Of a stretch of DNA of 64,000 nt, positions 1-64,000 are shown piece by piece. The notes beneath the pieces are model-generated. The model did not search any database. It was not told the DNA's origin and saw only the letters and a list, made by a program, of their open reading frames with translations. Numbering within the stretch: position 1 is the first letter of the stretch; the number at the start of each line of letters is the position of its first letter. The DNA lies in NCBI RefSeq assembly GCF_017355365.1, contig NZ_JADIJR010000003.1, positions 62,001 to 126,000 of the forward strand, written 5' to 3'. Source of the stretch: Microbacterium sp. SD291 (GTDB lineage Bacteria > Actinomycetota > Actinomycetes > Actinomycetales > Microbacteriaceae). Position numbers and translations under genes: made by a program.

Positions 1-913
1 GGCCCGTCGCCCCCAGCACGACCCACGAGAGCGCCCAGACGAGCGCCATGACCTGCATGACCCGCGTGCGACGCCGGCCGGTGATGAGCCTCAGCACGGT
101 GAACTGGAGCAGCACGATCACCGCGGTGTTCACGGCGAAGGCGATGCCGACGACCTGCGTCGACACGCCGGCGACCTGACGCGCGAAGGCCGGGAACCCG
201 GCCTCCATCTGGCCGTAGCCGATGAACACGGCGAGGAAGGTGAGCAGGGTCAGCCAGAGCACGGCCGGCCGGCGGACGATGGCCCGGTAGCCGCCCGGCT
301 CTTCGGCGGTGCCGTCGTCGGGGTCGGACTGCGTGCGCACGTGGCGCAGCGGACCGAGCAGCAGAGCGAGCGGGACGAGTGCGGTCGCGGCATCGATCAG
401 GAAGATCGCGGTGAACGTGGCGGGATCGTCGACGTTCACGAAGAATCCGCCGATCACTCCTCCTATGCCGATGCCGAGATTCACGAGTGCGAAGTTGACA
501 CCGAAGTACTGCTGTCGCACCTCGCCGTCGACGACGCTCGCGATCAGGGCATTGAAGCCGGGCCAGGAGACGCCGAAGTTGACGCCGATCAGCATGACCG
601 CGACAGCCGCGATCGCGGGGTGCGTCGCGAACGCGAGCAGGCTGCAGCCGGCGATCATCGCGAGGAGCCCCGCGATGAGTACCCGGCGCGCCCCGAAGCG
701 GTCGATCAGGGTTCCGCCCGGACCGGTGACGACGAGGCCCGTGATCGCGATCAGGCTCATCAGGGCGCCCGAGAGTCCGAGCTCGAACCCCCGCACCTCG
801 TGCAGATAGATGATGGTGAACGGCAGCGTCATTCCGCGCCCGAAGGTCTGGATCGCCACGGTCGACAGCAGCCAGCGCCCCTCCGTGGGCAGCGCATTCC
901 AGAACGCCTTCAT
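1..913 (-). CDS. MFS transporter, C-terminus cut by window edge
   Basis: Reading down from the ATG at 913, the protein begins MKAFWNALPTEGRWLLSTVA and continues with hydrophobic segments and a loop GPGGTLIDRFGARRV. This is the conserved MFS loop between transmembrane helices 2 and 3 (G-x-x-x-D-R-x-G-x-R/K). About 304 codons are present and the reading frame runs off the left edge, so one or more C-terminal helices are missing. It is an inner-membrane secondary transporter, and the substrate cannot be predicted. A GTG three codons upstream (922) is an alternative start. Inverted half-sites GGACATC (946-952) and GATGTCC (984-990) lie upstream and could be an operator. Confidence 0.85.
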   Translation of the reverse strand, partial: MKAFWNALPTEGRWLLSTVAIQTFGRGMTLPFTIIYLHEVRGFELGLSGALMSLIAITGLVVTGPGGTLIDRFGARRVLIAGLLAMIAGCSLLAFATHPAIAAVAVMLIGVNFGVSWPGFNALIASVVDGEVRQQYFGVNFALVNLGIGIGGVIGGFFVNVDDPATFTAIFLIDAATALVPLALLLGPLRHVRTQSDPDDGTAEEPGGYRAIVRRPAVLWLTLLTFLAVFIGYGQMEAGFPAFARQVAGVSTQVVGIAFAVNTAVIVLLQFTVLRLITGRRRTRVMQVMALVWALSWVVLGATG

Positions 914-1014
914 ACCGGTCACCCGAGCATTCTGCCCGATGCCTCGGACATCCGGGGGCTGGAGGCCCATTCGCCGATTGTCCGATGTCCGCGGAGTCTG
1001 GCATCATCACGATC

Positions 1015-1821
1015 ATGCCGATGTCGATCGATGAGTTCTGCGCGTCCCTGTTGAGCACGGAGCATCGGCACGCGCTCGGCATCCGGCTCACGGATGACGA
1101 GGCGCGTCGCGTGCACGACGACCCCGCTGCCTCCCGGAACTGGTACGCGTACTGGCTCGCGTCGGCTCCACCCGCGCCGATCGCCGCACCCGCCTTGGCA
1201 TCGCCCCCTCCCGCGTACCGACCGCACGACCCGCAGCAGGCCGCGTACCCGGGATACAGCCCGGAGCAGGCCGTGTACCCGGCCGCGTACTCAGGCATGC
1301 CCGCCGACGCGGTCGAGCCGGTGAAGCAGAAGAACGTCGGCCTCTGGATCGTGCTCTCGGTCCTCGGCGCTCTGATACTCATCGCGGTGCTCGTCGTGGT
1401 CGCGGCCTTCGCGACCGCACGGCACTGGACGAAGGTCGATGTGCCCGAGCAGCCGGAGACGTTCCACAGCGAGGAGTACGAGACCGGCCGGCACGACGTC
1501 ACGATGGATGACGTGAACCCGTGCCATGTGGATCAGGACTGGACGGACTGCACCGACCTCATGGTCGCCACGTACACGGCCGCGTGCGTCGGAGTCGAGT
1601 TGACCGAGGCCGCCGATGCGATCTGCACCGAGTACAGCGGCGCGATCGACGAGATGAAGGCGCAGGATGCCGACGGCTACTACGTCGCGTCGCTCGGCAC
1701 CTTCGGCAGCCTGCATCAGAGCGCCGAGACCGCGATGCGCGACGTCTCGAACGAGGACTACGAGCCGGCTGTGACGCACGAGGCGGTCTGCTACCTCGGA
1801 TTCATCGGGGAATGCGACTGA
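1015..1821 (+). CDS. Unknown single-pass membrane protein with Pro/Tyr-rich linker
   Basis: No family is recognised. The N-terminal ~45 residues are soluble. Then comes a Pro/Ala/Tyr-rich low-complexity stretch with the near-repeat QQAAYPGYSPEQAVYP, one transmembrane helix (WIVLSVLGALILIAVLVVVAAF), and a C-terminal domain of about 130 residues carrying several Cys (NPCHVDQDWTDCTDL, AACVG, AICTEY, EAVCYLGFIGEC) that probably form disulfides outside the cell. In-frame ATGs exist at 985, 1015 and 1021. I chose 1015 because a CATCAT hexamer ends 7 nt before it, matching the leaderless pattern common in this window, whereas 985 lies inside a possible operator half-site. Function unknown. Confidence 0.75.
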   Translation: MPMSIDEFCASLLSTEHRHALGIRLTDDEARRVHDDPAASRNWYAYWLASAPPAPIAAPALASPPPAYRPHDPQQAAYPGYSPEQAVYPAAYSGMPADAVEPVKQKNVGLWIVLSVLGALILIAVLVVVAAFATARHWTKVDVPEQPETFHSEEYETGRHDVTMDDVNPCHVDQDWTDCTDLMVATYTAACVGVELTEAADAICTEYSGAIDEMKAQDADGYYVASLGTFGSLHQSAETAMRDVSNEDYEPAVTHEAVCYLGFIGECD

Positions 1822-1825
1822 GGTC

Positions 1826-2185
1826 TCAGTCTCGTTCGCCCTTCTCGTCGATCGCCTCGAGAAGATCCTTGAACGCCTTCTCGATCTTGGCGTGGTGATA
1901 TTGACCGGCGCGGCTCTCCGCCGAGATCACCGCGCAGCGATGGATCCTGCGGAAGTCGCCGTACGGGAATCGGTAGCGTCCTTTGGTGCCCTCGGTCTCC
2001 GAGGTCTCCTCGCCGAGGTGCCACCGCGCGAACTCGTCCATCCCGTTCCTCTCGATGAACGCGTTCTCCTCGTCGGCCGTCGGCGCGTGCTCGCTCCAGT
2101 CGTCGCGCTCGTCGTGGACGATGTCCCCGCTGCGCACGAGCCCCCTTGCGTGGGACAGCGCGTTCTCGTTCAGCCGCACGGTCAT
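1826..2185 (-). CDS. Small conserved soluble protein of unknown function
   Basis: A 119-residue charged protein starting MTVRLNENALSHARGLV. A longer open frame extends to 2299, but the ATG at 2185 is preceded by GGAAGGGAG at good spacing and the upstream extension is low-complexity Arg-rich, so 2185 is taken as the start. There are no transmembrane segments. The protein is rich in Glu/Asp/Lys with a C-terminal basic/amphipathic helix (HHAKIEKAFKDLLEAIDEK). It converges with the membrane protein at 1015-1821, with only 4 nt between the stops. I do not recognise a named domain and infer no function. Confidence 0.75.
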   Translation of the reverse strand: MTVRLNENALSHARGLVRSGDIVHDERDDWSEHAPTADEENAFIERNGMDEFARWHLGEETSETEGTKGRYRFPYGDFRRIHRCAVISAESRAGQYHHAKIEKAFKDLLEAIDEKGERD

Positions 2186-2270
2186 GGCCTCGCTCCCTTC
2201 CGAGTCGCTGCGCCGGGTGCGCCGCTTTCGCGGCGAGAGTAGTCCGCCACGGCTCGCGCGCGCACCCCCG

Positions 2271-2299
2271 TTGACCTCACGAGAGAGACGGGTCATCAT
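2271..2299 (+). promoter_or_regulatory. Candidate promoter for the DUF1918 gene
   Basis: A TTGACC -35 hexamer at 2271-2276 is followed after 17 nt by CATCAT at 2294-2299 (4 of 6 matches to TATAAT). This would give a leader of about 85 nt ahead of the DUF1918 start at 2391. It is inferred from consensus only. An inverted pair GGACA...TGTCC further down the leader may be regulatory. Confidence 0.4.
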
Positions 2300-2390
2300 G
2301 ATCTCCGCGGTGAAAGCCCCTTGTCCTCGGCACGATGCCGCGGGACAGTTGTCTCGAGGGAATGTCCTGTCGAACCCGGAGGTGAGGACG

Positions 2391-2576
2391 ATGAAGGCGA
2401 AGGTCGGCGACCACCTGATCGTGGAGGGTCACACGGACTCTGAGCACAGACGCGAGGCGGAGGTTCTCGAGGTGCGCGGCGAAGACGGAGCCCCGCCGTA
2501 TCTCGTCCGCTGGAGCGACGGGCATGAGGGCCTGATGTACCCAGGGACGGACGCACGGGTCACCCATTCGGCGTAG
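2391..2576 (+). CDS. DUF1918 domain protein
   Basis: A 61-residue protein beginning MKAKVGDHLIVEGHTDSEHR and ending with YLVRWSDGHEGLMYPGTDA, the complete pattern of the short actinobacterial DUF1918 family (SH3-barrel-like, usually about 60 residues). The start is fixed by a strong Shine-Dalgarno GGAGGTGAGG ending just before ATG 2391. The biochemical role of the family is unknown. The conserved VRW-DG-E pattern resembles small beta-barrels, but binding is only inference. Transcription probably stops at the hairpin at 2620-2637. Confidence 0.9.
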   Translation: MKAKVGDHLIVEGHTDSEHRREAEVLEVRGEDGAPPYLVRWSDGHEGLMYPGTDARVTHSA

Positions 2577-2619
2577 TCGCGCTCATGACGGCGATCTCAC
2601 TGCGTCGGAAACGACGAAA

Positions 2620-2641
2620 CCCCCGCTCACGCGGGGGTTTT
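2620..2641. terminator. Rho-independent terminator
   Basis: A perfect 7-bp stem CCCCCGC / GCGGGGG (2620-2626 and 2631-2637) with a TCAC loop is followed by TTTT on the plus strand and preceded by AAA, which reads as U-run on the minus strand. It lies between the end of the DUF1918 gene and the 3' end of tRNA-Gln, so it can serve both converging transcripts. Confidence 0.85.
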
Positions 2642-2648
2642 CGTCTTG

Positions 2649-2720
2649 CTGGGGTACCTGGACTCGAACCAAGAACAACGGAACCAGAAACCGCCGTGTT
2701 GCCAATTACACCATACCCCA
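2649..2720 (-). tRNA. tRNA-Gln (anticodon CTG)
   Basis: Reading the minus strand, the acceptor TGGGGTA pairs with TACCCCA and the discriminator is G at 2649. The anticodon loop TTCTGGT gives anticodon CTG, reading CAG (Gln). The T arm carries GGTTCGAGTCC. The 3' CCA is not encoded (the sequence after the discriminator is CAAGA), so CCA must be added enzymatically. It lies directly downstream of gltX on the same strand. In actinobacteria lacking GlnRS this tRNA is charged with Glu by GluRS and then amidated by GatCAB. Confidence 0.93.
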
Positions 2721-2816
2721 AGGGCGAAACCTGCGCCTCGCACCGAGAGTCAAGCTTACCCGAGCAGCGGCCGGAACGCCAAAACGAGCGATCCGCGCCG
2801 CCACCCGGGCGCGTCG

Positions 2817-4322
2817 TCAGTCCGCGAGGAATTCGATGAGCGCGCGCAGACGGCGCAGGGACTCCTCCTTGCCGAGCAGCTCCATCGACTCGAACAGAGG
2901 CGGCGAGATCCGGCGGCCCGTGATCGCGACGCGCGGCGGTCCGTACGCGACCCGCGGCTTGAGCTCGAGGTCCTCGACGAGCGCCTTCGCGAGAGCATCC
3001 TGAACCTTGTCCGGCGTGAAATCCTCGACCGGCTCGAGCGCGGCGATGCATGCTTCGAGCACGTCCGCCGCGTTGGCCGGGAGGCCCTTGAGCGCGTCGG
3101 CCTCGTAGGTGATCTCGTCGGTGAAGAGGAAACCGACCATCCCTGGGACCTCGCCGAGCAGCTGCACGCGCTCCTGCACGAGCGGCGCCACGCGGAATGC
3201 CAGCACGAGCTGCTCGTGCGTCGGCTCGTCGAACAGCCCTGCGGCCGCGAGGTACGGGATCGTGCGCTCGGCGAAGTCCTTCACGTCGAGCATCCGGATG
3301 TGGTCGCCGTTGATCGACTCGGCCTTCTTCTGATCGAAGCGCGCCGGGTTCGGATTCACGTTCACGATGTCGAAGGCCGCGGTGAACTCGTCGAGCGAGA
3401 ACACGTCGCGGTCGTGCCCGATCGACCAGCCCAGAAGAGCCAGGTAGTTCAGGAGTCCCTCACGGATGAAGCCGCGGTCGCGGTGAAGGAACAGGTCGGC
3501 CTGCGGATCGCGCTTGGAGAGCTTCTTGTTGCCGGTCTCCCCCAGCACCAGCGGCATGTGCGCGAAGCGCGGCACGAAGGTCGTCACCCCCGCGTCGATG
3601 AGCGCCGCGTACAGCGACAGCTGGCGGGCCGTCGACGGCATGAGGTCCTCGCCGCGGAGCACATGGGTGATGCCCATGAGCGCGTCGTCCACCGGGTTCA
3701 CGAACGTGTACAGCGGGACGCCGTTGGGGCGCACGACCACGAAGTCCGGGAACGATCCTGCGGGGAACGTGACCTCGCCGCGGATCAGGTCGACGTAGGT
3801 GACGTCCTCGTCCGGCACCCGCAGGCGCAGCGCCGGCTGGCGGCCCTCGGTGCGGAACGCGGCCTTCTGCTCGTCGGTGAGGTCGCGGTCGAAGTTGTCG
3901 TAGCCGAGCTGCTTGGCGCGGTCGTTCGCCTCGTTGCGGGCGTCGATCTCCTCCGCCGTCGAGTAGCTCTCGTAGAGCGCCCCTGTGGCGACCAGCTTCT
4001 CGATCACGCCGCGGTAGATGTCGTGACGCTCGGATTGACGGTACGGCGCGTGCGGGCCGCCGACCTCGACACCCTCGTCCCAGTCGATCTTGAGCCAGGT
4101 GAGCGCGTCGACGAGCTGACGGAAGCTCTCCTCGCTGTCACGCGCGGCGTCGGTGTCCTCGATGCGGAACACCATCCTGCCGCCGGTGTGACGGGCGTAC
4201 GCCCAGTTGTAGAGCGCGGTGCGAACCATGCCGACATGCGGCAGGCCGGTCGGCGAGGGGCAGAAGCGGACGCGGACGTCGGCACCACTTGCGGTTGTGG
4301 TGAGGGGATGAGGAGTAGCCAT
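2817..4322 (-). CDS. gltX: Glutamyl-tRNA synthetase
   Basis: A 501-residue class I synthetase that charges tRNA-Glu, and in this lineage probably tRNA-Gln too (non-discriminating GluRS). The HIGH-type signature is [10 protein letters not shown] (residues 22-31), the ATP-binding loop is KKLSKRD (KLSKR at 267-271), and FRIEDTD and [10 protein letters not shown] are typical GluRS segments. Length fits the bacterial family. The Cys zinc cluster of some GluRS enzymes is not visible in the [12 protein letters not shown] region. The ATG at 4322 is supported by a GAGGGG just upstream and a TAGGAT box before that. tRNA-Gln lies about 100 nt downstream in the same orientation. Confidence 0.97.
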
Positions 4323-4376
4323 AGCCCCTCAATCCTACGGCTCGGCCCCGGCTCGCCGCGCGGGTGCGCCCTCGCT

Positions 4377-5642
4377 TCAGTCCCTCATCGCGGACGCGCC
4401 TCGTGCGAGCGGCGACAGCACCACGATCGCGACCACCAGGACGGATGCCGCGACGCCGAGCCCCGCGTACTGGAAGTTCGACAGGATCACTCCGGCGAGC
4501 ACGGCACCCGCCGCGGCCGACAGGCTCATCAGGGAGTCGCTGCGACCCTGGCGGCGCGTGCGCAGCTCGGGCGCCGACGCCTCGGTGAGAAGCGCGGCAC
4601 CGGCGACGGTCGCGGCGCTCCACCCGAGACCGAGGAGGATCAGCGCGACCATCACTCCCCACGCCTCGCTGTTCGCGAACACCGCGAACGCGAGTGCCCC
4701 GCCGAGGAGGATCTGACCGAGCAGCACGACCCGCAGGCGCCCCCAGCGGTCGGCGAGGATGCCGAACAGGGGCGAGAGCGCGTACATGCCGCCGACGTGC
4801 AGCGCGATGGTCACTCCGACGAGGGCCGAGACGTCGGCTGGCGTCGGGTCCATGCCGTCCACCCCGTGCGCCATGTGCGCCAGATGCACGGGCGTCATCG
4901 CCATGACGGACGCCATCACCACGTGCGAGCCCGCGACGGCGAAGATCGCGTAGCGCGCGACGACGGGACGATCCACGACCACGAGTCCGGTGGCCTCTGC
5001 GGCCGCCTTGGCGATCCGCTGCGCTGCGAGAAGCGGATCGGGGCGCAGCGCCACGATGTACAGCACCAGGGCGATGCACTGCGCCACGAAGGAGAACACG
5101 TAGGACCCGGTCTGCGGCGGCATCCCGATCGCGGCTCCGACGATCTCGCCGGGGCCGAGCAGCAGCGGCCCGGCGACCCCGCCGATGGTCGTCGCCCAGA
5201 CGACGATCGACAGATCGCGTCCTCGATGCGCGGGGGCCGCGAGGTCGGTCGCCGCGAAGCGCGACTGCAGGTTTCCCGCGTTGCCTGCGCCGATCATCAG
5301 GATGCCGGCCAGCAGCAGCGGGAACACGCGGACGGATGCCGCGAGGATGACGACCGCGATGCCGACGAGGGCGAACAGGTTGCCGAGGGTCAGAGCGCGG
5401 CGGCGGCCCACGCGCGCGGCGAGCCGTGCCAGCGGGATCGCGCACAGCGCCGCCCCGAGCGTGACCGACGCGGTCGCGAGGCCGGAGAGGGCGTCGCTGC
5501 CGGAGATGTCCGCCGCGAGCAGCGCGCCGAGCGACACCGTCGCCCCGAAGGCGATGCCGCCGAGCACCTGCCCGACCGACAGGATGAGCACGGTCCGCCG
5601 CTGGACGGACGCCTGCTGCGTCGGGGTGAGGACGACGGTCAC
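4377..5642 (-). CDS. MFS transporter (unknown substrate)
   Basis: A 421-residue polytopic membrane protein with about 12 predicted helices and the MFS loop ARLAARVGRRRAL after helix 2, plus the mirrored ILADRWGRLRV in the second half. The start overlaps the stop of the upstream FAH-family gene by 4 nt (ATGA), so the two are translationally coupled. That makes export or import of a compound handled by the hydrolase plausible but unproven. Substrate cannot be assigned from sequence. Confidence 0.9.
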   Translation of the reverse strand: MTVVLTPTQQASVQRRTVLILSVGQVLGGIAFGATVSLGALLAADISGSDALSGLATASVTLGAALCAIPLARLAARVGRRRALTLGNLFALVGIAVVILAASVRVFPLLLAGILMIGAGNAGNLQSRFAATDLAAPAHRGRDLSIVVWATTIGGVAGPLLLGPGEIVGAAIGMPPQTGSYVFSFVAQCIALVLYIVALRPDPLLAAQRIAKAAAEATGLVVVDRPVVARYAIFAVAGSHVVMASVMAMTPVHLAHMAHGVDGMDPTPADVSALVGVTIALHVGGMYALSPLFGILADRWGRLRVVLLGQILLGGALAFAVFANSEAWGVMVALILLGLGWSAATVAGAALLTEASAPELRTRRQGRSDSLMSLSAAAGAVLAGVILSNFQYAGLGVAASVLVVAIVVLSPLARGASAMRD

Positions 5643-6415
5643 GGCACGGGCTGAGCGTCGCGCACGGTGTTGCGCAGGATGCCGAGGCCGGTGATCTCGA
5701 CCTCGACCGTGTCACCGGCTTCGAAGGTGCCGACGCCGGCCGGGGTGCCGGTGAGGATGACGTCGCCGGGGAGCAGCGTGAACACTGCTGAGGCGTACTC
5801 GATGATCGACTCCACGGAGTGGATCATGTCGGTCAGCGGGGCGTGCTGGCGGACCTCGCCGTTCACACGCGTCTCGATGGTCGCGGATGCCGGGTCGAAG
5901 TCGGTCTCGATGACCGGGCCGAGAGGGCAGAACGTGTCGAAGCCCTTGGCCCTGGACCACTGACCGTCCTTGCGCTGCAGGTCGCGGGCCGTGACGTCGT
6001 TGCCGATCGTGTAGCCGAGGACATGGCCGAGAGCATCCGCCGCCTTGATGTTCTTCGCGATCCTGCCGATCACGACGGCGAGCTCTCCCTCGTACTCGGT
6101 TCGCTCGGACAGCGCCGGCCGGACGATCGCGTCTCCGGGGCCGATCACCGCGGTGTTGGGCTTCAGAAACAGCAGCGGCTCCTCGGGCGCCACTCCCCCC
6201 ATCTCGGCCGCATGGTCGTGATAGTTCTTGCCGACGCACACCACCTTCGAGCGCGGGATCACCGGCGCGAGCAGCGCGGCATCGGCGAGCGGCACGCGCG
6301 CGCCCGTCGTCTCGTATCCGGAGAACAGCGGGTCACCGGCGAGCACGACCAGGTCGGACTCGTCGACGATCCCGTACATGATGGCGTCGTCGTGGCTGAA
6401 TCGGGCGATCTTCAC
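5639..6415 (-). CDS. Fumarylacetoacetate hydrolase-family protein
   Basis: A 258-residue FAH-superfamily enzyme. The hallmark VGKNYHDHAAEMGG, the metal-binding acidic residues in EYEGELAVVIG and GNDVTARDLQ, and the C-terminal LLPGDVILTGTPAGVG are all present. Relatives hydrolyse or decarboxylate beta-diketo acids (acylpyruvase, oxaloacetate decarboxylase, HpaG-type isomerase), and the exact substrate is not predictable. The start is GTG at 6415: TAGGCT lies 6 nt upstream with no Shine-Dalgarno, so a leaderless mRNA is likely. It overlaps the downstream MFS gene by 4 nt and forms a two-gene operon with it. Confidence 0.92.
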   Translation of the reverse strand: MKIARFSHDDAIMYGIVDESDLVVLAGDPLFSGYETTGARVPLADAALLAPVIPRSKVVCVGKNYHDHAAEMGGVAPEEPLLFLKPNTAVIGPGDAIVRPALSERTEYEGELAVVIGRIAKNIKAADALGHVLGYTIGNDVTARDLQRKDGQWSRAKGFDTFCPLGPVIETDFDPASATIETRVNGEVRQHAPLTDMIHSVESIIEYASAVFTLLPGDVILTGTPAGVGTFEAGDTVEVEITGLGILRNTVRDAQPVP

Positions 6416-6432
6416 CCGTCCAGCCTAGATCC

Positions 6433-7533
6433 TCAGGCGTCGAGGCGGAGGAGCCAGCCGTGACGGTCTTCGCGACGGCCGTACTGGATGTCCGTCAGCT
6501 CTTCGCGAAGAGAAAGCGCGAGCTCACCGAGCGGCTGCGGCTCGTCGAATCCGTCGCCGACCAGCGCGCCGATCGGCGTCACGACGGCGGCGGTGCCGCA
6601 CGCGAACACCTCGACGATGTCACCGGAGGCCACACCCTCGCGCCACTCGTCGATGGAGATGGGGCGCTTCTCGACCGTGTACCCGCGGTCCTCGGCCAGC
6701 TGCAGCAGCGAGTCGCGGGTGATCCCCTCGAGGATGCTGTCCGACTCCGGTGTCACGACGCGGCCGTCCTTGAAGACGAACACGACGTTCATCCCGCCGA
6801 GCTCCTCGACGTTGCGGTGCTCGTTGAGGAACACGACCTGGTCGCAGCCCTTCGCGCTGGCCTCGCTCTGTGCGAGCAGGCTGGACGCGTAGTTGCCGCC
6901 GGTCTTCGCCTTGCCCGTTCCGCCCTTGCCCGCGCGCGCGTACTCCTCGGACAGCCAGATCCGCACGGGCTTCACGCCACCGGTGAAGTACGCCCCGGCA
7001 GGGCTCGCGATCACGTAGTACGCGACCTTCTGCGCCGCGCGGACACCCAGGAAAGCCTCCTTGGCGAACATGAAGGGCCGCAGGTACAGGCTCTGGTCTG
7101 CTCCGGAAGGCACCCAGCGTCCGTCGACGGCGATGATCTCGCGCAGCGACTGGATGAAGTACTCCGCCGGCAGCTCCGGCAGCGCGAGCCGGCGGGCGCT
7201 GGCCTGCAGACGGGCCGCATTGCGGTCGGGGCGGAACGTGTGGATCGAGCCGTCGGCGTGACGGTACGCCTTGATGCCCTCGAAGATCTCCTGCGCGTAG
7301 TGCAGGACGGAGGCTGCGGGATCGAGGGCGATCGGTCCGTACGGCTGCACGCGGGGACGGTGCCAGCCGCCCTTCGCCGACCAGCAGATGTCGACCATGT
7401 GGTCGGTGAACACGACGCCGAACCCGGGATTCTCCAGCACCTCGGCGACGCGTGCCGGAGTGGCCGCTGCCAGGTTCTTCGTCACGGCGAACTCCAGCGG
7501 AGCCACGGTCGCCTGCGCATCGATGGTCGTCAT
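6433..7533 (-). CDS. ilvE: Branched-chain amino-acid aminotransferase
   Basis: Last step of Leu/Ile/Val synthesis, transferring amino groups from glutamate to the 2-keto acids. A fold-type IV PLP enzyme with the Schiff-base Lys in [14 protein letters not shown] (K210 from the chosen start). [24 protein letters not shown] and [12 protein letters not shown] are typical of the BCAT family, and 366 residues is the normal actinobacterial length. Start choice: a TAGGCT -10 box ends 6 nt before the first in-frame ATG region at 7575, so that ATG would fall outside the transcript. ATG 7533 (MTTID) is preferred, with ATG 7545 (MDDEM) as alternative. leuB lies immediately upstream. Confidence 0.95.
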
Positions 7534-7594
7534 CTCGTCATCCATTCCTCGTGGGTGGGCGCGTCTTCGCGCCATTTCAGCCTACGCCTGCCGG

Positions 7595-8638
7595 TCAGAG
7601 GCGTGCAGTGATCGCGGAGCCGATCTCCGCCGTGGTGCGCGCGCCCGTGCGGGCCGCGATGTCGGCCTCCACGGCCGCGCTGACGCGAGCCGACTCCGCG
7701 GTCAGACCGAGGTGGTCGAGCAGCAGCGCGATCGACAGGATCGCCGCGGTCGGGTCGGCCTTCTGCTGGCCGGCGATGTCGGGCGCGGAGCCGTGCACCG
7801 GCTCGAACATCGACGGGAAGGCGCCGTCGGGGTTGATGTTCCCGGATGCTGCGAGCCCGATCCCGCCGGTGACGGCACCGGCGAGGTCGGTGAGGATGTC
7901 GCCGAACAGGTTGTCCGTGACGATCACGTCGAAGCGCGACGGGTCGGTGACCAGGAAGATCGTGGCCGCATCCACGTGCAGGTAGTCGACGGCGACCCCG
8001 GGGTGCTCTGCAGCGACCTCGTTCACGATGCGCTGCCAGATGCCGCCCGCGTGCACGAGCACGTTGGTCTTGTGCACGAGCGTGAGCTCCCTGCGGCGGC
8101 GCTCGGCGAGCTCGAACGCGTACCGCACGACGCGCTCCACACCGAAGGCCGTGTTCACGCTCGTCTCGTTCGCGATCTCGTGCGGGGTGCCCTTGCGGAT
8201 CGCGCCGCCGTTGCCCACGTACGGACCCTCCGTGCCTTCGCGCACGACTACGAAGTCGATGTCGCCGGGGTTCGACAGCGGGCCGGGCGCTCCTTCGAAC
8301 AGCTTCGAGGGGCGCAGGTTCACGTAGTGGTCGAGGGTGAAGCGGAGCCGGAGCAGCAGACCGCGCTCGATGTTCGCGTCCTTGAGTCTCGGGTCCCCCG
8401 GCTGGCCGCCGACTGCACCGAGCAGGATCGCGTCGTGCGCGGAGATGGCCGCGAGGTCGTCGTCCGTGAGCGTATCGCCGGTCTCGAGGAAGCGCGCGGC
8501 GCCGAGCGAGAAGCGGGTCTTGTCGAAGCTCACCCCGCTGCCGGCGGTCACTGCGTCGAGCACCTTCTCCGCCTCGGCGATGACCTCGGGACCGATGCCG
8601 TCACCGGGGATGACGGCCAGCTTCACGACACGCGACAT
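7595..8638 (-). CDS. leuB: 3-isopropylmalate dehydrogenase
   Basis: Third step of leucine synthesis (3-isopropylmalate to 2-oxoisocaproate, NAD-dependent). The 347-residue protein begins [20 protein letters not shown]. It contains the IDH/IMDH signature region [20 protein letters not shown] with metal-binding Asp residues and the [13 protein letters not shown] loop. The start at 8638 is set by an AAGGAG Shine-Dalgarno 7 nt upstream; an in-frame extension to 8701 lacks one. It is followed at 60 nt by ilvE on the same strand, a common actinobacterial pairing. Confidence 0.96.
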
Positions 8639-8714
8639 GACACTCCTTGCACCGGGATGATGCCGGCCACGCCTCGGGTCGATCCGGAGCGGGCCGGTCA
8701 TCCCAGCGTACTGG

Positions 8715-10262
8715 TCAGTGCGAGGGCGTCTTGCGCAGTGTGACGCCGGCGATCGCCCCTGCCAGGATGACGAGCCCCGCCCCGATCAGCGAGGTCACCA
8801 TGACTCCGGAGCCGAAGGCCGCGGCCGCTGCATCCCACAGGTCGTCGCCCATCTTCCCCGGAAGCCCGTGGGCTGCCGTGTACGCGCCCGCGAGCGTCTC
8901 GCGCGCGGCGCGAGCAGCCTCGGCAGGGAGCCCGTCGGGCAGTGCCAGCGCCCCGCGGTAGAACGCGGTGATGATGCCGCCGAGGATCGCCGTGCCGAGC
9001 ACCGCCCCCAGCTCGTACGCGGTCTCGGAGACCGCACTCGCGGCTCCCGCCTTCTCGGCTGGCGCGCTGGAGAGGATCAGCTCGTTGGAGACCGTCTCCG
9101 CCGCGCCGATGCCGATGCCGAGTACGACGAACGCGATGACCAGCGGCGCGACCCCGTGCTCGGCCGACGTGAACGCGACCAGCAGGTATCCGGCGACGGA
9201 GAACACGAGAGCCGAAGGCACGAGCACGGAGGGCGCGACCCGGCGCGAGATCGGCACGACCGCGAGCCCGGCCACGATCATCGCCGCCATGCCCGGCACG
9301 AGCGCGAAGCCCGCCACCATCGGGGTGAGGCCGAGCACGAGCTGCAGGTGCTGGGAGACGAAGTAGAGGAATCCGACCAGCGCGACGACGCTCAGCAGGT
9401 TCACCAGGATCGCGCCCGAGAAGGAGCCGCGGCGGAAAAGCGCCATGTCGAGCATCGGGATGTCGGCGCGCAGCTGGCGCCGGACGAACAGCACGCCCAT
9501 CAGGGTGCCGAGAACCGCCCACCCGGCAGCGGCCGGCGACGGACCCTCGGTCGCCAGCGACTTGATGGCGTAGACGACGGGGATCATCGCCGCCATCGAG
9601 AGCAGGATGCTGATCGGGTCGATGCGACCGGGCTTCGGGTCCCGGCTCTCCGGCACCAGCAGCGGTGCACAGATCAGCAGCGGGATCAGCACCGGCACTG
9701 CGACGAGGAACACCGAGCCCCAGGCGAAGTGCTCGAGCAGGAATCCGCCGACGATCGGGCCGAGGGCGGAACCGGCGGAGAAGCCGGCGGCCCACACCGC
9801 GATGGCCAGGCGCCGCTGGTCTCTGTTCCGGAAGATCGAGCGCAGCAGCGAGAGCGTCGAGGGCATCAGCATCGCGCCGAAGAATCCGAGGAGCGCTCGA
9901 GCCGTGATGAGCAGGGCGGCCGTCGGCGCGAACGCCGCGAGCACGGACACGGCCGCGAAGCCGGTCGCGCCGATCAGCAGCATCCGTCGCCGTCCGAATC
10001 GGTCGCCGAGGGTGCCCATGGTCACGAGGAGTCCCGCGAGCACGAGCGGATACACGTCGATGATCCACAGCTGCTCGGCGCCGGACGGCGCGAGCGCGAT
10101 GGAGATCTCGGGCAGCGCGAAGCTCAGCACCGTGTTGTCCACCGACACCAGAAGAACCGGCAGCATCAGGACGACGAGTGCCGCCCAGCCACGCGCTCCC
10201 ACGCGGGGAGCATTCGTCTCGTCATCGGCGACGGTCGCGGGAATCGACGCAGTGCGCGTCAT
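8715..10262 (-). CDS. DHA2-type MFS multidrug efflux pump
   Basis: A 515-residue protein with about 14 predicted helices, the arrangement of drug:H+ antiporter-2 pumps (QacA, EmrB, LfrA type). [17 protein letters not shown] in helix 1 (the family motif D1 region), [14 protein letters not shown] after helix 2 and [16 protein letters not shown] in helix 5 (antiporter motif C) are all visible. It is divergent from a TetR regulator with a 63-nt spacer carrying a palindromic operator, so it is probably repressed by that TetR until a toxic ligand appears. The actual drug range is unknown. Confidence 0.93.
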
Positions 10263-10292
10263 GGAACACCTCTCAGGATCGTGGCGGCCTCA

Positions 10293-10320
10293 TTACTGAA
10301 CCGTCCGGATGGTATAGTAA
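10293..10320. promoter_or_regulatory. Probable TetR operator overlapping divergent promoters
   Basis: A 28-nt interrupted palindrome: matched blocks TTACT, ACC, CCGG, GGT and AGTAA appear in order with 2-nt unmatched steps between them (20 of 28 positions symmetric). It includes TATAGT (10313-10318), which ends 7 nt before the regulator's ATG and should be its -10 box (leaderless). It also covers the likely promoter of the pump gene in the other direction. One bound repressor dimer could shut off both genes. Confidence 0.75.
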
Positions 10321-10325
10321 CAGAC

Positions 10326-10880
10326 ATGCCCCGACCTCCACTCGCCCGCGAACGCGTACTCGACGCATTCGAGTCCATCGTGATCGCCGAAGGCGAGCGC
10401 ACTGCGACCCTGGATGCGACCGCCAAGGCGGCAGGCGTCTCCAAGGGCGGGCTCCTCTATCACTTCGGATCCAAGGACGAGCTGGCCGCCGGGCTGCTGG
10501 AGCGCCTGGACGCCCTCACCACCGCGGATCTGGAGCGCATGGCATCCGCAGAGGAGGGCCCGGTCGCCTACTACATCCGCACGTCCGTGATGGAGGACGA
10601 TGCGCTGGATCGCGCGCTGATCGCCGCGTCTCGACTCGCGCAGGGCGGATCCGCCGCCGCCGCAGAGATGCTTCGTCACGTGCGTCGCCGGTGGGAGGAC
10701 GCGATCCGCCCGCACGTGCGGGATGCCGCCGGCCTCGACCTCGTGATGCTGCTCAGCGACGGCCTCTACTTCAACAACTCGCTCGACGTGCACGGGCCGG
10801 AGCGCCTGGTCCCGCGCCGCGAGGAGCTGGCCGACCTCATCGCGCTCGTGCTGCGCTCCACCACGCCGGACAGCGCTTAG
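10326..10880 (+). CDS. TetR/AcrR-family regulator of the adjacent efflux pump
   Basis: A 184-residue one-component repressor. The N-terminal helix-turn-helix (about residues 25-50) reads TLDATAKAAGVSKGGLLYHF, followed by SKDELAAGLLERLD. The C-terminal half is a variable ligand-binding helical domain. The ATG at 10326 has no Shine-Dalgarno but sits 7 nt after TATAGT, so the mRNA is probably leaderless. It is divergent from the DHA2 pump, and the palindrome in its own promoter implies autoregulation plus control of the pump. Ligand unknown. Confidence 0.92.
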   Translation: MPRPPLARERVLDAFESIVIAEGERTATLDATAKAAGVSKGGLLYHFGSKDELAAGLLERLDALTTADLERMASAEEGPVAYYIRTSVMEDDALDRALIAASRLAQGGSAAAAEMLRHVRRRWEDAIRPHVRDAAGLDLVMLLSDGLYFNNSLDVHGPERLVPRREELADLIALVLRSTTPDSA

Positions 10881-10891
10881 ACCGCAGACGC

Positions 10892-10927
10892 GGCGAGGGC
10901 GGGGCGCCGTCGCGCCCCGCCCTCGCC
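10892..10927. terminator. Bidirectional terminator hairpin
   Basis: A perfect 16-bp stem (10892-10907 with 10912-10927) starting GGCGAGGGCGGGGCGC, with a CGTC loop, sits in the 61-nt gap between the convergent TetR gene and serA. There is no U-run, but the very strong GC stem is typical of terminators in high-GC actinobacteria. Confidence 0.75.
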
Positions 10928-10941
10928 GTTCCGTCCGTCGA

Positions 10942-12546
10942 TCAGACCTCGGTGAGCTCGATCTGACGGAACAGGTCGGCGTCGATCGCGGTGCGGACGT
11001 CGTCGAGCAGGTCCTCGGAGACCGGCGAGTCGAGCGTCAGCACACTGAGCGCCTGGTCCCCCGCGGCGAGGCGGCCGATCTGCATGCCGGCGATGTTGAT
11101 TCCGGCCTCGCCGAACTTCTGGCCGTAGACGGCGACGATGCCCGGGCGGTCGGTGTAGAGCATCACGACGTGGTGCTTCTCGATCGGCAGCTCGAGCGCG
11201 TGGTCGTTGATGCCGACGAGCTTCTCGGTCTGCTTCGGACCGGTCAGGGTGCCCGACACCGCGAGCTGCGAGCCGTCAGACAGCGCGCCGCGCAGGGTGA
11301 TCACGTTGCGGTACTCGTCGCTCACGTCATCCTTCAGCAGTCGCACCGCGATGCCGCGCTGGTCGGCGAGCAGCGGCGCGTTCACGTACGACACGGTCTC
11401 GCTGACGATGTTCGTGAAGACGCCCTTGAGCGCGGCCAGCTTCAGCACGCTCACGTCGTACTCGTTCAGCTCGCCATGCACCTCGACGTCGAGGCTGGTG
11501 AGGGGCGAGGTGGCGAGTGCCGAGAAGATCTGACCGAGCTTCTCGACCAGGGAGATGCCGGGGCGGACGTACGGGTCGATGATGCCGCCTGCGACGTTCA
11601 CGGCATCCGGGACCAGGTCGCCGCCGAGCGCGAGGCGCACGGAGCGGGCGACCGAGACGCCTGCCTTCTCCTGCGCCTCCTCGGTGCTGGCGCCGAGGTG
11701 CGGCGTCACGACCACGTTCGGCAGATCGAGCAGCGCGCGAGCGGTGCCGCCCTCGGCCGGGGGCTCGGACGTGAACACGTCGAGACCTGCGCCGGCGATC
11801 TCACCCGCGACCAGCGCCTCGTAGAGCGCAGCCTCGTCGATCAGGCCGCCGCGAGCGACGTTCACGACATAGGAGGTCGGCTTCATCGCCCGGAACTGCT
11901 CGGCGCCGAGCATCCCGGTCGTCTCCGGGGTCTTCGGCATGTGGATGGTGATGAAGTCGGATTCGGCGGCGAGCTCGTCGAGCGACAGCAGCTGCACGCC
12001 GAGCTGCTGGGCGCGAGCGGAGGTCACATAGGGGTCGTAGGCGACGACGCGCATGTCGAACGCGGCGAGGCGGGCTGCGACGAGGGCGCCGATGCGGCCG
12101 AGCCCGATGATGCCCACGGTCTTCTCGAAGAGCTCCGCGCCCGTGAAGGAGCTCCGCTTCCATTGCCCTGCCGCCAGCGACGCGTGTGCCGCGGGGATGC
12201 GGCGGGCGAGGCTGAGGATGTGGCCGACCGTGAGCTCGGCGGCCGAGACGATGTTGGAGGTCGGCGCGTTGACGACCATGACGCCGGCGGCGGTGGCCGC
12301 CTTGATGTCGACGTTGTCCAGGCCCACGCCCGCACGGGCGACGACCTTCAGCTTCGGGGCGTGGGTCAGCGCCTCCTCGTCGATGCGGGTCGCCGAGCGG
12401 ATCAGCACTGCGTCCGCGTCGGCGAGCGACGCGAACAGGGCCTCGCGGTCGGTCCCGTCGACGTTGCGCACGTCGAAGTCGGGCCCGAGGGCCTCGATCG
12501 TGGCGGGGGAGAGAACTTCGGCGATGAGCACGACGGGCTTCGGCAC
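10942..12546 (-). CDS. serA: D-3-phosphoglycerate dehydrogenase
   Basis: First step of serine synthesis. The 534-residue protein is the long actinobacterial form: substrate domain, NAD-binding Rossmann domain (KTVGIIGLGRIGALVAARL; then DFITIHMPKTPETTGMLG), intervening domain from about residue 320, and a C-terminal ACT domain (HHVVMLYTDRPGIVAVYG) for serine feedback. The catalytic VTPHLGAS His motif is visible. The start is GTG at 12546 (VPKPVVLIAEVL), supported by GAAGGAT upstream; the frame extends further but without homology-like sequence. It converges with the TetR gene across a strong hairpin. Confidence 0.96.
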   Translation of the reverse strand: MPKPVVLIAEVLSPATIEALGPDFDVRNVDGTDREALFASLADADAVLIRSATRIDEEALTHAPKLKVVARAGVGLDNVDIKAATAAGVMVVNAPTSNIVSAAELTVGHILSLARRIPAAHASLAAGQWKRSSFTGAELFEKTVGIIGLGRIGALVAARLAAFDMRVVAYDPYVTSARAQQLGVQLLSLDELAAESDFITIHMPKTPETTGMLGAEQFRAMKPTSYVVNVARGGLIDEAALYEALVAGEIAGAGLDVFTSEPPAEGGTARALLDLPNVVVTPHLGASTEEAQEKAGVSVARSVRLALGGDLVPDAVNVAGGIIDPYVRPGISLVEKLGQIFSALATSPLTSLDVEVHGELNEYDVSVLKLAALKGVFTNIVSETVSYVNAPLLADQRGIAVRLLKDDVSDEYRNVITLRGALSDGSQLAVSGTLTGPKQTEKLVGINDHALELPIEKHHVVMLYTDRPGIVAVYGQKFGEAGINIAGMQIGRLAAGDQALSVLTLDSPVSEDLLDDVRTAIDADLFRQIELTEV

Positions 12547-12668
12547 AGTGGATCCTTCGGGGCAGCACGACAGGCGGGAGGGGCCGATGCGCCGCACACC
12601 GTCGGGGGCGCGATCACCTCAACTGTACCCGAGTGGTTCCGCTGCTCCGTGCCGTGTGACGACTGGAG

Positions 12669-13022
12669 TCAGGTGGCGATCGTCACCAGCTGGTCCATGT
12701 TCAGGATGCTGTAGCCGATCAGGCTCAGCCAGAACACCGCGACGATGCCGAGACCTGCCAGCAGCGCGAGCGACAGCTCGCCGACCTTCCGGCGCCGCCC
12801 GATCAGGTATGCGAAGACGAAGACGATCGCGGGGAAGACGACGCCGAAGAGCAGTGTCGCCCAGCCTGCGCCGGTGAGCCCGCCCTGTGCCATCGAGACG
12901 AGGTGGGCGACCGCGTTCCAGATCGCATATGCGTAGAAGAGCCCGGCGAGGCCGAGCACGAACCCGACGAGCCACCGCGGGGAGCCAGCGGACACGGACG
13001 CCGTACCGGTCGTCTCACTCAT
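12669..13022 (-). CDS. Small three-helix membrane protein, unknown
   Basis: A 117-residue protein with three predicted transmembrane helices (WLVGFVLGLAGLFYAYAIW, WATLLFGVVFPAIVFVFAYLI, LALLAGLGIVAVFWLSLIGYSI) and a short Ser/Thr-rich N-terminus beginning MSETTGTAS. The ATG at 13022 overlaps the stop of the upstream gene by 4 nt (ATGA), so the two are translationally coupled. No family recognised. A role together with the upstream membrane protein is inferred from coupling only. Confidence 0.8.
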   Translation of the reverse strand: MSETTGTASVSAGSPRWLVGFVLGLAGLFYAYAIWNAVAHLVSMAQGGLTGAGWATLLFGVVFPAIVFVFAYLIGRRRKVGELSLALLAGLGIVAVFWLSLIGYSILNMDQLVTIAT

Positions 13023-13483
13023 GATCCGATCACTCCCACCGTCACGAAGGGCCAGGGCACCAGCAGCACGACGCCGAGCAGCAGAACCGACAGCCGGATC
13101 CAGGCCGCACGGCCCCGGGTGAGCACCCAGCCTGCCAGGAACCACAGCGCGGGGGCCGCGACCGCCAGCACGAACCACGGGACGTACATGGCATCCGCGA
13201 CGATCAGGTTGGCGAGCGGCTTGAGCCGGAGCCCGCCCACGACCCAGCCGACGCTGTAGAGCAGATAGATCCCGCCGACGATCCCGAGTGTCAGCAGCAG
13301 CGCGGTGCTCGTCGGCCCGCGGTCCTCCCCCGCAGGCGCGGTGACCGTGCCGTCATCCGCGATCCTGCCGACCTTCTCGCTGCCCTTGCCGACGGCGTTC
13401 CAGCCGCCGGGCAGCGCAGGATCCTTCGGGGTCGCCCCCTCGTCACCATCCCAGTTCAGGGCGTCGTCGGAATCGGAGCTCAT
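13019..13483 (-). CDS. Small membrane protein, unknown
   Basis: A 154-residue protein with an acidic N-terminal segment (MSSDSDDALNWDGDEGATP, about 60 residues soluble) and three predicted helices (LLLTLGIVGGIYLLYSVGW, WFVLAVAAPALWFLAGWVL, LSVLLLGVVLLVPWPFVTVGV). The ATG at 13483 follows TACGCT by 6 nt, the leaderless pattern; an earlier in-frame ATG at 13540 would lie upstream of that promoter. It overlaps the next gene by 4 nt. I do not recognise the family. Confidence 0.8.
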   Translation of the reverse strand: MSSDSDDALNWDGDEGATPKDPALPGGWNAVGKGSEKVGRIADDGTVTAPAGEDRGPTSTALLLTLGIVGGIYLLYSVGWVVGGLRLKPLANLIVADAMYVPWFVLAVAAPALWFLAGWVLTRGRAAWIRLSVLLLGVVLLVPWPFVTVGVIGS

Positions 13484-13548
13484 GCCCCCAGCGTAGGGCC
13501 GATGTCGCCCTGGCAGGAGGAGGTTGGGGGCATCGTCCACGAAGGAGA

Positions 13549-13571
13549 GGATGCGCGCTCATCGCGCATCC
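13549..13571. repeat. Inverted repeat in a divergent intergenic region
   Basis: A perfect 9-bp inverted repeat GGATGCGCG / CGCGCATCC with a CTCAT loop lies in the 191-nt gap between the divergent genes starting at 13483 and 13675. It could be an operator or an RNA hairpin in the leader of the plus-strand gene. The rest of the gap holds TAAGCT near 13636 and TACCGT near 13663 as -10-like boxes. Confidence 0.5.
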
Positions 13572-13674
13572 GGCGGCGGGCACGGACTGCCGGATGCTCC
13601 TCCACGTGCGCGAAGTTCCCGCCGAGCCCATCCACTAAGCTCGGCGACGACATACCGTTTCGGGGAGGAACACC

Positions 13675-14601
13675 GTGGCCGCAGAGAGCAAGAAGAGTCC
13701 CGTCGAGAGCGGCGGAACCGCCGAACCGCCCGCGAACTGGAAGCCCACGCCGGAGGCGAAGTCGAAGGCGACGACGTTCCGCTGGATCGCCGCCGTGCTG
13801 TGGTTCATCGCGATCGCGGCCGAGGCCGTCGGCATCTTCTGGCTGCTGCGTCAGCGCGTCTTCGTCGGCGAGGACGGCACTCTCGTCCGCGACCCGGACA
13901 CGGGCCTCCTCGAGGAGCAGGGCGTCACCGCGACGTTCCCGCAGTGGGCGTTCATCACCCTCCTGGTGCTGCTCGTCGTGATCGCCGCACTGTCGATCAC
14001 CGGCTCCTTCCTGTGGAAGAAGGCGAACAGTCTCGACCCCGCGCGCAGATCGGACACGTTCCGCTTCTTCGTGCAGAACCAGCTCGGCGCGATCATCGCG
14101 ATCATCGCGTTCGTGCCGCTGATCATCCTCATCTTCCTGAACAAGGACATGGACAAGGGGCAGAAGACGACCGCCGGCATCGTCGGCATCGTCCTCGCGG
14201 CCCTCGCCGTCGTGCTCGGAATCGACTTCAACCCGCCGTCCGTCGAGAAGTACACGGCCGACCAGTCCACCGTGATCCAGCTGCTCGGCAAGGACGAAGT
14301 CGTCTGGGTCGACGGCGGCAGCGTCTATCACGTGTGCGACGAGGTGCCCGACATCCAGACGGGCAGCGAGAAGCTCACCGGCACCACGGCGGAGGCCGTC
14401 GCAGCGGGCAAGACCCGTCTCACGCTCGAGTTCGCCTCGGAGCTGGACACGTGCGGCCTGGCCGTGCCGGAGAACTCGTCCGAGATCGTCGAGGCGCTGC
14501 GCGCCATCCGCGACGGCTCGACCGACACGCTCCTGCCTGCTCCGGTCTGGGCAGATCCGGCGGACGCTCCGATCGAGGTGGAAGAGGCCCCGGCGGAGTG
14601 A
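13675..14601 (+). CDS. Membrane protein with C-terminal soluble domain, unknown
   Basis: A 308-residue protein with a charged N-terminus (AAESKKSPVESGG), then four predicted helices (FRWIAAVLWFIAIAAEAVGIF; WAFITLLVLLVVIAALSI; LGAIIAIIAFVPLIILIFL; TAGIVGIVLAALAVVLGI). A soluble domain of about 120 residues follows, containing two Cys (HVCDEV, DTCGLAV) and a Ser/Thr/Glu-rich surface, probably extracytoplasmic. The GTG start at 13675 is supported by GGGGAGG nearby. It is followed by a clear terminator at 14620. No family recognised. Confidence 0.85.
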   Translation: MAAESKKSPVESGGTAEPPANWKPTPEAKSKATTFRWIAAVLWFIAIAAEAVGIFWLLRQRVFVGEDGTLVRDPDTGLLEEQGVTATFPQWAFITLLVLLVVIAALSITGSFLWKKANSLDPARRSDTFRFFVQNQLGAIIAIIAFVPLIILIFLNKDMDKGQKTTAGIVGIVLAALAVVLGIDFNPPSVEKYTADQSTVIQLLGKDEVVWVDGGSVYHVCDEVPDIQTGSEKLTGTTAEAVAAGKTRLTLEFASELDTCGLAVPENSSEIVEALRAIRDGSTDTLLPAPVWADPADAPIEVEEAPAE

Positions 14602-14619
14602 CGCCCCCTGAAAGATGAA

Positions 14620-14653
14620 GGAGAGGCCCGGTGCATCCGCACCGGGCCTCTCC
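14620..14653. terminator. Terminator hairpin between convergent genes
   Basis: A perfect 15-bp stem GGAGAGGCCCGGTGC / GCACCGGGCCTCTCC with an ATCC loop, followed by CGTTT on the plus strand. It lies between the membrane protein ending at 14601 and the fucosidase ending at 14684 and can act for both. Confidence 0.8.
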
Positions 14654-14683
14654 CGTTTCCACCAGTGGTCAGATGTCTGCGGT

Positions 14684-15949
14684 TCACTCCCCCGACAGCC
14701 TGAGTTCGATCACGGGCATCAGCACGTCTGGCCTGCGCACCGGCAGATGCACGGTCAGGGTTCCCTCCGCCTGCCCGGCCGGGGTCATCAGATCCGCCTC
14801 CTGCTCCGGATCCGTCACCGTGATCCTCAGCCACGACCCGTCATCGAGCAGGCGCGCGAACGCGACCTTCCCGGCGAGCTCGGGCAGATGCACCTGGCCG
14901 AGCGGCCAGGCGAACAGGTGCAGGTAGAGGCGATCGCCGCGCATCGTGTAGACGCCCTCGCGCGGCGGCGACAAGGGAGCATGACCGGCGCCGATCACCG
15001 CGCGGCGGTGCAGTCGCATCCATTCGCCGATCTCGGCCAGCGTCCCCGCGTCCCGCGGTGCGACAGCTCCCCTGCCGTCCGGTCCGATGTTGAGCAGCAT
15101 GTTGCCGCCCATCGAGACCGAGTCGACGAGCATCCGCACGAGCAGGGTCGCCGACTTCTGATCCGTGTTGTCCCGGTGATATCCCCAGGAGCCGTTCAGC
15201 GTCTGGCACGCCTCCCACACGAGCGGCTCACCGTCGCGGGCCAGCGGGGACGTGGGCTGATACTGCTCCGGGGTGACGAAATCCGCGGGGATGCCGAGAC
15301 GGTCGTTCACGAGCATGCCGGGCTGCAGCTCGCGGCAGAGGGCCAGCAGCCCCTCCGAGTCCCAGTCCTGCGGCCCCTTGCCCGGCCATCCGTTCTTCTC
15401 CGCGCCGTCGGTGAAGTCGAAGAAGAGATAGTCGATCTCGCCGTAGCCCGTGAGCAGCTCGCGCACCTGTCCGTGCAGGTACTCCCGATAGCGGCTCATG
15501 TCGCGATCGTCGTTGAGCGCGGCGGCGTCGACGTCGTCGCGCCGTGGATGGTTCGCGTCCACCGTGAAATCGGGGTGATGCCAGTCGAGCAGGGAATGGT
15601 AGAGGCCGACCTTGAGGCCTTCCGCCCTCAGCGCCTCGACGAACTCCCTGACCAGGTCGCGGCCTGCGGCGACCGTCGACGTGAAATCCGTCAGTGCGGA
15701 GTCCCACAGGCAGAAGCCGTCATGGTGCTTGGTCGTGAGGACGACATACCCCATGCCCGTGGCTTTCGCCGTCCGCGCGATCTCCCGAGCGTCGAAGAGA
15801 TCGGGATCGAAATGCTCGAAGTACGGGCGGTACTCGTCATCCGTCAAACGTTCGAAGTTCTGCACCCACTCATGTCGCGCCGCGGCGCTGTAGATGCCGA
15901 AGTGCACGAACATCCCGAAGCGTGCATGGTCGAACCAGTCCTGTCGCAT
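14684..15949 (-). CDS. GH29 alpha-L-fucosidase
   Basis: A 421-residue glycoside hydrolase of family 29, releasing terminal L-fucose. FGMFVHFGIYS (residues 11-21), TTKHHDGFCLWDS (72-84) and LKVGLYHSLLDWHHPDF match the catalytic barrel. The nucleophile by alignment is Asp178 in EIDYLFFDFTDG, and the C-terminal part is a short beta domain. There is no signal peptide, so it acts in the cytoplasm on imported fucosides. The ATG at 15949 follows TATGAT by 6 nt, giving a leaderless mRNA, and a 15-nt palindrome sits just upstream of the -10. No other fucose-pathway genes are nearby. Confidence 0.92.
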   Translation of the reverse strand: MRQDWFDHARFGMFVHFGIYSAAARHEWVQNFERLTDDEYRPYFEHFDPDLFDAREIARTAKATGMGYVVLTTKHHDGFCLWDSALTDFTSTVAAGRDLVREFVEALRAEGLKVGLYHSLLDWHHPDFTVDANHPRRDDVDAAALNDDRDMSRYREYLHGQVRELLTGYGEIDYLFFDFTDGAEKNGWPGKGPQDWDSEGLLALCRELQPGMLVNDRLGIPADFVTPEQYQPTSPLARDGEPLVWEACQTLNGSWGYHRDNTDQKSATLLVRMLVDSVSMGGNMLLNIGPDGRGAVAPRDAGTLAEIGEWMRLHRRAVIGAGHAPLSPPREGVYTMRGDRLYLHLFAWPLGQVHLPELAGKVAFARLLDDGSWLRITVTDPEQEADLMTPAGQAEGTLTVHLPVRRPDVLMPVIELRLSGE

Positions 15950-15955
15950 CCCTCA

Positions 15956-15981
15956 ATCATAGGGCGAGACATCCGATGTCT
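15956..15981 (-). promoter_or_regulatory. Fucosidase -10 box and palindromic operator
   Basis: On the minus strand TATGAT (15956-15961) ends 6 nt before the fucosidase ATG. A perfect palindrome, AGACATC and GATGTCT around one central base (15967-15981), fills the space between this -10 and the expected -35. A repressor bound here would block RNA polymerase. The shape resembles operators of GntR- or LacI-type sugar regulators, but the regulator is not in this window. Confidence 0.65.
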
Positions 15982-15995
15982 ACTGCGTCGCGCAC

Positions 15996-16024
15996 GAAAA
16001 AGGGCGCCCCCGAAGGGACGCCCT
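15996..16024 (-). terminator. Rho-independent terminator of ilvC
   Basis: On the minus strand a 10-bp stem AGGGCGTCCC / GGGGCGCCCT (one T-G pair) closed by a UUCG tetraloop is followed by TTTTT. It lies 15 nt beyond the ilvC stop codon and ends the ilv transcript. Confidence 0.92.
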
Positions 16025-16039
16025 CTCGCGGGGATCGGA

Positions 16040-17107
<1,068 letters not shown>

Positions 17108-17617
17108 TCAGCCGCGCAGGACGCGCTCCGTGATGCTCTTGCCGCCGCGGCCGATCGCGAGGAGACCGGACTGGGCGATCTCCTTGATGCCGAAGGGCTC
17201 GAGCGCCTTCAGCAGCGCCTCGACCTTGCCCTTGTCGCCGGTGACCTCCACGACCAGTGCGTCGGGCGCGTAGTCGACGACCGAGGCGCGGAACAGGTTC
17301 ACGACCTCGATCACGTTCGACCGCGTCGCGTTATCGGTGCGCACCTTCACGAGCATGTGGTCGCGCTGCACCGAGTTCGACGGGTCGAGCTCGACGATCT
17401 TGATCACGTTGATCAGCTTGTTCAGCTGCTTCGTGACCTGCTCGAGCGGCAGTTCCTCGACGTCGACGACCACGGTGATGCGGGAGATCCCCGGCACCTC
17501 GGTGACGCCCACCGCGAGGGAGTCGATGTTGAAGCCGCGACGGGCGAACAGCCCCGCGACGCGAGTCAGCAGACCTGGGGTGTTCTCCACCAGCAGGCTC
17601 AGCACGTGAGTCGACAT
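17108..17617 (-). CDS. ilvN: Acetolactate synthase small (regulatory) subunit
   Basis: A 169-residue regulatory partner of IlvB conferring valine feedback. The N-terminal ACT domain (HVLSLLVENTPGLLTRVAGLFARRGFNIDSL) and the C-terminal half (ALLKALEPFGIKEIAQSGLLAIGRGGKSI) match the family over full length. It starts 2 nt after the ilvB stop, indicating coupled translation, and is followed by ilvC after 39 nt. Confidence 0.97.
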   Translation of the reverse strand: MSTHVLSLLVENTPGLLTRVAGLFARRGFNIDSLAVGVTEVPGISRITVVVDVEELPLEQVTKQLNKLINVIKIVELDPSNSVQRDHMLVKVRTDNATRSNVIEVVNLFRASVVDYAPDALVVEVTGDKGKVEALLKALEPFGIKEIAQSGLLAIGRGGKSITERVLRG

Positions 17618-17619
17618 GG

Positions 17620-19422
17620 TCAGTCCTCCTCGTCGAACGACGGCGCATGGTCACGGGCGTACTGGACGTAGCTGTTGCTCACGCCCTGCGGCACCATCGG
17701 CCACACCATGGAGTCGGCGCTGACGACGAAGTCGATGACGACGGGGCGATCGTTCGTCTCGAGGGCGAGCTTGATCGCGGCATCCACCTCCTCCTCCTTC
17801 TCGACCCTGATCGCGAGGCATCCGTACGATTCCGCGAGCTTCACGAAATCGGGGATGCGGACGGTGCCGTGTCCGGTGTTCAGGTCGGTGTTGGAGTGCC
17901 GGCCGTCGTAGAACAGCGTCTGCCACTGGCGCACCATGCCGAGCGACGAGTTGTTGATGATCGCGACCTTGATCGGGATGTCGTTGATCGTGCAGGTCGC
18001 GAGCTCCTGATTGGTCATCTGGAAGCAGCCGTCGCCGTCGATCGCCCACACGGGGCGGTGCGGCTCCGCGACCTTGGCGCCCATCGCCGCCGGGACCGAG
18101 TACCCCATGGTGCCGGCGCCGCCGGAGTTCAGCCACGCGTTCGGACGCTCGTACTTGATGAACTGCGCCGCCCACATCTGGTGCTGACCGACGCCCGCGG
18201 CGTAGATGCCCTCTGGGCCGGTGAGCTCGCCGATGCGCTGGATCACGTACTGCGGTGCGAGCAGCCCGTCCGTGGTGGGTGCGTAGCCGAGCGGGAACTC
18301 CTTGCGGAGCCCGTCGAGATACGACCACCACTCCTCGATGTCGGGCTTGGTGACGCTGGTGGCGCCGCGGAATGCGGTCTCGAGGTCGACCAGCACATCA
18401 CGGACGTCGCCGACGATCGGCACGTCGGCAGTGCGGATCTTCGAGATCTCGGCCGGGTCGATGTCGACGTGCACCACCTTGGCGTTCGGCGCGAAGAGTG
18501 CGGCCTTGCCGGTGACGCGGTCATCGAAGCGGGCGCCGAGGGAGACCAGCAGATCGGCCTCCTGCAGGGCGAGCACGGCCGGAACCGTGCCGTGCATGCC
18601 GGGCATGCCGAGGTGCTGCTCGTGGGAGTCGGGGAACGCGCCGCGAGCCATCAGCGTGGTCACGACGGGAGCGCCGGTGGTCTCTGCGAGCGAGAGGAGC
18701 TCGGCGGACGCGCGACCGCGGACCACGCCGCCGCCCACGTACAGCACCGGCTTCTTGGCCTCGGCGAGAAGCGTCGCGGCGGCCTGGATCTGCTTGCCGT
18801 GCGCCTTGGTCACGGGGCGGTAGCCGGGCAGCTCGATCTTCGGCGGCCACACGAACGGCGCCATCGCCTGCTGCGCGTCCTTGGTGATGTCGACGAGCAC
18901 GGGGCCGGGGCGGCCGGTCGAGGCGATCTCGTACGCCGCAGCGAGGGCCCTCGGGATCTCCGCGGCATCCTTCACCAGGAACGAGTGCTTCGTGATCGGC
19001 ATCGTGATGCCGACGATGTCGGCCTCCTGGAAAGCGTCGGTTCCCATCAGCGTCGAGAACACCTGACCGGTGATCGCGAGCAGCGGCACCGAGTCCATGT
19101 ACGCGTCGGCGATAGCCGTGACGAGGTTCGTCGCACCGGGGCCGGAGGTCGCGATGCAGACGCCGACCTTTCCGGACGCCGATGCGTAGCCTTCGGCCGC
19201 GTGCCCCGAGCCCTGCTCATGGCGCACGAGGATGTGGCGCAGCTTGGTGGCGGACATCAGCGGGTCGTACACGGGGAGGATCGCCCCTCCGGGCAGGCCG
19301 AAGACGTCGGTCACCCCGAGCAGCTCGAGCGTGCGGACGACGGCCTCGGCGCCGGATATCTCCGGAGCAGCGGATTGACGGGCGGGCGGCCTCGGCACGG
19401 CCGAGACGGAGTCAGCAGTCAT
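17620..19422 (-). CDS. ilvB: Acetolactate synthase large subunit
   Basis: Catalytic subunit of acetohydroxyacid synthase, condensing pyruvate with pyruvate or 2-oxobutyrate. The 600-residue ThDP enzyme has the N-terminal [21 protein letters not shown] with the following [14 protein letters not shown] (catalytic Glu), a central FAD-binding domain, and the ThDP/Mg motif starting [15 protein letters not shown] and ending NNSS. The GDG-to-NN spacing is normal. The upstream gap to ilvD (78 nt) contains a REP-like hairpin; no leader peptide or T-box was recognised. Confidence 0.97.
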
Positions 19423-19464
19423 GACTTTCCTTTGGTGGTCTGTGGGCGACGTCGGATGCCGGGG

Positions 19465-19499
19465 CCTTCGACTGGCTGGGTTCCTGAGCCTGTCGAAGG
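19465..19499. repeat. REP-like inverted repeat directly after ilvD
   Basis: CCTTCGAC and GTCGAAGG form the outer arms of an imperfect 35-nt hairpin whose inner arm includes CTGAGCC / GGCTGGG. It starts one base after the ilvD stop codon on the minus strand, between ilvD and ilvB. The motif family CCTTCGACAGGCTCAG is, from memory, dispersed in many Microbacteriaceae genomes. It could act as a transcript-stabilising hairpin or attenuator between the two genes. Confidence 0.6.
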
Positions 19500-19500
19500 A

Positions 19501-21219
19501 TCAGCCGGTCGTCGCGCCTTCTGCGGCGGACCGCACGAGACGCGAGTACTTGGCAAGAACGCCACGGGTATAGCGCGGGGGAAGCGGCTCCCAGCCAGAG
19601 CGGCGGGAGGCGAGCTCCGCCTCGTCGACGAGTAGGTCGAGAGAGCGAGCTGCGATATCGACCCGTATCAGATCACCATCGCGCACGAAGGCGATGGGAC
19701 CTGCGTCCACCGCTTCGGGTGCTATGTGGCCGATGCACAGGCCGGTTGTGCCGCCTGAGAATCGTCCGTCCGTCAAGAGTAGTACATCTTTTCCGAGCCC
19801 AGCGCCCTTGATGGCGGCGGTGATCGCGAGCATCTCGCGCATGCCGGGGCCGCCCTTGGGGCCCTCGTAGCGGATCACGATGACGGTGCCGGGATCGATC
19901 GTCCCCTCCGCGACGGCATCCATCGCGGCGCGCTCGCGCTCGAACACTCGGGCCGGGCCCTCGAAGACGGCGGCGTCGAAGCCGGCGGTCTTCACGACCG
20001 CGCCCTCCGGCGCGAGCGACCCGTGCAGGATCGTCAGGCCGCCGGTGGCGTGGATCGGGTTGTCGAACGTGTGGATGACGGTGCCGTCGATCGGCTGCGG
20101 GTCGAGCTCGGCGAGGTTCTCGGCGAGCGTCTTGCCGGTGACGGTCAGCGCATCGCCGTGCAGGAGGCCCTCGTCGAGCATCGCCTTCATGATCACGGGG
20201 ATGCCGCCGTGACGATCGACGTCGTTCATCACATACTTGCCGAACGGCTTCATGTCGGCCACGTGCGGCACCTTGTCGCCGATGCGGTTGAAGTCGTGCA
20301 GGTTCAGCTCCACGTCGGCCTCGCGGGCGATGGCGAGCAGGTGCAGGACGACGTTGGTCGAGCCGCCGAGCGCCATCGCCAGGGCGATCGCGTTCTCGAA
20401 CGCCTCCTTGGTGAGGATGTCGCGCGTCGTGATGCCCTGGCGGAGCAGGTTCACGACGGCCTCACCGGAGCGGTGCGCGTAGTAGTCGCGACGGCGGTCG
20501 GCCGCGGGGGGAGCTGCGGACCCGGGGAGGCTGAGACCGAGGGCCTCTGCCACCGACGCCATGGTGTTGGCGGTGTACATGCCGCCGCACGCGCCCTCGC
20601 CCGGGGCGATCGCGCATTCGATGCGCTTGAGGTCCTCTTCGCTCATCAGGCCGGCGCGGCAGGCGCCCACGGCCTCGAAGGAGTCGATGATCGTGACGTC
20701 CTTCTCGGTGCCGTCCGAGAGCTTCACCCAGCCGGGGGCGATCGAGCCCGCGTACAGGAAGACGCTGGAGAGGTCGAGCCGGGCGCTGGCCATCAGCATG
20801 CCGGGGATCGACTTGTCGCAGCCCGCGAGCAGCACGGAGCCGTCGAGGCGCTCGGCCATCATCACGGTTTCGACGGAGTCGGCGATGACCTCACGGGAGA
20901 CCAGCGAGAAGTGCATGCCCTCGTGGCCCATCGAGATCCCGTCGGAGACGGAGATCGTGCCGAACTGCAGCGGGTAGCCGCCGCCGGAGTGCACGCCCTC
21001 CTTGGCCCCCTGGGCGAGGCGGTCGAGGCTCAGGTTGCAGGGGGTGATCTCGTTCCAGCTCGACGCGATGCCGATCTGCGGCTTCTCCCAGTCGGCGTCG
21101 CCCATGCCGACGGCACGGAGCATGCCTCGGGAGGTCGTCGCCTCGATGCCGTCTGTGACGACACGGCTGCGGGGCTTGATGTCGATGGACGCGTTGGAAC
21201 CGGGATCATGCAAGGACAT
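19501..21219 (-). CDS. ilvD: Dihydroxy-acid dehydratase
   Basis: Third step of Ile/Val synthesis, dehydrating dihydroxy acids to 2-keto acids. The 572-residue IlvD/Edd protein has iron-sulfur cysteines in [16 protein letters not shown] and [19 protein letters not shown], plus the C-terminal [23 protein letters not shown]. The ATG at 21219 lies 9 nt after the otsB stop, but TAGACT (21226-21231, overlapping that stop) ends 6 nt before it, so ilvD probably has its own leaderless promoter rather than being only a member of the ots transcript. Confidence 0.97.
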
Positions 21220-21225
21220 GACGGA

Positions 21226-21231
21226 AGTCTA
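21226..21231 (-). promoter_or_regulatory. -10 box of ilvD overlapping the otsB stop codon
   Basis: On the minus strand TAGACT begins with the TAG stop of otsB and ends 6 nt before the ilvD ATG. This is the same spacing seen at about 15 other leaderless-looking genes here. No convincing -35 was seen. Confidence 0.6.
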
Positions 21232-22026
21232 TTGCCGAGCGGCGGCCCGTTCGTCCGCAAGCGCCTCCAGAAGCTCGGCGATCTGTTGTGGAGTGTCCAC
21301 ACGCAGCGCCGCGGCGGTGTCCCCCGGCCCGACGCGGACCCCGAGGTCGCCCTGCCCGAGCACGCGCATCGCGTCCTCGTCGGTCACATCGTCGCCGGCG
21401 AACAGGATGCCGGTGGCGTCGAAGCGCTCTCGGAGGGCGGTCATCGCCGCATCCTTCCCCTCGTTCCGCGAGGAGAACTCGAGGATGCGGTTCCCCGCAC
21501 GCCGCCGCCAGCCGGGGAACCTCTCGGCGACGAGCGCGTCGATCGCGGCGAACACCTCCCGCTCGACCTCCGGGGTCGCGTTGCGGGTGTGCACGCCCAT
21601 CCCGTACGCCTTCTCCTCGAGCTCGGCGCCTGCGAACCGGCCGATGATGGGCCGAGCGGCCTCCCACAGCTCCTCGCGGGTCCCCGTCGCCTCCGACTCC
21701 CCCGCTTCGTCGAGCTCTCCGATGCCGGGGTACCAGTACTGGGCGCCGTGCGACCCGGCGAGCGCGACGGACGAGCCGTCGGTGTGCTCCGCGATGACCC
21801 TGAGGTCGTGCAGGCTCCGGCCGGAGACGTAGGCGACGATCGTGTCGGGGAGGGATGCGAGCCTGTCGACCTGCGCCGTCACTTCGGCGAGTGCTCGCGC
21901 GGACATCGGCTCGGCGACGAGCGGCGACGCGGTGCCGTCGAAGTCCAGCGCGACGACGAGTCTCGGCGTCGTCGCCAGCGCGGACAGCTCGGGGGCGGGT
22001 GTTCCCGGGTTCCAGGTGCGGGTCAT
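21229..22026 (-). CDS. otsB: Trehalose-6-phosphate phosphatase
   Basis: Second step of the OtsAB trehalose pathway. A 265-residue HAD hydrolase: motif I LVVALDFDGTASPLV (nucleophile and acid Asp), motif II VAYVSGRSL, and motif IV ILFAGDDVTDEDAMRVLG. Start choice: AGGAG lies 6 nt before the ATG at 22026 (MTRTWNPG) but directly abuts the ATG at 22032, so 22026 is the better start. otsA lies 40 nt upstream on the same strand. Its stop codon is also part of the proposed ilvD -10 box. Confidence 0.95.
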   Translation of the reverse strand: MTRTWNPGTPAPELSALATTPRLVVALDFDGTASPLVAEPMSARALAEVTAQVDRLASLPDTIVAYVSGRSLHDLRVIAEHTDGSSVALAGSHGAQYWYPGIGELDEAGESEATGTREELWEAARPIIGRFAGAELEEKAYGMGVHTRNATPEVEREVFAAIDALVAERFPGWRRRAGNRILEFSSRNEGKDAAMTALRERFDATGILFAGDDVTDEDAMRVLGQGDLGVRVGPGDTAAALRVDTPQQIAELLEALADERAAARQ

Positions 22027-22066
22027 GGACATCTCCTGTCGGGCTGATTCGGCTGCCGGGTGTCGG

Positions 22067-23497
22067 TCAGCGTGTCTCGCGGGCGACCTCCAGGGCCGCC
22101 AGGAAGGAGTTCGACCATGCGATCACGTCGTTGTCGAGGACACGGCGCCGCAGCGACCGCATCCGGCGCGACTGCTCCTTGGGCGGCATCGACACCGCCC
22201 GCATGATCGCCTCCTTCAATCCCTCGATGTCGTGAGGGTTCACCAGGATCGCGCTGCCCAGTTCATCCGCCGCGCCGGCGAACTCGCTCAGCACCAGGAC
22301 CCCCCTGTTGTCGATGCGGGTGGCGACGTACTCCTTGGCCACGAGGTTCATGCCGTCGCGGAGCGCGGTGACCAGCATCACGTCGGCTGCGAGGAACAGC
22401 GCCGCCATCTCCTCGCGGGGGAAGCCCTGGTGGAGGTAGCGGATGGCGGTGTGCCCCATCGTGTCGGTGTCGCCGTTGATGCGGCTGACGGCGAGCTCGA
22501 TCTCGTCACGCAGGTGCACGTAGGCGTCCACGCGCTCGCGACTGGGGCTGGCGACCTGCACCAGCGTGACGTCCTCGACGCTCAGATCCCCCTGTGCGAG
22601 GAGCTCGCCGTATGCCTTGATGCGGTGGCCGATGCCCTTGGTGTAGTCGAGCCGGTCGACGCCGAGGATGACATGCTTCGGGTTGCCGAGTCCCTCGCGG
22701 ATCTCCGCCGCCCGCGCCCGGATGTCGGGTCGTGCCGCGAGCTCGAGGTACGGGGTGGTGTCGATCGAGATCGGGAAGGCCTTCACGACCGAACGCCGAT
22801 CCTCGCCCCTGTCGTCGATCTCGCCGTTGCCCGACGGCACAGTGACGGTGGACGACCGGATCTCGTACTTGAGCCGGCGACGCACCGCGTTCAGGAAGTT
22901 GGTGGCGTCCGTCGCCCGCTGGAAGCCGATCACGTCGGCGCCGAGCAGGCCGCGCAGCACCTGCCCGCGCCACGGCAGCTGGGCGTACAGGCCATGCGCC
23001 GGGAACGGGATGTGGTGGAAGTAGCCGATGATCACATCGGGCCGCAGCGCCCGCACCATCTGCGGGACCAGCTGCAGCTGATAGTCGTGCACCCAGACCG
23101 TCCCGCCCTTGCCGACGGCGGCCGCGGCGGCATCCGCGAAGCGACGGTTCACGGCCACGTAGGCCTCCCACCACTCGCGGTGGTACTGCGGCGGCGCGAT
23201 CACATCGTGGTAGAGCGGCCAGATCGTGTCGTTCGAGAAGCCCTCGTAGTACTCGGCGATCTCCTGCTCGCTCAGCCGGATCGGGATGAGCCGGATGCCG
23301 CCCTCCGTGAACGGCTTCAGGTCGAGGTCGGCCTGGCCCGCCCAGCCGACCCAGGCGCCGTTCACGCTCTTCATGACGGGCTCGAGTGCGGCCACCAGGC
23401 CGCCGGGAGAGGTGCGCCAGACCTCCTCACCATCGGGTCCGGAGACCCGGTCGACAGGCAGTCTGTTGGCGACGACGACGAAATCTGCAGCGGACAA
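22067..23497 (-). CDS. otsA: Trehalose-6-phosphate synthase
   Basis: GT20 glycosyltransferase making trehalose-6-phosphate from a nucleotide-glucose and glucose-6-phosphate, cytoplasmic, for osmotic and desiccation tolerance. The 476-residue protein has [14 protein letters not shown] at the N-terminus, [40 protein letters not shown] and [14 protein letters not shown], all hallmark GT20 segments. The start is a rare TTG at 23497, with GAGGAG 5 nt upstream supporting it. It is followed by otsB. Confidence 0.96.
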
Positions 23498-23565
23498 GAT
23501 GACTCCTCATTCCAGGGGTTCTGTCTCCCCCAGGCTACAGAGGATGGCGGCCGCCGACTCTCCGG

Positions 23566-24813
23566 TCACCCGGAGACGACGGGCCGGCGCCGGCGCGGAT
23601 CGCTCACCGTCCAGTTCACGACACCCGCGGCGAACGCCACGCCGGCCGCGATGATCGGCAGCACGAGAGCCGCTCCCGTCCCCGTGTTCTCGGCGATCTC
23701 CCCCGCTACGGCGGCTCCCAGGGACTGCCCGACGATGATCCCGGAGCCGAGCATGGTCATGACCGTCGCCGAGCGTCCGAGAGGACTCCACGCGGCGCCG
23801 AAACTGTACTGCGTCACGAGGGTCGGGCCGATGCCGACGCCCATGATACCGAGAGCGAGCATCATCATCGCGGGCGAGTCGACCACGAGCAGCAGCAGGG
23901 CACCCGCCAGCAGGATGCCGGAGAACACCAGCCACCGCGCCCGCATCGAGAACCGCGGCGGGAGCCAGGCGACCCCGAGCGCCAGCACGGCGGAGCCGAC
24001 GCCCATCACCCCGTAGAGGAGACCCGCCTCCTCGGGTGCGCCCCGGTCCGCCATGAAGGACGTCAGCGCGGTGAGCATCGTGCCGAAGAACATCCCGACG
24101 CCGAGCACCCCCGCCACGACGACCAGCAGACGTGGCGCGAAGAGCTCGGAGACCGCGGACGGCGCCCTTCCCTCGCTGTCGCGGTGCACGGAGACGGCGC
24201 GGGCGCTCGGGTGCAGCGCGAAGGCGCCGACGAACAGCACGGTCAGCGCGGCAGCCCCGACGAGGGGTGCCCACGGGGCGATGGCGGACGCGAAGATTCC
24301 GACGAGGAACGGCCCGAAGACGAACACCGTCTCATCCGCTGCGGACTCGTAGGCCATGGTGCCCGAGATCGTGCGGGTGCGGCCCTGCTCCGGCATCCGA
24401 TCGGTGATCATCGTGACCAGCCGGGATCGGGACATCGGGGCGACCTGAGGCGCCGTCGCCCCCACTCCGAACGCAGCGAGCAGCACGAACGCGTCCGCCG
24501 CGTCCGCGTAGACGACCGAGGTGAACAGGAGGAGCATCGCGCCGTTCGCGACCGCGAGGATCGCGAGCACCGAGCGCTGACCGAAGCGGTCGGCCGCGGC
24601 GCCGAGAAGCGAGCCGAAGCAGGCGGTGCCGATGCCGACGGCGGCGGACGTCAGCCCTCCGAGCGACAGGGATCCGCGGGCCGAGACCACGACGGTGAGC
24701 ACGCCGACGACCATCATCGCGAACGGGAGTCGTGCGATGAACGCGATCACGAAGTACGACAGTCCGGCGATGCGGAGCAGTGACGGTTCTGGAGAGGTGT
24801 GGGTCTGGCTCAT
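23566..24813 (-). CDS. MFS transporter (unknown substrate)
   Basis: A 415-residue 12-helix major facilitator. The loop LGAAADRFGQRSVLAI after helix 2 and RFSMRARWLVF in the second half are typical. The start is taken at ATG 24813 (MSQTHTSPEPSLLRIAGLSYF); the longer frame to 24984 is Arg-rich and unlike a transporter N-terminus. It precedes otsA on the same strand by 68 nt, where TAGCCT suggests a separate ots promoter. Substrate not predictable. Confidence 0.9.
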   Translation of the reverse strand: MSQTHTSPEPSLLRIAGLSYFVIAFIARLPFAMMVVGVLTVVVSARGSLSLGGLTSAAVGIGTACFGSLLGAAADRFGQRSVLAILAVANGAMLLLFTSVVYADAADAFVLLAAFGVGATAPQVAPMSRSRLVTMITDRMPEQGRTRTISGTMAYESAADETVFVFGPFLVGIFASAIAPWAPLVGAAALTVLFVGAFALHPSARAVSVHRDSEGRAPSAVSELFAPRLLVVVAGVLGVGMFFGTMLTALTSFMADRGAPEEAGLLYGVMGVGSAVLALGVAWLPPRFSMRARWLVFSGILLAGALLLLVVDSPAMMMLALGIMGVGIGPTLVTQYSFGAAWSPLGRSATVMTMLGSGIIVGQSLGAAVAGEIAENTGTGAALVLPIIAAGVAFAAGVVNWTVSDPRRRRPVVSG

Positions 24814-25025
24814 GGCCCTCGCGCGTCCGCGGACGCGGGATCGGGTGCCGCCGCTGTCCGCCGGAGAGCCGGCGGCCGGTGGATACACGGTTGCGGACGC
24901 GGACCAGCCGCGACCACTCGAGTTTATCGCGAGGGGCGTGCGCGCGCGTCTACTCCCCTGAACGCATCCGCGGCGGCTTGTCAAGGCTCGACGCCGCTTT
25001 CGGCGCGGCCCGGTAGCGTAAGGGC

Positions 25026-25304
25026 ATGCGCTACCTCTTCGGCACTGGAATCATCGGAGCGATCACCGCGGGCGCCACCCTCCTCCGCGGATCTCGTGAC
25101 GCGCCGATCACGTGGCGGGCCGTGCTCGCCTGGGCGAGCTGGGGCATCACTCTCGCGCTCGCCGTCGGCACCGCGATCGACGCTCGCCGCGCCGAGCGCG
25201 GGCTTCCGGTCGCCGACGACTCGCCGATCGCCGCCAAGCAGGCCAAGGAGCGCGCCAAGGCGGAGAAGGACCGCAAGAAGAAGGTCAAGGAGCTCGCCCG
25301 CTGA
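25026..25304 (+). CDS. Small membrane protein with basic tail, unknown
   Basis: A 92-residue protein. One or two short hydrophobic segments (LFGTGIIGAITAGATLL; AVLAWASWGITLALAVGTAI) are followed by a strongly charged C-terminal helix rich in Lys/Ala/Glu (AAKQAKERAKAEKDRKKKVK) likely lying on the cytoplasmic side. The ATG at 25026 follows TAGCGT by 6 nt, a leaderless start. It is divergent from the MFS gene (212-nt gap) and convergent with the thiolase. Function unknown. Confidence 0.8.
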   Translation: MRYLFGTGIIGAITAGATLLRGSRDAPITWRAVLAWASWGITLALAVGTAIDARRAERGLPVADDSPIAAKQAKERAKAEKDRKKKVKELAR

Positions 25305-25331
25305 GGAGGGCGTCCGCCGGCGCGGACCTCC
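25305..25331. terminator. Possible terminator between convergent genes
   Basis: GGAG plus GTCCGC pair with GCGGAC plus CTCC around a CGGC loop, with a 3-nt bulge and no U-run. It fills the 28-nt gap between the small membrane protein and the thiolase stop. The hairpin is real; its terminator role is inferred from position. Confidence 0.45.
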
Positions 25332-25332
25332 G

Positions 25333-26517
25333 TCACCGCGTGAGGATGAGCGCCTCGCCCTGACCGCCGCCGCCGCACAGGCCCACCGCTGCCGTGCCGC
25401 CGCCGCGCCGCGCCAGCTCATGTGCGACGTGCACGACCAGCCGGTTGCCCGAGGTGCCGATCGGGTGGCCGATGGCGATCCCCCCTCCGTGGATGTTCAC
25501 GACGGCGCTGTCGAGTCCCAGCTCCACCTGCGAGCGGGCCACGACCGCACCGAACGCCTCATTGATCTCCACGAGGTCGAGATCGGCAGGCGTGATGCCC
25601 TGCTTCTCGCATGCCTTCTCGATCGCGCGGGCCGGCTGCGCCTGCAGCGAGTTGTCGGGGCCGGCGGTCTGACCGCTCGCGCCGACGGTGACGAGAACGG
25701 GCCATCCCTTCGCGGCTGCGTTGGCCCGTGTCGTCACGACCACGGCCGAGGCGCCATCGGAGATCTGCGAGGAGTTGCCCGCGGTGATCGACCCTCCCTC
25801 CGCGAATGCGGCACGGAGACCTGCGAGGGACTCGACGGTCGTGTCCGGCCTGATGCCCTCGTCCTTCGTCACCCGCACCGGCTCGCCTCGGCGCTGCGGC
25901 ACCTCCACGGTCACGATCTCCGCGTCGAAGGCTCCCGACTCCTGCGCGGCGGCGGCGCGCTGGTGCGACAGCGCGGCGACGACATCCTGGTCTCGGCGGG
26001 TCAGTTCGTAGCGCGCGTTGTGCCGCTCTGTGGACGCCCCCATGCTCTCCCGGTCGTACGCGTCGGTGAGTCCGTCGTACGCCATGTGGTCGAGCACTTC
26101 GACGCTGCCGTAGGTCCACCCGTCGCGCGAGCCGACCAGCAGGTGCGGCGCACGGGTCATCGACTCCATTCCGGCTGCGACGACGACCTCGGCGTCGCCG
26201 GTGCGGATCATCCTGGCCGCGTCGATGATCGCGGTGAGACCGGAGAGGCAGACCTTGTTGACGGAGTGCGCGGGGACGTCCCACCCGATCCCCGCACCGA
26301 TCGAGGCCTGACGCGCCGCGTTCTGGCCGGATCCCGCGGCGAGGACCTGGCCGACGATGACCGCATCCACCTCGCCGGGGTCGATCGACCCCTGCTCGAG
26401 CGCGCCGCGGATGGCGAACGAGCCCAGCTGCGGAGCGGTGAACGACGCCAGCTGGCCCTTCAAGCGCCCCTGCGGGGTGCGGGCGGCGGCGACGATGACG
26501 ATGTCGTTGTCTGTCAT
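25333..26517 (-). CDS. Acetyl-CoA acetyltransferase (thiolase)
   Basis: A 394-residue thiolase, cleaving acetoacetyl-CoA to two acetyl-CoA or the reverse. The acylated Cys is in VNKVCLSGLTAI, the general-base His in GGGIAIGHPIGTSGNRL, and the second Cys in VGLCGGGGQGEALI. The ATG at 26517 (MTDNDIVIVAAARTP) has AGGACAG upstream, making an earlier ATG at 26535 unnecessary. It sits downstream of the two CoA-transferase subunits, which fits acetoacetate or ketone use. A beta-ketoadipyl-CoA thiolase is less likely given the AtoB-like N-terminus. Confidence 0.93.
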   Translation of the reverse strand: MTDNDIVIVAAARTPQGRLKGQLASFTAPQLGSFAIRGALEQGSIDPGEVDAVIVGQVLAAGSGQNAARQASIGAGIGWDVPAHSVNKVCLSGLTAIIDAARMIRTGDAEVVVAAGMESMTRAPHLLVGSRDGWTYGSVEVLDHMAYDGLTDAYDRESMGASTERHNARYELTRRDQDVVAALSHQRAAAAQESGAFDAEIVTVEVPQRRGEPVRVTKDEGIRPDTTVESLAGLRAAFAEGGSITAGNSSQISDGASAVVVTTRANAAAKGWPVLVTVGASGQTAGPDNSLQAQPARAIEKACEKQGITPADLDLVEINEAFGAVVARSQVELGLDSAVVNIHGGGIAIGHPIGTSGNRLVVHVAHELARRGGGTAAVGLCGGGGQGEALILTR

Positions 26518-26553
26518 GTTCTCTGTCCTTCTCATCTGCTGCTGCTCCGTCTG

Positions 26554-27201
26554 TCAGTTCTCGAGCTCTGCGGCGATGCGCAGCGGCGGCTCCGTGGCCG
26601 CGACGACCTGCTCGACGGTCACGCCCGGTGCCGTCTCCACGAGCATCAGCCCGTCGGCGGTGACGTCGATCACCGCGAGATCGGTGATGATCCGGTCGAC
26701 CACGCCTCGGCCGGTGAGCGGCAGCGAGCACTGATCGACGATCTTCGCGGTGCCGTCCTTGGCGACATGCTCCATCAGCACGATCACCCGCGCGGCGCCG
26801 TGGACGAGGTCCATGGCGCCACCGGGCCCCTTGACCATCTTCCCCGGGATCATCCAGTTCGCGAGGTCGCCGCCCGCCGACACCTGCATCGCACCGAGGA
26901 TCGCCGCGTCGATCTTGCCGCCACGGATCATCCCGAAGCTCGTCGCCGAGTCGAAGAAGGCGGAGCCTGGCAGCGTGGTGACCGTCTCCTTGCCCGCGTT
27001 GATGAGGTCGGGGTCGACCGCATCCTCGCGGGGATAGGGGCCGACGCCGAGGATCCCGTTCTCCGACTGGAGCACGACGGTGACGCCCGCTGGCACGTGG
27101 TTCGGAACGAGGGTGGGCAGGCCGATGCCGAGGTTCACGTAGGCGCCGTCCTGCAGTTCCGCGGCGGCGCGTGCCGCCATCTGGTCTCTGGTGAGCGCCA
27201 T
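26554..27201 (-). CDS. scoB: 3-oxoacid CoA-transferase subunit B
   Basis: A 215-residue beta subunit of a family I CoA-transferase (succinyl-CoA:acetoacetate type). It carries the catalytic Glu in [11 protein letters not shown], preceded by [17 protein letters not shown], and later [19 protein letters not shown]. The ATG at 27201 follows GGAGCCTGAG and begins 1 nt past the alpha-subunit stop, so the subunits are translated together. It acts with the alpha subunit to activate a 3-oxo acid for the thiolase downstream. The substrate could also be 3-oxoadipate. Confidence 0.92.
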
Positions 27202-27202
27202 C

Positions 27203-27994
27203 TCAGGCTCCTTCCGTGGCGGCGGCGGCGTCTGCGGAGACGGTGCGCCGCTCGATGCGCTTGGGGATGTCGGTGCCCACCTCGACGATGCGGTGCACAT
27301 ACACGCCCGGGAGATGGACGCGGTCGGGGTCCAGCTCGCCGGGCTCGACCAGCCGCTCCACCTGGGCGATGCAGATCCGCCCCGCCATGGCGGCGAGCGG
27401 GTTGAAGTTGCGCGCCGCCTTGTTGAAGATCAGGTTGCCGTGCCGGTCTCCCGCGGCGGCGTGGACGAGTGCGTAGTCCGTGGTGATCGCCTCCTCGAGC
27501 ACGAATTCCCTGGGAGCGCCGTTCACGTCGAACGTCCGCACATCCTTCACGGAAGACGCCACCGCGATCGATCCGTCGGCGTTGTAGCGGCGAGGCAGCC
27601 CACCCTCCGCGACCTGCGTGCCGACCCCGGTCTGGGTGAAGAAGGCTGCGATGCCGGAGCCGCCGGCGCGGAGCTTCTCGGCGAGGGTGCCCTGCGGCGT
27701 GAGCTCGAGCTCGAGCTCACCCGAGAGGAACTGACGCTCGAACTCCTTGTTCTCACCGACGTACGAGGAGGTCATCTTCCGGATCCTCTGGGCCGCCAGC
27801 AGGATGCCGAGGCCCCAGTCGTCGACACCGCAGTTGTTGCTGACGATGCTGAGATCCCTCGTGCCCTGCGCGAGCAGCGCCTCGATGAGGGCGATCGGGT
27901 TTCCGGAGAGGCCGAATCCGCCTACCGCGAGGGATGACCCGTCGGCGATGTCGGCGACCGCGTCGGCCGCTGAAGCCCATTGCTTGTCGATCAC
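27203..27994 (-). CDS. scoA: 3-oxoacid CoA-transferase subunit A
   Basis: A 263-residue alpha subunit of the CoA-transferase. The N-terminus [33 protein letters not shown] carries the CoA-binding GGFG-x-x-G-x-P motif; [12 protein letters not shown] and [17 protein letters not shown] follow as in the family. Start choice: GTG 27994 has AAGGAG 5 nt upstream and matches the normal length, while the ATG at 28036 adds 14 residues without support. First gene of the scoA-scoB-thiolase operon, divergent from the IclR regulator. Confidence 0.92.
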
Positions 27995-28098
27995 GAGTGC
28001 TCCTTCGAAGTCGTGCGTCCCTCCAGCATCCGTCATCTCGTCGCCCGCAGGAAGCCGGGTCTTGCGATGTGGGCGATCATCCGCGTACCGTCCACATT

Positions 28099-28887
28099 AT
28101 GGAACCAGCTACCCGCATCGTCCCCGGCGCGCAGGCGATCGCGCGTGCCGCGCACCTCCTCCGGCTCGTCACGGCCGCAGGGGCGAGCGGCGCGACGCTG
28201 CAGGAGCTGTCGACGTCTGCGGGGCTCTCCCGCTCGACCGCTCATCGGCTGCTGAGCGCACTGAAGGCGGAGGGTCTCGTCGACAGGGACGGCGAGAGCG
28301 GCAGATGGATGCCGGGCCCGGAGCTCTTCCTGATGGGGACCGTGGCGGCGGCGCGCTATGACGTCACCGCGCTCGCACGGGACATCGTGCGGTCACTGGC
28401 GGTGAAGACCGAGGAGAGCGCGTTCTTCTCCGTGCGACGAGCCGATGAGACCGTCTGCCTGCTGCGCGAGGAGGGGTCGTTCCCGATCCGGTCGTTCGTG
28501 CTCAGTGAGGGCGTGCGATTCCCGCTCGGCGTCGCGAGCGCCGGCCTCGCGATCCTTGCCTTCCTGCCTGACCACGATGTGGATGCCTACCTCGAGCGCC
28601 ATCCTGAGATCGAGCAGCGGTGGGGCAGGCAGCACGGCGGGGCCGCGCTGCGCGCACGGCTGTCCGAGACCAAGGAGCGCGGCTACGCGGTCAACCCGGG
28701 TCTGATCGTCGAGGGCAGCTGGGGAATCGGCGCCGCGGTGTTCGACCGGTCGGGCCGCCCTGAGTGGGCGCTGAGCCTCACCGGGGTCGAGTTCCGCTTC
28801 GGACCGGACCGGATCGCCGACCTCGGCCGCACGCTCCTCGCGCACGCGCATCAGCTCTCGGCGCGGATCGCAGCCGCGCGGCGGTGA
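28099..28887 (+). CDS. IclR-family regulator
   Basis: A 262-residue regulator with an N-terminal winged helix (about residues 10-70; LQELSTSAGLSRSTAHRLLSALKAEGLVDRD) and a C-terminal IclR ligand domain (SVRRADETVCLLREEGSFPIRSFV; LGVASAGLAILAFLPDHDV; ERGYAVNPG). The ATG at 28099 follows TACCGT by 7 nt, a leaderless start; the frame continues upstream without a start signal. It is divergent from scoA across 104 nt and so is the probable regulator of the CoA-transferase/thiolase operon, sensing a 3-oxo acid or related metabolite (inference). Confidence 0.9.
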   Translation: MEPATRIVPGAQAIARAAHLLRLVTAAGASGATLQELSTSAGLSRSTAHRLLSALKAEGLVDRDGESGRWMPGPELFLMGTVAAARYDVTALARDIVRSLAVKTEESAFFSVRRADETVCLLREEGSFPIRSFVLSEGVRFPLGVASAGLAILAFLPDHDVDAYLERHPEIEQRWGRQHGGAALRARLSETKERGYAVNPGLIVEGSWGIGAAVFDRSGRPEWALSLTGVEFRFGPDRIADLGRTLLAHAHQLSARIAAARR

Positions 28888-28939
28888 CGGGACCCGATCA
28901 CCGAGCCGGCACCGGTCCGGGTTTCGGTACCGTGGAGCC

Positions 28940-29413
28940 ATGACCGCCCTTCCCGAACGCAGCGTGCTCGTCGAGCGCCACCTCGCCGCTGCCGGCGTAG
29001 ACACCCGCATCCGGGTCCTCCCCGATTCCGCGCGCACGGCGCCGGAAGCGGCGGCCGCGATCGGGTGCGAGGTCGCCGCGATCGCGAACAGCCTGGTGTT
29101 CCTCGCCGACGGCGAGCCGGTGCTGGTCATGACGAGCGGCGGGCACCGCGCGGATCTCACGACCGTCGCACGGAGCATCGGGGCGAGCGAGGTCGTGATG
29201 GCTCCGGCATCCGTGGTCCGTGAGGCGACCGGACAGGCGATCGGCGGCGTCGCACCGGCGGGTCACCCCCAGCGGCTGCGCACCTACATCGACGAGGCGC
29301 TCACGGAGCACACTGAGATCTGGGCCGCTGCCGGCCATCCGCACACCGTGATGCCGCTGACCTTCGCCGACCTCCGGGCACTCACCGGCGGCGAAGTCGT
29401 AACCGTCGCCTGA
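28940..29413 (+). CDS. YbaK/EbsC-family aminoacyl-tRNA deacylase
   Basis: A 157-residue single-domain protein of the YbaK/ProX editing family, which hydrolyses mischarged tRNA such as Cys- or Ala-tRNA-Pro. Typical segments are IANSLVFLADGEPVLVMTSGGHRADLTTVA, with the substrate-pocket loop, GQAIGGVAPAGHP (conserved Gly-Gly-x-Pro region), and the C-terminal HTVMPLTFADLRALTGGEVVTVA. The ATG at 28940 follows TACCGT by 6 nt (leaderless). Which mischarged tRNA it edits is not predictable. Confidence 0.92.
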   Translation: MTALPERSVLVERHLAAAGVDTRIRVLPDSARTAPEAAAAIGCEVAAIANSLVFLADGEPVLVMTSGGHRADLTTVARSIGASEVVMAPASVVREATGQAIGGVAPAGHPQRLRTYIDEALTEHTEIWAAAGHPHTVMPLTFADLRALTGGEVVTVA

Positions 29414-29420
29414 GGGTGCC

Positions 29421-30521
29421 TCACGTGACGTCGTCGAACAGCTCCGCGATCTCGGCCCCGACCTCGACCTGCGTCAGCAGGATCCGGAACGAGGCGTCGC
29501 GGTCGATGAACATGTAGGTGCCGAGCCCACCCGCCCAGCCGAACCTGCCGGCGTGCTCCCCCTCGGTCCGGACAGACACCCCGAATCCCCAGCCGGTTCC
29601 GTCCCAGAACCCGGGGAAGAAGCTGTCCGGCGTCTTCACGGATGCCGGGACCTGATCGGTCCGCATCAGCTCGACCAGCTCCGGCGCGAGGAACTGCCCG
29701 CCGTCGTGCCGTCCGCCGTTCGCCAGCATCCGCGCGAATGCCGCGTAGTCTGCGGCCGTGCTGACCAGCTCCGAGTGGCTGACGTCGAACGGCGCGGGCT
29801 CGACGTGGAACCCGTCTGCGGCGGGCTCGACCTGAACCAGCCCGCCGTCGCCGTCGCGGCGGTGCACCGCGGGCAGCCTGTGGGCCTTGTCGGCGGAGAT
29901 GGTATATCCGGTGTCGATCATCCCCAGCGGCCCGAAGATCTCGCGCGACAGGAGCGACTCCCGCGATCCGGCGGCCTCCACCCGGGAGAGGAGGATGCCG
30001 AGGATGCCGAAGGAGTGGTGGTAGCGCCAGCCGGTGCCGGGCTGGAACGCGAGCGGGAGGTCGCTCAGGGCGCGAAGCCACTCCGCAGCGCCGAGCGTCA
30101 CCGGCCCCAGGCCGGCCGCGGTGCCGTCGGCGGCCATCGCCTCCTGCAGAGGGCATGGCGCCGTCACCACGCCGTAGCCCGAGGTGCAGGTGAGCAGATG
30201 CCGGACGGTGATCGGACGCTCCGCCGGCTCGACCTCGTCCAGCGCAGCGGCGGGGTGTCGCAGCACCACGCGGTCCGCGAGCTCCGGCAGCCAGGTCTCG
30301 ACCGGGTCGTCGAGCCCGAGCCGTCCGCTCTGCACGAGCCGCAGCACCGCCGCGGCGAGAACCGGCTTGGTCATGGACTGGATCCGCACGATCGCGTCCG
30401 GGGCCAGGTCACCCACGCGCACGATCTCGAGCGTGCCGTCCGGCGCGCCGTCGACGCCGACGGCTCCGGGAACCGTGCCCCTGGCGACGTGTTCTTCCAG
30501 GATCTCCCGCAGCGTGCTCAT
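29421..30521 (-). CDS. Serine hydrolase, beta-lactamase class C / esterase family VIII
   Basis: A 366-residue protein of the beta-lactamase/PBP4-type superfamily. The catalytic S-x-x-K is Ser49-Met-Thr-Lys52 in IQSMTKPVLAAAVLRL. The Tyr of the second motif is in WRYHHSFGILG (Asn of Y-x-N not conserved), and the third motif region is GWAGGLGTY. No signal peptide is present, so it is probably a cytoplasmic esterase or peptidase rather than a secreted lactamase. The start at ATG 30521 gives a family-like N-terminus; the extension to 30614 does not. It converges with the YbaK gene (7-nt gap). Confidence 0.88.
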   Translation of the reverse strand: MSTLREILEEHVARGTVPGAVGVDGAPDGTLEIVRVGDLAPDAIVRIQSMTKPVLAAAVLRLVQSGRLGLDDPVETWLPELADRVVLRHPAAALDEVEPAERPITVRHLLTCTSGYGVVTAPCPLQEAMAADGTAAGLGPVTLGAAEWLRALSDLPLAFQPGTGWRYHHSFGILGILLSRVEAAGSRESLLSREIFGPLGMIDTGYTISADKAHRLPAVHRRDGDGGLVQVEPAADGFHVEPAPFDVSHSELVSTAADYAAFARMLANGGRHDGGQFLAPELVELMRTDQVPASVKTPDSFFPGFWDGTGWGFGVSVRTEGEHAGRFGWAGGLGTYMFIDRDASFRILLTQVEVGAEIAELFDDVT

Positions 30522-30598
30522 CGTGTCTCGATCCGATCGACGACCTTCGACGCAGGCAACCATAACGCAGTGTCTGCGGTACGTGGGATCCTGTGCGG

Positions 30599-31120
30599 AT
30601 GGATCAGATCGCACTGAGGCGCTGGGCCGACGACGACGCGTGGCTGCTCGAACGGGCGAACACCGTCGAGATGACGGCGAATCAGAACGGCCCGGAGAAC
30701 GAGGAGGAGCTCACCGAACGACACGCACGCTATCTCCGCCTTCAGGACGAGGGGTCCGCCCGCATGTTCGTCATCGTCGACGACGCGGAGTCTGTCGGCT
30801 CGATCGGCGCCTGGCGGGTCGACCGGCGTGGGCGGCCTGCCCTGGAGACGGGCTGGTTCGTGCTCCCCGAGTTCCAGGGGCGAGGAATCGCGACACGGGC
30901 GCTCGCGCTGCTCGTCGACGACGTACGCGAGCATCGCGACGGCAGAGGGATGCTGACGGCGTTCCCGTCGGTGCTGAACGCCCCGTCGAACGGGGTGTGC
31001 CGCAGGAACGGCTTCATCCTGGCCGGCACGATGACGCAGAGCTTCCGCGGAGGCGATCTCACCTGCAACGAATGGGTGCTCGACCTCGGCGCCGTCGGAG
31101 ATGATGTCGCGGGAGAATGA
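30599..31120 (+). CDS. GNAT-family N-acetyltransferase
   Basis: A 173-residue RimJ/RimL-like acetyltransferase. The acetyl-CoA pyrophosphate-binding motif A is visible in FVLPEFQGRGIATRALALLVDD (Q/R-x-x-G-x-G/A), preceded by SIGAWRVDR and followed by NAPSNGVCRRNGFILAGTM. ATG 30599 is preferred; a GTG two codons upstream (30593) is possible. Substrate unknown. It is followed by the terminator of the converging tRNA-Lys. Confidence 0.85.
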   Translation: MDQIALRRWADDDAWLLERANTVEMTANQNGPENEEELTERHARYLRLQDEGSARMFVIVDDAESVGSIGAWRVDRRGRPALETGWFVLPEFQGRGIATRALALLVDDVREHRDGRGMLTAFPSVLNAPSNGVCRRNGFILAGTMTQSFRGGDLTCNEWVLDLGAVGDDVAGE

Positions 31121-31123
31121 AAA

Positions 31124-31155
31124 AGCCCCGGAGACTGGCGAGAGTCTTCGAGGCT
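31124..31155 (-). terminator. Terminator of tRNA-Lys
   Basis: A 13-bp stem (31124-31136 with 31143-31155, one mismatch, one wobble) with a 6-nt loop is followed on the minus strand by TTTTTC. It lies just after the 3' end of tRNA-Lys and abuts the stop of the converging acetyltransferase gene. Confidence 0.85.
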
Positions 31156-31161
31156 AATCCG

Positions 31162-31234
31162 TGCACCCCCTCGGACTTGAACCGAGAACCCACTGATTAA
31201 GAGTCAGTTGCTCTGCCGATTGAGCTAGAGGTGC
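31162..31234 (-). tRNA. tRNA-Lys (anticodon CTT)
   Basis: Minus-strand cloverleaf: acceptor GCACCTC with GGGGTGC, discriminator A, D arm TAGCTCAATCGGCAGAGC, anticodon loop containing CTCTTAA with anticodon CTT (reads AAG), T arm CTCGGTTCAAGTCCGAG. 73 nt. CCA is not encoded. An independent single-tRNA transcription unit with its own terminator. Confidence 0.96.
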
Positions 31235-31380
31235 GTGGCCTGGGGAATCCCCCGGCCGAGGAATTACATTACCAGCCGATCGACGCCAAGTGAAATCGAG
31301 CCCGGCATCCGTTCCGCCGCGCGTGTCGCCGTGCGACGCTCCTGCGTGGCGACACGCGGACGCCTACTATTCTGGAAGGC

Positions 31381-32178
31381 GTGACCGCCTCCCCCAGCGC
31401 CGACGACCACTCCCGCGACCTCGAGCTCGCGCTCCGTCTTGCCGACGCCGCCGACGCGCAGTCGCTGCCGCGGTTCGACGGTGCCGAGCTCCAGATCTCG
31501 ACCAAGGCCGACCGCTCCCACGTCACGGACGCGGACCTGGCGACCGAGCGCGCGATCCGCGAGATCCTCGCGCAGGAGCGCCCGGCGGACGGCATCTTCG
31601 GCGAGGAGTACGGCGCCGAAGGCGACACGCACCGCCAGTGGATCATCGACCCCATCGACGGTACTGCCAACTACCTCCGCGGAGTCCCGCTGTGGGGAAC
31701 CATGATCGCGCTGGCGATCGACGGGGTCCCCCAGGTCGGCGTGGTCAGCATGCCGGCGCTCGGCCGGCGCTGGTGGGCTGCCGCAGGATCCGGAGCATGG
31801 ACGGCGACGGATGCCGCGCCCCGGCGACTGCAGACGTCCGCCGTCGCCTCGCTTGACGGTGCGAGCGTCAGCTTCCAGAGCATCGCCCAGTGGTCGGAGG
31901 CCGGCCGCCTCGACACGCTGCTGAAACTCGCCGACCGCGTCTGGCGCGATCGTGCGTACGGCGACGTCTACGCGTACATGCTGCTCGCCGAGGGACGCCT
32001 CGAGATGGTCGCCGAGTTCGACGTCAAGGAGTACGACATCGCCGCCGCAGTGCCGATCGTGCGTGAAGCCGGCGGCCGGATGACGGCTTTCGACGGCACC
32101 GAGACGATCTCCGCCCGCTCGACACTCGCCAGCAACGGCATCCTCCACGACTCGTTCCTGACGCTCCTCCACGACTGA
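31381..32178 (+). CDS. hisN: Inositol-monophosphatase-fold phosphatase, probable histidinol-phosphatase
   Basis: A 265-residue Mg-dependent phosphatase of the IMPase fold. Metal-binding motifs are GEEYG (about residue 75), WIIDPIDGTANYLRG (about 86-100) and EYDIAAAVPIVREAGG near the C-terminus. In actinobacteria the HisN branch of this fold is the histidinol-phosphate phosphatase; an inositol- or other sugar-phosphatase is the alternative. The GTG start at 31381 follows TATTCT by 7 nt, a leaderless start with an unusually good -10. No other his genes are nearby. Confidence 0.85.
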   Translation: MTASPSADDHSRDLELALRLADAADAQSLPRFDGAELQISTKADRSHVTDADLATERAIREILAQERPADGIFGEEYGAEGDTHRQWIIDPIDGTANYLRGVPLWGTMIALAIDGVPQVGVVSMPALGRRWWAAAGSGAWTATDAAPRRLQTSAVASLDGASVSFQSIAQWSEAGRLDTLLKLADRVWRDRAYGDVYAYMLLAEGRLEMVAEFDVKEYDIAAAVPIVREAGGRMTAFDGTETISARSTLASNGILHDSFLTLLHD

Positions 32179-32199
32179 CCCGCACCGAGAAGGCCAGCG

Positions 32200-32769
32200 A
32201 TGATCCCTCGAACCATCTCCGCCGCTGCGGCGGCGCTCCTCCTCGCGGCGTGCCTCGTCGCGTGCTCGGGCGCCCCGGACGAGGCCGTGAGCCCGACACC
32301 GAAGGCACCGGCGCCGACGCCCGAGGCGAGCGTGCAGCCCGTCGAGACGGAGATCCCCGAGCCTCCTGCGGCGGAGCCCGCCTGCGACACGATCGTGTCA
32401 GAGGGCACGGTCAAGGTGCTGACCGACGCCGGCTGGACCTTCGAGGAGAAGGAGTTCGTGATCGGCGATGTGACGCTCGACGACGGGCTGCTCTGCTTCT
32501 GGGCGGACTATTCGGTCGCGTCCGATCACGGCCAGCTGTACGGGTGGTCCGAGATCACCGCTGAGAACGCGGCGAGAGCGCAGTCGTCCCTCCTCAGCTC
32601 GGGGTGGCTGCGCGAGGACGGCCCGGAGGGCGTCTACATCACCGAGGACCCGCAGTACGCGATGGGCGTCGATGAGGACGGATACGGCATGACCTACCTG
32701 TTCGGCGACGGCTGGGTGAAGTTCGCCGACACCCGGCAGAGCCTTCTCCTCGTCGGCTGGAGCGGCTGA
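32200..32769 (+). CDS. Predicted lipoprotein, unknown function
   Basis: A 189-residue protein with a lipoprotein signal: hydrophobic ISAAAAALLLAACLVACSG with the lipobox LVAC, so Cys22 would be lipidated and the protein anchored outside the membrane. A Pro/Thr/Glu-rich linker (SPTPKAPAPTPEASVQPVE) follows. The mature domain has one more Cys pair (PACDTIV, LLCFWADYS) and aromatic-rich segments (YLFGDGWVKFADTR). The gene lies 21 nt after hisN and 61 nt before a pair of paralogous anchored proteins. No family recognised. Confidence 0.85.
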   Translation: MIPRTISAAAAALLLAACLVACSGAPDEAVSPTPKAPAPTPEASVQPVETEIPEPPAAEPACDTIVSEGTVKVLTDAGWTFEEKEFVIGDVTLDDGLLCFWADYSVASDHGQLYGWSEITAENAARAQSSLLSSGWLREDGPEGVYITEDPQYAMGVDEDGYGMTYLFGDGWVKFADTRQSLLLVGWSG

Positions 32770-32830
32770 ACCGGAACCCCTCGCCCGTCCGGCTATCCTG
32801 ACGGAAGCTGACGCGCAGGAGGGAGCTGTC

Positions 32831-33628
32831 ATGTCGAGAGTCGGGCCGTTCCTCATCGCGCTGATCGTCGGATGCTGCGTGATGCTCGTCGCGACGATCG
32901 CGCTCGGCCTGACGACAGTGTCTCTGCTGCGCCCTGCCTCCGCGATCGCCTCGCCGTCTCCCACCGCGACCGCAGACCCGCCGACCGAGTCCGCCAGCAG
33001 CGCGCAGACGGTCCGCGGCATCGAGGTCGAGACCCATTCCGACCTGGAGTTCGGCGACTACGCGATGAGCGGCACTCTCGACGGGAAGTTCACTGTCCTC
33101 GTGGCTCCTTTGTCCTGGGCCGACTCCGCCTCGGGGATCCACGCGTTCTTCGACGTCACCGCCTACGACGCCGAAGGGCACATCGTCGACCGCACCCCGA
33201 CGAACGTGTACGTCCTCCCGGAGCAGGAGGGGTTCTTCCAGGGCATCTTCAGCGAGGACCTGTCTGACGTGGTGCGGATCTCCGTCGAGCAGACCTCGAC
33301 CACGATCGAGGCGCCTCTCATGTCAGGGGCGATCACGATGACGCGCTCGGAGGCGCTCGAGGAGGACCGGAAGATCTTCGCCGGGGGCAATCTCACGTCC
33401 ACCCTGAGCGTCGTGCCGAAACACGCCGACGTGTTCATCGCGGGTTACTCCGACGGCGTGCTCTTCGGCTACTGCTCCGACATCCCGGACATCCCGGCAG
33501 GAGGCGAGTTCGTTGCGATCTGCGAACTGACGCCGGTCACCGCCGATGACCGCCTCCCCGACGGCGGGGTCCCAGACGACGCCGAGTTCCGCGCGTACCT
33601 CGCGCTCGACCCGCTCTCGCAGGAGTGA
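32831..33628 (+). CDS. Membrane-anchored extracellular protein, paralogue 1
   Basis: A 265-residue protein: transmembrane anchor about residues 7-33 (LIALIVGCCVMLVATIALGL), Ser/Pro/Thr linker about 38-58, then one extracytoplasmic beta-rich domain. FFDVTAYDAEGHIVDR, EDLSDVVRISVEQT and NLTSTLSVVPKHADVFIAGY align in order with the next gene, so they are tandem duplicates. The fold resembles FxLYD-like domains seen in lipoproteins, but I cannot confirm it. Two Cys near the C-terminus (YCSDIPD, AICELTP) may form a disulfide. The stop lies 1 nt before the paralogue's ATG. Confidence 0.85.
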   Translation: MSRVGPFLIALIVGCCVMLVATIALGLTTVSLLRPASAIASPSPTATADPPTESASSAQTVRGIEVETHSDLEFGDYAMSGTLDGKFTVLVAPLSWADSASGIHAFFDVTAYDAEGHIVDRTPTNVYVLPEQEGFFQGIFSEDLSDVVRISVEQTSTTIEAPLMSGAITMTRSEALEEDRKIFAGGNLTSTLSVVPKHADVFIAGYSDGVLFGYCSDIPDIPAGGEFVAICELTPVTADDRLPDGGVPDDAEFRAYLALDPLSQE

Positions 33629-33629
33629 C

Positions 33630-34442
33630 ATGACCGACCCCGTCCAGAAGCGGAAGGGCCTGCTGATCGGCCTGTCGATCGCGTTCAGCGTGCTGACGCT
33701 GACCACCGTCGGGTTCGGCGCGGCGACGATCTTCCTGCTGGCCACGAACGGCACGGCCGACGCTGCGCCCTCCGCGTCGCCGACGCCCACGCCCACCGCG
33801 ACGCCGGGACACGCATCCGCCACGATCCAAGGATTCGACGTCTCCGCGGTCTCGGACCTCTCCGTGGAGCAGTTCGCACTCGCGATCCCCTCGCACAGCG
33901 AGACGGCGAACATCTATGCCCTCCTGACCAACGAGAGCGAGTCTCAGGCGGCCGACGCCTACTTCGACGTCACGACGTACCGCGAAGACGGCCGCATCGT
34001 GGAGCGCGGACTCGACATCGTCTACGTCCCACCCGGCCAGACCGGCGTACTGCAGGTCGAGCTCCCCGAGGATCTCAGTGGCGTCGTGTCGATCGTCATC
34101 GAGCAGACGATCATCGACTGGCTCGCCCCCGCGGTCAGCGGCGGCGCCGAGGTCGTCTCGGTGACGAGCACCGGGCTCTCCGACGACTTCCTAGATGTCC
34201 AGCTCACCTCGACGCTCAGCCGGCCGGTCGACGGCGCTGATGTCCACCTCATCGGCTACGTCGACGACCAGATCGTCGGCGTGTGCGAGCTCTGGACGGA
34301 CATCCCGGAGAGCGGGGTCTCCTTCGAGGACCTCTGCGACTGGTCGCCCGCAGTCGCCGATGAGCCGGTCCCGGCCGAGGCGCTCCCCGACGGCATCGAA
34401 TTCGAGGCCTACGTGAGATTCGACGCGTCAGCCCTGGAATGA
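33630..34442 (+). CDS. Membrane-anchored extracellular protein, paralogue 2
   Basis: A 270-residue paralogue of the preceding gene with the same layout: anchor about residues 10-37, Pro/Thr linker (PSASPTPTPTATPG), then the domain with YFDVTTYREDGRIVER, EDLSGVVSIVIEQT and LTSTLSRPVDGADVHLIGY. The ATG at 33630 is chosen because AGGAG at the end of the upstream gene is its ribosome-binding site and the N-terminus then matches paralogue 1; the longer frame from 33546 lies inside the upstream gene. Two C-terminal Cys (VCELWTD, LCDWSP) are conserved in position with paralogue 1. Function unknown. Confidence 0.85.
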   Translation: MTDPVQKRKGLLIGLSIAFSVLTLTTVGFGAATIFLLATNGTADAAPSASPTPTPTATPGHASATIQGFDVSAVSDLSVEQFALAIPSHSETANIYALLTNESESQAADAYFDVTTYREDGRIVERGLDIVYVPPGQTGVLQVELPEDLSGVVSIVIEQTIIDWLAPAVSGGAEVVSVTSTGLSDDFLDVQLTSTLSRPVDGADVHLIGYVDDQIVGVCELWTDIPESGVSFEDLCDWSPAVADEPVPAEALPDGIEFEAYVRFDASALE

Positions 34443-34467
34443 GACCCCAGGCCCGGGACGTGGCCGG

Positions 34468-35274
34468 TCAGACCCTGCCGCGACGGCGCCCGATCGGCAC
34501 CACGTTCGGTGTGCCGGTGACCGGATCGGGCACGACGACGCATTCGAGCCCGAAGACCTCGTGGACGAGCTCGGCGGTCACGATCTCACCGGGCGCACCT
34601 TCCGCGACCACGGCACCGCCCTTCATCGCGATCAAGTGGGTCGCGTAGCGGGCGGCGTGGTTGAGATCGTGCAGCACCGCCACCAGCGTGCTGCCCGACT
34701 CGTGGAGGTCGGTGAGCAGCTCGAGAAGCTCGATCTGATGGGCGATGTCGAGGAAGGTCGTCGGCTCGTCGAGGAGCAGCAACGGGGTCTGCTGCGCGAG
34801 CACCATGGCGACCCAGACCCGCTGCGCCTGACCTCCGGAGAGCTCGTCCACGAGCCGGTCGGCGAGATCGGAGACGCCGGTCGCCTTCATCGCCTCCTCG
34901 ACGGCCGCCTCGTCGCGCTCAGCCCACGGCCGCATGATCGACTGGTGCGGGAACCGGCCGCGGGCCACGAGATCACGCACCCGGATCCCGTCCGGGGCGA
35001 CTGAGGTCTGTGGAAGGAGTCCTACGCGGCGCGCCACCTCCTTCGCGCGGTAGCTGCGGATCGCCCGCCCGTCCAGCAGCACCTCCCCGGCGCTGGGGAC
35101 GACCAGCCTGGACAACGCCCTCAGGAGGGTCGACTTCCCGCTCGCGTTCGGCCCGACGATCACGGTGAAAGAGCGGTCGGGAATCGCGACGGACAGCTCT
35201 GTGGAGATGATCCGCCGGTCGTAGCCGATCGTGACGTCCGCTGCACGCAGTCGGCTGGAGCGGTCTTCGATCAT
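34468..35274 (-). CDS. Iron-siderophore ABC transporter, ATP-binding protein
   Basis: A 268-residue FecE/FepC-type ATPase. Walker A is VGPNASGKSTLLRAL, the signature DELSGGQAQRVWVAMVLAQ, Walker B LLLLDEPTTFLD, and the switch His is in LVAVLHDLNHAARYA. It energises the two permeases whose genes lie immediately upstream; its ATG overlaps the stop of the second permease by 4 nt. It is the last gene of a four-gene operon (binding protein, permease, permease, ATPase) headed by an iron box. Confidence 0.95.
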   Translation of the reverse strand: MIEDRSSRLRAADVTIGYDRRIISTELSVAIPDRSFTVIVGPNASGKSTLLRALSRLVVPSAGEVLLDGRAIRSYRAKEVARRVGLLPQTSVAPDGIRVRDLVARGRFPHQSIMRPWAERDEAAVEEAMKATGVSDLADRLVDELSGGQAQRVWVAMVLAQQTPLLLLDEPTTFLDIAHQIELLELLTDLHESGSTLVAVLHDLNHAARYATHLIAMKGGAVVAEGAPGEIVTAELVHEVFGLECVVVPDPVTGTPNVVPIGRRRGRV

Positions 35275-36317
35275 CGACGGAATCCTTCCCTTATCAGCAG
35301 CCAGGCGAAGTAGCCTCCGCCGAGCACGACCGTGACGAGTCCGACCGTGATGTTCATGCGCTGGCCGATGAGGTCCGCACCGAGCAGCAGCACTGCGCCC
35401 AGGAGGCCTGCGCTGGACATGTCCGAGCCGGGCGAGCGCACGAGCCTGCGCGCCACCTGGGGTGCGACGAGGGCGACGAACGCGATCGGTCCGGCCGCGG
35501 CTGTGACCAGGGCAGTGAGGGCGACGCCGAGTACGGTCATGCTCAGCCGCGTGCTTTCGATGCGGACGCCGAGTGCTCTCGCCGCGTCATCTCCGAGCTC
35601 CAGTTGCGCGAATCCGCGCCGGGCCGAGGCGACGAGCGGCACGACGACGGCGAGGATGACGGCGAACGGAATCAGCTGCTCGTAGCCGAGCGCCGAGAAG
35701 GAGCCGAACCCCCACGAGACGGCGGCTCGCGCCTCCTGCGCGCCGGTGCTGATCAGGACGTAGCTGTTGACACCGACGAGGAACGCGGAGACGCCGATCC
35801 CGACGATGATGAACCGGAAGCCCTGGATGCCTCCTCGATAGGCCAGGAGGTACACGAGCATCGCGGTGAGAATGCCGCCGGCCGCCGCGCCGGTGGCGAT
35901 GAGCAGATACGAGCTGCTCCCGAGGAGCAGCATGACCACCAGCGCACCGGTATACGACCCGGCATCGAAGCCGATGACATCGGGACTGCCGAGCGGGTTG
36001 CGAGTGAGGGACTGGAAGATCGCGCCGCTCACGCCGAGCGCGACACCCGCGAGCACCGCGAACAGCACTCTCGGAAGCCTCCAGTCGACGACGAGCTTTC
36101 GGACGTTGTCCTCACCGCCCCCGGAGATCGCCGCGATCACCTGGGAGAGGTCGAGCTGATAGGTGCCGGATGTGAGCGCCACGGCGCCCAGCGCGAGCAG
36201 CACGACGACCATGATCGTCCTGACGACGAGGGCGCGGACGCCGAGGCGCCACAGGCCGTGTCTCGTCCTGACTGTGAGGATCCGGGGCGCTCCCGCCTCC
36301 GCCGCCCCTGCGCTCAC
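35271..36317 (-). CDS. Iron-siderophore ABC transporter permease (FecCD family)
   Basis: A 348-residue permease of the FecCD/BtuC type, about 10 helices. GVSGAIFQSLTRNPLGSPDVIGFDAGSYTGA is the diagnostic segment of the family, and GPIAFVALVAPQVARRLV is the ATPase-contact loop. The start is GTG 36317, overlapping the upstream permease stop by 4 nt (GTGA); a much longer open frame upstream is only the antisense frame of the neighbouring gene. It probably forms a heterodimer with the 36314-37357 permease. Confidence 0.94.
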   Translation of the reverse strand: MSAGAAEAGAPRILTVRTRHGLWRLGVRALVVRTIMVVVLLALGAVALTSGTYQLDLSQVIAAISGGGEDNVRKLVVDWRLPRVLFAVLAGVALGVSGAIFQSLTRNPLGSPDVIGFDAGSYTGALVVMLLLGSSSYLLIATGAAAGGILTAMLVYLLAYRGGIQGFRFIIVGIGVSAFLVGVNSYVLISTGAQEARAAVSWGFGSFSALGYEQLIPFAVILAVVVPLVASARRGFAQLELGDDAARALGVRIESTRLSMTVLGVALTALVTAAAGPIAFVALVAPQVARRLVRSPGSDMSSAGLLGAVLLLGADLIGQRMNITVGLVTVVLGGGYFAWLLIREGFRR

Positions 36318-37357
36318 AGCCCGCTCACCCGCTTGCGCCGTGCAAGGGCGATCAGCACCGGTGCACCGACGATCGCCGTCACGATGCTCACCTGGAGCTC
36401 TCCGCTCGGGAGGATGACGCGCCCGATGACGTCGGACAGCAGCAGCATGGCTGGCGCGACGATCGCCGAATAGGCGATGATCCAGCGCTGGTCCGGACCG
36501 GTGAACCAGCGCACCGCGTGCGGCACCATGAGACCGACGAACGCGATCGGCCCTGCGAGCGCGGTCGCGCCACCGGCGAGGATGGTGACGCCGATCACGG
36601 AGGCGATGCGTGTACGCACGAGTCCCGCTCCGAGCGTCCGTCCGAGATCGTCGCCGAGCGCGATGGCGTTGAGCGGGCGGGCGATGACGAAAGCCAGCAC
36701 CAAGCCGACCGCGATGAACGGGGCGATCAGCGCGACGGCACTCTCGTCGCGTCCGCCGAGGCTGCCGAGTCCCCAGAAGCGCAGCGTGCTGAAGATCTCC
36801 ATGTTCTTCAGCATCACGATGGACGTGACGCCGCTGAGCACAGCGCCGATCGCCACGCCGGCGAGTGTCATCCGGCCCGGTGACGGCCCGCCCCGACCGG
36901 TGGCGCCGATCACGTACACGACGAGCGTGACGACGAAGGCTCCCAGCAGCGCGAACCACACGTACGCGTGCGGCGTGCGGATGCCGAGCAGCCCGACGCC
37001 CATCGTCACGGCGAAGGTCGCTCCGGCGTTCACGCCGAGGATGCCAGGGTCGGCGAGCGGGTTGCGGGTGAACGCCTGGATCAGGGCGCCGCACACGCCC
37101 AGCGCCGGCCCTGCGACCAGGCCGACGACGGTGCGCGGCAGCCGCGAATCGCGGACGATCGCCTGGGCATCGGAGCCGTCGAAGTTCAGCAGCGCTCCCA
37201 GCACGGTCCCTGCGGGCAGCGCCCTCGCTCCGACCATCAGACTCAGCAGCACGGCAGCCGTGAGCGCGACGAGCGCGATGACGAGGCCGGCCGCCCGCGC
37301 CGCCGCGCCGCCGGACACCGCGCGGATGCCGTCAGCGCTGCGGCGCGGAGTCGTCAC
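36314..37357 (-). CDS. Iron-siderophore ABC transporter permease (FecCD family)
   Basis: A 347-residue FecCD-family permease. The diagnostic GVCGALIQAFTRNPLADPGILGVNAGATFAV and the coupling loop GPIAFVGLMVPHAVRWFTG are present. The GTG start at 37357 lies 3 nt after the binding-protein stop codon, and it overlaps the next permease by 4 nt. Partner of the 35271-36317 permease in the membrane channel. Confidence 0.94.
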   Translation of the reverse strand: MTTPRRSADGIRAVSGGAAARAAGLVIALVALTAAVLLSLMVGARALPAGTVLGALLNFDGSDAQAIVRDSRLPRTVVGLVAGPALGVCGALIQAFTRNPLADPGILGVNAGATFAVTMGVGLLGIRTPHAYVWFALLGAFVVTLVVYVIGATGRGGPSPGRMTLAGVAIGAVLSGVTSIVMLKNMEIFSTLRFWGLGSLGGRDESAVALIAPFIAVGLVLAFVIARPLNAIALGDDLGRTLGAGLVRTRIASVIGVTILAGGATALAGPIAFVGLMVPHAVRWFTGPDQRWIIAYSAIVAPAMLLLSDVIGRVILPSGELQVSIVTAIVGAPVLIALARRKRVSGL

Positions 37358-37360
37358 CGA

Positions 37361-38407
37361 TCAGTTCGCCGACGCGAGAGCGCCGGAGAGCGCATCGGCG
37401 AGGTCGTCGATGGTCGACGGGATGCTCAGCACGCTGGGTGCCGTCGTCGCCCAGGCGAGACGCTGGTCGTCCACGAAGTAGTACGAGCTTCCGGCGATCG
37501 GCGTCCAGCGGGCGACGAGGGGATCGTCGACGGTGTTCGCGACGTCCTCAGCGGAGTTGACCCATCCGATGTGGAACTGCGATTCGATGTCGCCGAGCTC
37601 CTCGAGACTGACGCTCGCGAAGAACTCGTCGGTCGTCGACTCCAGCGCCGCGATGTCGGGTGACACTGTGAAGCCGAGTTCTTCGATGAGCGGAACGCGC
37701 GGGTCGCGCGGAAGATAGAGACCGAGGGAGGTCTCCCCCTGGCCGAGGAACCACCCGTAGGAGAAGACGACGTCCTCGAACTCGGGGTGCGCATCGGCGG
37801 CCGCCTCGACCGCGGCATCCGCCTCCTCGAGGAGGGCCTCGGCCTCGTCCTCCTTGTCGAGCACCGTCCCGATCGCGAGAGTCAGGTCCTCACGATCAGA
37901 AGCCCATTTCGACTCCGCGTACCCGATGGTCGGTGCGATCTCTGTCAGCCGCTTGTAGTCGTTCTCCGTGATGCCGGAGTGGTTCGCGAGGATCACGTCG
38001 GGCGCCAGCGCCAGGATCTGCTCGAAGTCGTACTCGCCCGCATCCGTGAACTCGATGATCTCGGGCAGTTCGCCGTCGAGTTCCTCGACCCTGTCCTTGA
38101 ACCAGGGCAGGTAGGTGTCGACGTTCCCCCAGGTGAAGTCCTCCACGCCGACCGGAACCTCGCCGAGGGCAGCGACGACGTCCTGCGAATACCAGCCGAG
38201 GGTGACGATGCGCTCCGGTTTCTCCTCGATCGTCGTGTCTCCGTAGACGTGCTCGATCGTCACCGGGTACGAGCCCGAGGCGTCCGCGGTCGTGCCGCCC
38301 TCCGCCGACGGAGCTGCCGTCGAGCAGGCCGCAAGAGACGCGACGGAGAGTGCCAGCGCGATGAGCGCGGCGGATGTGCGCGGGGCACGCCGTGACGGGC
38401 GGGTCAT
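37361..38407 (-). CDS. Iron-siderophore ABC transporter substrate-binding lipoprotein
   Basis: A 348-residue FepB/FhuD-type binding protein. The signal ALIALALSVASLAACSTA has lipobox LAAC, so it is lipid-anchored outside the membrane. The first lobe begins YGDTTIEEKPERIVTLGWYSQDVVAALG, followed by YDFEQILALAPDVILAN, characteristic of the peripla_BP_2 fold. The ATG at 38407 is preceded by CGAGGAG. The promoter region contains an iron box at 38450-38468, so expression should rise when iron is scarce. The specific siderophore is unknown and no siderophore synthesis genes are present here. Confidence 0.94.
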   Translation of the reverse strand: MTRPSRRAPRTSAALIALALSVASLAACSTAAPSAEGGTTADASGSYPVTIEHVYGDTTIEEKPERIVTLGWYSQDVVAALGEVPVGVEDFTWGNVDTYLPWFKDRVEELDGELPEIIEFTDAGEYDFEQILALAPDVILANHSGITENDYKRLTEIAPTIGYAESKWASDREDLTLAIGTVLDKEDEAEALLEEADAAVEAAADAHPEFEDVVFSYGWFLGQGETSLGLYLPRDPRVPLIEELGFTVSPDIAALESTTDEFFASVSLEELGDIESQFHIGWVNSAEDVANTVDDPLVARWTPIAGSSYYFVDDQRLAWATTAPSVLSIPSTIDDLADALSGALASAN

Positions 38408-38449
38408 GGGACTCCTCGGGTGGGATGACTGTTCGGACGAAGCTCCAAC

Positions 38450-38468
38450 ATAGTGAAGGCTAACCTAA
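38450..38468. promoter_or_regulatory. Iron box (DtxR/IdeR operator)
   Basis: The 19-nt site matches the DtxR/IdeR consensus TWAGGTTAGSCTAACCTWA at 15 of 19 positions. The right half GCTAACCTAA is perfect and the left half weaker. It lies 42 nt upstream of the binding-protein ATG and 103 nt upstream of the divergent AraC gene, so an iron-loaded DtxR-type repressor could control both. Confidence 0.85.
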
Positions 38469-38570
38469 TCCGCTATCATCCTGAGTGGACCATCATCGTC
38501 GTCATTCGACAGCATCCTGTCCGTTCAGTGAGATTCTTCCAACCCGATCTGCCGAAAGAAGCGAGACGCT

Positions 38571-39356
38571 GTGCCTGGGACGACATCGAAGAATTTCGCA
38601 GCCTATCGCGAACCGGTGTCACCGGATCAGTTCTTCGAGGCGCACTCGCACGAGCGGGACCAGCTCGCATGGATCCCAGGAGGTGCCAGGATCAGGGTGG
38701 CCGACTCGCACTGGCGTCTGCAGGGAGACCAGTTCGCGTGGATCCCCGCCCTCGCTGAGCACGACATGCAGATGTCGGGGGCTGAGGAGATGTTCAGCCT
38801 GTACCTCGATCCGAGCATCCGCCTGCCGCAGAGCCGGTGGAACCGTCCGCTGGCGCTGCCGGTCGACCCCGTCGCCGGGGCGATCGTGCGGAGCCTGTGC
38901 ACTTCGAAGATCGACGGTGCCCGTGTGGACGCCTCGATCGCTCTGCTGATGGCGATCCTGGCCGTCACAGATGAGAGCTACGACGCCCTCGCCGTCCCGC
39001 ACGACCCGCGTGCCAGGGCCGTGGCAGACGCCATCCTCCTGGATCCCGCCGAGGAGCGGGGTCTGGACGACTGGGCGCAGCAGCTCGGCGTGAGCACGAA
39101 GACGCTCCATCGCGCGTTCCTCGCGGACACGGGACTCACCTTCAGCCAGTGGCGCACCCGAGCCCGCATCTACGCGGCAGAACGACTGCTGGCTGAGGGC
39201 CATTCGGTGCAGGAGACCTCCGAGCGCACGGGCTACGCCACCTCGACAGGGTTCATCAAGGCGTTCCGCCAGGTGTTCGGCGCCACGCCCGCGTCGTACG
39301 CGCGCGCGAAGAAGGCTCTTCCTGCGCACGCCCGCGCCCGGCGCCGGCGGCCCTGA
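38571..39356 (+). CDS. AraC-family regulator beside the iron importer
   Basis: A 261-residue regulator. The N-terminal cupin-like domain includes HSHERDQLAWIPGGARIRV. The C-terminal AraC DNA-binding domain has two helix-turn-helix units (LDDWAQQLGVSTKTLHRAFLADTG; then SVQETSERTGYATSTGFIKAFRQVFGATPASYARA). The start is GTG 38571, the only reasonable start in frame, with a weak GAAGCGAGA upstream. Divergent from the siderophore importer, so it may activate it in response to the ferric siderophore, by analogy with other AraC regulators of iron uptake. Confidence 0.9.
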   Translation: MPGTTSKNFAAYREPVSPDQFFEAHSHERDQLAWIPGGARIRVADSHWRLQGDQFAWIPALAEHDMQMSGAEEMFSLYLDPSIRLPQSRWNRPLALPVDPVAGAIVRSLCTSKIDGARVDASIALLMAILAVTDESYDALAVPHDPRARAVADAILLDPAEERGLDDWAQQLGVSTKTLHRAFLADTGLTFSQWRTRARIYAAERLLAEGHSVQETSERTGYATSTGFIKAFRQVFGATPASYARAKKALPAHARARRRRP

Positions 39357-39395
39357 CGCCGGCGAGGCCGGCCGCACTGCGGTGACACGCGAAAA

Positions 39396-39430
39396 GGCCC
39401 CTCTCCCGGCTTCCGCCGAGAAGAGAGGCC
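39396..39430 (-). terminator. Terminator of tmRNA
   Basis: On the minus strand a 15-bp stem with a GGAA loop (outer arm GGCCTCTC / GAGAGGGGCC, one bulge) is followed by TTTT. It starts 24 nt beyond the tmRNA 3' end and also faces the end of the AraC gene. Confidence 0.88.
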
Positions 39431-39454
39431 CCTTCATTCCTTGCGACAGCGACC

Positions 39455-39824
39455 TGGTGGAGCTGGGGGGAATCGAACCCCCGTCCAACGCTGAGTCTCC
39501 ACGCCTTCTCCGGGCGCAGTCTGTGCAGACGTTCTACTCGGCTCCGACCTTTGTCACAGACACCTAAGTCGACAAGCCCAGCCTGGGAAGAGTCCCACGT
39601 GACGTCCAGACGCCATCACGCAGCAAGATTCCTAGATGACGCCAGGATCCGTATCGGAATCACATACGGCCTGACGGACTATCGGGCTCGCTTATGCAGC
39701 GAGGGCGAAGTCAGTGCGCTTGGTTTCGGCACTTATAGTTTTGCAGGGAGCGTTCACGAGATAACCCTGCATCCTCGGCCCGCTTCTCGTGGATTCACAG
39801 GCGCTGTCGAAACCGATCAGCCCC
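39455..39824 (-). ncRNA. ssrA: tmRNA (SsrA)
   Basis: A one-piece tmRNA of 370 nt that rescues ribosomes stalled on broken mRNAs. The 5' end GGGGCTGATCGGTTTCGACA and the 3' tRNA-like end with GGTTCGATT-type T arm and encoded CAGCTCCACCA pair as the alanyl acceptor stem. The tag reading frame ends GCC CTC GCT GCA TAA (ALAA). The most likely tag is AETKRTDFALAA from a GCC resume codon, the same length and pattern as the 12-residue tags of corynebacteria and mycobacteria. It has its own terminator; TATAGA-like sequence about 80 nt upstream may be its -10. Confidence 0.95.
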
Positions 39825-39957
39825 GTGGTCCTTCTCTCGAAGGAGCCGCTGTCGCACTGTGGAATTTTCAGTCCGGATGCCATGGCACCCGAGCGTCACA
39901 GTCTATAACGGCTGCGACCCTCACGCTATTCCACGACGCCTCGCGTAGAGTCGGGCC

Positions 39958-40617
39958 ATGAGCGAAGTCACCGTGACAGTCCGCGGCGAGCACGAGGCGC
40001 GGATCGCGCCGGAGCGCGCCACCGTCAGCGTCGCCGTGCGTGCAGAGGGGCCGGAGCGCTCGTCCGTCGTCGCTCGCGTGATGAGCCTCGCAGAACCGGT
40101 GCGGACGAGCATCACCGAGCGAAAGGATGCCGGCACCGTCGTCGACTGGACCAGCAAGCGCCTCTCGGTGCGGGCGGAGCGTCCCTGGAACGGCGAGGGC
40201 AAGCGCCTCGCCCCGGTGTACTACGCGAACGTCGACTTCACCGCGACCTTCGCGGAGGCGTCAGAGCTCTCGATCTGGGTCTCTGACGTCTCCCCCTGGG
40301 ACGGCGTGGAGGTGGGCTGGGTGAACTGGCATCTCACGCCGGAGACGAACGCCCGCGTCGAACGCGAGGTGGCGGCCGAGGCCGTCGGCGTGGCCGTGGC
40401 CAGGGCGCAGGCCTACGCGACGGCGCTCGGACGAGGCGAAGTCGTCCCGGTCGAGATCGCCGACGTCGGGCTCATCGCCCCCACCGCGCCCCCGGCGTTC
40501 GCGGGCAAGATGCGCGGCGCCGCCGCGTTCGCCGCCGACTCCGCACCTGCGATGGAGTACGAGCCGGAGGAGATCGTCATCTCCGCCACCGTCGAGGCGC
40601 GCTTCCTCGCCCGCTGA
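39958..40617 (+). CDS. SIMPL-domain (DUF541) protein
   Basis: A 219-residue protein of the SIMPL/DUF541 family: MSEVTVTVRGEHEARIAPERATVSVAV at the N-terminus and PEEIVISATVEARFLA at the end are the two conserved beta segments. Many relatives are secreted or periplasmic and oligomeric, but no signal peptide is present here, so this one is probably cytoplasmic. The ATG at 39958 follows TAGAGT by 6 nt (leaderless). Biochemical role of the family is poorly known. Convergent with hflX with a 3-nt gap. Confidence 0.88.
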   Translation: MSEVTVTVRGEHEARIAPERATVSVAVRAEGPERSSVVARVMSLAEPVRTSITERKDAGTVVDWTSKRLSVRAERPWNGEGKRLAPVYYANVDFTATFAEASELSIWVSDVSPWDGVEVGWVNWHLTPETNARVEREVAAEAVGVAVARAQAYATALGRGEVVPVEIADVGLIAPTAPPAFAGKMRGAAAFAADSAPAMEYEPEEIVISATVEARFLAR

Positions 40618-40620
40618 GGA

Positions 40621-42132
40621 TCAGTCCCCGCTGGCGAAGGGCGCGAGATCCGCGGCGAGCCGCTCGGAGACGCGTGCGTGCACGGCCGTGCCGTCCTCAC
40701 GATGCTCCACCGCCAGCAGCATCCCCGTCTCGTGGATCGCCGCGATCAGGTCGCCGCGATCGTAAGGGACCACGGCGTGCACCTCGACGGCAGGCTTCGG
40801 CAGCGCCTCCTCGATCGCCGCGCGCAGCTCCTCGATGCCCTCGCCGGAGCGGGACGAGACGAAGTGCGCCTTCGGCTCGAGACCTCGCAGCACGAGCCGC
40901 TCATCCTCGTGGATCAGATCGGCCTTGTTGAACACGACGATCTCGGGCATGTCTCGCACGCCGACGTCGCCCATCACGTCTCGCACGGTCTGCAGCTGGC
41001 CTGCGGGGTCCGGGTGCGAGGCGTCGACGACATGGAGGACGACGTCGGCGTCGCCGACCTCCTCCAGGGTCGACCGGAAGGCCTCCACAAGCTGGTGCGG
41101 GAGATTGCGGACGAACCCGACGGTGTCGGTGAGCGTGTACACGCGGCCGTCTGAAGTCTCCGAGCGACGCACCGTGGCATCCAGCGTGGCGAACAGTGCG
41201 TTCTCGACGAGGACGCCGGCGCTGGTGAGCGCGTTCAGCAGACTCGACTTGCCCGCGTTGGTGTACCCGGCGATCGCGACGGAGGGGATCGTGTTGCGCT
41301 TGCGCTCGGCGCGCTTGGCCTCCCGCGCCGGCGCGAAGTCACGGATCTGACGGCGCAGCAGCGCCATCTTGGTGCGGATGCGCCGTCGATCGAGCTCGAT
41401 CTTCGTCTCACCGGGACCACGGGATCCCATTCCCGCGCCGCCGGCGCCGACCTGGCCACCGGCCTGCCGGCTCATGGAGTCACCCCAGCCGCGGAGTCGC
41501 GGAAGGAGGTACTCGAGCTGCGCGAGCTCGACCTGCGCCTTGCCCTCGCGGCTCTTCGCGTGCTGACTGAAGATGTCGAGGATCACCGTGGTGCGGTCGA
41601 TCACCTTCACCTTGACGACGTCCTCCAGGGCGCGCCGCTGACTCGGGGCGAGCTCCGTGTCGGCGATCACCGTGTCGGCGCCGGTCGCCGCGACGATGTC
41701 CTTCAGCTCCTGCGCCTTGCCGCGACCGATGTACGTGGCGGCATCCGGATGCGGGCGGCGCTGCAGGACGCCGTCGAGCACGACGGCGCCGGCGGTCTCA
41801 GCGAGGGCCGCGAGCTCACGCAGCGAGTTCTCGGCATCCTCCTGCGCGCCCTGGGGGTAGACGCCGACGAGAACGACGTTCTCGAGGCGCAGCTGCCGGT
41901 ACTCGACCTCTGTGACGTCCTGGAGCTCGGTCGACAGTCCGCCGACGCGCCGAAGGGCGTGCCGGTCCTCAAGATCCCACTGGTCGCCGTCGGACGACGA
42001 GTGCGCCGCCGTCGATTCGTGCTGCAGCGCCTGTGCTGCACCGAACACGCGCGCCTCGGTGCGCTTCTCGGCGTTCGCGAGAACGCGATCGACCGATCCG
42101 TCGTCGCTGGAGTGTGTGCTGGTCTCCGTCAT
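40621..42132 (-). CDS. hflX: GTPase HflX
   Basis: A 503-residue ribosome-associated GTPase that splits stalled or heat-damaged 70S/100S ribosomes. The N-terminal HflX domain has YIGRGKAQELKDIV and DRTTVILDIFSQHAKSREGKAQVELAQLEYLLPRL, followed by the Gly-rich GPGETKIELDRRRIR linker. The G domain has G1 GYTNAGKSSL, G3 DTVGF and G4 NKAD. A Ser/His-rich N-terminal extension of about 60 residues is typical of actinobacterial forms. Divergent from the methyltransferase gene. Confidence 0.96.
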   Translation of the reverse strand: MTETSTHSSDDGSVDRVLANAEKRTEARVFGAAQALQHESTAAHSSSDGDQWDLEDRHALRRVGGLSTELQDVTEVEYRQLRLENVVLVGVYPQGAQEDAENSLRELAALAETAGAVVLDGVLQRRPHPDAATYIGRGKAQELKDIVAATGADTVIADTELAPSQRRALEDVVKVKVIDRTTVILDIFSQHAKSREGKAQVELAQLEYLLPRLRGWGDSMSRQAGGQVGAGGAGMGSRGPGETKIELDRRRIRTKMALLRRQIRDFAPAREAKRAERKRNTIPSVAIAGYTNAGKSSLLNALTSAGVLVENALFATLDATVRRSETSDGRVYTLTDTVGFVRNLPHQLVEAFRSTLEEVGDADVVLHVVDASHPDPAGQLQTVRDVMGDVGVRDMPEIVVFNKADLIHEDERLVLRGLEPKAHFVSSRSGEGIEELRAAIEEALPKPAVEVHAVVPYDRGDLIAAIHETGMLLAVEHREDGTAVHARVSERLAADLAPFASGD

Positions 42133-42201
42133 CCGTCCCTGATCTCTGGGGTTTTGTTGCGAGCCTTAACCTTAGCCCGCGCTGTCCGGTACGCTCACGG
42201 T

Positions 42202-42849
42202 ATGGGGTCCGACCACTACTTCACTGCGGCCCCGGCAAGCCCCGAGAATCTGCGTACGATCCATGTGTCGCTCGCAGGCCGTGAGCTGGATGTCACCACT
42301 GCAGGTGGCGTCTTCAGCCCGGATCGGCTGGACGCCGGCACAGCAGTGCTTCTCGCCAACATGCCCCCCGTACCGCCGGGGGGCGACCTTCTCGACCTCG
42401 GCAGCGGGTGGGGTCCCCTCACGCTGTCGATGGCGATGAGCGCGCCGCATGCGACGGTCTGGGCCGTCGACGTGAACGAACGCGCCCTCGACCTGGTGCG
42501 CCGGAACGCCGCGGCGCTCGGACTCGCCAATGTCAACGCGTCGCTGCCCGACGATGTTCCCGACGACGTGACGTTCCGCACGATCCGCTCCAACCCGCCG
42601 ATCCGCGTCGGCAAGAACGAGCTGCACGGCCTCCTGGAGAAGTGGATCCCGCGGCTCGACGAGCGCAGCGACGCCTGGCTCGTGGTCCAGCGCAACCTCG
42701 GTGCGGACTCCCTGCAGCGATGGATCGGCTCGACCTTCCACCCCGGCTACAGCGTCTTCCGCACCGCGACGGGCAAGGGCTACCGCGTGCTCAAGGTGCG
42801 CAGGCACGGCACTCCGCCGACGGAGCCGATCACCGTCGCGACGCCGTAG
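42202..42849 (+). CDS. Class I SAM methyltransferase, RsmC-like
   Basis: A 215-residue methyltransferase. The SAM-binding motif is DLLDLGSGWGPLTLSMA, the acidic end of strand 2 is VWAVDVNERALDLV, and the catalytic NPP motif is IRSNPPIRVGK, as in the RsmC/RlmG N2-guanine rRNA methyltransferases. It corresponds to the C-terminal domain only of those enzymes. The ATG at 42202 follows TACGCT by 6 nt; the open frame far upstream is antisense to hflX. RNA target is unproven. Confidence 0.9.
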   Translation: MGSDHYFTAAPASPENLRTIHVSLAGRELDVTTAGGVFSPDRLDAGTAVLLANMPPVPPGGDLLDLGSGWGPLTLSMAMSAPHATVWAVDVNERALDLVRRNAAALGLANVNASLPDDVPDDVTFRTIRSNPPIRVGKNELHGLLEKWIPRLDERSDAWLVVQRNLGADSLQRWIGSTFHPGYSVFRTATGKGYRVLKVRRHGTPPTEPITVATP

Positions 42850-42857
42850 CCGCCGCG

Positions 42858-43730
42858 TCAGGCGAGGTCGACCTCGCCGGTGAAGACGAGCTGCGCGGGG
42901 CCCGACAGCGCGACGTGCTCGCCGTCCTCAGCGGGGAACATGCGCACTCCGAGAACTCCGCCCGGGACCTCTACCCGCCAGTTGCTCGGCGCCTTCTCCC
43001 CCGCCCAGTAGCGCACCGCGAGGGCCGTCGCCGCGACTCCGGTGCCGCAGCTGAGCGTCTCGCCGACGCCCCGCTCCGACACGCGCATCCTCACATGACC
43101 GATGCCGTCGCGGATCAGCGGCTCCTCCGGGACGACGAACTCCACGTTCGCTCCTGCCGGCAGCGGCGGGTCGAGCTCAGGCCGCCGGTGCAGCTCGAGC
43201 GATGCGAGCTCGGCGTCCGACGCGAGCGCGACGACGACATGCGGGTTCCCGACATCGATGCCGAGACCCGGTCGTGTCACCGGAAGCCCGTCGGCCTTCA
43301 CCAGCGGATCGTCGCCAGAGAGCTTCCAGCGGCCGAGGTCGACCTGATAGCCGGTCTCGCTGCGGGTGACGTCGCGCACGCCCGCCCTCGTCCCGATGGG
43401 GAGAGTCGATCCCGGTTCGATCGTGGCAAGGCCTGCGCGCACCAGATAGTGCGCGAAGACGCGGATGCCGTTGCCGCACATCTCCGCGATCGACCCGTCG
43501 GCGTTGCGATAGTCCATGAACCACTCGGCATCCGGCTCCTCGGCCAGAGCGGCGGCCCCGTCGGCGATGGCGGCAGAGCGAACGACGCGCAGTACGCCGT
43601 CGGCGCCGATCCCGAAGTGGCGGTCGCACAGCGCGGCCACCTGCTCGGTGCTGAGTTCGAGCTCACCGTCAGGATCGGCGATGATGACGAAGTCGTTGCC
43701 GGTACCGTGCCCCTTGGTGAATGCGACCAT
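42858..43730 (-). CDS. dapF: Diaminopimelate epimerase
   Basis: Converts LL- to meso-diaminopimelate for lysine and peptidoglycan. The 290-residue cofactor-free epimerase has both catalytic Cys: [15 protein letters not shown] and [29 protein letters not shown] opens the protein. The ATG at 43730 follows TAGACT by 6 nt (leaderless). Two other DAP genes, dapA and dapB, are elsewhere in the window. Confidence 0.96.
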
Positions 43731-43752
43731 GCGCCCAGTCTAGGGACACCGG

Positions 43753-44196
43753 CTATGCGTCGACTACGAGGCGCTTGCCGGTGTTCGACACAGTGAATCG
43801 CTCGTAGCCGAGGCCGTCGTAGAAGCCGAGAACGCCGTCGTTGCCCTCGCGGACCATGAGCTGCACCTTCGGACAGCCCATCTCGAGCAGGAGTCTCTCG
43901 GCTTCGCCGACCAGGCTCCGCGCGACGCCTCTGCGCCGATGGGTCGCAGCACTCGCAAGGTAGTACAGCCATCCTCGATGACCGTCGTAGCCGGCCATGA
44001 CCGAGCCGACGATCGCCGGCACGCCGGGAGCGGACGTGCCGTCCTCGGCGACGAGGAACAGCTCGGGCTGAACGGCGAGCTTTCGTTCGATGTCGAGCCG
44101 GGGGTTGTTCCAGGGTCGAGTGAGACCCGCTTCTTCCCAGAGCGCCACGACGGAGTCGGTGTCCGCCCGCTCGAATGCCCTGACCGTCCAACTCAC
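43753..44196 (-). CDS. GNAT-family N-acetyltransferase
   Basis: A 147-residue acetyltransferase of the YpeA/RimI-like branch: WLYYLASAATHRRRGVARSLVGEAERLLLEMG carries motif A, and VQLMVREGNDGVLGFYDGLGYER is the conserved C-terminal segment. The GTG start at 44196 follows TAGACT by 6 nt, a leaderless GTG mRNA. Substrate unknown. Confidence 0.9.
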   Translation of the reverse strand: MSWTVRAFERADTDSVVALWEEAGLTRPWNNPRLDIERKLAVQPELFLVAEDGTSAPGVPAIVGSVMAGYDGHRGWLYYLASAATHRRRGVARSLVGEAERLLLEMGCPKVQLMVREGNDGVLGFYDGLGYERFTVSNTGKRLVVDA

Positions 44197-44205
44197 GTCC
44201 CGAGT

Positions 44206-44751
44206 CTACGATCTCTCGACACCCGGACCGCGAAGCACCCGGTACCGCCCGCACATGAAGCTGCGGTTGCGCGCGACGTCGATGAGCTCCAGGTCGAGGG
44301 CACGCGGCAGCAGCGGCGCACCCGAGCCGAGAGTGACCGGTGCGTACTGCACCCACACCTCATCGAGCAGGCCGGCGTCAGCGAACTGCCCGGCGAGGTC
44401 GCCCCCGCCGACCACCCACAGGTCTTTGCCGTCCGCCGCCTCGATCATCGCGGAGTGCACCTCGGCGACGTCGCCATGCGCGACGCGGATGTCGGCCCCT
44501 TCGGGGACCGTGAGGGGGCGATGCGCGAACACCCATGTCGGCTGCGTGTACCCCCAGCGTCCTTCCTCATGGCGCATGACCCACTCGTAGGTCGATGCCC
44601 CCATCGCGAGCGCTCCGATGGTCTTCTCGAAGGCGGGATAGGCCATCGGCCCGTCTTCGTCGATGTCCTGCTTGAGCAGCCAGTCCAGAGAGTGCTCCGC
44701 GGTGGCGATGAACCCGTCGAGGCTGCTTGCTGTGTAGAAGTGAGTCGCCAT
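44206..44751 (-). CDS. RibD C-terminal / dihydrofolate-reductase-fold protein
   Basis: A 181-residue protein of the YwjB/RibD_C family (DHFR-like fold, NADPH-binding). It shows ASSLDGFIATAEHSLDWLL, GALAMGASTYEWVM, WVVGGGDLAGQFADAGLLDEVWVQYAPVTLGSGAPLLPR. The start is placed at ATG 44751 because homologues begin with the A-S-LDGFIA strand; an extension to 44814 is not supported. It is not a true folate pathway enzyme, since folA lies at 58135. Physiological substrate unknown. Confidence 0.88.
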   Translation of the reverse strand: MATHFYTASSLDGFIATAEHSLDWLLKQDIDEDGPMAYPAFEKTIGALAMGASTYEWVMRHEEGRWGYTQPTWVFAHRPLTVPEGADIRVAHGDVAEVHSAMIEAADGKDLWVVGGGDLAGQFADAGLLDEVWVQYAPVTLGSGAPLLPRALDLELIDVARNRSFMCGRYRVLRGPGVERS

Positions 44752-44817
44752 GCGCCCACTCTCGCACCGACCACGGACCATCCGCATCCGCTCGGCGGTG
44801 CGATTCAGCGCCACGTT

Positions 44818-45756
44818 TCAGCGGGCGAGAAGCGCAGTGGCATCGACGGGCGGCTCGTGCCAGGTCAGCCTGGGGTATCGCTTGAACCAGGACACCTGGC
44901 GTCGCGCATAGCGCCGCGTCAGAGCCTGCGTCTGCGCGATCGCCTCCGACTGTGTGAGACGTCCGTCGAGCTGCCCCAGCGCCTGCGCGTAGCCGATCGC
45001 CCTCGATGCGGTCACGCCCCGTTCGAGGCCCTGATCGCGGAGCCCGCGGACCTCGTCGACCAGCCCGTTCTCCCACATGCGGTCGACCCTCGCGTCGAGG
45101 CGCTGCACGAGCTCGCCGCGATCGACGTGCAGCCCGATCACGCGTGCATCCGGCTGCCACAGGGTCGGCTGCGCGGGCAGCGCCGCGCCGTGGGTGGCGC
45201 TGCCCTGCTCGAGGACTTCGAGGGCACGGATCACCCGCCGGCCGTTGTGCGGGTCCACACGCTCTGCAGTCACGGCATCCAGGGTGCGAAGCCGCTCGAG
45301 CATGCTCTCCACGCCCACGGTCTCGAGCTCCCGCTCGAGACGGTCGCGGATCACGGGGTCTCGCGGGGGGAAGTTGAAGTCGAAGAGGACGCTGGAGATG
45401 TAGAGGCCGGAGCCGCCCACGAGGATCGCATCCCCGCCGCGGCTCTGGACGCCGACGATGGCCTCACGAGCGAGGGGCTGATACCAGGCGACGGCCGCCT
45501 CCTCCTCGACCTCGAGGACGTCGAGGAGATGGTGCGGCACCCCACGCCGTTCAGCGGGGGCGAGCTTGGCCGTCCCGATGTCCATGCCGCGATACAGCTG
45601 CATCGCGTCGGCATTGACGATCTCAGCCGGGTTCCCTCGCGACCGCAGCCCCTCGGCGAGGTCGAGAGCGAGATCGCTCTTGCCCGTTCCGGTGGCGCCG
45701 ACGACAGCCCACAGACGAGGCCTGCCGGCGATGCCGCGCGCAGACGGGTCCGTCAC
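44818..45756 (-). CDS. miaA: tRNA dimethylallyltransferase
   Basis: Adds the isopentenyl group to A37 of tRNAs reading UNN codons. The 312-residue protein has the P-loop [20 protein letters not shown], the conserved [17 protein letters not shown], and [17 protein letters not shown] near the C-terminus. The start is GTG 45756, overlapping the miaB stop by 4 nt (GTGA), so the two tRNA A37 modification enzymes are translated together. Product feeds MiaB. Confidence 0.95.
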
Positions 45757-47300
45757 ACGCCGACGCGCCGGGTCGGCAGCCCCAGCGAGACCGCCCGCGG
45801 GCCGCCGTCGGTGGACGCTGCCGGCACCGCGCACGACTCGGCCTGTGCACGATCCCAGGCGTCCCCGCCGCGCGTGCGCCGGATCCGCAGCGGCTGACCT
45901 GTCGGATCGTCGGCGAGCAGGTGGAACGGCGCCGCGTGCGTGATCGTCACCGTCACCACGTCACCCGGACGCGGGAGGTCCGAGCCCGGAGTGACCTCGA
46001 AATGCACCAGCCGGTTGTCTTCGCCGCGCCCCGTGAGGCGGTGCGTCTCGGCATCCTTCTTGCCCTCGCCGGTGGAGACGAGCACCTCGACCTCGCGGCC
46101 GACCTGCTTCCGGTTCTCCTCGAGCGAGATCCGCTCCTGCAGGGCGATCAGGCGGTTGTACCGCTCCTGGACGACCTCCTTGGGAACTTGGCCGTCCATC
46201 GTGGCGGCCGGGGTGCCCTCGCGGATCGAGTACTGGAAGGTGAATGCACTGGAGAACCGGGCCTGTTCGACGACACGCATCGTGTCCTCGAAGTCCTCGT
46301 CGGTCTCGCCGGGGAATCCGACGATGATGTCGGTCGTGATCGCGGCGTGCGGCATGCGGTCGCGCACGCGCTCAAGGATGCCGAGGAACCTCTCGCTCCG
46401 GTAGGAACGGCGCATGGCCTTGAGGATGCGGTCGCTTCCCGACTGCAGCGGCATGTGCAGCTGCGGCATCACGCTCGGAGTCTCCGCCATCGCGTCGATC
46501 ACGTCGTCCGTGAACGCGGCGGGGTGCGGGCTGGTGAAGCGGATGCGCTCGAGTCCCTCGATCTCGCCGGCTGCGCGCAGGAGCTTGCCGAAGGCATGCC
46601 GGTCGCCGAACTCCACTCCGTACGAGTTCACGTTCTGCCCGAGAAGAGTGACCTCGATCGCGCCGTCCTCCACGAGCAGGCGGATCTCGTTCAGGATGTC
46701 ACCGGGGCGACGGTCCTTCTCCTTGCCGCGCAGGCTCGGGACGATGCAGAACGTGCAGGTGTTGTTGCAGCCGACCGAGATCGAGACCCAGCCGCTGTGC
46801 GCGGAGTCCCGCTTGGTTGGCAGCGTCGATGGGAAGACCTCGAGGGACTCGAGGATCTCGAGCTCGGCCTCGCCGTTGTGGCGTGCGCGCTCGAGGAGAC
46901 CGGGGAGCGAGCCCATGTTGTGGGTGCCGAAGACGACGTCGACCCACGGCGCCTTGTCGAGCACCGCCTGCTTGTCCATCTGGGCGAGGCAGCCGCCGAC
47001 CGCGATCTGCATGCCGTCCTTGCGGCGCTTCACGGACGCCAGCTGCCCGAGCGTGCCGTACAGCTTGCCCGCCGCGTTGTCGCGCACCGCGCAGGTGTTG
47101 ATGATCACGACGTCGGGCTCGTCGCCGTCTTCGGCCCGGACGTAGCCGGCGCTCTCCAGGGACCCGGAGAGGCGTTCGGAGTCGTGCACGTTCATCTGGC
47201 ACCCGAAGGTGCGCACTTCGTAGGATCGCCGGCGCCCGTCGACGTCGACTGCCGCCGACGAGGTGCTGATGATCGTCGGTTCACTGCGCGGGATAGTCAT
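45753..47300 (-). CDS. miaB: tRNA-2-methylthio-N6-dimethylallyladenosine synthase
   Basis: A 515-residue radical-SAM methylthiotransferase. The N-terminal auxiliary iron-sulfur cluster Cys are in [22 protein letters not shown] and VGGCLAQ. The radical-SAM CxxxCxxC is [12 protein letters not shown], and a TRAM domain is near the C-terminus ([12 protein letters not shown]). The C-terminus is longer than in E. coli MiaB. Coupled to miaA by a 4-nt overlap. A TACAAT box ends 9 nt before the ATG. Confidence 0.96.
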
Positions 47301-47349
47301 GATGCTCCCATTGTACGAGCGCGGCGAGCAGCTGCTCGGGCAGAACGGC

Positions 47350-48111
47350 TCAGTCCGAGTCGACGAAGCGCACGCCGAGCGACGGCCGGCCGGAACCAGC
47401 CTCTGCCAGTGCCGTCTTCGCCGCGGTCATCGCCACGGCGCCGTTGTAGCCGCGCCTCGCCAGCTGTCCGACGAGCCGTCGGAGCGCCGTGTCGCCGTCG
47501 AGGCGCACAAGCGACCCGGCTTTGGTGCGGGCGAACGACAGCGCGCGATCCGCATCATCGTCCGGCAGCTCATCGAGCGCGGCGCCGATCACGTCACGCG
47601 GGATGCCGCGCTGAGCCAGTGCGCGTGAGAGAGCGACCCTCCCCTGGCCTTTGCGCTCGACGCCCGAGGTGACGAGATGACCCGCCAGGACCGCGTCGTC
47701 GAGATAGCCGCGACGGCAGAAGTCGTCGATGACGTCATCGACCTGCGCAGCGTCGAGTCGCTGGTCCTGCAGGGCGTATCCCTTCAGGACCGTCCGCGCC
47801 TCGGCGATCGAGAGCGATCTGGTGCGGAGTCTCCGCACCAGCACCTCCTCCGCTGCCTCACGGATCCTGGTCGCGTCGGGAGTCTTCTCAGGTGCATCAT
47901 GTTCTGCGGGTGCACCGCGATCTGCCGGCGCTTCGTGATTCAGGGCGTCCGGTCGAAGCGCCTTCAGCGTCGGAGCCGGCCCGGCGGCGCGGCCGTTCGC
48001 CGGATGCCGCTGACTCGCGTGCGCGGACCCGGCGGCCGCCGGCGCACCGCCGCCGCCGAACAGCGGGATCACGGGGGCGAGCCGCTCGGACTCGCCCCCG
48101 CCGTCACGCAT
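47350..48111 (-). CDS. recX: RecA regulator RecX
   Basis: A 253-residue protein with a variable Pro/Ala-rich N-terminal 80 residues and the RecX helical-repeat core: [70 protein letters not shown]. RecX binds RecA filaments and modulates recombination. It lies 60 nt downstream of recA, separated by two perfect tandem repeats that may affect how much recX is made from the recA transcript. Confidence 0.92.
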
Positions 48112-48117
48112 AGCTCA

Positions 48118-48171
48118 CCCCGGTTGTTGAGCGACGTCGAAACACCCCGGTTGTTGAGCGACGTCGAAACA
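48118..48171. repeat. Two perfect 27-bp tandem repeats between recA and recX
   Basis: The unit starts CCCCGGTTGTTGAGCGACGT and ends CGAAACA; two exact copies at 48118-48144 and 48145-48171 directly abut the recA stop codon. Each contains the near-palindrome GTTGAGCGACGTCGAAAC with a central GACGTC. It is not CRISPR-like because there are no spacers. A REP-type dispersed element of this kind is, from memory, common in Microbacterium genomes. Confidence 0.8.
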
Positions 48172-49218
48172 TCAGGCCGGGCGACGCTCGGCGAGCTCGT
48201 CGGCCGGGGCCGCAGCCACCGCTCCGCCGATGCCGAGCTTCTGCTTGATCTGGGTCTCGATCGCCAGCGCGATGTCAGGGTTCTTGAGGAGGAAGTTACG
48301 CGCGTTCTCCTTGCCCTGCCCCAGCTGATCGCCGTCGTAGGTGTACCAGGAACCCGACTTCTTGACGATGCCGTGATCGACGCCGAAGTCGATCAGGCTG
48401 CCCTCGCGAGAGATGCCGATGCCGTACAGGATGTCGAACTCGGCCTGTTTGAACGGCGGAGCCATCTTGTTCTTGACGACCTTGACGCGCGTGCGGTTTC
48501 CGACGGCGTCCGTGCCGTCCTTGAGCGTCTCGATGCGCCGGATGTCCATGCGCACCGACGCGTAGAACTTCAGCGCCTTACCACCGGCCGTCGTCTCGGG
48601 AGAGCCGAAGAACACGCCGATCTTCTCGCGCAGCTGGTTGATGAAGATCATCGTGGTGTTGGTCTGGTTCAGCCCACCGGTCAGCTTTCGCAGCGCCTGC
48701 GACATCAGTCGCGCCTGCAGGCCGACGTGAGAGTCGCCCATCTCTCCCTCGATCTCGGCCCGGGGCACGAGAGCGGCGACGGAGTCGATGACGATGAGGT
48801 CGATGGCACCGGAGCGCACCAGCATGTCGGCGATCTCGAGTGCCTGCTCACCCGTGTCGGGCTGGGAGACGAGAAGGGCGTCGATGTCGACGCCGAGCTT
48901 CGCGGCATAGTCAGGGTCGAGTGCGTGCTCCGCGTCGATGAACGCCGCGATGCCGCCGGCACGCTGCGCATTCGCGATCGCGTGCAGCGTCAGCGTCGTC
49001 TTGCCGGACGACTCGGGTCCGTAGATCTCCACGATGCGGCCACGCGGGAGTCCGCCGACGCCGAGTGCGACGTCGAGTGCGATGGAGCCGGTCGGGATGA
49101 CCGCGACGGGTGCGCGCTCGTCGCTGCCCAGCCGCATGACCGAGCCCTTTCCGAACTGGCGGTCGATCTGGGCGAGTGCTGTCTCGAGGGACTTCTCGCG
49201 GTCTGCGGGTGATGGCAT
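48172..49218 (-). CDS. recA: Recombinase RecA
   Basis: A 348-residue DNA recombinase and SOS co-protease. Walker A is [18 protein letters not shown], Walker [13 protein letters not shown], with the L2-region signature [18 protein letters not shown]. Full length with the typical C-terminal acidic/basic tail. The ATG at 49218 is preceded by AAGGAG. A near-consensus LexA box (49416-49431) and a TATTCT -10 (49402-49407) lie in the 266-nt upstream region, so SOS induction is expected. Followed by recX. Confidence 0.98.
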
Positions 49219-49401
49219 GACGTGCTCCTTATGCTCGAGTGGTGCCGCCTGTAGGCTGTCGCGGTCCTCCCGGCTGGGCGGAACTCTCCGACAAGGCGTA
49301 TGGCTCTTTCGGCCTGTTCTTCACCGTACGAGGCACCTCGGACATTGCGTCTTCGGGGCCGGGAACTGTGCAGCACATGCTCGCCGAACCACTTGTGCAG
49401 A

Positions 49402-49431
49402 AGAATACGCCCACTTCGAACACATATTCGA
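49402..49431 (-). promoter_or_regulatory. recA promoter with LexA (SOS) box
   Basis: The site at 49416-49431 reads TCGAACACATATTCGA, differing at one base from the actinobacterial SOS consensus TCGAAC-N4-GTTCGA. On the minus strand it sits just upstream of TATTCT (49402-49407), so bound LexA would overlap the promoter. Confidence 0.85.
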
Positions 49432-49432
49432 C

Positions 49433-49454
49433 GACACGCCGTCGGCGGCGTGTC
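49433..49454. repeat. Hairpin between DUF3046 gene and recA promoter
   Basis: A perfect 9-bp stem GACACGCCG / CGGCGTGTC with a TCGG loop. It lies 30 nt after the DUF3046 stop and 1 nt upstream of the LexA box. It may terminate the clgR-DUF3046 transcript so that recA depends on its own promoter. No U-run is present. Confidence 0.55.
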
Positions 49455-49484
49455 GGAACACGGACACGCTCGAACGAACCGCTC

Positions 49485-49709
49485 TCAGCGCCGGCGCGGT
49501 TCCAGCCGCCCTGCTCCGTGCCTGCGCGTCACCGGGACATCGGCCTCGACGCACAGCGCCAGCCAGACGTCACGCGTCGCGACACCCTGGTCGAGGGCCT
49601 CCGTGGCAGTGCGTCCGCCGAGCTCGGTCAGGACGAGATCGCTGATCAGCGACGACCCGCGCCCCGGGAACTCCGTCTCGACGGCGCGGAAGAACTCACT
49701 GCGTCGCAT
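49485..49709 (-). CDS. DUF3046 protein
   Basis: A 74-residue actinobacterial DUF3046 protein: MRRSEFFRAVETEFPGRGSSLISDLVLTELGGRTATEALDQGV followed by RDVWLALCVEADVP, the family signature. Function unknown, but the gene is very often found between clgR/cinA and recA in actinobacteria, as here. It starts 15 nt after the clgR stop. Confidence 0.9.
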   Translation of the reverse strand: MRRSEFFRAVETEFPGRGSSLISDLVLTELGGRTATEALDQGVATRDVWLALCVEADVPVTRRHGAGRLEPRRR

Positions 49710-49724
49710 GGATCAGCGGATGCG

Positions 49725-50033
49725 TCAGCGCAGCGACAGCTCGGGCTCGATGGAGGCCACGAGGTCGTCCGGCACGACGTCCGGGAAGACCTGGATGCCC
49801 TCGATCACCGAGATGCGGTCGCCGACCTCGCGCATGATCGTCGAGATGGGGACGTCGAGTGCGTCGGCGACGGAAGCGAGGATCTCGCTCGATGCCTCCT
49901 TCTGACCGCGCTCGACCTCACTGAGGTACCCGAGCGCCACAGAGGCCCTGCTCGCGACCTGTCGGAGCGTACGGCCCTTCTGCAGACGGAAGTCCCTCAG
50001 CACATCGCCGATTTCCTGTCGTACGAGAATCAT
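49725..50033 (-). CDS. clgR: ClgR-type helix-turn-helix regulator
   Basis: A 102-residue regulator matching actinobacterial ClgR, activator of clp protease and other stress genes. The Cro/C1-type HTH is visible in LRDFRLQKGRTLRQVASRASVALGYLSEVERGQKEASSEILASV. The C-terminus DDLVASIEPELSLR is short and would be the site of ClpP-dependent degradation in relatives. The 141-nt AT-rich region upstream carries a perfect inverted repeat (50127-50147), a possible ClgR site for autoregulation. Next to cinA and pgsA, the usual location. Confidence 0.88.
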   Translation of the reverse strand: MILVRQEIGDVLRDFRLQKGRTLRQVASRASVALGYLSEVERGQKEASSEILASVADALDVPISTIMREVGDRISVIEGIQVFPDVVPDDLVASIEPELSLR

Positions 50034-50126
50034 CGGAACCTCCTCCCAGGTCGTCCGCCCGAGGTCTCCCCCGATCGGATGGCCAGTTTAGTCCTTCTGA
50101 CCTTCACAGAATCTACCTTTTCACTC

Positions 50127-50147
50127 TGTGCTTTCGTTGTGAGCACA
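50127..50147. promoter_or_regulatory. Inverted repeat upstream of clgR
   Basis: TGTGCT and AGCACA arms flank a 9-nt spacer (TTCGTTGTG) in the AT-rich clgR promoter region. Candidate operator for ClgR itself or another stress regulator. The match to published ClgR motifs is only partial. Confidence 0.5.
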
Positions 50148-50174
50148 TTTATGACAACGGCGGCCCGTGCCTGA

Positions 50175-50657
50175 CTATTCCCCGAGCAGATCCAGCAGCG
50201 TCCTGAAGGCCGCGTCGACCGACTGCGCCCTGATCTGCGCACGATCCCCCGTGAACGCGAACGCCCGGCTCACGGATTTCTCCGGTGTGACGGCGCCGAT
50301 GTGCACGGTGCCCACGGGCTGTCCGTCCGGCGAGTCGGGACCCGCGATGCCCGTCGTCGAGACGCCGACGTCGGCGTAGCGTCCGTCGACCGCGACGGCA
50401 CCCCTGATCCCGTGCGCCATCTGCAGCGCGACCAGCGGATGCACCGGCCCGTGCGCCTCCAGCAGGCCGGCATCCACGCCGAGGAGCGTGTGCTTGACCG
50501 GCGTGGCGTATGCCACGACGCCGCCGAGCAGCACCGCGGATGCGCCGGAGACCGTCACCAGCTCGGCGCTGACCGCACCTCCGGTGAGCGACTCGGCTAC
50601 GCCGAGCGTCCACCCGCGAGCGCCGAGAGCTGCGAGCAGATCGGCTGCCGCGCTCAC
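50175..50657 (-). CDS. cinA: CinA C-terminal domain nicotinamide-nucleotide amidohydrolase
   Basis: A 160-residue stand-alone CinA C-terminal domain: LGVAESLTGGAVSAELVTVSGASAVLLGGVVAYATPVKHTLLGV, followed by GVSTTGIAGPDSPDGQPVGTVHIG. It deamidates nicotinamide mononucleotide in the pyridine-nucleotide salvage cycle; the N-terminal competence-type domain is absent, which is common. The GTG start at 50657 overlaps the pgsA stop by 4 nt (GTGA). Confidence 0.93.
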   Translation of the reverse strand: MSAAADLLAALGARGWTLGVAESLTGGAVSAELVTVSGASAVLLGGVVAYATPVKHTLLGVDAGLLEAHGPVHPLVALQMAHGIRGAVAVDGRYADVGVSTTGIAGPDSPDGQPVGTVHIGAVTPEKSVSRAFAFTGDRAQIRAQSVDAAFRTLLDLLGE

Positions 50658-51229
50658 GGCCGCTGCCGGGACCCGCGAACCTGGGCGACGATGTAGTCGA
50701 CTCCGCTCGCGACGGTGAGCACGAGCACGGCGATCATGAGCACACCGGTGACCAGGACCCAGAGATCGAGCCCGATGAGCAGATACAGCGGCAGCAGCGC
50801 CCAGGAGAGGGCGACAGCCTGCACAGTGGTCTTGACCTTGCCCATCCACGCGGCCGCGACGACGTGCTCCTTCGCGACCATCAGCCGATGGACGGTGATG
50901 CCCCATTCGCGCACCAGGACGATCACGACGAGCCACCAGTTCAGCTCGCCGAGCACCGCCAGTCCGATGAATCCGGCGCCGGTGAGCAGCTTGTCGGCGA
51001 TCGGATCCCACAGCTTGCCGAAGTCGCTGACGATGTCGAACCTGCGGGCGAGGTAGCCGTCGACCCAGTCGGTCGATATCGCGACGATGAAGAGGATGGC
51101 CGCGGCCCACCGGAGTCCGACGCTCTCCTCCCCGTAGGTCCCTCCGAGCAGCAGAAGGACGAAGAAGACGACGGCGAGCGGGATGCGGGCGACCGTGATC
51201 GCGTTGGGCAGCTGACGCGGGATGGCCAT
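50654..51229 (-). CDS. pgsA: CDP-diacylglycerol--glycerol-3-phosphate 3-phosphatidyltransferase
   Basis: Makes phosphatidylglycerol phosphate, a membrane enzyme of 191 residues with several helices. The CDP-alcohol phosphotransferase motif D-G-x2-A-R-x8-G-x3-D-x3-D is complete in DWVDGYLARRFDIVSDFGKL followed by WDPIAD. The ATG overlaps the ftsK stop by 1 nt. It is in the conserved ftsK-pgsA-cinA order. Confidence 0.95.
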   Translation of the reverse strand: MAIPRQLPNAITVARIPLAVVFFVLLLLGGTYGEESVGLRWAAAILFIVAISTDWVDGYLARRFDIVSDFGKLWDPIADKLLTGAGFIGLAVLGELNWWLVVIVLVREWGITVHRLMVAKEHVVAAAWMGKVKTTVQAVALSWALLPLYLLIGLDLWVLVTGVLMIAVLVLTVASGVDYIVAQVRGSRQRP

Positions 51230-53943
51230 CAGTCGCGCCCCGTCAGTCCCCAGGCGTCTTCGTCACCCTCGGCCTCGACCTCCGGGAGGCCCTCGAACTG
51301 AGCCTCCACAGGATCGTGCGCCGGAGCAGCCGCCGCGGGTGCCGGGGTGCTCGGCGTGTCGCCGCGGAGCTTGGCCATGACCTGGGGCAGCTGCTCGGGC
51401 GTGGCGAGCACGTCACGCGCCTTCGATCCTTCGGACGGGCCGACGATCTCACGCGACTCGAGCAGATCCATCAGGCGCCCGGCCTTCGCGAACCCGACGC
51501 GGAGCTTGCGCTGCAGCATCGAGGTCGATCCGAACTGCGACGACACGATCAGCTCCGCCGCCGCAAGCAGGAGCTCGAGGTCGTCGCCGATGTCCTCGTC
51601 GACCTCCTTCTTCCTGGCCGGCTCCATGGCCTCCTGCACGTCAGAGCGGTACTCCGGTCGCGCCTGGCGGGTGACGTGCTTGACGACGGCGTCGATCTCC
51701 TTCTCGTCGACCCACGCGCCCTGCAGGCGGAACGGCTTCGACGAGCCCATCGGCGAGAACAGGGCGTCGCCCTGACCGATCAGCTTGTCGGCGCCAGGGC
51801 TGTCGAGGATGACGCGGCTGTCGGTGACGCTGGTCACGGCGAACGCGAGACGAGAGGGCACGTTCGCCTTGATCAGGCCGGTCACGACGTCGACGCTCGG
51901 ACGCTGCGTCGCCAGCACCAGGTGGATGCCGGATGCGCGGGCGAGCTGGGTGATGCGCACGATCGAGTCCTCGACGTCGCGCGGGGCGACCATCATGAGG
52001 TCGGCGAGCTCGTCGACGACCACGAGGAGATAGGGGTACGGCTTGAGCACGCGCTCGCTGCCCACCGGAAGGTCCACCTCGCCGGCCCTGACCGCCCGGT
52101 TGAAGTCGTCGATGTGCCGGAAGCCGAACGACGCGAGGTCGTCGTACCTCATGTCCATCTCCTTCACGACCCACTGCAGCGCCTCGGCCGCCTTCTTCGG
52201 GTTCGTGATGATGGGCGTGATCAGGTGCGGCACGCCGGCGTAGCTGGTGAGCTCCACGCGCTTCGGGTCGATCAGCACCATCCGCACATCGGCGGGGCGG
52301 GCGCGCATGAGCAGGCTCGTGATCATCGAGTTCACGAAGCTGGACTTGCCCGAGCCGGTGGAACCCGCCACGAGCAGGTGGGGCATCTTGGCGAGGTTGG
52401 CGATCACGATGTTGCCGCCGACGTCCTTGCCGACGCCGATGGTCATCGGATGGGTGCTCTTCTGCGCCGCCTGCGACCGCAGCACGTCCCCGAGCGCCAC
52501 CATCTCCTTGTCGGCGTTCGGGATCTCGATGCCGATAGCGCTCTTGCCGGGGATCGGCGAGAGGATGCGCACGTCGTTCGATGCGACGGCATAGGCGAAG
52601 TTGTTGCTGAGCTGCAGGATCTTCTCGACCTTGACGCCGTGGCCGACCTCGACCTCGTACTGGGTGACCGTCGGGCCCCGCGAGAAGCCGGTGACCTTCG
52701 CGTCGACCTTGAACTGCGTCAGCACGCTGGTGATCTGCTCGATCACCCGGTCGGTCGCCTCGGAGCGCATCACCGGCGCCGGGCCCTCGACGAGCAGGTC
52801 GGTCGGCGGCAGCAGGTACGGCGCGACGGGCGCCTGCGGCCCCCGCTCCCCCGGCCCCTCGGTGCCGAACCCGTCGAGCCCCGGGAGCTCGGGCATCTCG
52901 CCGGTGTCCGACTCGTCGTCGAGGAGCGCCGTGCTCTGCTGCTCCGCCAGCGCGTCCGTGACGGCGCGCACGTCCGACAGGACCTCGGTCGCGGCGTCGT
53001 ACGGGTCGGCGACGATGACGGCCTGGTCGTAGGCGGGTGTCGCGTCGGCCGTGGTGAGGAGCGCCGTGATGTCGTCGGAGCCGAGGTTCCCCTCGTCCGG
53101 GTCCTCTTCGCGTCCGGTCTTGTTGCGACGCCACCAGGGCAGCACGTCCGGGTCGTCGACCTTGTCGGCGTCATCGACGGCGACGGCATCCTTCGCCGGC
53201 TTCTCCGGCCGCTCCGCGTCGAACATCCACGCGTACAGGTCGCCCAGTCGCTGCCCGATGCGGTTCGGCGGGGTCTTCGTGAGGATCAGGATGCTGAGCG
53301 CCGCGAGCAGCGCCAGCACGATGTAGGCGCCGACCGGCGTCAGGTACGACAGCGGCTCGCCGACCATCCAGCCGAAGAGACCGCCCGCCTCGCTGAGCGC
53401 GAGCATGCCCTGCTTCGGCTGCGCTCGCACCAGGTCACCGGACGAGTCCGCGTGCCCGGCTGCGATGTGGCAGAAACCGGCCAGCGTGAGGATGAACAGC
53501 CCGAAGCCGATGCCGATCCGCCCGTTGTCATGCACGGAGGACGGATGCCGGAACAGCCAGCCTGCGAGCAGCAGGAGCAGCACCGGCATCACGAAGGCGA
53601 CGCGGCCGACGAGTCCCCCGACCGAGTAGGCGCTGATGTTCGCCGCGACCTCGTTGCCGATGAAGAACCACTCGTCCACCGCGCCGGCGGCGGCCAGCAG
53701 CACGAGCAGGAACGGGAAGCCGTCTCTGCGGTCGTCCTTCTCGAGGGTCTCCGGCCCGAACGCGCGGAAGAGCCCGCCGACGCCGTGAGCGAGGCCACCC
53801 CAGGCGCGAACCGCCACCGGGGGCCTGTCGATCTCGTCGATGTACTTCTTCGGCGCGGCCTGAGCCTTCGGCGCTGCCTGCCGCTTCGGGCGAGGCGAAG
53901 CGCTCTCGGACGCGCGCGCAGATCTCGTGGTGCTCCTGGCCAT
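51229..53943 (-). CDS. ftsK: DNA translocase FtsK/SpoIIIE
   Basis: A 904-residue septal DNA pump that clears chromosomes at division. The order is: basic N-terminus, about four transmembrane helices (about residues 80-230), acidic linker (about 240-370), motor domain with Walker [16 protein letters not shown] and Walker [14 protein letters not shown], and the C-terminal winged-helix gamma domain ([29 protein letters not shown]) for KOPS reading. The ATG at 53943 follows TAACGT by 6 nt (leaderless). Confidence 0.97.
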
Positions 53944-54011
53944 GCCCTCACGTTACGCCGAACAGCCGACGAAGCCGCGTAATGACGCGGCTTTCCGCGG
54001 ATCCGGCGGTC

Positions 54012-54506
54012 TCAGGAGAGCCTGTGGACCATGGTGTCGCGCGCGGCCCCGGTCTCCACCACGGCAAATCCCTCAGACCGGTACAGGAGTCTCGCGAAGT
54101 TGTCCCGCTCCACACTCAGGCTGATCCGGGGATGCCCCCGTTCGCGCGCGTGCACGAGCAGCCGGCGCAGGAGCGTCCGGCCGACTCCGTGGGCGCGCCA
54201 GATCGGCTGGACGCCGATGATCAGCTCAGGCACCGCCGTGCCCACGAACCCGAAGCCGGGTTCGCTGCGCGGCAGCATCCGGTACCAGGCCGCACCGACC
54301 GGGAGTCCCTCTGCATCCACCGCGACGAAGCCGGCATCGGCAGGGCGCATCCACCCCGTGAGGTAGCGCCGGTGCTCGGCGTCGGCGAGGATCTCGTGCC
54401 GCACCCGCACGGAGCCCGCGCGCCAGTTGGCCGCCTCGACCACCATCTCGCCGAGGAAGCTCCCGTCTTCCTGCGTCGCAGGACGGATCTAGAAGGGCTC
54501 CGACAT
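54012..54506 (-). pseudogene. GNAT acetyltransferase interrupted by an in-frame amber codon
   Basis: From ATG 54506 the frame reads M-S-E-P-F, then TAG at 54489-54491, then IRPATQEDGSFLGEMVVEAA and on through a normal acetyltransferase (VQPIWRAHGVGRTLLRRLLVHARERG is motif A; LLYRSEGFAVVETGA the end). IRPAT followed by the VVEAANW helix is the usual GNAT N-terminus, so the TAG breaks a 164-codon gene at codon 6. TAGGCT lies 6 nt before this ATG, so the mRNA probably starts at it. Translation could reinitiate at ATG 54446, giving 144 residues that lack strand beta1. May be a pseudogene, a sequencing error, or readthrough. Confidence 0.8.
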
Positions 54507-54512
54507 GCGAGG

Positions 54513-54518
54513 AGCCTA
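54513..54518 (-). promoter_or_regulatory. -10 box of the interrupted GNAT gene
   Basis: TAGGCT on the minus strand ends 6 nt before ATG 54506, the leaderless arrangement seen repeatedly in this window. It marks that ATG, rather than the internal one at 54446, as the ancestral start. Confidence 0.6.
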
Positions 54519-54565
54519 GGGCACGGCGATTACGGGGATGTGTCCCCCGGCTGTGAGCCGAGGGG

Positions 54566-56242
54566 TCACGCCTCGATCACGAGGGGGACGATCATCGGAC
54601 GACGGCGCAGCTTCTGGTTGACCCAGCGGCCGATGGTGCGTCGCACGACCTGCGAGAGCGCGTGCGTGTCGTGCACGCCGTTGCCCGAGGCCTCCTTGAG
54701 AGCCGCGATGATCTTCGGCACCACGTCGTCGAACACCGAGTCGTCCTCGGCGATGCCGCGGGCGTGGATCTCCGGTCCGCTGATGATCCGGCCGGTGCCC
54801 GCGTCGACGACGACGATCACCGAGACGAACCCCTCCTCGCCCAGGATCCGGCGATCCTTGAGGTCGGCATCCGTGATCTCGCCGACGGTGGAGCCGTCGA
54901 CGTACACGAAGCCGAGGTCCAGCTGCCCTACGACGCGCGCCTCGCCGTCGTTGAGGTCGATCACGGTGCCGTTGGATCCGATGAACGTCCGCTCGGCCGG
55001 GATCCCGGTGTCCTGCGCGAGCCTGGCGTTGGCCATCAGGTGACGGTACTCGCCGTGCACGGGGAGCACGTTCTTGGGCTTCAGGATGTTGTAGCAGTAG
55101 ATCAGCTCGCCTGCCGCGGCGTGACCGGAGACGTGCACCTTGGCGTTCGCCTTGTGCACGACGTTCGCGCCGAGCTTCGTGAGACCGTCGATCACGCGGT
55201 AGACCGCGTTCTCGTTGCCGGGGATGAGGCTGGACGCCAGGATCACCGTGTCGCCGGGACCTGGCTCGATCGCGTGGTCGAGGTTGGCCATCCGGCTGAG
55301 CACTGCCATCGGCTCGCCCTGTGACCCGGTGGACATGTAGACGATCTGATCGTCAGGAAGGTCGCGCGCCTTCTTGTAGTCGATGAGCAGCCCCTCGGGC
55401 ACCTTCAGATAGCCGAGGTCCTCGGCGATCGTCATGTTGCGCAGCATGCTGCGACCGAGGAGGGCCACGCGGCGGCCGTGCGCCGCGGCGGCATCCAGAA
55501 CCTGCTGCACCCGGTGCACGTGGCTGGAGAAGCTCGCGACGATCACCCGGCGGGGTGCCTTCCCGATCACCTGGTCCAGGACAGGGCCGATCGACCGCTC
55601 GGTGGGGGTGAAGCCCGGCACGTCGGCGTTCGTGGAGTCGACCAGGAAGAGGTCGACTCCTTCTTCGCCGAGGCGCGAGAACGCGCGGAGGTCGGTGATC
55701 CGGCCGTCGAGCGGCAACTGGTCCATCTTGAAGTCGCCGGTGGCGAGCACCATGCCGGCGGGCGTCCGGATCGCGACGGCGAGGGCGTCCGGGATCGAGT
55801 GGTTGACCGCGACGAACTCGAGGTCGAACGGGCCGACCTGCTCGCGCTGCCCCTCCTTCACCGTGAGCGTGAAGGCCTTGATCCGGTGCTCCTTGAGCTT
55901 CGCCTCGACGAGCGCGAGCGTGAGCCCGGAACCGATCAGCGGGATGTCGCTCTTCAGCCGGAGCAGGTATGGCACTGCGCCGATGTGGTCCTCGTGGCCG
56001 TGTGTGAGGACCACGCCGACGATGTCGTCCAGACGGTTCTTGATCGGCTCGAAGTCGGGCAGGATCAGGTCGACGCCGGGCTGGTGCTCCTCCGGGAAGA
56101 GGACGCCGCAGTCGACGATCAGGATCTTCCCGGCGAACTCGAACATCGTCATGTTCCGGCCGATCTCGCCGAGGCCGCCGAGCGGCGTGACGCGCAGGGT
56201 CCCCTCTTCGAGCGCTGCGGGATCTGCGATGGGGAATGACAT
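54566..56242 (-). CDS. rnj: Ribonuclease J
   Basis: A 558-residue metallo-beta-lactamase/beta-CASP RNase with endo- and 5'-exonuclease activity in mRNA decay and rRNA maturation. GGLGEIGRNMTMFE, the zinc motif VVLTHGHEDHIGA, ATGDFKMDQLP, STGSQGEPMAVLSRMA and VHVSGHAAAGEL are present in order. The C-terminal domain follows. It lies 68 nt downstream of dapA on the same strand, a very common actinobacterial pair. Confidence 0.96.
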   Translation of the reverse strand: MSFPIADPAALEEGTLRVTPLGGLGEIGRNMTMFEFAGKILIVDCGVLFPEEHQPGVDLILPDFEPIKNRLDDIVGVVLTHGHEDHIGAVPYLLRLKSDIPLIGSGLTLALVEAKLKEHRIKAFTLTVKEGQREQVGPFDLEFVAVNHSIPDALAVAIRTPAGMVLATGDFKMDQLPLDGRITDLRAFSRLGEEGVDLFLVDSTNADVPGFTPTERSIGPVLDQVIGKAPRRVIVASFSSHVHRVQQVLDAAAAHGRRVALLGRSMLRNMTIAEDLGYLKVPEGLLIDYKKARDLPDDQIVYMSTGSQGEPMAVLSRMANLDHAIEPGPGDTVILASSLIPGNENAVYRVIDGLTKLGANVVHKANAKVHVSGHAAAGELIYCYNILKPKNVLPVHGEYRHLMANARLAQDTGIPAERTFIGSNGTVIDLNDGEARVVGQLDLGFVYVDGSTVGEITDADLKDRRILGEEGFVSVIVVVDAGTGRIISGPEIHARGIAEDDSVFDDVVPKIIAALKEASGNGVHDTHALSQVVRRTIGRWVNQKLRRRPMIVPLVIEA

Positions 56243-56310
56243 GCGGTCTCCTCAGTCGGACGCTTCTGGCGTCCGTTCGTTCATGGTGACGCGAGTCGGC
56301 GTCCTCTGTC

Positions 56311-57288
56311 TCAGCGCGTCGTGCCGTGCACCTTGGGCAGGGCACCGCCGGCGGCCGCGTTGCGGTCGGGGCGGAAGTTGGAGAAGTCGGCACCGGGAAC
56401 GTCCTTGACGAGGGCGAGCTCGTCCTCGATGAGCGCGGCCTCCCATTCCTCAGGGCCGACGAGCGGGAGCCGGACGCGCGGGCTCGAGATGCGCCCGAGT
56501 CCGTGCAGGATGTACTTCGCCGCCACTGTGCCCGGCACGTGCGTCATCGCCGCGCGCACGAGCGGCTCGAGGCGCTTGTGCTCTGCCGTCGCGGTGGCGA
56601 GGTCGCCGCGGTTCACGGCGTCGACGATCGTGCGGTACGGGGCCGCCGTGATGTTCGCGGTGACGCCGATGAGACCGGTCGCGCCGATCGCGAGATGCGG
56701 GAGCACGTTCGCGTCGTCACCGGAGAAGTACATCAGATCGGTCTGGTTGAGCACGCGGCTCACCTCGGAGAAGTCGCCCTTGGCGTCCTTCACGGCGAGG
56801 ATGTTCGGGTGCTTCGCGAGCCGCAGGATCGTCTCGTACATGATCGGCACGCCGGTGCGGCCGGGGATGTCGTAGAGGATCACCGGAAGGTCGGTGGCGT
56901 CGGCCACGAGCCGGAAGTGCGTGAGGATGCCGGCCTGGGTCGGCTTGTTGTAGTACGGCGTCACGATCATGATGCCGTCGGCGCCGGCCTTCTCGCTGGC
57001 CTTGTAGAGCTCGATCGCGTGCGCCGTCTCATTCGAGCCGCCGCCGGTGATGATCTTCGCGCGACCCGCCGAGACGGATTTGCCGACCTCGACGAGCTTG
57101 AGCTTCTCGGGGTCCGTCAGGGTAGAGGTCTCGCCGGTCGTTCCCGTCACGACGACGCCGTCAGCACCTGCGGTGATGACGTCGTCGATGTGCTTCTCGA
57201 CGGCGGGCCAGTCGACTTCGCCGTCGGCCGTCATCGGAGTGACGAGCGCGACGAGAACCTGTCCGAAGGGGTTGCCCGAGTGCGTCAT
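56311..57288 (-). CDS. dapA: 4-hydroxy-tetrahydrodipicolinate synthase
   Basis: First committed step of lysine/DAP synthesis (pyruvate plus aspartate semialdehyde). The 325-residue TIM barrel has VVTGTTGETSTLTDPEKLKL, the Tyr in IVTPYYNKPTQAG, and the Schiff-base Lys in LAVKDAKGDFSEV. The ATG at 57288 follows TACGCT by 6 nt (leaderless, with GGAGG overlapping). It precedes rnj. Confidence 0.96.
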   Translation of the reverse strand: MTHSGNPFGQVLVALVTPMTADGEVDWPAVEKHIDDVITAGADGVVVTGTTGETSTLTDPEKLKLVEVGKSVSAGRAKIITGGGSNETAHAIELYKASEKAGADGIMIVTPYYNKPTQAGILTHFRLVADATDLPVILYDIPGRTGVPIMYETILRLAKHPNILAVKDAKGDFSEVSRVLNQTDLMYFSGDDANVLPHLAIGATGLIGVTANITAAPYRTIVDAVNRGDLATATAEHKRLEPLVRAAMTHVPGTVAAKYILHGLGRISSPRVRLPLVGPEEWEAALIEDELALVKDVPGADFSNFRPDRNAAAGGALPKVHGTTR

Positions 57289-57371
57289 GCCTCCAGCGTA
57301 TCGGTTCGGATGCCGCTCACCCAGACGCAGTGGCGCCTGTGACGACTCACGACGGCGAGGGCGCGCAGGCC

Positions 57372-58133
57372 TCAGACCCGTCCGCGTCGTGCGACGCGTG
57401 AGCTCAGCGACGGAGGGACGATGCCGGAGAGCCCGACGAGGAGCCTGTAGCGCAGTGACGGGATCGAGACGGCCCTGCCTCGTGCGGCATCACGCAGGCC
57501 AGCACGCACCACGTCCGCAGCGTCCAGCCACATGAACCCCGGCACGCCCTCATGCCCCGGGGCCAGGCCCATGCGCTCGTGGAAGGTCGTGTGGGTGAAC
57601 CCGGGGCAGAGCGCCGTCACGGTGACGCCGTCACGGGAGTACTCGGCGTTCGCCCAGCGGCTGAAGCCGATCACCCAGCCCTTGCATGCCGAGTAGGTCG
57701 AGCGGGAGATGAAGCCGGCGACGGAGGCGACGTTGATGATCCGCCCTCCGCGACCGCGCATCGTCTGCAGCGCCGCGTGCATGAGCCGCATCGGCGCCTC
57801 GACGTGGACGCGAAGATGGCGCGCCTCCTCGGCGATGTCGTTGTCGGCGAACTGCAGCGGGAGGCCGAACCCGGCGTTGTTCACGAGGAGGTCGATCGGG
57901 TCGGAAGCGTCTCGAAGCCGCTCGGCGACGCGCTCGACGTCGCCCTCGAGCGCGAGATCGGCCGGCAGCACCTCGACGGCGACGCCGTGGTCGCTGCGGA
58001 TGCCAGAAGCCACCTCCTCGAGCGCCTCGGCCGACCGTGCGACCAGCACCAGATCGGCACCGCGCCGCGCGAGCGTGCGTGCGAACTCGGCACCGAGGCC
58101 CGCACTGGCGCCGGTGATCAGTGCTGTCGGCAT
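57372..58133 (-). CDS. Short-chain dehydrogenase/reductase
   Basis: A 253-residue classical SDR: cofactor motif ALITGASAGLGAEFARTLARRG, LLVNNAGFGLPL, catalytic Ser in INVASVAGFISRS and YxxxK in YSACKGWVIGF. Downstream of folA with one base between stop and start, so part of the thyA-folA-SDR operon. Substrate unknown; a link to pterin or folate metabolism is only suggested by position. Confidence 0.92.
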   Translation of the reverse strand: MPTALITGASAGLGAEFARTLARRGADLVLVARSAEALEEVASGIRSDHGVAVEVLPADLALEGDVERVAERLRDASDPIDLLVNNAGFGLPLQFADNDIAEEARHLRVHVEAPMRLMHAALQTMRGRGGRIINVASVAGFISRSTYSACKGWVIGFSRWANAEYSRDGVTVTALCPGFTHTTFHERMGLAPGHEGVPGFMWLDAADVVRAGLRDAARGRAVSIPSLRYRLLVGLSGIVPPSLSSRVARRGRV

Positions 58134-58134
58134 C

Positions 58135-58611
58135 TCAGCGCTCGTATCCGAGGAACCGATGGCGGACGCCGCTTCTGGAGGTCTGCCACTCCCCCTCGTC
58201 GACCAGGCGCCATCCTGCCTTGGACGGCGCGTATGCGTCGCCCGCGACGTCGAGGTCGAGCTCGGTGACCTCGAGCCGGTCGGCCTCGCCGATCACCTGA
58301 CGGAAGATCTCCGCGCCGCCGATGATCCAGACCTTCTCCAGCCCGCGGACGGCCTCAGCCACGTTCGCGGCACGCCGCGCACCGTCGGCCGCCCAGTCCT
58401 GCTGGCGCGTGATGACGATGTTCTCGCGTCCGGCGAGCGGGCGGAAGCGGTCAGGAAGGGAGTCCCAGGTCTTGCGTCCCATCACGATCGGCGCTCCGAT
58501 CGTGACCTCCTTGAAGTGCGCGAGGTCCTCCGGCACATGCCACGGCATCCCTCCCTCTGCGCCGATGACCCCGCCGTGCGCCTCGGCCCAGATCAGTCCG
58601 ACCCAGGTCAT
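58135..58611 (-). CDS. folA: Dihydrofolate reductase
   Basis: A 158-residue NADPH-dependent enzyme regenerating tetrahydrofolate. [31 protein letters not shown] has the conserved Trp and acidic active-site residue, [12 protein letters not shown] and [12 protein letters not shown] the NADPH-binding segments, and [13 protein letters not shown] the C-terminal strand. Overlaps thyA by 4 nt (ATGA), tying it to the dihydrofolate made by thymidylate synthase. Confidence 0.96.
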
Positions 58612-59417
58612 ACCGCCACCGCCGCGCGGATCGGGGCGTGATGCTGATAGTCCTCGACGATGAAGTCGTCGTAGCGGTAGTCGAGGATCGACTCGGGCGT
58701 GCGGGCGAAGCGCAGCTTCGGGTACGGGAACGGGTCTCGCGTCAGCTGCTCGCGCACCTGCTCGATGTGGTTGTCGTAGATGTGGCAGTCGCCGCCCGTC
58801 CAGACGAAGTCACCCGGCTCGAGCCCGACCTGCTGCGCGATCATCATCGTCAGCAGCGCGTAGGACGCGATGTTGAACGGGACGCCGAGGAACAGGTCGG
58901 CGCTGCGCTGGTACAGCTGGCAGGAGAGCCGGCCGTCTGCGACGTAGAACTGGAAGAGCGCGTGGCACGGAGCCAGCGCCATGTCGGGGATGTCGGCGGG
59001 GTTCCAGGCGGACACGATGAGCCGACGCGAGTCGGGAGTCTGCCGGATCTGCTCGATGACCTCGGACAACTGGTCGATGCTCTCCCCGTCGGGGGTCGGC
59101 CAGGATCGCCACTGCACCCCGTAGACGGGGCCGAGGTCGCCGGACTCATCGGCCCACTCGTCCCAGATGGTCACGCCGTTCTCCTGCAGCCAGCGCACGT
59201 TGGAGGAGCCGCGGAGGAACCAGAGCAGCTCGTACGCGATCGACTTGAAGTGCACGCGCTTCGTCGTGATCAGCGGGAAGCCCTGGGAAAGATCGAAGCG
59301 GATCTGCCGGCCGAAGACGCTGGTCGTCCCCGTTCCGGTGCGATCCGACTTGTGCGTGCCGGTCTCCAGCACGTCACGGAGCAGGTCTTCATACGGCGTC
59401 GGGACGGCTGCGCTCAT
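58608..59417 (-). CDS. thyA: Thymidylate synthase
   Basis: Methylates dUMP with methylene-tetrahydrofolate. A 269-residue ThyA: nucleophile Cys in [15 protein letters not shown], preceded by [10 protein letters not shown], plus [24 protein letters not shown]. The start is ATG 59417 ([13 protein letters not shown]), following TAGTCT by 7 nt; the frame upstream to 59486 is not homology-like. First gene of the thyA-folA-SDR operon. Confidence 0.97.
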
Positions 59418-59512
59418 GACTGCCAGACTACCCGGCGCCGACGGCATCCGGCCGTTCGTCATCATGTGAAACATCGGCCCCGGCATCTCTCCGCCGGACG
59501 TACTCTCGACCC

Positions 59513-59926
59513 ATGTCGCCCGTACTCGCCCTGTCCTTCGCCGCAGCGCTCCTGGTGCTGGCAGTGGTGGCCGGCGTGGTTCTGCGGCTCCTCGACGGCC
59601 GGCGAAGGGGCGGCGGTCACCTCCGGTTCGATCCGGCGGACGCCTCGGCCACAGTGCTCGGAGAGCGGGCGACCCTCGTGCAGTTCAGCACCGAGATGTG
59701 CGCGCGCTGCCCTCAGGTGAGGCGGATGCTGAACGACTACGCCTCCGATCATGACGGGCTCGCCCACGTCGAGGTCGATCTGACGCACCGCCCCGAGCTC
59801 TCGGCCAGGTACAGGGTGCTGTCGACCCCCACCACGTTCGTCGTCGACGGCTCCGGCGCCGTGCGCGCACGTTTTCACGGCGTGCCGCACCGGCACGCCC
59901 TCACCGAGGCACTCGCAGCCGTCTGA
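59513..59926 (+). CDS. Membrane-anchored thioredoxin-like protein
   Basis: A 137-residue protein with an N-terminal helix ([23 protein letters not shown]) and a thioredoxin fold containing the dithiol CARC in [19 protein letters not shown], and the cis-Pro loop [14 protein letters not shown]. The catalytic domain may face either side depending on topology; the positive residues after the helix favour cytoplasm. The ATG at 59513 follows TACTCT by 6 nt. First of three plus-strand genes with redox-type Cys (thioredoxin, DUF4395, OsmC). Confidence 0.88.
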
Positions 59927-59947
59927 GCCGCGAAGACTGGAGCAGAG

Positions 59948-60448
59948 ATGACCCCTCCCGCCGGCATCGACCCACGCGGCCCGCGCTTCGCGGCCACGAT
60001 CACCGCGATCCTGCTGCTGTTCGCGACGTTCCTCGCGCTGATCGGGAGTTCGGCGAATGCGGCCTCCGCTTCCCTCGCGCAGCGAGTCCTCGACCCCGGG
60101 TTCCTTCTCGCGGTCGTGATCGCTGCGCTCTTCCTCTGGAGCGTGACCTCCCCCGCGACCGCACCGTGGGGTGCGCTGTTCCGCAGCGCGATCCGCCCGC
60201 GCCTCACGCCGCCGGACGAGCTCGAGGACCCGCGTCCGCCGCGCTTCGCCCAGGGTGTGGGGCTTCTCGTCGTCGGAATCGGCATCGTCCTGCACCTGAT
60301 CGGCGTCCCGTGGGCGCTGCCGATCGCGACGGCCGCGGCCTTCATCGCCGCGTTCCTGAACGCCGCATTCGCGTTCTGCCTCGGCTGCCAGATCTACCTG
60401 CTGCTGCAGCGAGCGGGGATCGTCGGGCGCGACACCTCGGCGGCCTGA
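59948..60448 (+). CDS. DUF4395 membrane protein
   Basis: A 166-residue protein with about four transmembrane helices (FAATITAILLLFATFLALIG, FLLAVVIAALFLWSV, GVGLLVVGIGIVLHLIG, ATAAAFIAAFLNAAFAFCLG) and the DUF4395 signature PRGPRFAA near the N-terminus. The Cys pair in FAFCLGCQIYLLL at the membrane surface resembles a redox dithiol. It lies 21 nt after the thioredoxin-like gene, a recurrent actinobacterial pair, suggesting the two exchange electrons across the membrane (inference). Confidence 0.88.
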   Translation: MTPPAGIDPRGPRFAATITAILLLFATFLALIGSSANAASASLAQRVLDPGFLLAVVIAALFLWSVTSPATAPWGALFRSAIRPRLTPPDELEDPRPPRFAQGVGLLVVGIGIVLHLIGVPWALPIATAAAFIAAFLNAAFAFCLGCQIYLLLQRAGIVGRDTSAA

Positions 60449-60528
60449 CGGTTCCGCGGCGCCACAGCCGTCGGTAGGCTGGCGGGACGCGACGCTGCGC
60501 ACCGGCAGCGCGAGAACTCGGAGGAACC

Positions 60529-60951
60529 ATGCCTGTCACCAGTGAAGCCGCAGCCACCTGGACCGGATCGCTCTTCGAGGGGTCGGGAACCGTCGCGTTC
60601 TCGTCATCGAACCTCGGCACCTTCCCGATCAACTGGAAGGCGCGCAGCGAGGGCAGCGAAACCACGACCACCCCTGAGGAGCTCATCGCCGCCGCGCACG
60701 CCTCCTGCTTCAGCATGGCGTTCTCTCTCGCGCTGGCCGAGAACGGCACTCCGCCGGAGAGCCTCAACACGAGCGCGTCCGTGACGTTCAAGCCCGGTAC
60801 CGGCATCACCGGCAGCCACCTCAACGTGAACGCCGTCGTCCCCGGCATCTCTCCGGAGAAGTTCCAGGAGCTCGCTGAGGGCGCGAAGGCGGGCTGCCCC
60901 GTGTCGCAGGCGCTGTCGATCGAGATCACTCTCGAGGCGACGCTCGCCTGA
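60529..60951 (+). CDS. OsmC-family peroxiredoxin
   Basis: A 140-residue OsmC-type hydroperoxide reductase. The two redox Cys are in AAAHASCFSMAFSLAL and AKAGCPVSQALSIEITL, the standard positions. Detoxifies organic hydroperoxides in the cytoplasm using dithiols. The ATG at 60529 has GGAGGAACC directly upstream. Third of the thiol-redox genes here, but 80 nt after DUF4395 with a likely own promoter (GGTAGGCTGGC in the gap). It converges with the next gene with a 2-nt gap. Confidence 0.93.
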   Translation: MPVTSEAAATWTGSLFEGSGTVAFSSSNLGTFPINWKARSEGSETTTTPEELIAAAHASCFSMAFSLALAENGTPPESLNTSASVTFKPGTGITGSHLNVNAVVPGISPEKFQELAEGAKAGCPVSQALSIEITLEATLA

Positions 60952-60953
60952 GC

Positions 60954-61394
60954 TCAGCGGCGTGCGCGTGCGAGGCTGATCGCCTCGCGGATGCTGGCGC
61001 GGGCGTCCTTGCGACGCCCCGCCGCATCCTGCACGACGCCGAGCCGATAGCGCGCGCGCCAGTCCGCAGGCGCGGCATGCGCCTCCGCCGTGTACCGGGA
61101 GACCAGCGGGCCGGCATCGGCGCGCGCGATCCTGCCGCTCGGTGTGAGCTCCGTCTCGACCGGCGGCATCCCGCCCTCATCGTCGAGCGTGCGGCCGAGC
61201 CGGTCGGCCGCGAAGCCGAACTGCATCTCGCGGATCAGCGCCCACGCCCCCAGGGGTGCGAGCACGATCAGCGCGACGCCCATTCCGATCGACACCGGTG
61301 TGCCCACCGCGATGAACATCACCGCGAGCCAGACCACCACGGCGAGATAGACCAGCAGGGCGGCGCCCATCAGGGCGACGCCGATGCGCGACAT
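60954..61394 (-). CDS. Two-helix membrane protein with C-terminal helical repeat
   Basis: A 146-residue protein: two transmembrane helices (VALMGAALLVYLAVVVWLAVMF; IGMGVALIVLAPLGAWALI), then a cytoplasmic region whose end (ADWRARYRLGVVQDAAGRRKDARASIREAISLA) looks like one TPR-type helix pair. The ATG overlaps the dapB stop by 1 nt (TGATG), so translation is coupled to dapB. No family recognised and no link to lysine synthesis is known. Confidence 0.8.
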   Translation of the reverse strand: MSRIGVALMGAALLVYLAVVVWLAVMFIAVGTPVSIGMGVALIVLAPLGAWALIREMQFGFAADRLGRTLDDEGGMPPVETELTPSGRIARADAGPLVSRYTAEAHAAPADWRARYRLGVVQDAAGRRKDARASIREAISLARARR

Positions 61395-62134
61395 CACGAG
61401 CGGATGCCGATGTCGATCATGTTCTCCAGCCCCACCACGACGCCCTCGGCGCTCAGCGCGTAGGGCACCGCCAGCCGGATGCCGGGCGCATAGGCGAGCG
61501 CCGGCTCGATCGTGTCGTGCGTGAACGTCAGCGACTCGCCGGGGCCTGACAGGATGACGTCCTGCCTGGCGACGACGCCGGGGCGGCGCAGCGAGTGGAT
61601 CGGCACGCTGCCGACCTGCTGGCCACGTGCCCGCTGATCCGCGTGCGGCGCGCTCACCGGTCCCTGCTCCGCACGGGCGGCCGCGATCAGCTCGGCAGTG
61701 CGCACCGCGGTGCCGCTCGGCGAGTCGATCTTCGTCTCGCGATGCGCCTCGATGATCTCGGCTGATCCGAAGAAGGGGGCGGCCGCCGCGGCCAGCGCCG
61801 AGCCGAGGACCGAGCCGAGCGAGAAGTTCGGGATGAACACGGCGCCGGTGCCGGCGGCCTCGACGAGCGGCCGCATGAGCGCGATGCGCTCGGCCGACCA
61901 GCCGGAGGTCGCGACGAGCACGTTGATGCCGCGTTCGATCGCGGCGCGGACCACTTCGATGCTGACCTGCGGCGTCGTGGCGTCGACGACGAGCTCCGCG
62001 CCGTCGAGCTCTGACATCTCGCTCGACGAGCTGAGGACCCTGCTCACCTCGAAGCCGTCGAGTTCGTCGATCACCGCGTGGATGATCGAGCCGAGCTTCC
62101 CGGTCCCGCCGACGAGGGCTACCTGCGTGGTCAT
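61394..62134 (-). CDS. dapB: 4-hydroxy-tetrahydrodipicolinate reductase
   Basis: Second step of the DAP pathway after DapA. The 246-residue protein has the Rossmann motif VALVGGTGKLGSIIHAVI (G-x-x-G-x-x-G), VVDATTPQVSIEVV, and the substrate-binding E-x-H-R-x-x-K-x-D-x-P-S-G-T-A segment EAHRETKIDSPSGTA. The ATG at 62134 follows TAGACT by 6 nt (leaderless). Confidence 0.96.
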   Translation of the reverse strand: MTTQVALVGGTGKLGSIIHAVIDELDGFEVSRVLSSSSEMSELDGAELVVDATTPQVSIEVVRAAIERGINVLVATSGWSAERIALMRPLVEAAGTGAVFIPNFSLGSVLGSALAAAAAPFFGSAEIIEAHRETKIDSPSGTAVRTAELIAAARAEQGPVSAPHADQRARGQQVGSVPIHSLRRPGVVARQDVILSGPGESLTFTHDTIEPALAYAPGIRLAVPYALSAEGVVVGLENMIDIGIRS

Positions 62135-62193
62135 GCATCCAGTCTATTTCGCGGGCGGAGCGCCGAGACGCGCCGCGCGGCGGTCGGTGCGAC

Positions 62194-62796
62194 TCAGACG
62201 GGCATGCCGTCGGGGATGCCCGTGCGCAGCTCGACCGGCAGGTGACCCGTGTCGTTGTGGGTCAGGAGCGTCCACGGACGCCCCTGCTTCTGCGCGATCA
62301 CGCTGAGCCCGCAGTGCGCCTGATTCAGCGTCATCCAGCGCCACTCCGGCGCGCCGAGCACCTCGCGGACGAACCAGGAGATCACGAAGTTGTGAGTGAT
62401 GAGCACCTCGTGCACGTCGCCGGTCTTGCGCACCAGGAACTCGTTCACCGCGTCGGCCATCTGGGCGCGGCCGGCCTCGATCTCGGCCTCGGTGATCGAC
62501 CCGAAGAACGGCTCGAAGGCCGCAGGGGTGTCTTCGGTCATCCCGGTGGGCACGCAGTCGAAGAGCAGCGCCGTCGGCTCCGGGTCGACGGAGGGAAGGC
62601 GCGCCGCGACCGCACGCGCGGTCTCGTTCGCGCGCAGCAGCGGCGAATGCCAGACCGCGTTCAGCGGGAGCCCGGAGAGCCGGTCGGCGATCAGCTCGGC
62701 CTGACGCTGCCCCCGCGGTGAGAGGGGTCCGTCGGCGAGGCCGTGCTCGGCATCCTGATGTTCACCGTGTCTGACCAGATATATGTAGTGCGTCAC
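62194..62796 (-). CDS. Histidine phosphatase-family protein
   Basis: A 200-residue member of the phosphoglycerate-mutase-like histidine phosphatases: phospho-acceptor His in IYLVRHGEHQDAEHG, GPLSPRGQRQAELIADRLSG, VWHSPLLRANETARAVAARL, and the second His in EVLITHNFVISWFVREV. Substrate unknown. The GTG start at 62796 is the likely one; TAGGGT about 45 nt upstream is a possible -10. Confidence 0.9.
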   Translation of the reverse strand: MTHYIYLVRHGEHQDAEHGLADGPLSPRGQRQAELIADRLSGLPLNAVWHSPLLRANETARAVAARLPSVDPEPTALLFDCVPTGMTEDTPAAFEPFFGSITEAEIEAGRAQMADAVNEFLVRKTGDVHEVLITHNFVISWFVREVLGAPEWRWMTLNQAHCGLSVIAQKQGRPWTLLTHNDTGHLPVELRTGIPDGMPV

Positions 62797-62875
62797 AACT
62801 CGCTCGCTTCATCGCCAGCATCCGCCGGGCTTCACTCCACCCTATGACAGGTATGTGACAGGCGCGTGACGACGC

Positions 62876-63904
62876 TCAGTTGCCGGCGCGGGTGAGCTCG
62901 GCGATCTGCGTGCGCGACAGCGTGACGCCCGCGCCCTGCATCAGCTCGTCGACGTGCTCGGTCGCGAAGGTGTTCACGATGGGAGCGGCGATCGTGCGCT
63001 GCGCGAGCAGCCACGCGATCGAGACGGCGGCGACGGGCACGACGAGTTCGGCGGCGACCTGGTCGAGCGCACGGAGGATCTTGATCCCCCGGCGGTTGAG
63101 GTGCCCGCGCAGCTGATCACCGCGCACTCCCCGCTGCGTCTCCGCCTTACGCCGATGGCGCCCGGAGAGGAAGCCGTGCTCCAGCGCGTGCGACGGGGTG
63201 ACCGCGAGGTTCTGCGCGCCGGCGACCAGCCGCAGGTCTCCCTCGAACGGCTGCCGCCGGATCAGGTTGTATGGCGCGTCGATGACCTCGATGCGCGGGT
63301 AACCGGCCGAGGCCAGGATCCGCCCCTCGACGAGTCGCTCAGGGGCGAACCCGAACGCGCCCACCGAGCCGACCTTGCCCGCCTCGACCAGCCACTCCAC
63401 AGTGGCGAGGCTGTCTTCGAGGTTGGTGGTGGCGTCGAGGGTGGCGTCGAGGTACAGGACGTCGATCCGATCGACTCCGAGCCGGGTGAGCGAGCCCTCC
63501 ACGGCACGGACGAGATTCACCGATCCGAGGCCGGGGTTGTCTGCGTGCGCGCCGATGCGGACGCTGAGAAGGGTCCGGTCGCGCTGGCCGCGCGAGCGCA
63601 GCCACTGGCCGATGATGTGCTCGCTGCGGCCGCCGGAGAAGCCGTCTGCGGTGTGGATCGCGTTGCCGCCGAACTCGACGTACCGGTCGAGGATGCCGTG
63701 GCTGGTCTCGAGATCGACGTTCCAGCCGAATTCGGCGGCGCCGAGCATGAGCGGGAAGGTCTCGAGTCCGGTCTCGCCGAGCGGGACGCGGATGCTCTCT
63801 CCGACGCCGGGTCCGACGATCGGGATGGGTGCGGACGGATGCTCGCTGGCCCCGGTCTGCGCGCGCTCTGCCGACGCTCCTGCGCCTACGCCGAACAACC
63901 GCAT
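62876..63904 (-). CDS. Aldo/keto reductase-fold protein lacking the catalytic tetrad
   Basis: A 342-residue protein of the AKR TIM-barrel family. The AKR pattern is followed closely, but the four catalytic positions differ: Asp of DTA is His84 (AIHTADGF), Tyr is Phe89, Lys is Arg116 (LLSVRIG), and His is Asp153 (VLYLDATLD). SGGRSEHIIGQWL, VEASL-like VRAVEGSLTRLGVDRIDVLYL and VEAGKVGSVGAFGFAPE keep the fold. It is therefore probably not an oxidoreductase in the normal way. The ATG at 63904 has a GTGAGGA only 2 nt upstream. The 96 nt to the window edge show no further gene. Confidence 0.9.
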   Translation of the reverse strand: MRLFGVGAGASAERAQTGASEHPSAPIPIVGPGVGESIRVPLGETGLETFPLMLGAAEFGWNVDLETSHGILDRYVEFGGNAIHTADGFSGGRSEHIIGQWLRSRGQRDRTLLSVRIGAHADNPGLGSVNLVRAVEGSLTRLGVDRIDVLYLDATLDATTNLEDSLATVEWLVEAGKVGSVGAFGFAPERLVEGRILASAGYPRIEVIDAPYNLIRRQPFEGDLRLVAGAQNLAVTPSHALEHGFLSGRHRRKAETQRGVRGDQLRGHLNRRGIKILRALDQVAAELVVPVAAVSIAWLLAQRTIAAPIVNTFATEHVDELMQGAGVTLSRTQIAELTRAGN

Positions 63905-64000
63905 TTCCTCACCCCCGCGATGATCGGGTTCGTCCCGATCTGCGTCACTGCCTGTTTCTGCACCCCCCGGTGCGTACTTCGAGGGTAAGCGACATCCGCG

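Follow-up and report, generated by a model that had tools for sequence, protein, structure and literature searches.

A predicted leaderless GNAT acetyltransferase gene with an amber codon at its sixth position in Microbacterium sp. SD291

Pseudogenes that arise from a recent single-base nonsense change are a known kind in bacterial genomes. A GNAT-family N-acetyltransferase gene of Microbacterium sp. SD291 resembles them, in that one in-frame stop interrupts an otherwise constrained and apparently dispensable gene whose orthologues in related species are intact. It differs from them in the position of the stop, which comes within six codons of the start in a gene whose promoter looks leaderless, so that almost nothing would be translated, and in being known here from the assembly alone. 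A literature search on nonsense pseudogenes in Microbacterium returned nothing on the subject.

The gene also compares with two other described systems. Its likeness to the GNAT superfamily (PF00583) lies in the modelled fold of an intact orthologue and in solved relatives that align from residue 5, of which 12jc_A, a thialysine acetyltransferase, and 2fe7_A are the nearest by sequence; in contrast to the superfamily, translation in the window stops before the fold begins. With the leaderless, TA-led genes of Actinobacteria, for which the accessible part of one report describes a TANNNT rule (PMC3160421), it shares a box at a fixed 6-7 nt from the start and an almost complete lack of Shine-Dalgarno-like cores, and no difference from the account in that part was seen.

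The locus is most simply explained by an ordinary recent nonsense lesion or by a consensus error. The reading we prefer, and consider probable, is that a dispensable leaderless GNAT gene between rnj and ftsK lost all or nearly all of its function in this strain or species through a very recent single-base nonsense change. Ribosomes would make a five-residue peptide and then stop, and little or no acetyltransferase would be produced. A recent lesion is supported by the uniqueness of the stop, the intact relatives, the conserved promoter box, the lack of accumulated decay, and the loss or frameshifting of the gene in some relatives. A preliminary description of this DNA had offered four readings; a newly dead gene and an assembly error are retained as likely, with evidence that fits both, while reinitiation and amber readthrough are disfavoured. 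The probabilities that we attach to the four are judgements rather than computed values. The locus may serve mostly as a calibration case: by comparison, this premature stop in a draft sequence appears private to the genome and either very young or erroneous.

The gene and its promoter

The gene lies in a 64,000-nt stretch of DNA, called the window here, from a 3.53-Mb draft genome of 88 contigs. Its minus-strand frame reads M-S-E-P-F from ATG 54506, then TAG, then IRPATQEDGSFLGEMVVEAANWR..., and remains open to 54012 (Table 1). This frame, with an intact GNAT protein behind the stop, had been proposed in the preliminary description and is confirmed by the sequence, its translation and Pfam. 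The part past the stop matches PF00583 at 38.7 bits, against a cut-off of 20.7, as well as PF13508 and PF13673; all five NCBIfam matches of the gene were below their cut-offs. The PF00583 match is confined to the portion downstream of the stop, and a complete GNAT fold from strand beta1 is not translated under the standard code, which stops at codon 6, where beta1 begins. The same description had placed the stop and the second methionine (54446) correctly, but it was wrong to speak of peptides before residue 26, as the second methionine is residue 21. Met21 is the only ATG restart candidate near the start of the gene.

Table 1. Window coordinates of the GNAT gene, its signals and its neighbours
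Feature	Position	Strand	Remark
GNAT-family N-acetyltransferase gene	54012..54506	minus	from ATG 54506; in-frame TAG is codon 6, otherwise open
Start ATG of the GNAT gene	54506-54504	minus	from the sequence
In-frame TAG, codon 6	54489..54491	minus	a sense codon at each of the other 115 distinct loci, serine in most nearest relatives
Second in-frame ATG (Met21)	54444..54446	minus	codon 21, 42 nt past the stop, inside helix alpha1; Met in 115 of 115 loci
TAGGCT, -10 (TANNNT) box	54513..54518	minus	6 nt (CCTCGC) before the ATG; conserved leaderless promoter by comparison
GTAAT, an instance of the GTAA[CT] motif	54529..54533	minus	in 58 of 112 loci the motif starts 15 nt upstream of the -10 box
Upstream neighbour (rnj)	54566..56242	minus	taken from its sequence to be a ribonuclease J type protein
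Downstream neighbour (ftsK)	51229..53943	minus	taken from its sequence to be an FtsK/SpoIIIE-type DNA translocase

The model of an intact orthologue (L033) has a GNAT fold, with a mean pLDDT of 89.2 and a pTM of 0.86, and its top fold match is 2j8m_A (PA4866). The 50 fold matches listed consist of acetyltransferases, and most are GNAT enzymes that act on various substrates; because their identity is low (14-24%), no substrate can be assigned to the gene.

The gene start was aligned across 166 matched loci, which gave 116 distinct sequences (window included) from 165 loci, the omitted locus (L070) having its upstream region cut off. One frameshifted locus (L010, from genome G166) was left out of the counts of the promoter, the GTAA[CT] motif, codons 7-20 and Met21, and out of the conserved-column and dN/dS tests. 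In 112 of the remaining 115 loci, a TANNNT box ends 6 nt (94 loci) or 7 nt (18 loci) before the start codon, whereas shuffled upstream sequences have a box at 6-7 nt in a mean of 2.5 loci and a maximum of 7 (200 shuffles). A Shine-Dalgarno-like core occurs in just one of the 115, and the GNAT gene of the window itself has the box at this distance. The comparison strongly supports the earlier suggestion that TAGGCT, ending 6 nt before the ATG, is part of a leaderless promoter; transcription would then begin at or adjacent to the ATG. A useful by-product of the analysis is the tightly conserved, predicted leaderless promoter of a small GNAT gene. A standard two-hexamer sigma-70 scan, which demands both hexamers, found no site at this locus, a point that counts against the recent-lesion reading.

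Upstream of the box, the GTAA[CT] motif begins 16 nt before it in one locus, and no spacing other than 15 or 16 nt was seen; a normal -35 element would stand farther away than 15 nt. In some species the motif coincides with the rnj stop codon. A strict pattern of GTAAC, 10 nt, TANNNT, 6 nt and ATG had no match in the SD291 genome. It is worth mentioning that TAACGT, followed by 6 nt (GAGGGC) and ATG 53943 on the minus strand (window 53944-53955), was seen by eye upstream of ftsK, which may have the same leaderless arrangement.

Codon 6 among relatives and in the assembly

A stop at codon 6 is present in one of the 116 distinct orthologous loci, namely the window. Elsewhere the position holds Ser (41), Arg (41), Pro (17), Thr (6), Ala (5), Gln (2), Leu (2) or Gly (1); the Arg count takes in L010, which is read out of frame in this tally and, in its correct frame, encodes serine there. 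Among the 19 nearest other sequences (identity at least 74.6%, L010 apart), 18 have TCG (Ser), one base away from TAG, and the remaining one has ACG (Thr). The intact protein of the related genome G274 was also searched against 366 genomes of the genus; among the 150 matches listed, only the one in the SD291 genome holds a stop ("1 TAG"). In both surveys, then, the in-frame stop is absent from the intact orthologues, as in a nonsense pseudogene. The best-matching other genome is only 80% identical over a 1-kb region, the searches for related genomes showed no second assembly of the species, and records near the SD291 genome may be absent from the relatives search; as far as examined, the stop appears private to this genome.

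The start of the gene does not seem to have been misplaced. In all 115 loci tested, an Ile/Val/Leu-Arg motif follows a short N terminus that begins with ATG or GTG, the search being confined to the stretch 4 to 7 codons before the motif. This N terminus, together with the sense codon at position 6 across relatives, indicates that the family normally includes the residues before Met21, and we reject both a wrong start codon and a family beginning at Met21. Homologues without the residues before the second methionine, which the preliminary description had named as grounds for abandoning its claim, were sought, and none was found among the loci tested.

That one base separates codon 6 from the codon of most near relatives, in a gene that looks fully constrained and in an 88-contig draft, would suit a sequencing or assembly error, with the gene intact in the living strain. 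Indeed, a single-base consensus error would give a picture identical to that of a recent lesion. We regard such an error as possible but doubtful, since substitution errors are rare in draft consensus sequences, the TAG base is not in a homopolymer run, and the window holds no other credible internal stop among its matched open reading frames (ORFs).

The last point comes from a comparison of the window with the related region of G274, which gave 50 non-overlapping matched ORFs, some of which are not genes. Six of the 50 alignments hold a stop, and the GNAT gene has the only credible internal one. The stops in 10945-12750 and 48175-49350 were judged to lie ahead of the real start, and 12705-13361, 26557-27507 and 49719-50276 were judged to be out-of-frame or antisense ORFs; the basis for these judgements was the identity before and after the stop and the presence of overlapping, better matches rather than a gene caller. 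In four of the 50 matches the alignment is divided between frames. One pair of these (59510-60445) resolves to two intact neighbouring plus-strand genes, and in the other two (8664-10868 and 28033-28860) the weaker pieces overlap better matches on the opposite strand. Since the GNAT stop alone is credible, a generally poor, error-ridden consensus in the window is not the explanation; a single error remains compatible with these data.

Production of a protein despite the stop

The amber codon might be read through to give the full-length protein at a useful level, as the preliminary description had suggested. The constraint on the gene body is the only observation in favour of this. None of the 45 tRNA genes found in the genome has the anticodon CUA, which would read UAG, and a general amber suppressor is rejected on this count. 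Nor is there a sign of a conserved recoding signal, as the same position is a sense codon in every one of the 115 other distinct loci. We consider readthrough extremely improbable.

An N-truncated protein might instead be made by reinitiation at Met21 after termination at codon 6, also an earlier suggestion. Met21 is in frame, 42 nt past the stop, it is methionine in all 115 loci tested, and the gene body is constrained. However, its conservation needs no role as a restart site, because it lies within a helix and all 115 loci have an upstream ATG or GTG, so that none depends on Met21 as its first start. In the L033 model, strand beta1 comprises residues 6-9 and helix alpha1 residues 12-27; a product started at Met21, in the middle of alpha1, would lose beta1 and nine of the sixteen alpha1 residues. 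By eye, the 30 nt before Met21 contain no TANNNT box and no Shine-Dalgarno core at the usual spacing, and reinitiation this distant from a stop is usually weak where a Shine-Dalgarno sequence is lacking. On these grounds reinitiation is improbable.

A more specific form of this idea, which we hold to be very improbable, is that a six-codon mini-ORF, running from AUG to UAG, is present on the leaderless transcript, after which the ribosome reinitiates at Met21 and a shortened GNAT protein is made in the species of SD291. If true, what was once the beginning of an acetyltransferase would now act as a translational attenuator. A literature search on leaderless reinitiation after premature stops gave no lead among the matches listed.

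Dispensability of the gene and age of the stop

The accumulation of changes in the gene was compared with that in its orthologues. Identity filters dropped four more of the 115 sequences, so that 111 were kept in the conserved-column and dN/dS tests; for dN/dS these comprised 20 near and 88 outgroup sequences, and three intermediate ones were unused. There are 63 columns in which at least 95% of the other sequences agree; the window differs in one of these (D20E), and 100 of the 111 sequences differ in 0 or 1. The median pairwise dN/dS of the window to its 19 near relatives is 0.147, and the medians of the other near sequences among themselves range from 0.09 to 0.20. Measured against the 88 outgroup sequences, the window has a median dN of 0.226, among the lowest values in the near group, whose range is 0.222 to 0.278.

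These results show no clear excess of amino-acid change of the kind that relaxed constraint would leave in a pseudogene, in a test that is blunt because synonymous sites are near saturation (median dS to the near relatives about 1.0). If the gene is dead, its death was therefore probably recent, and a consensus error fits equally well. The stop is very young or an error.

Several points weigh against reading the constraint as evidence for the recent lesion. A protein that is still made would leave the gene just as free of decay, and the bluntness of the test at this dS also counts here. Furthermore, in comparisons with its near relatives the window has a median dN of 0.139, which ranks in the group's upper half (0.084 to 0.165 for the others). 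The ratio of divergence in codons 7-20 to that in the rest of the gene is 1.02 in the window, the highest of the 20 near sequences; the next two are at 0.99, and this margin is too small to be read as a signal of extra divergence.

The gene looks dispensable, to judge from its distribution, because it is absent between rnj and ftsK in four genomes and frameshifted in two other species. In many Microbacterium species it is flanked by these two genes: 73 of 80 named loci have rnj within 600 nt on one side and ftsK within 900 nt on the other. Among the other seven, three are missing one neighbour from the stored sequence, and in four extra DNA is present on one side. In the four loci without the gene (L138, L139, L140 and L142), 87 to 105 nt separate the aligned rnj and ftsK ends. 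A further locus without the gene (L141), from another genus of the order, has rnj but only a weak, distant ftsK match, and was not counted among the four. No match to the G274 protein at E 1e-10 was found in 134 of the 366 genomes of the genus, some of which are incomplete.

As for the frameshifts, the G166 orthologue (L010 / L160, in a single-contig genome) carries one additional base within a run of C at codons 9-10, which is either a second lesion within the first ten codons or a homopolymer error. The G136 orthologue matches in two different frames, around codon 120. Either frameshift could itself be a sequencing error.

No close second copy of the gene was seen in the SD291 genome, as there was one match at E 1e-10 and a DNA search gave just a 25-nt second match. 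The plasmid collection gave no match, and PADLOC reported no families. In the course of these comparisons we noticed two records, titled Stenotrophomonas maltophilia P13 (L089) and Planococcus sp. APC 4015 (L074), that hold a GNAT locus between rnj and ftsK; because this locus is of the Microbacterium type, both records look contaminated or mislabelled.
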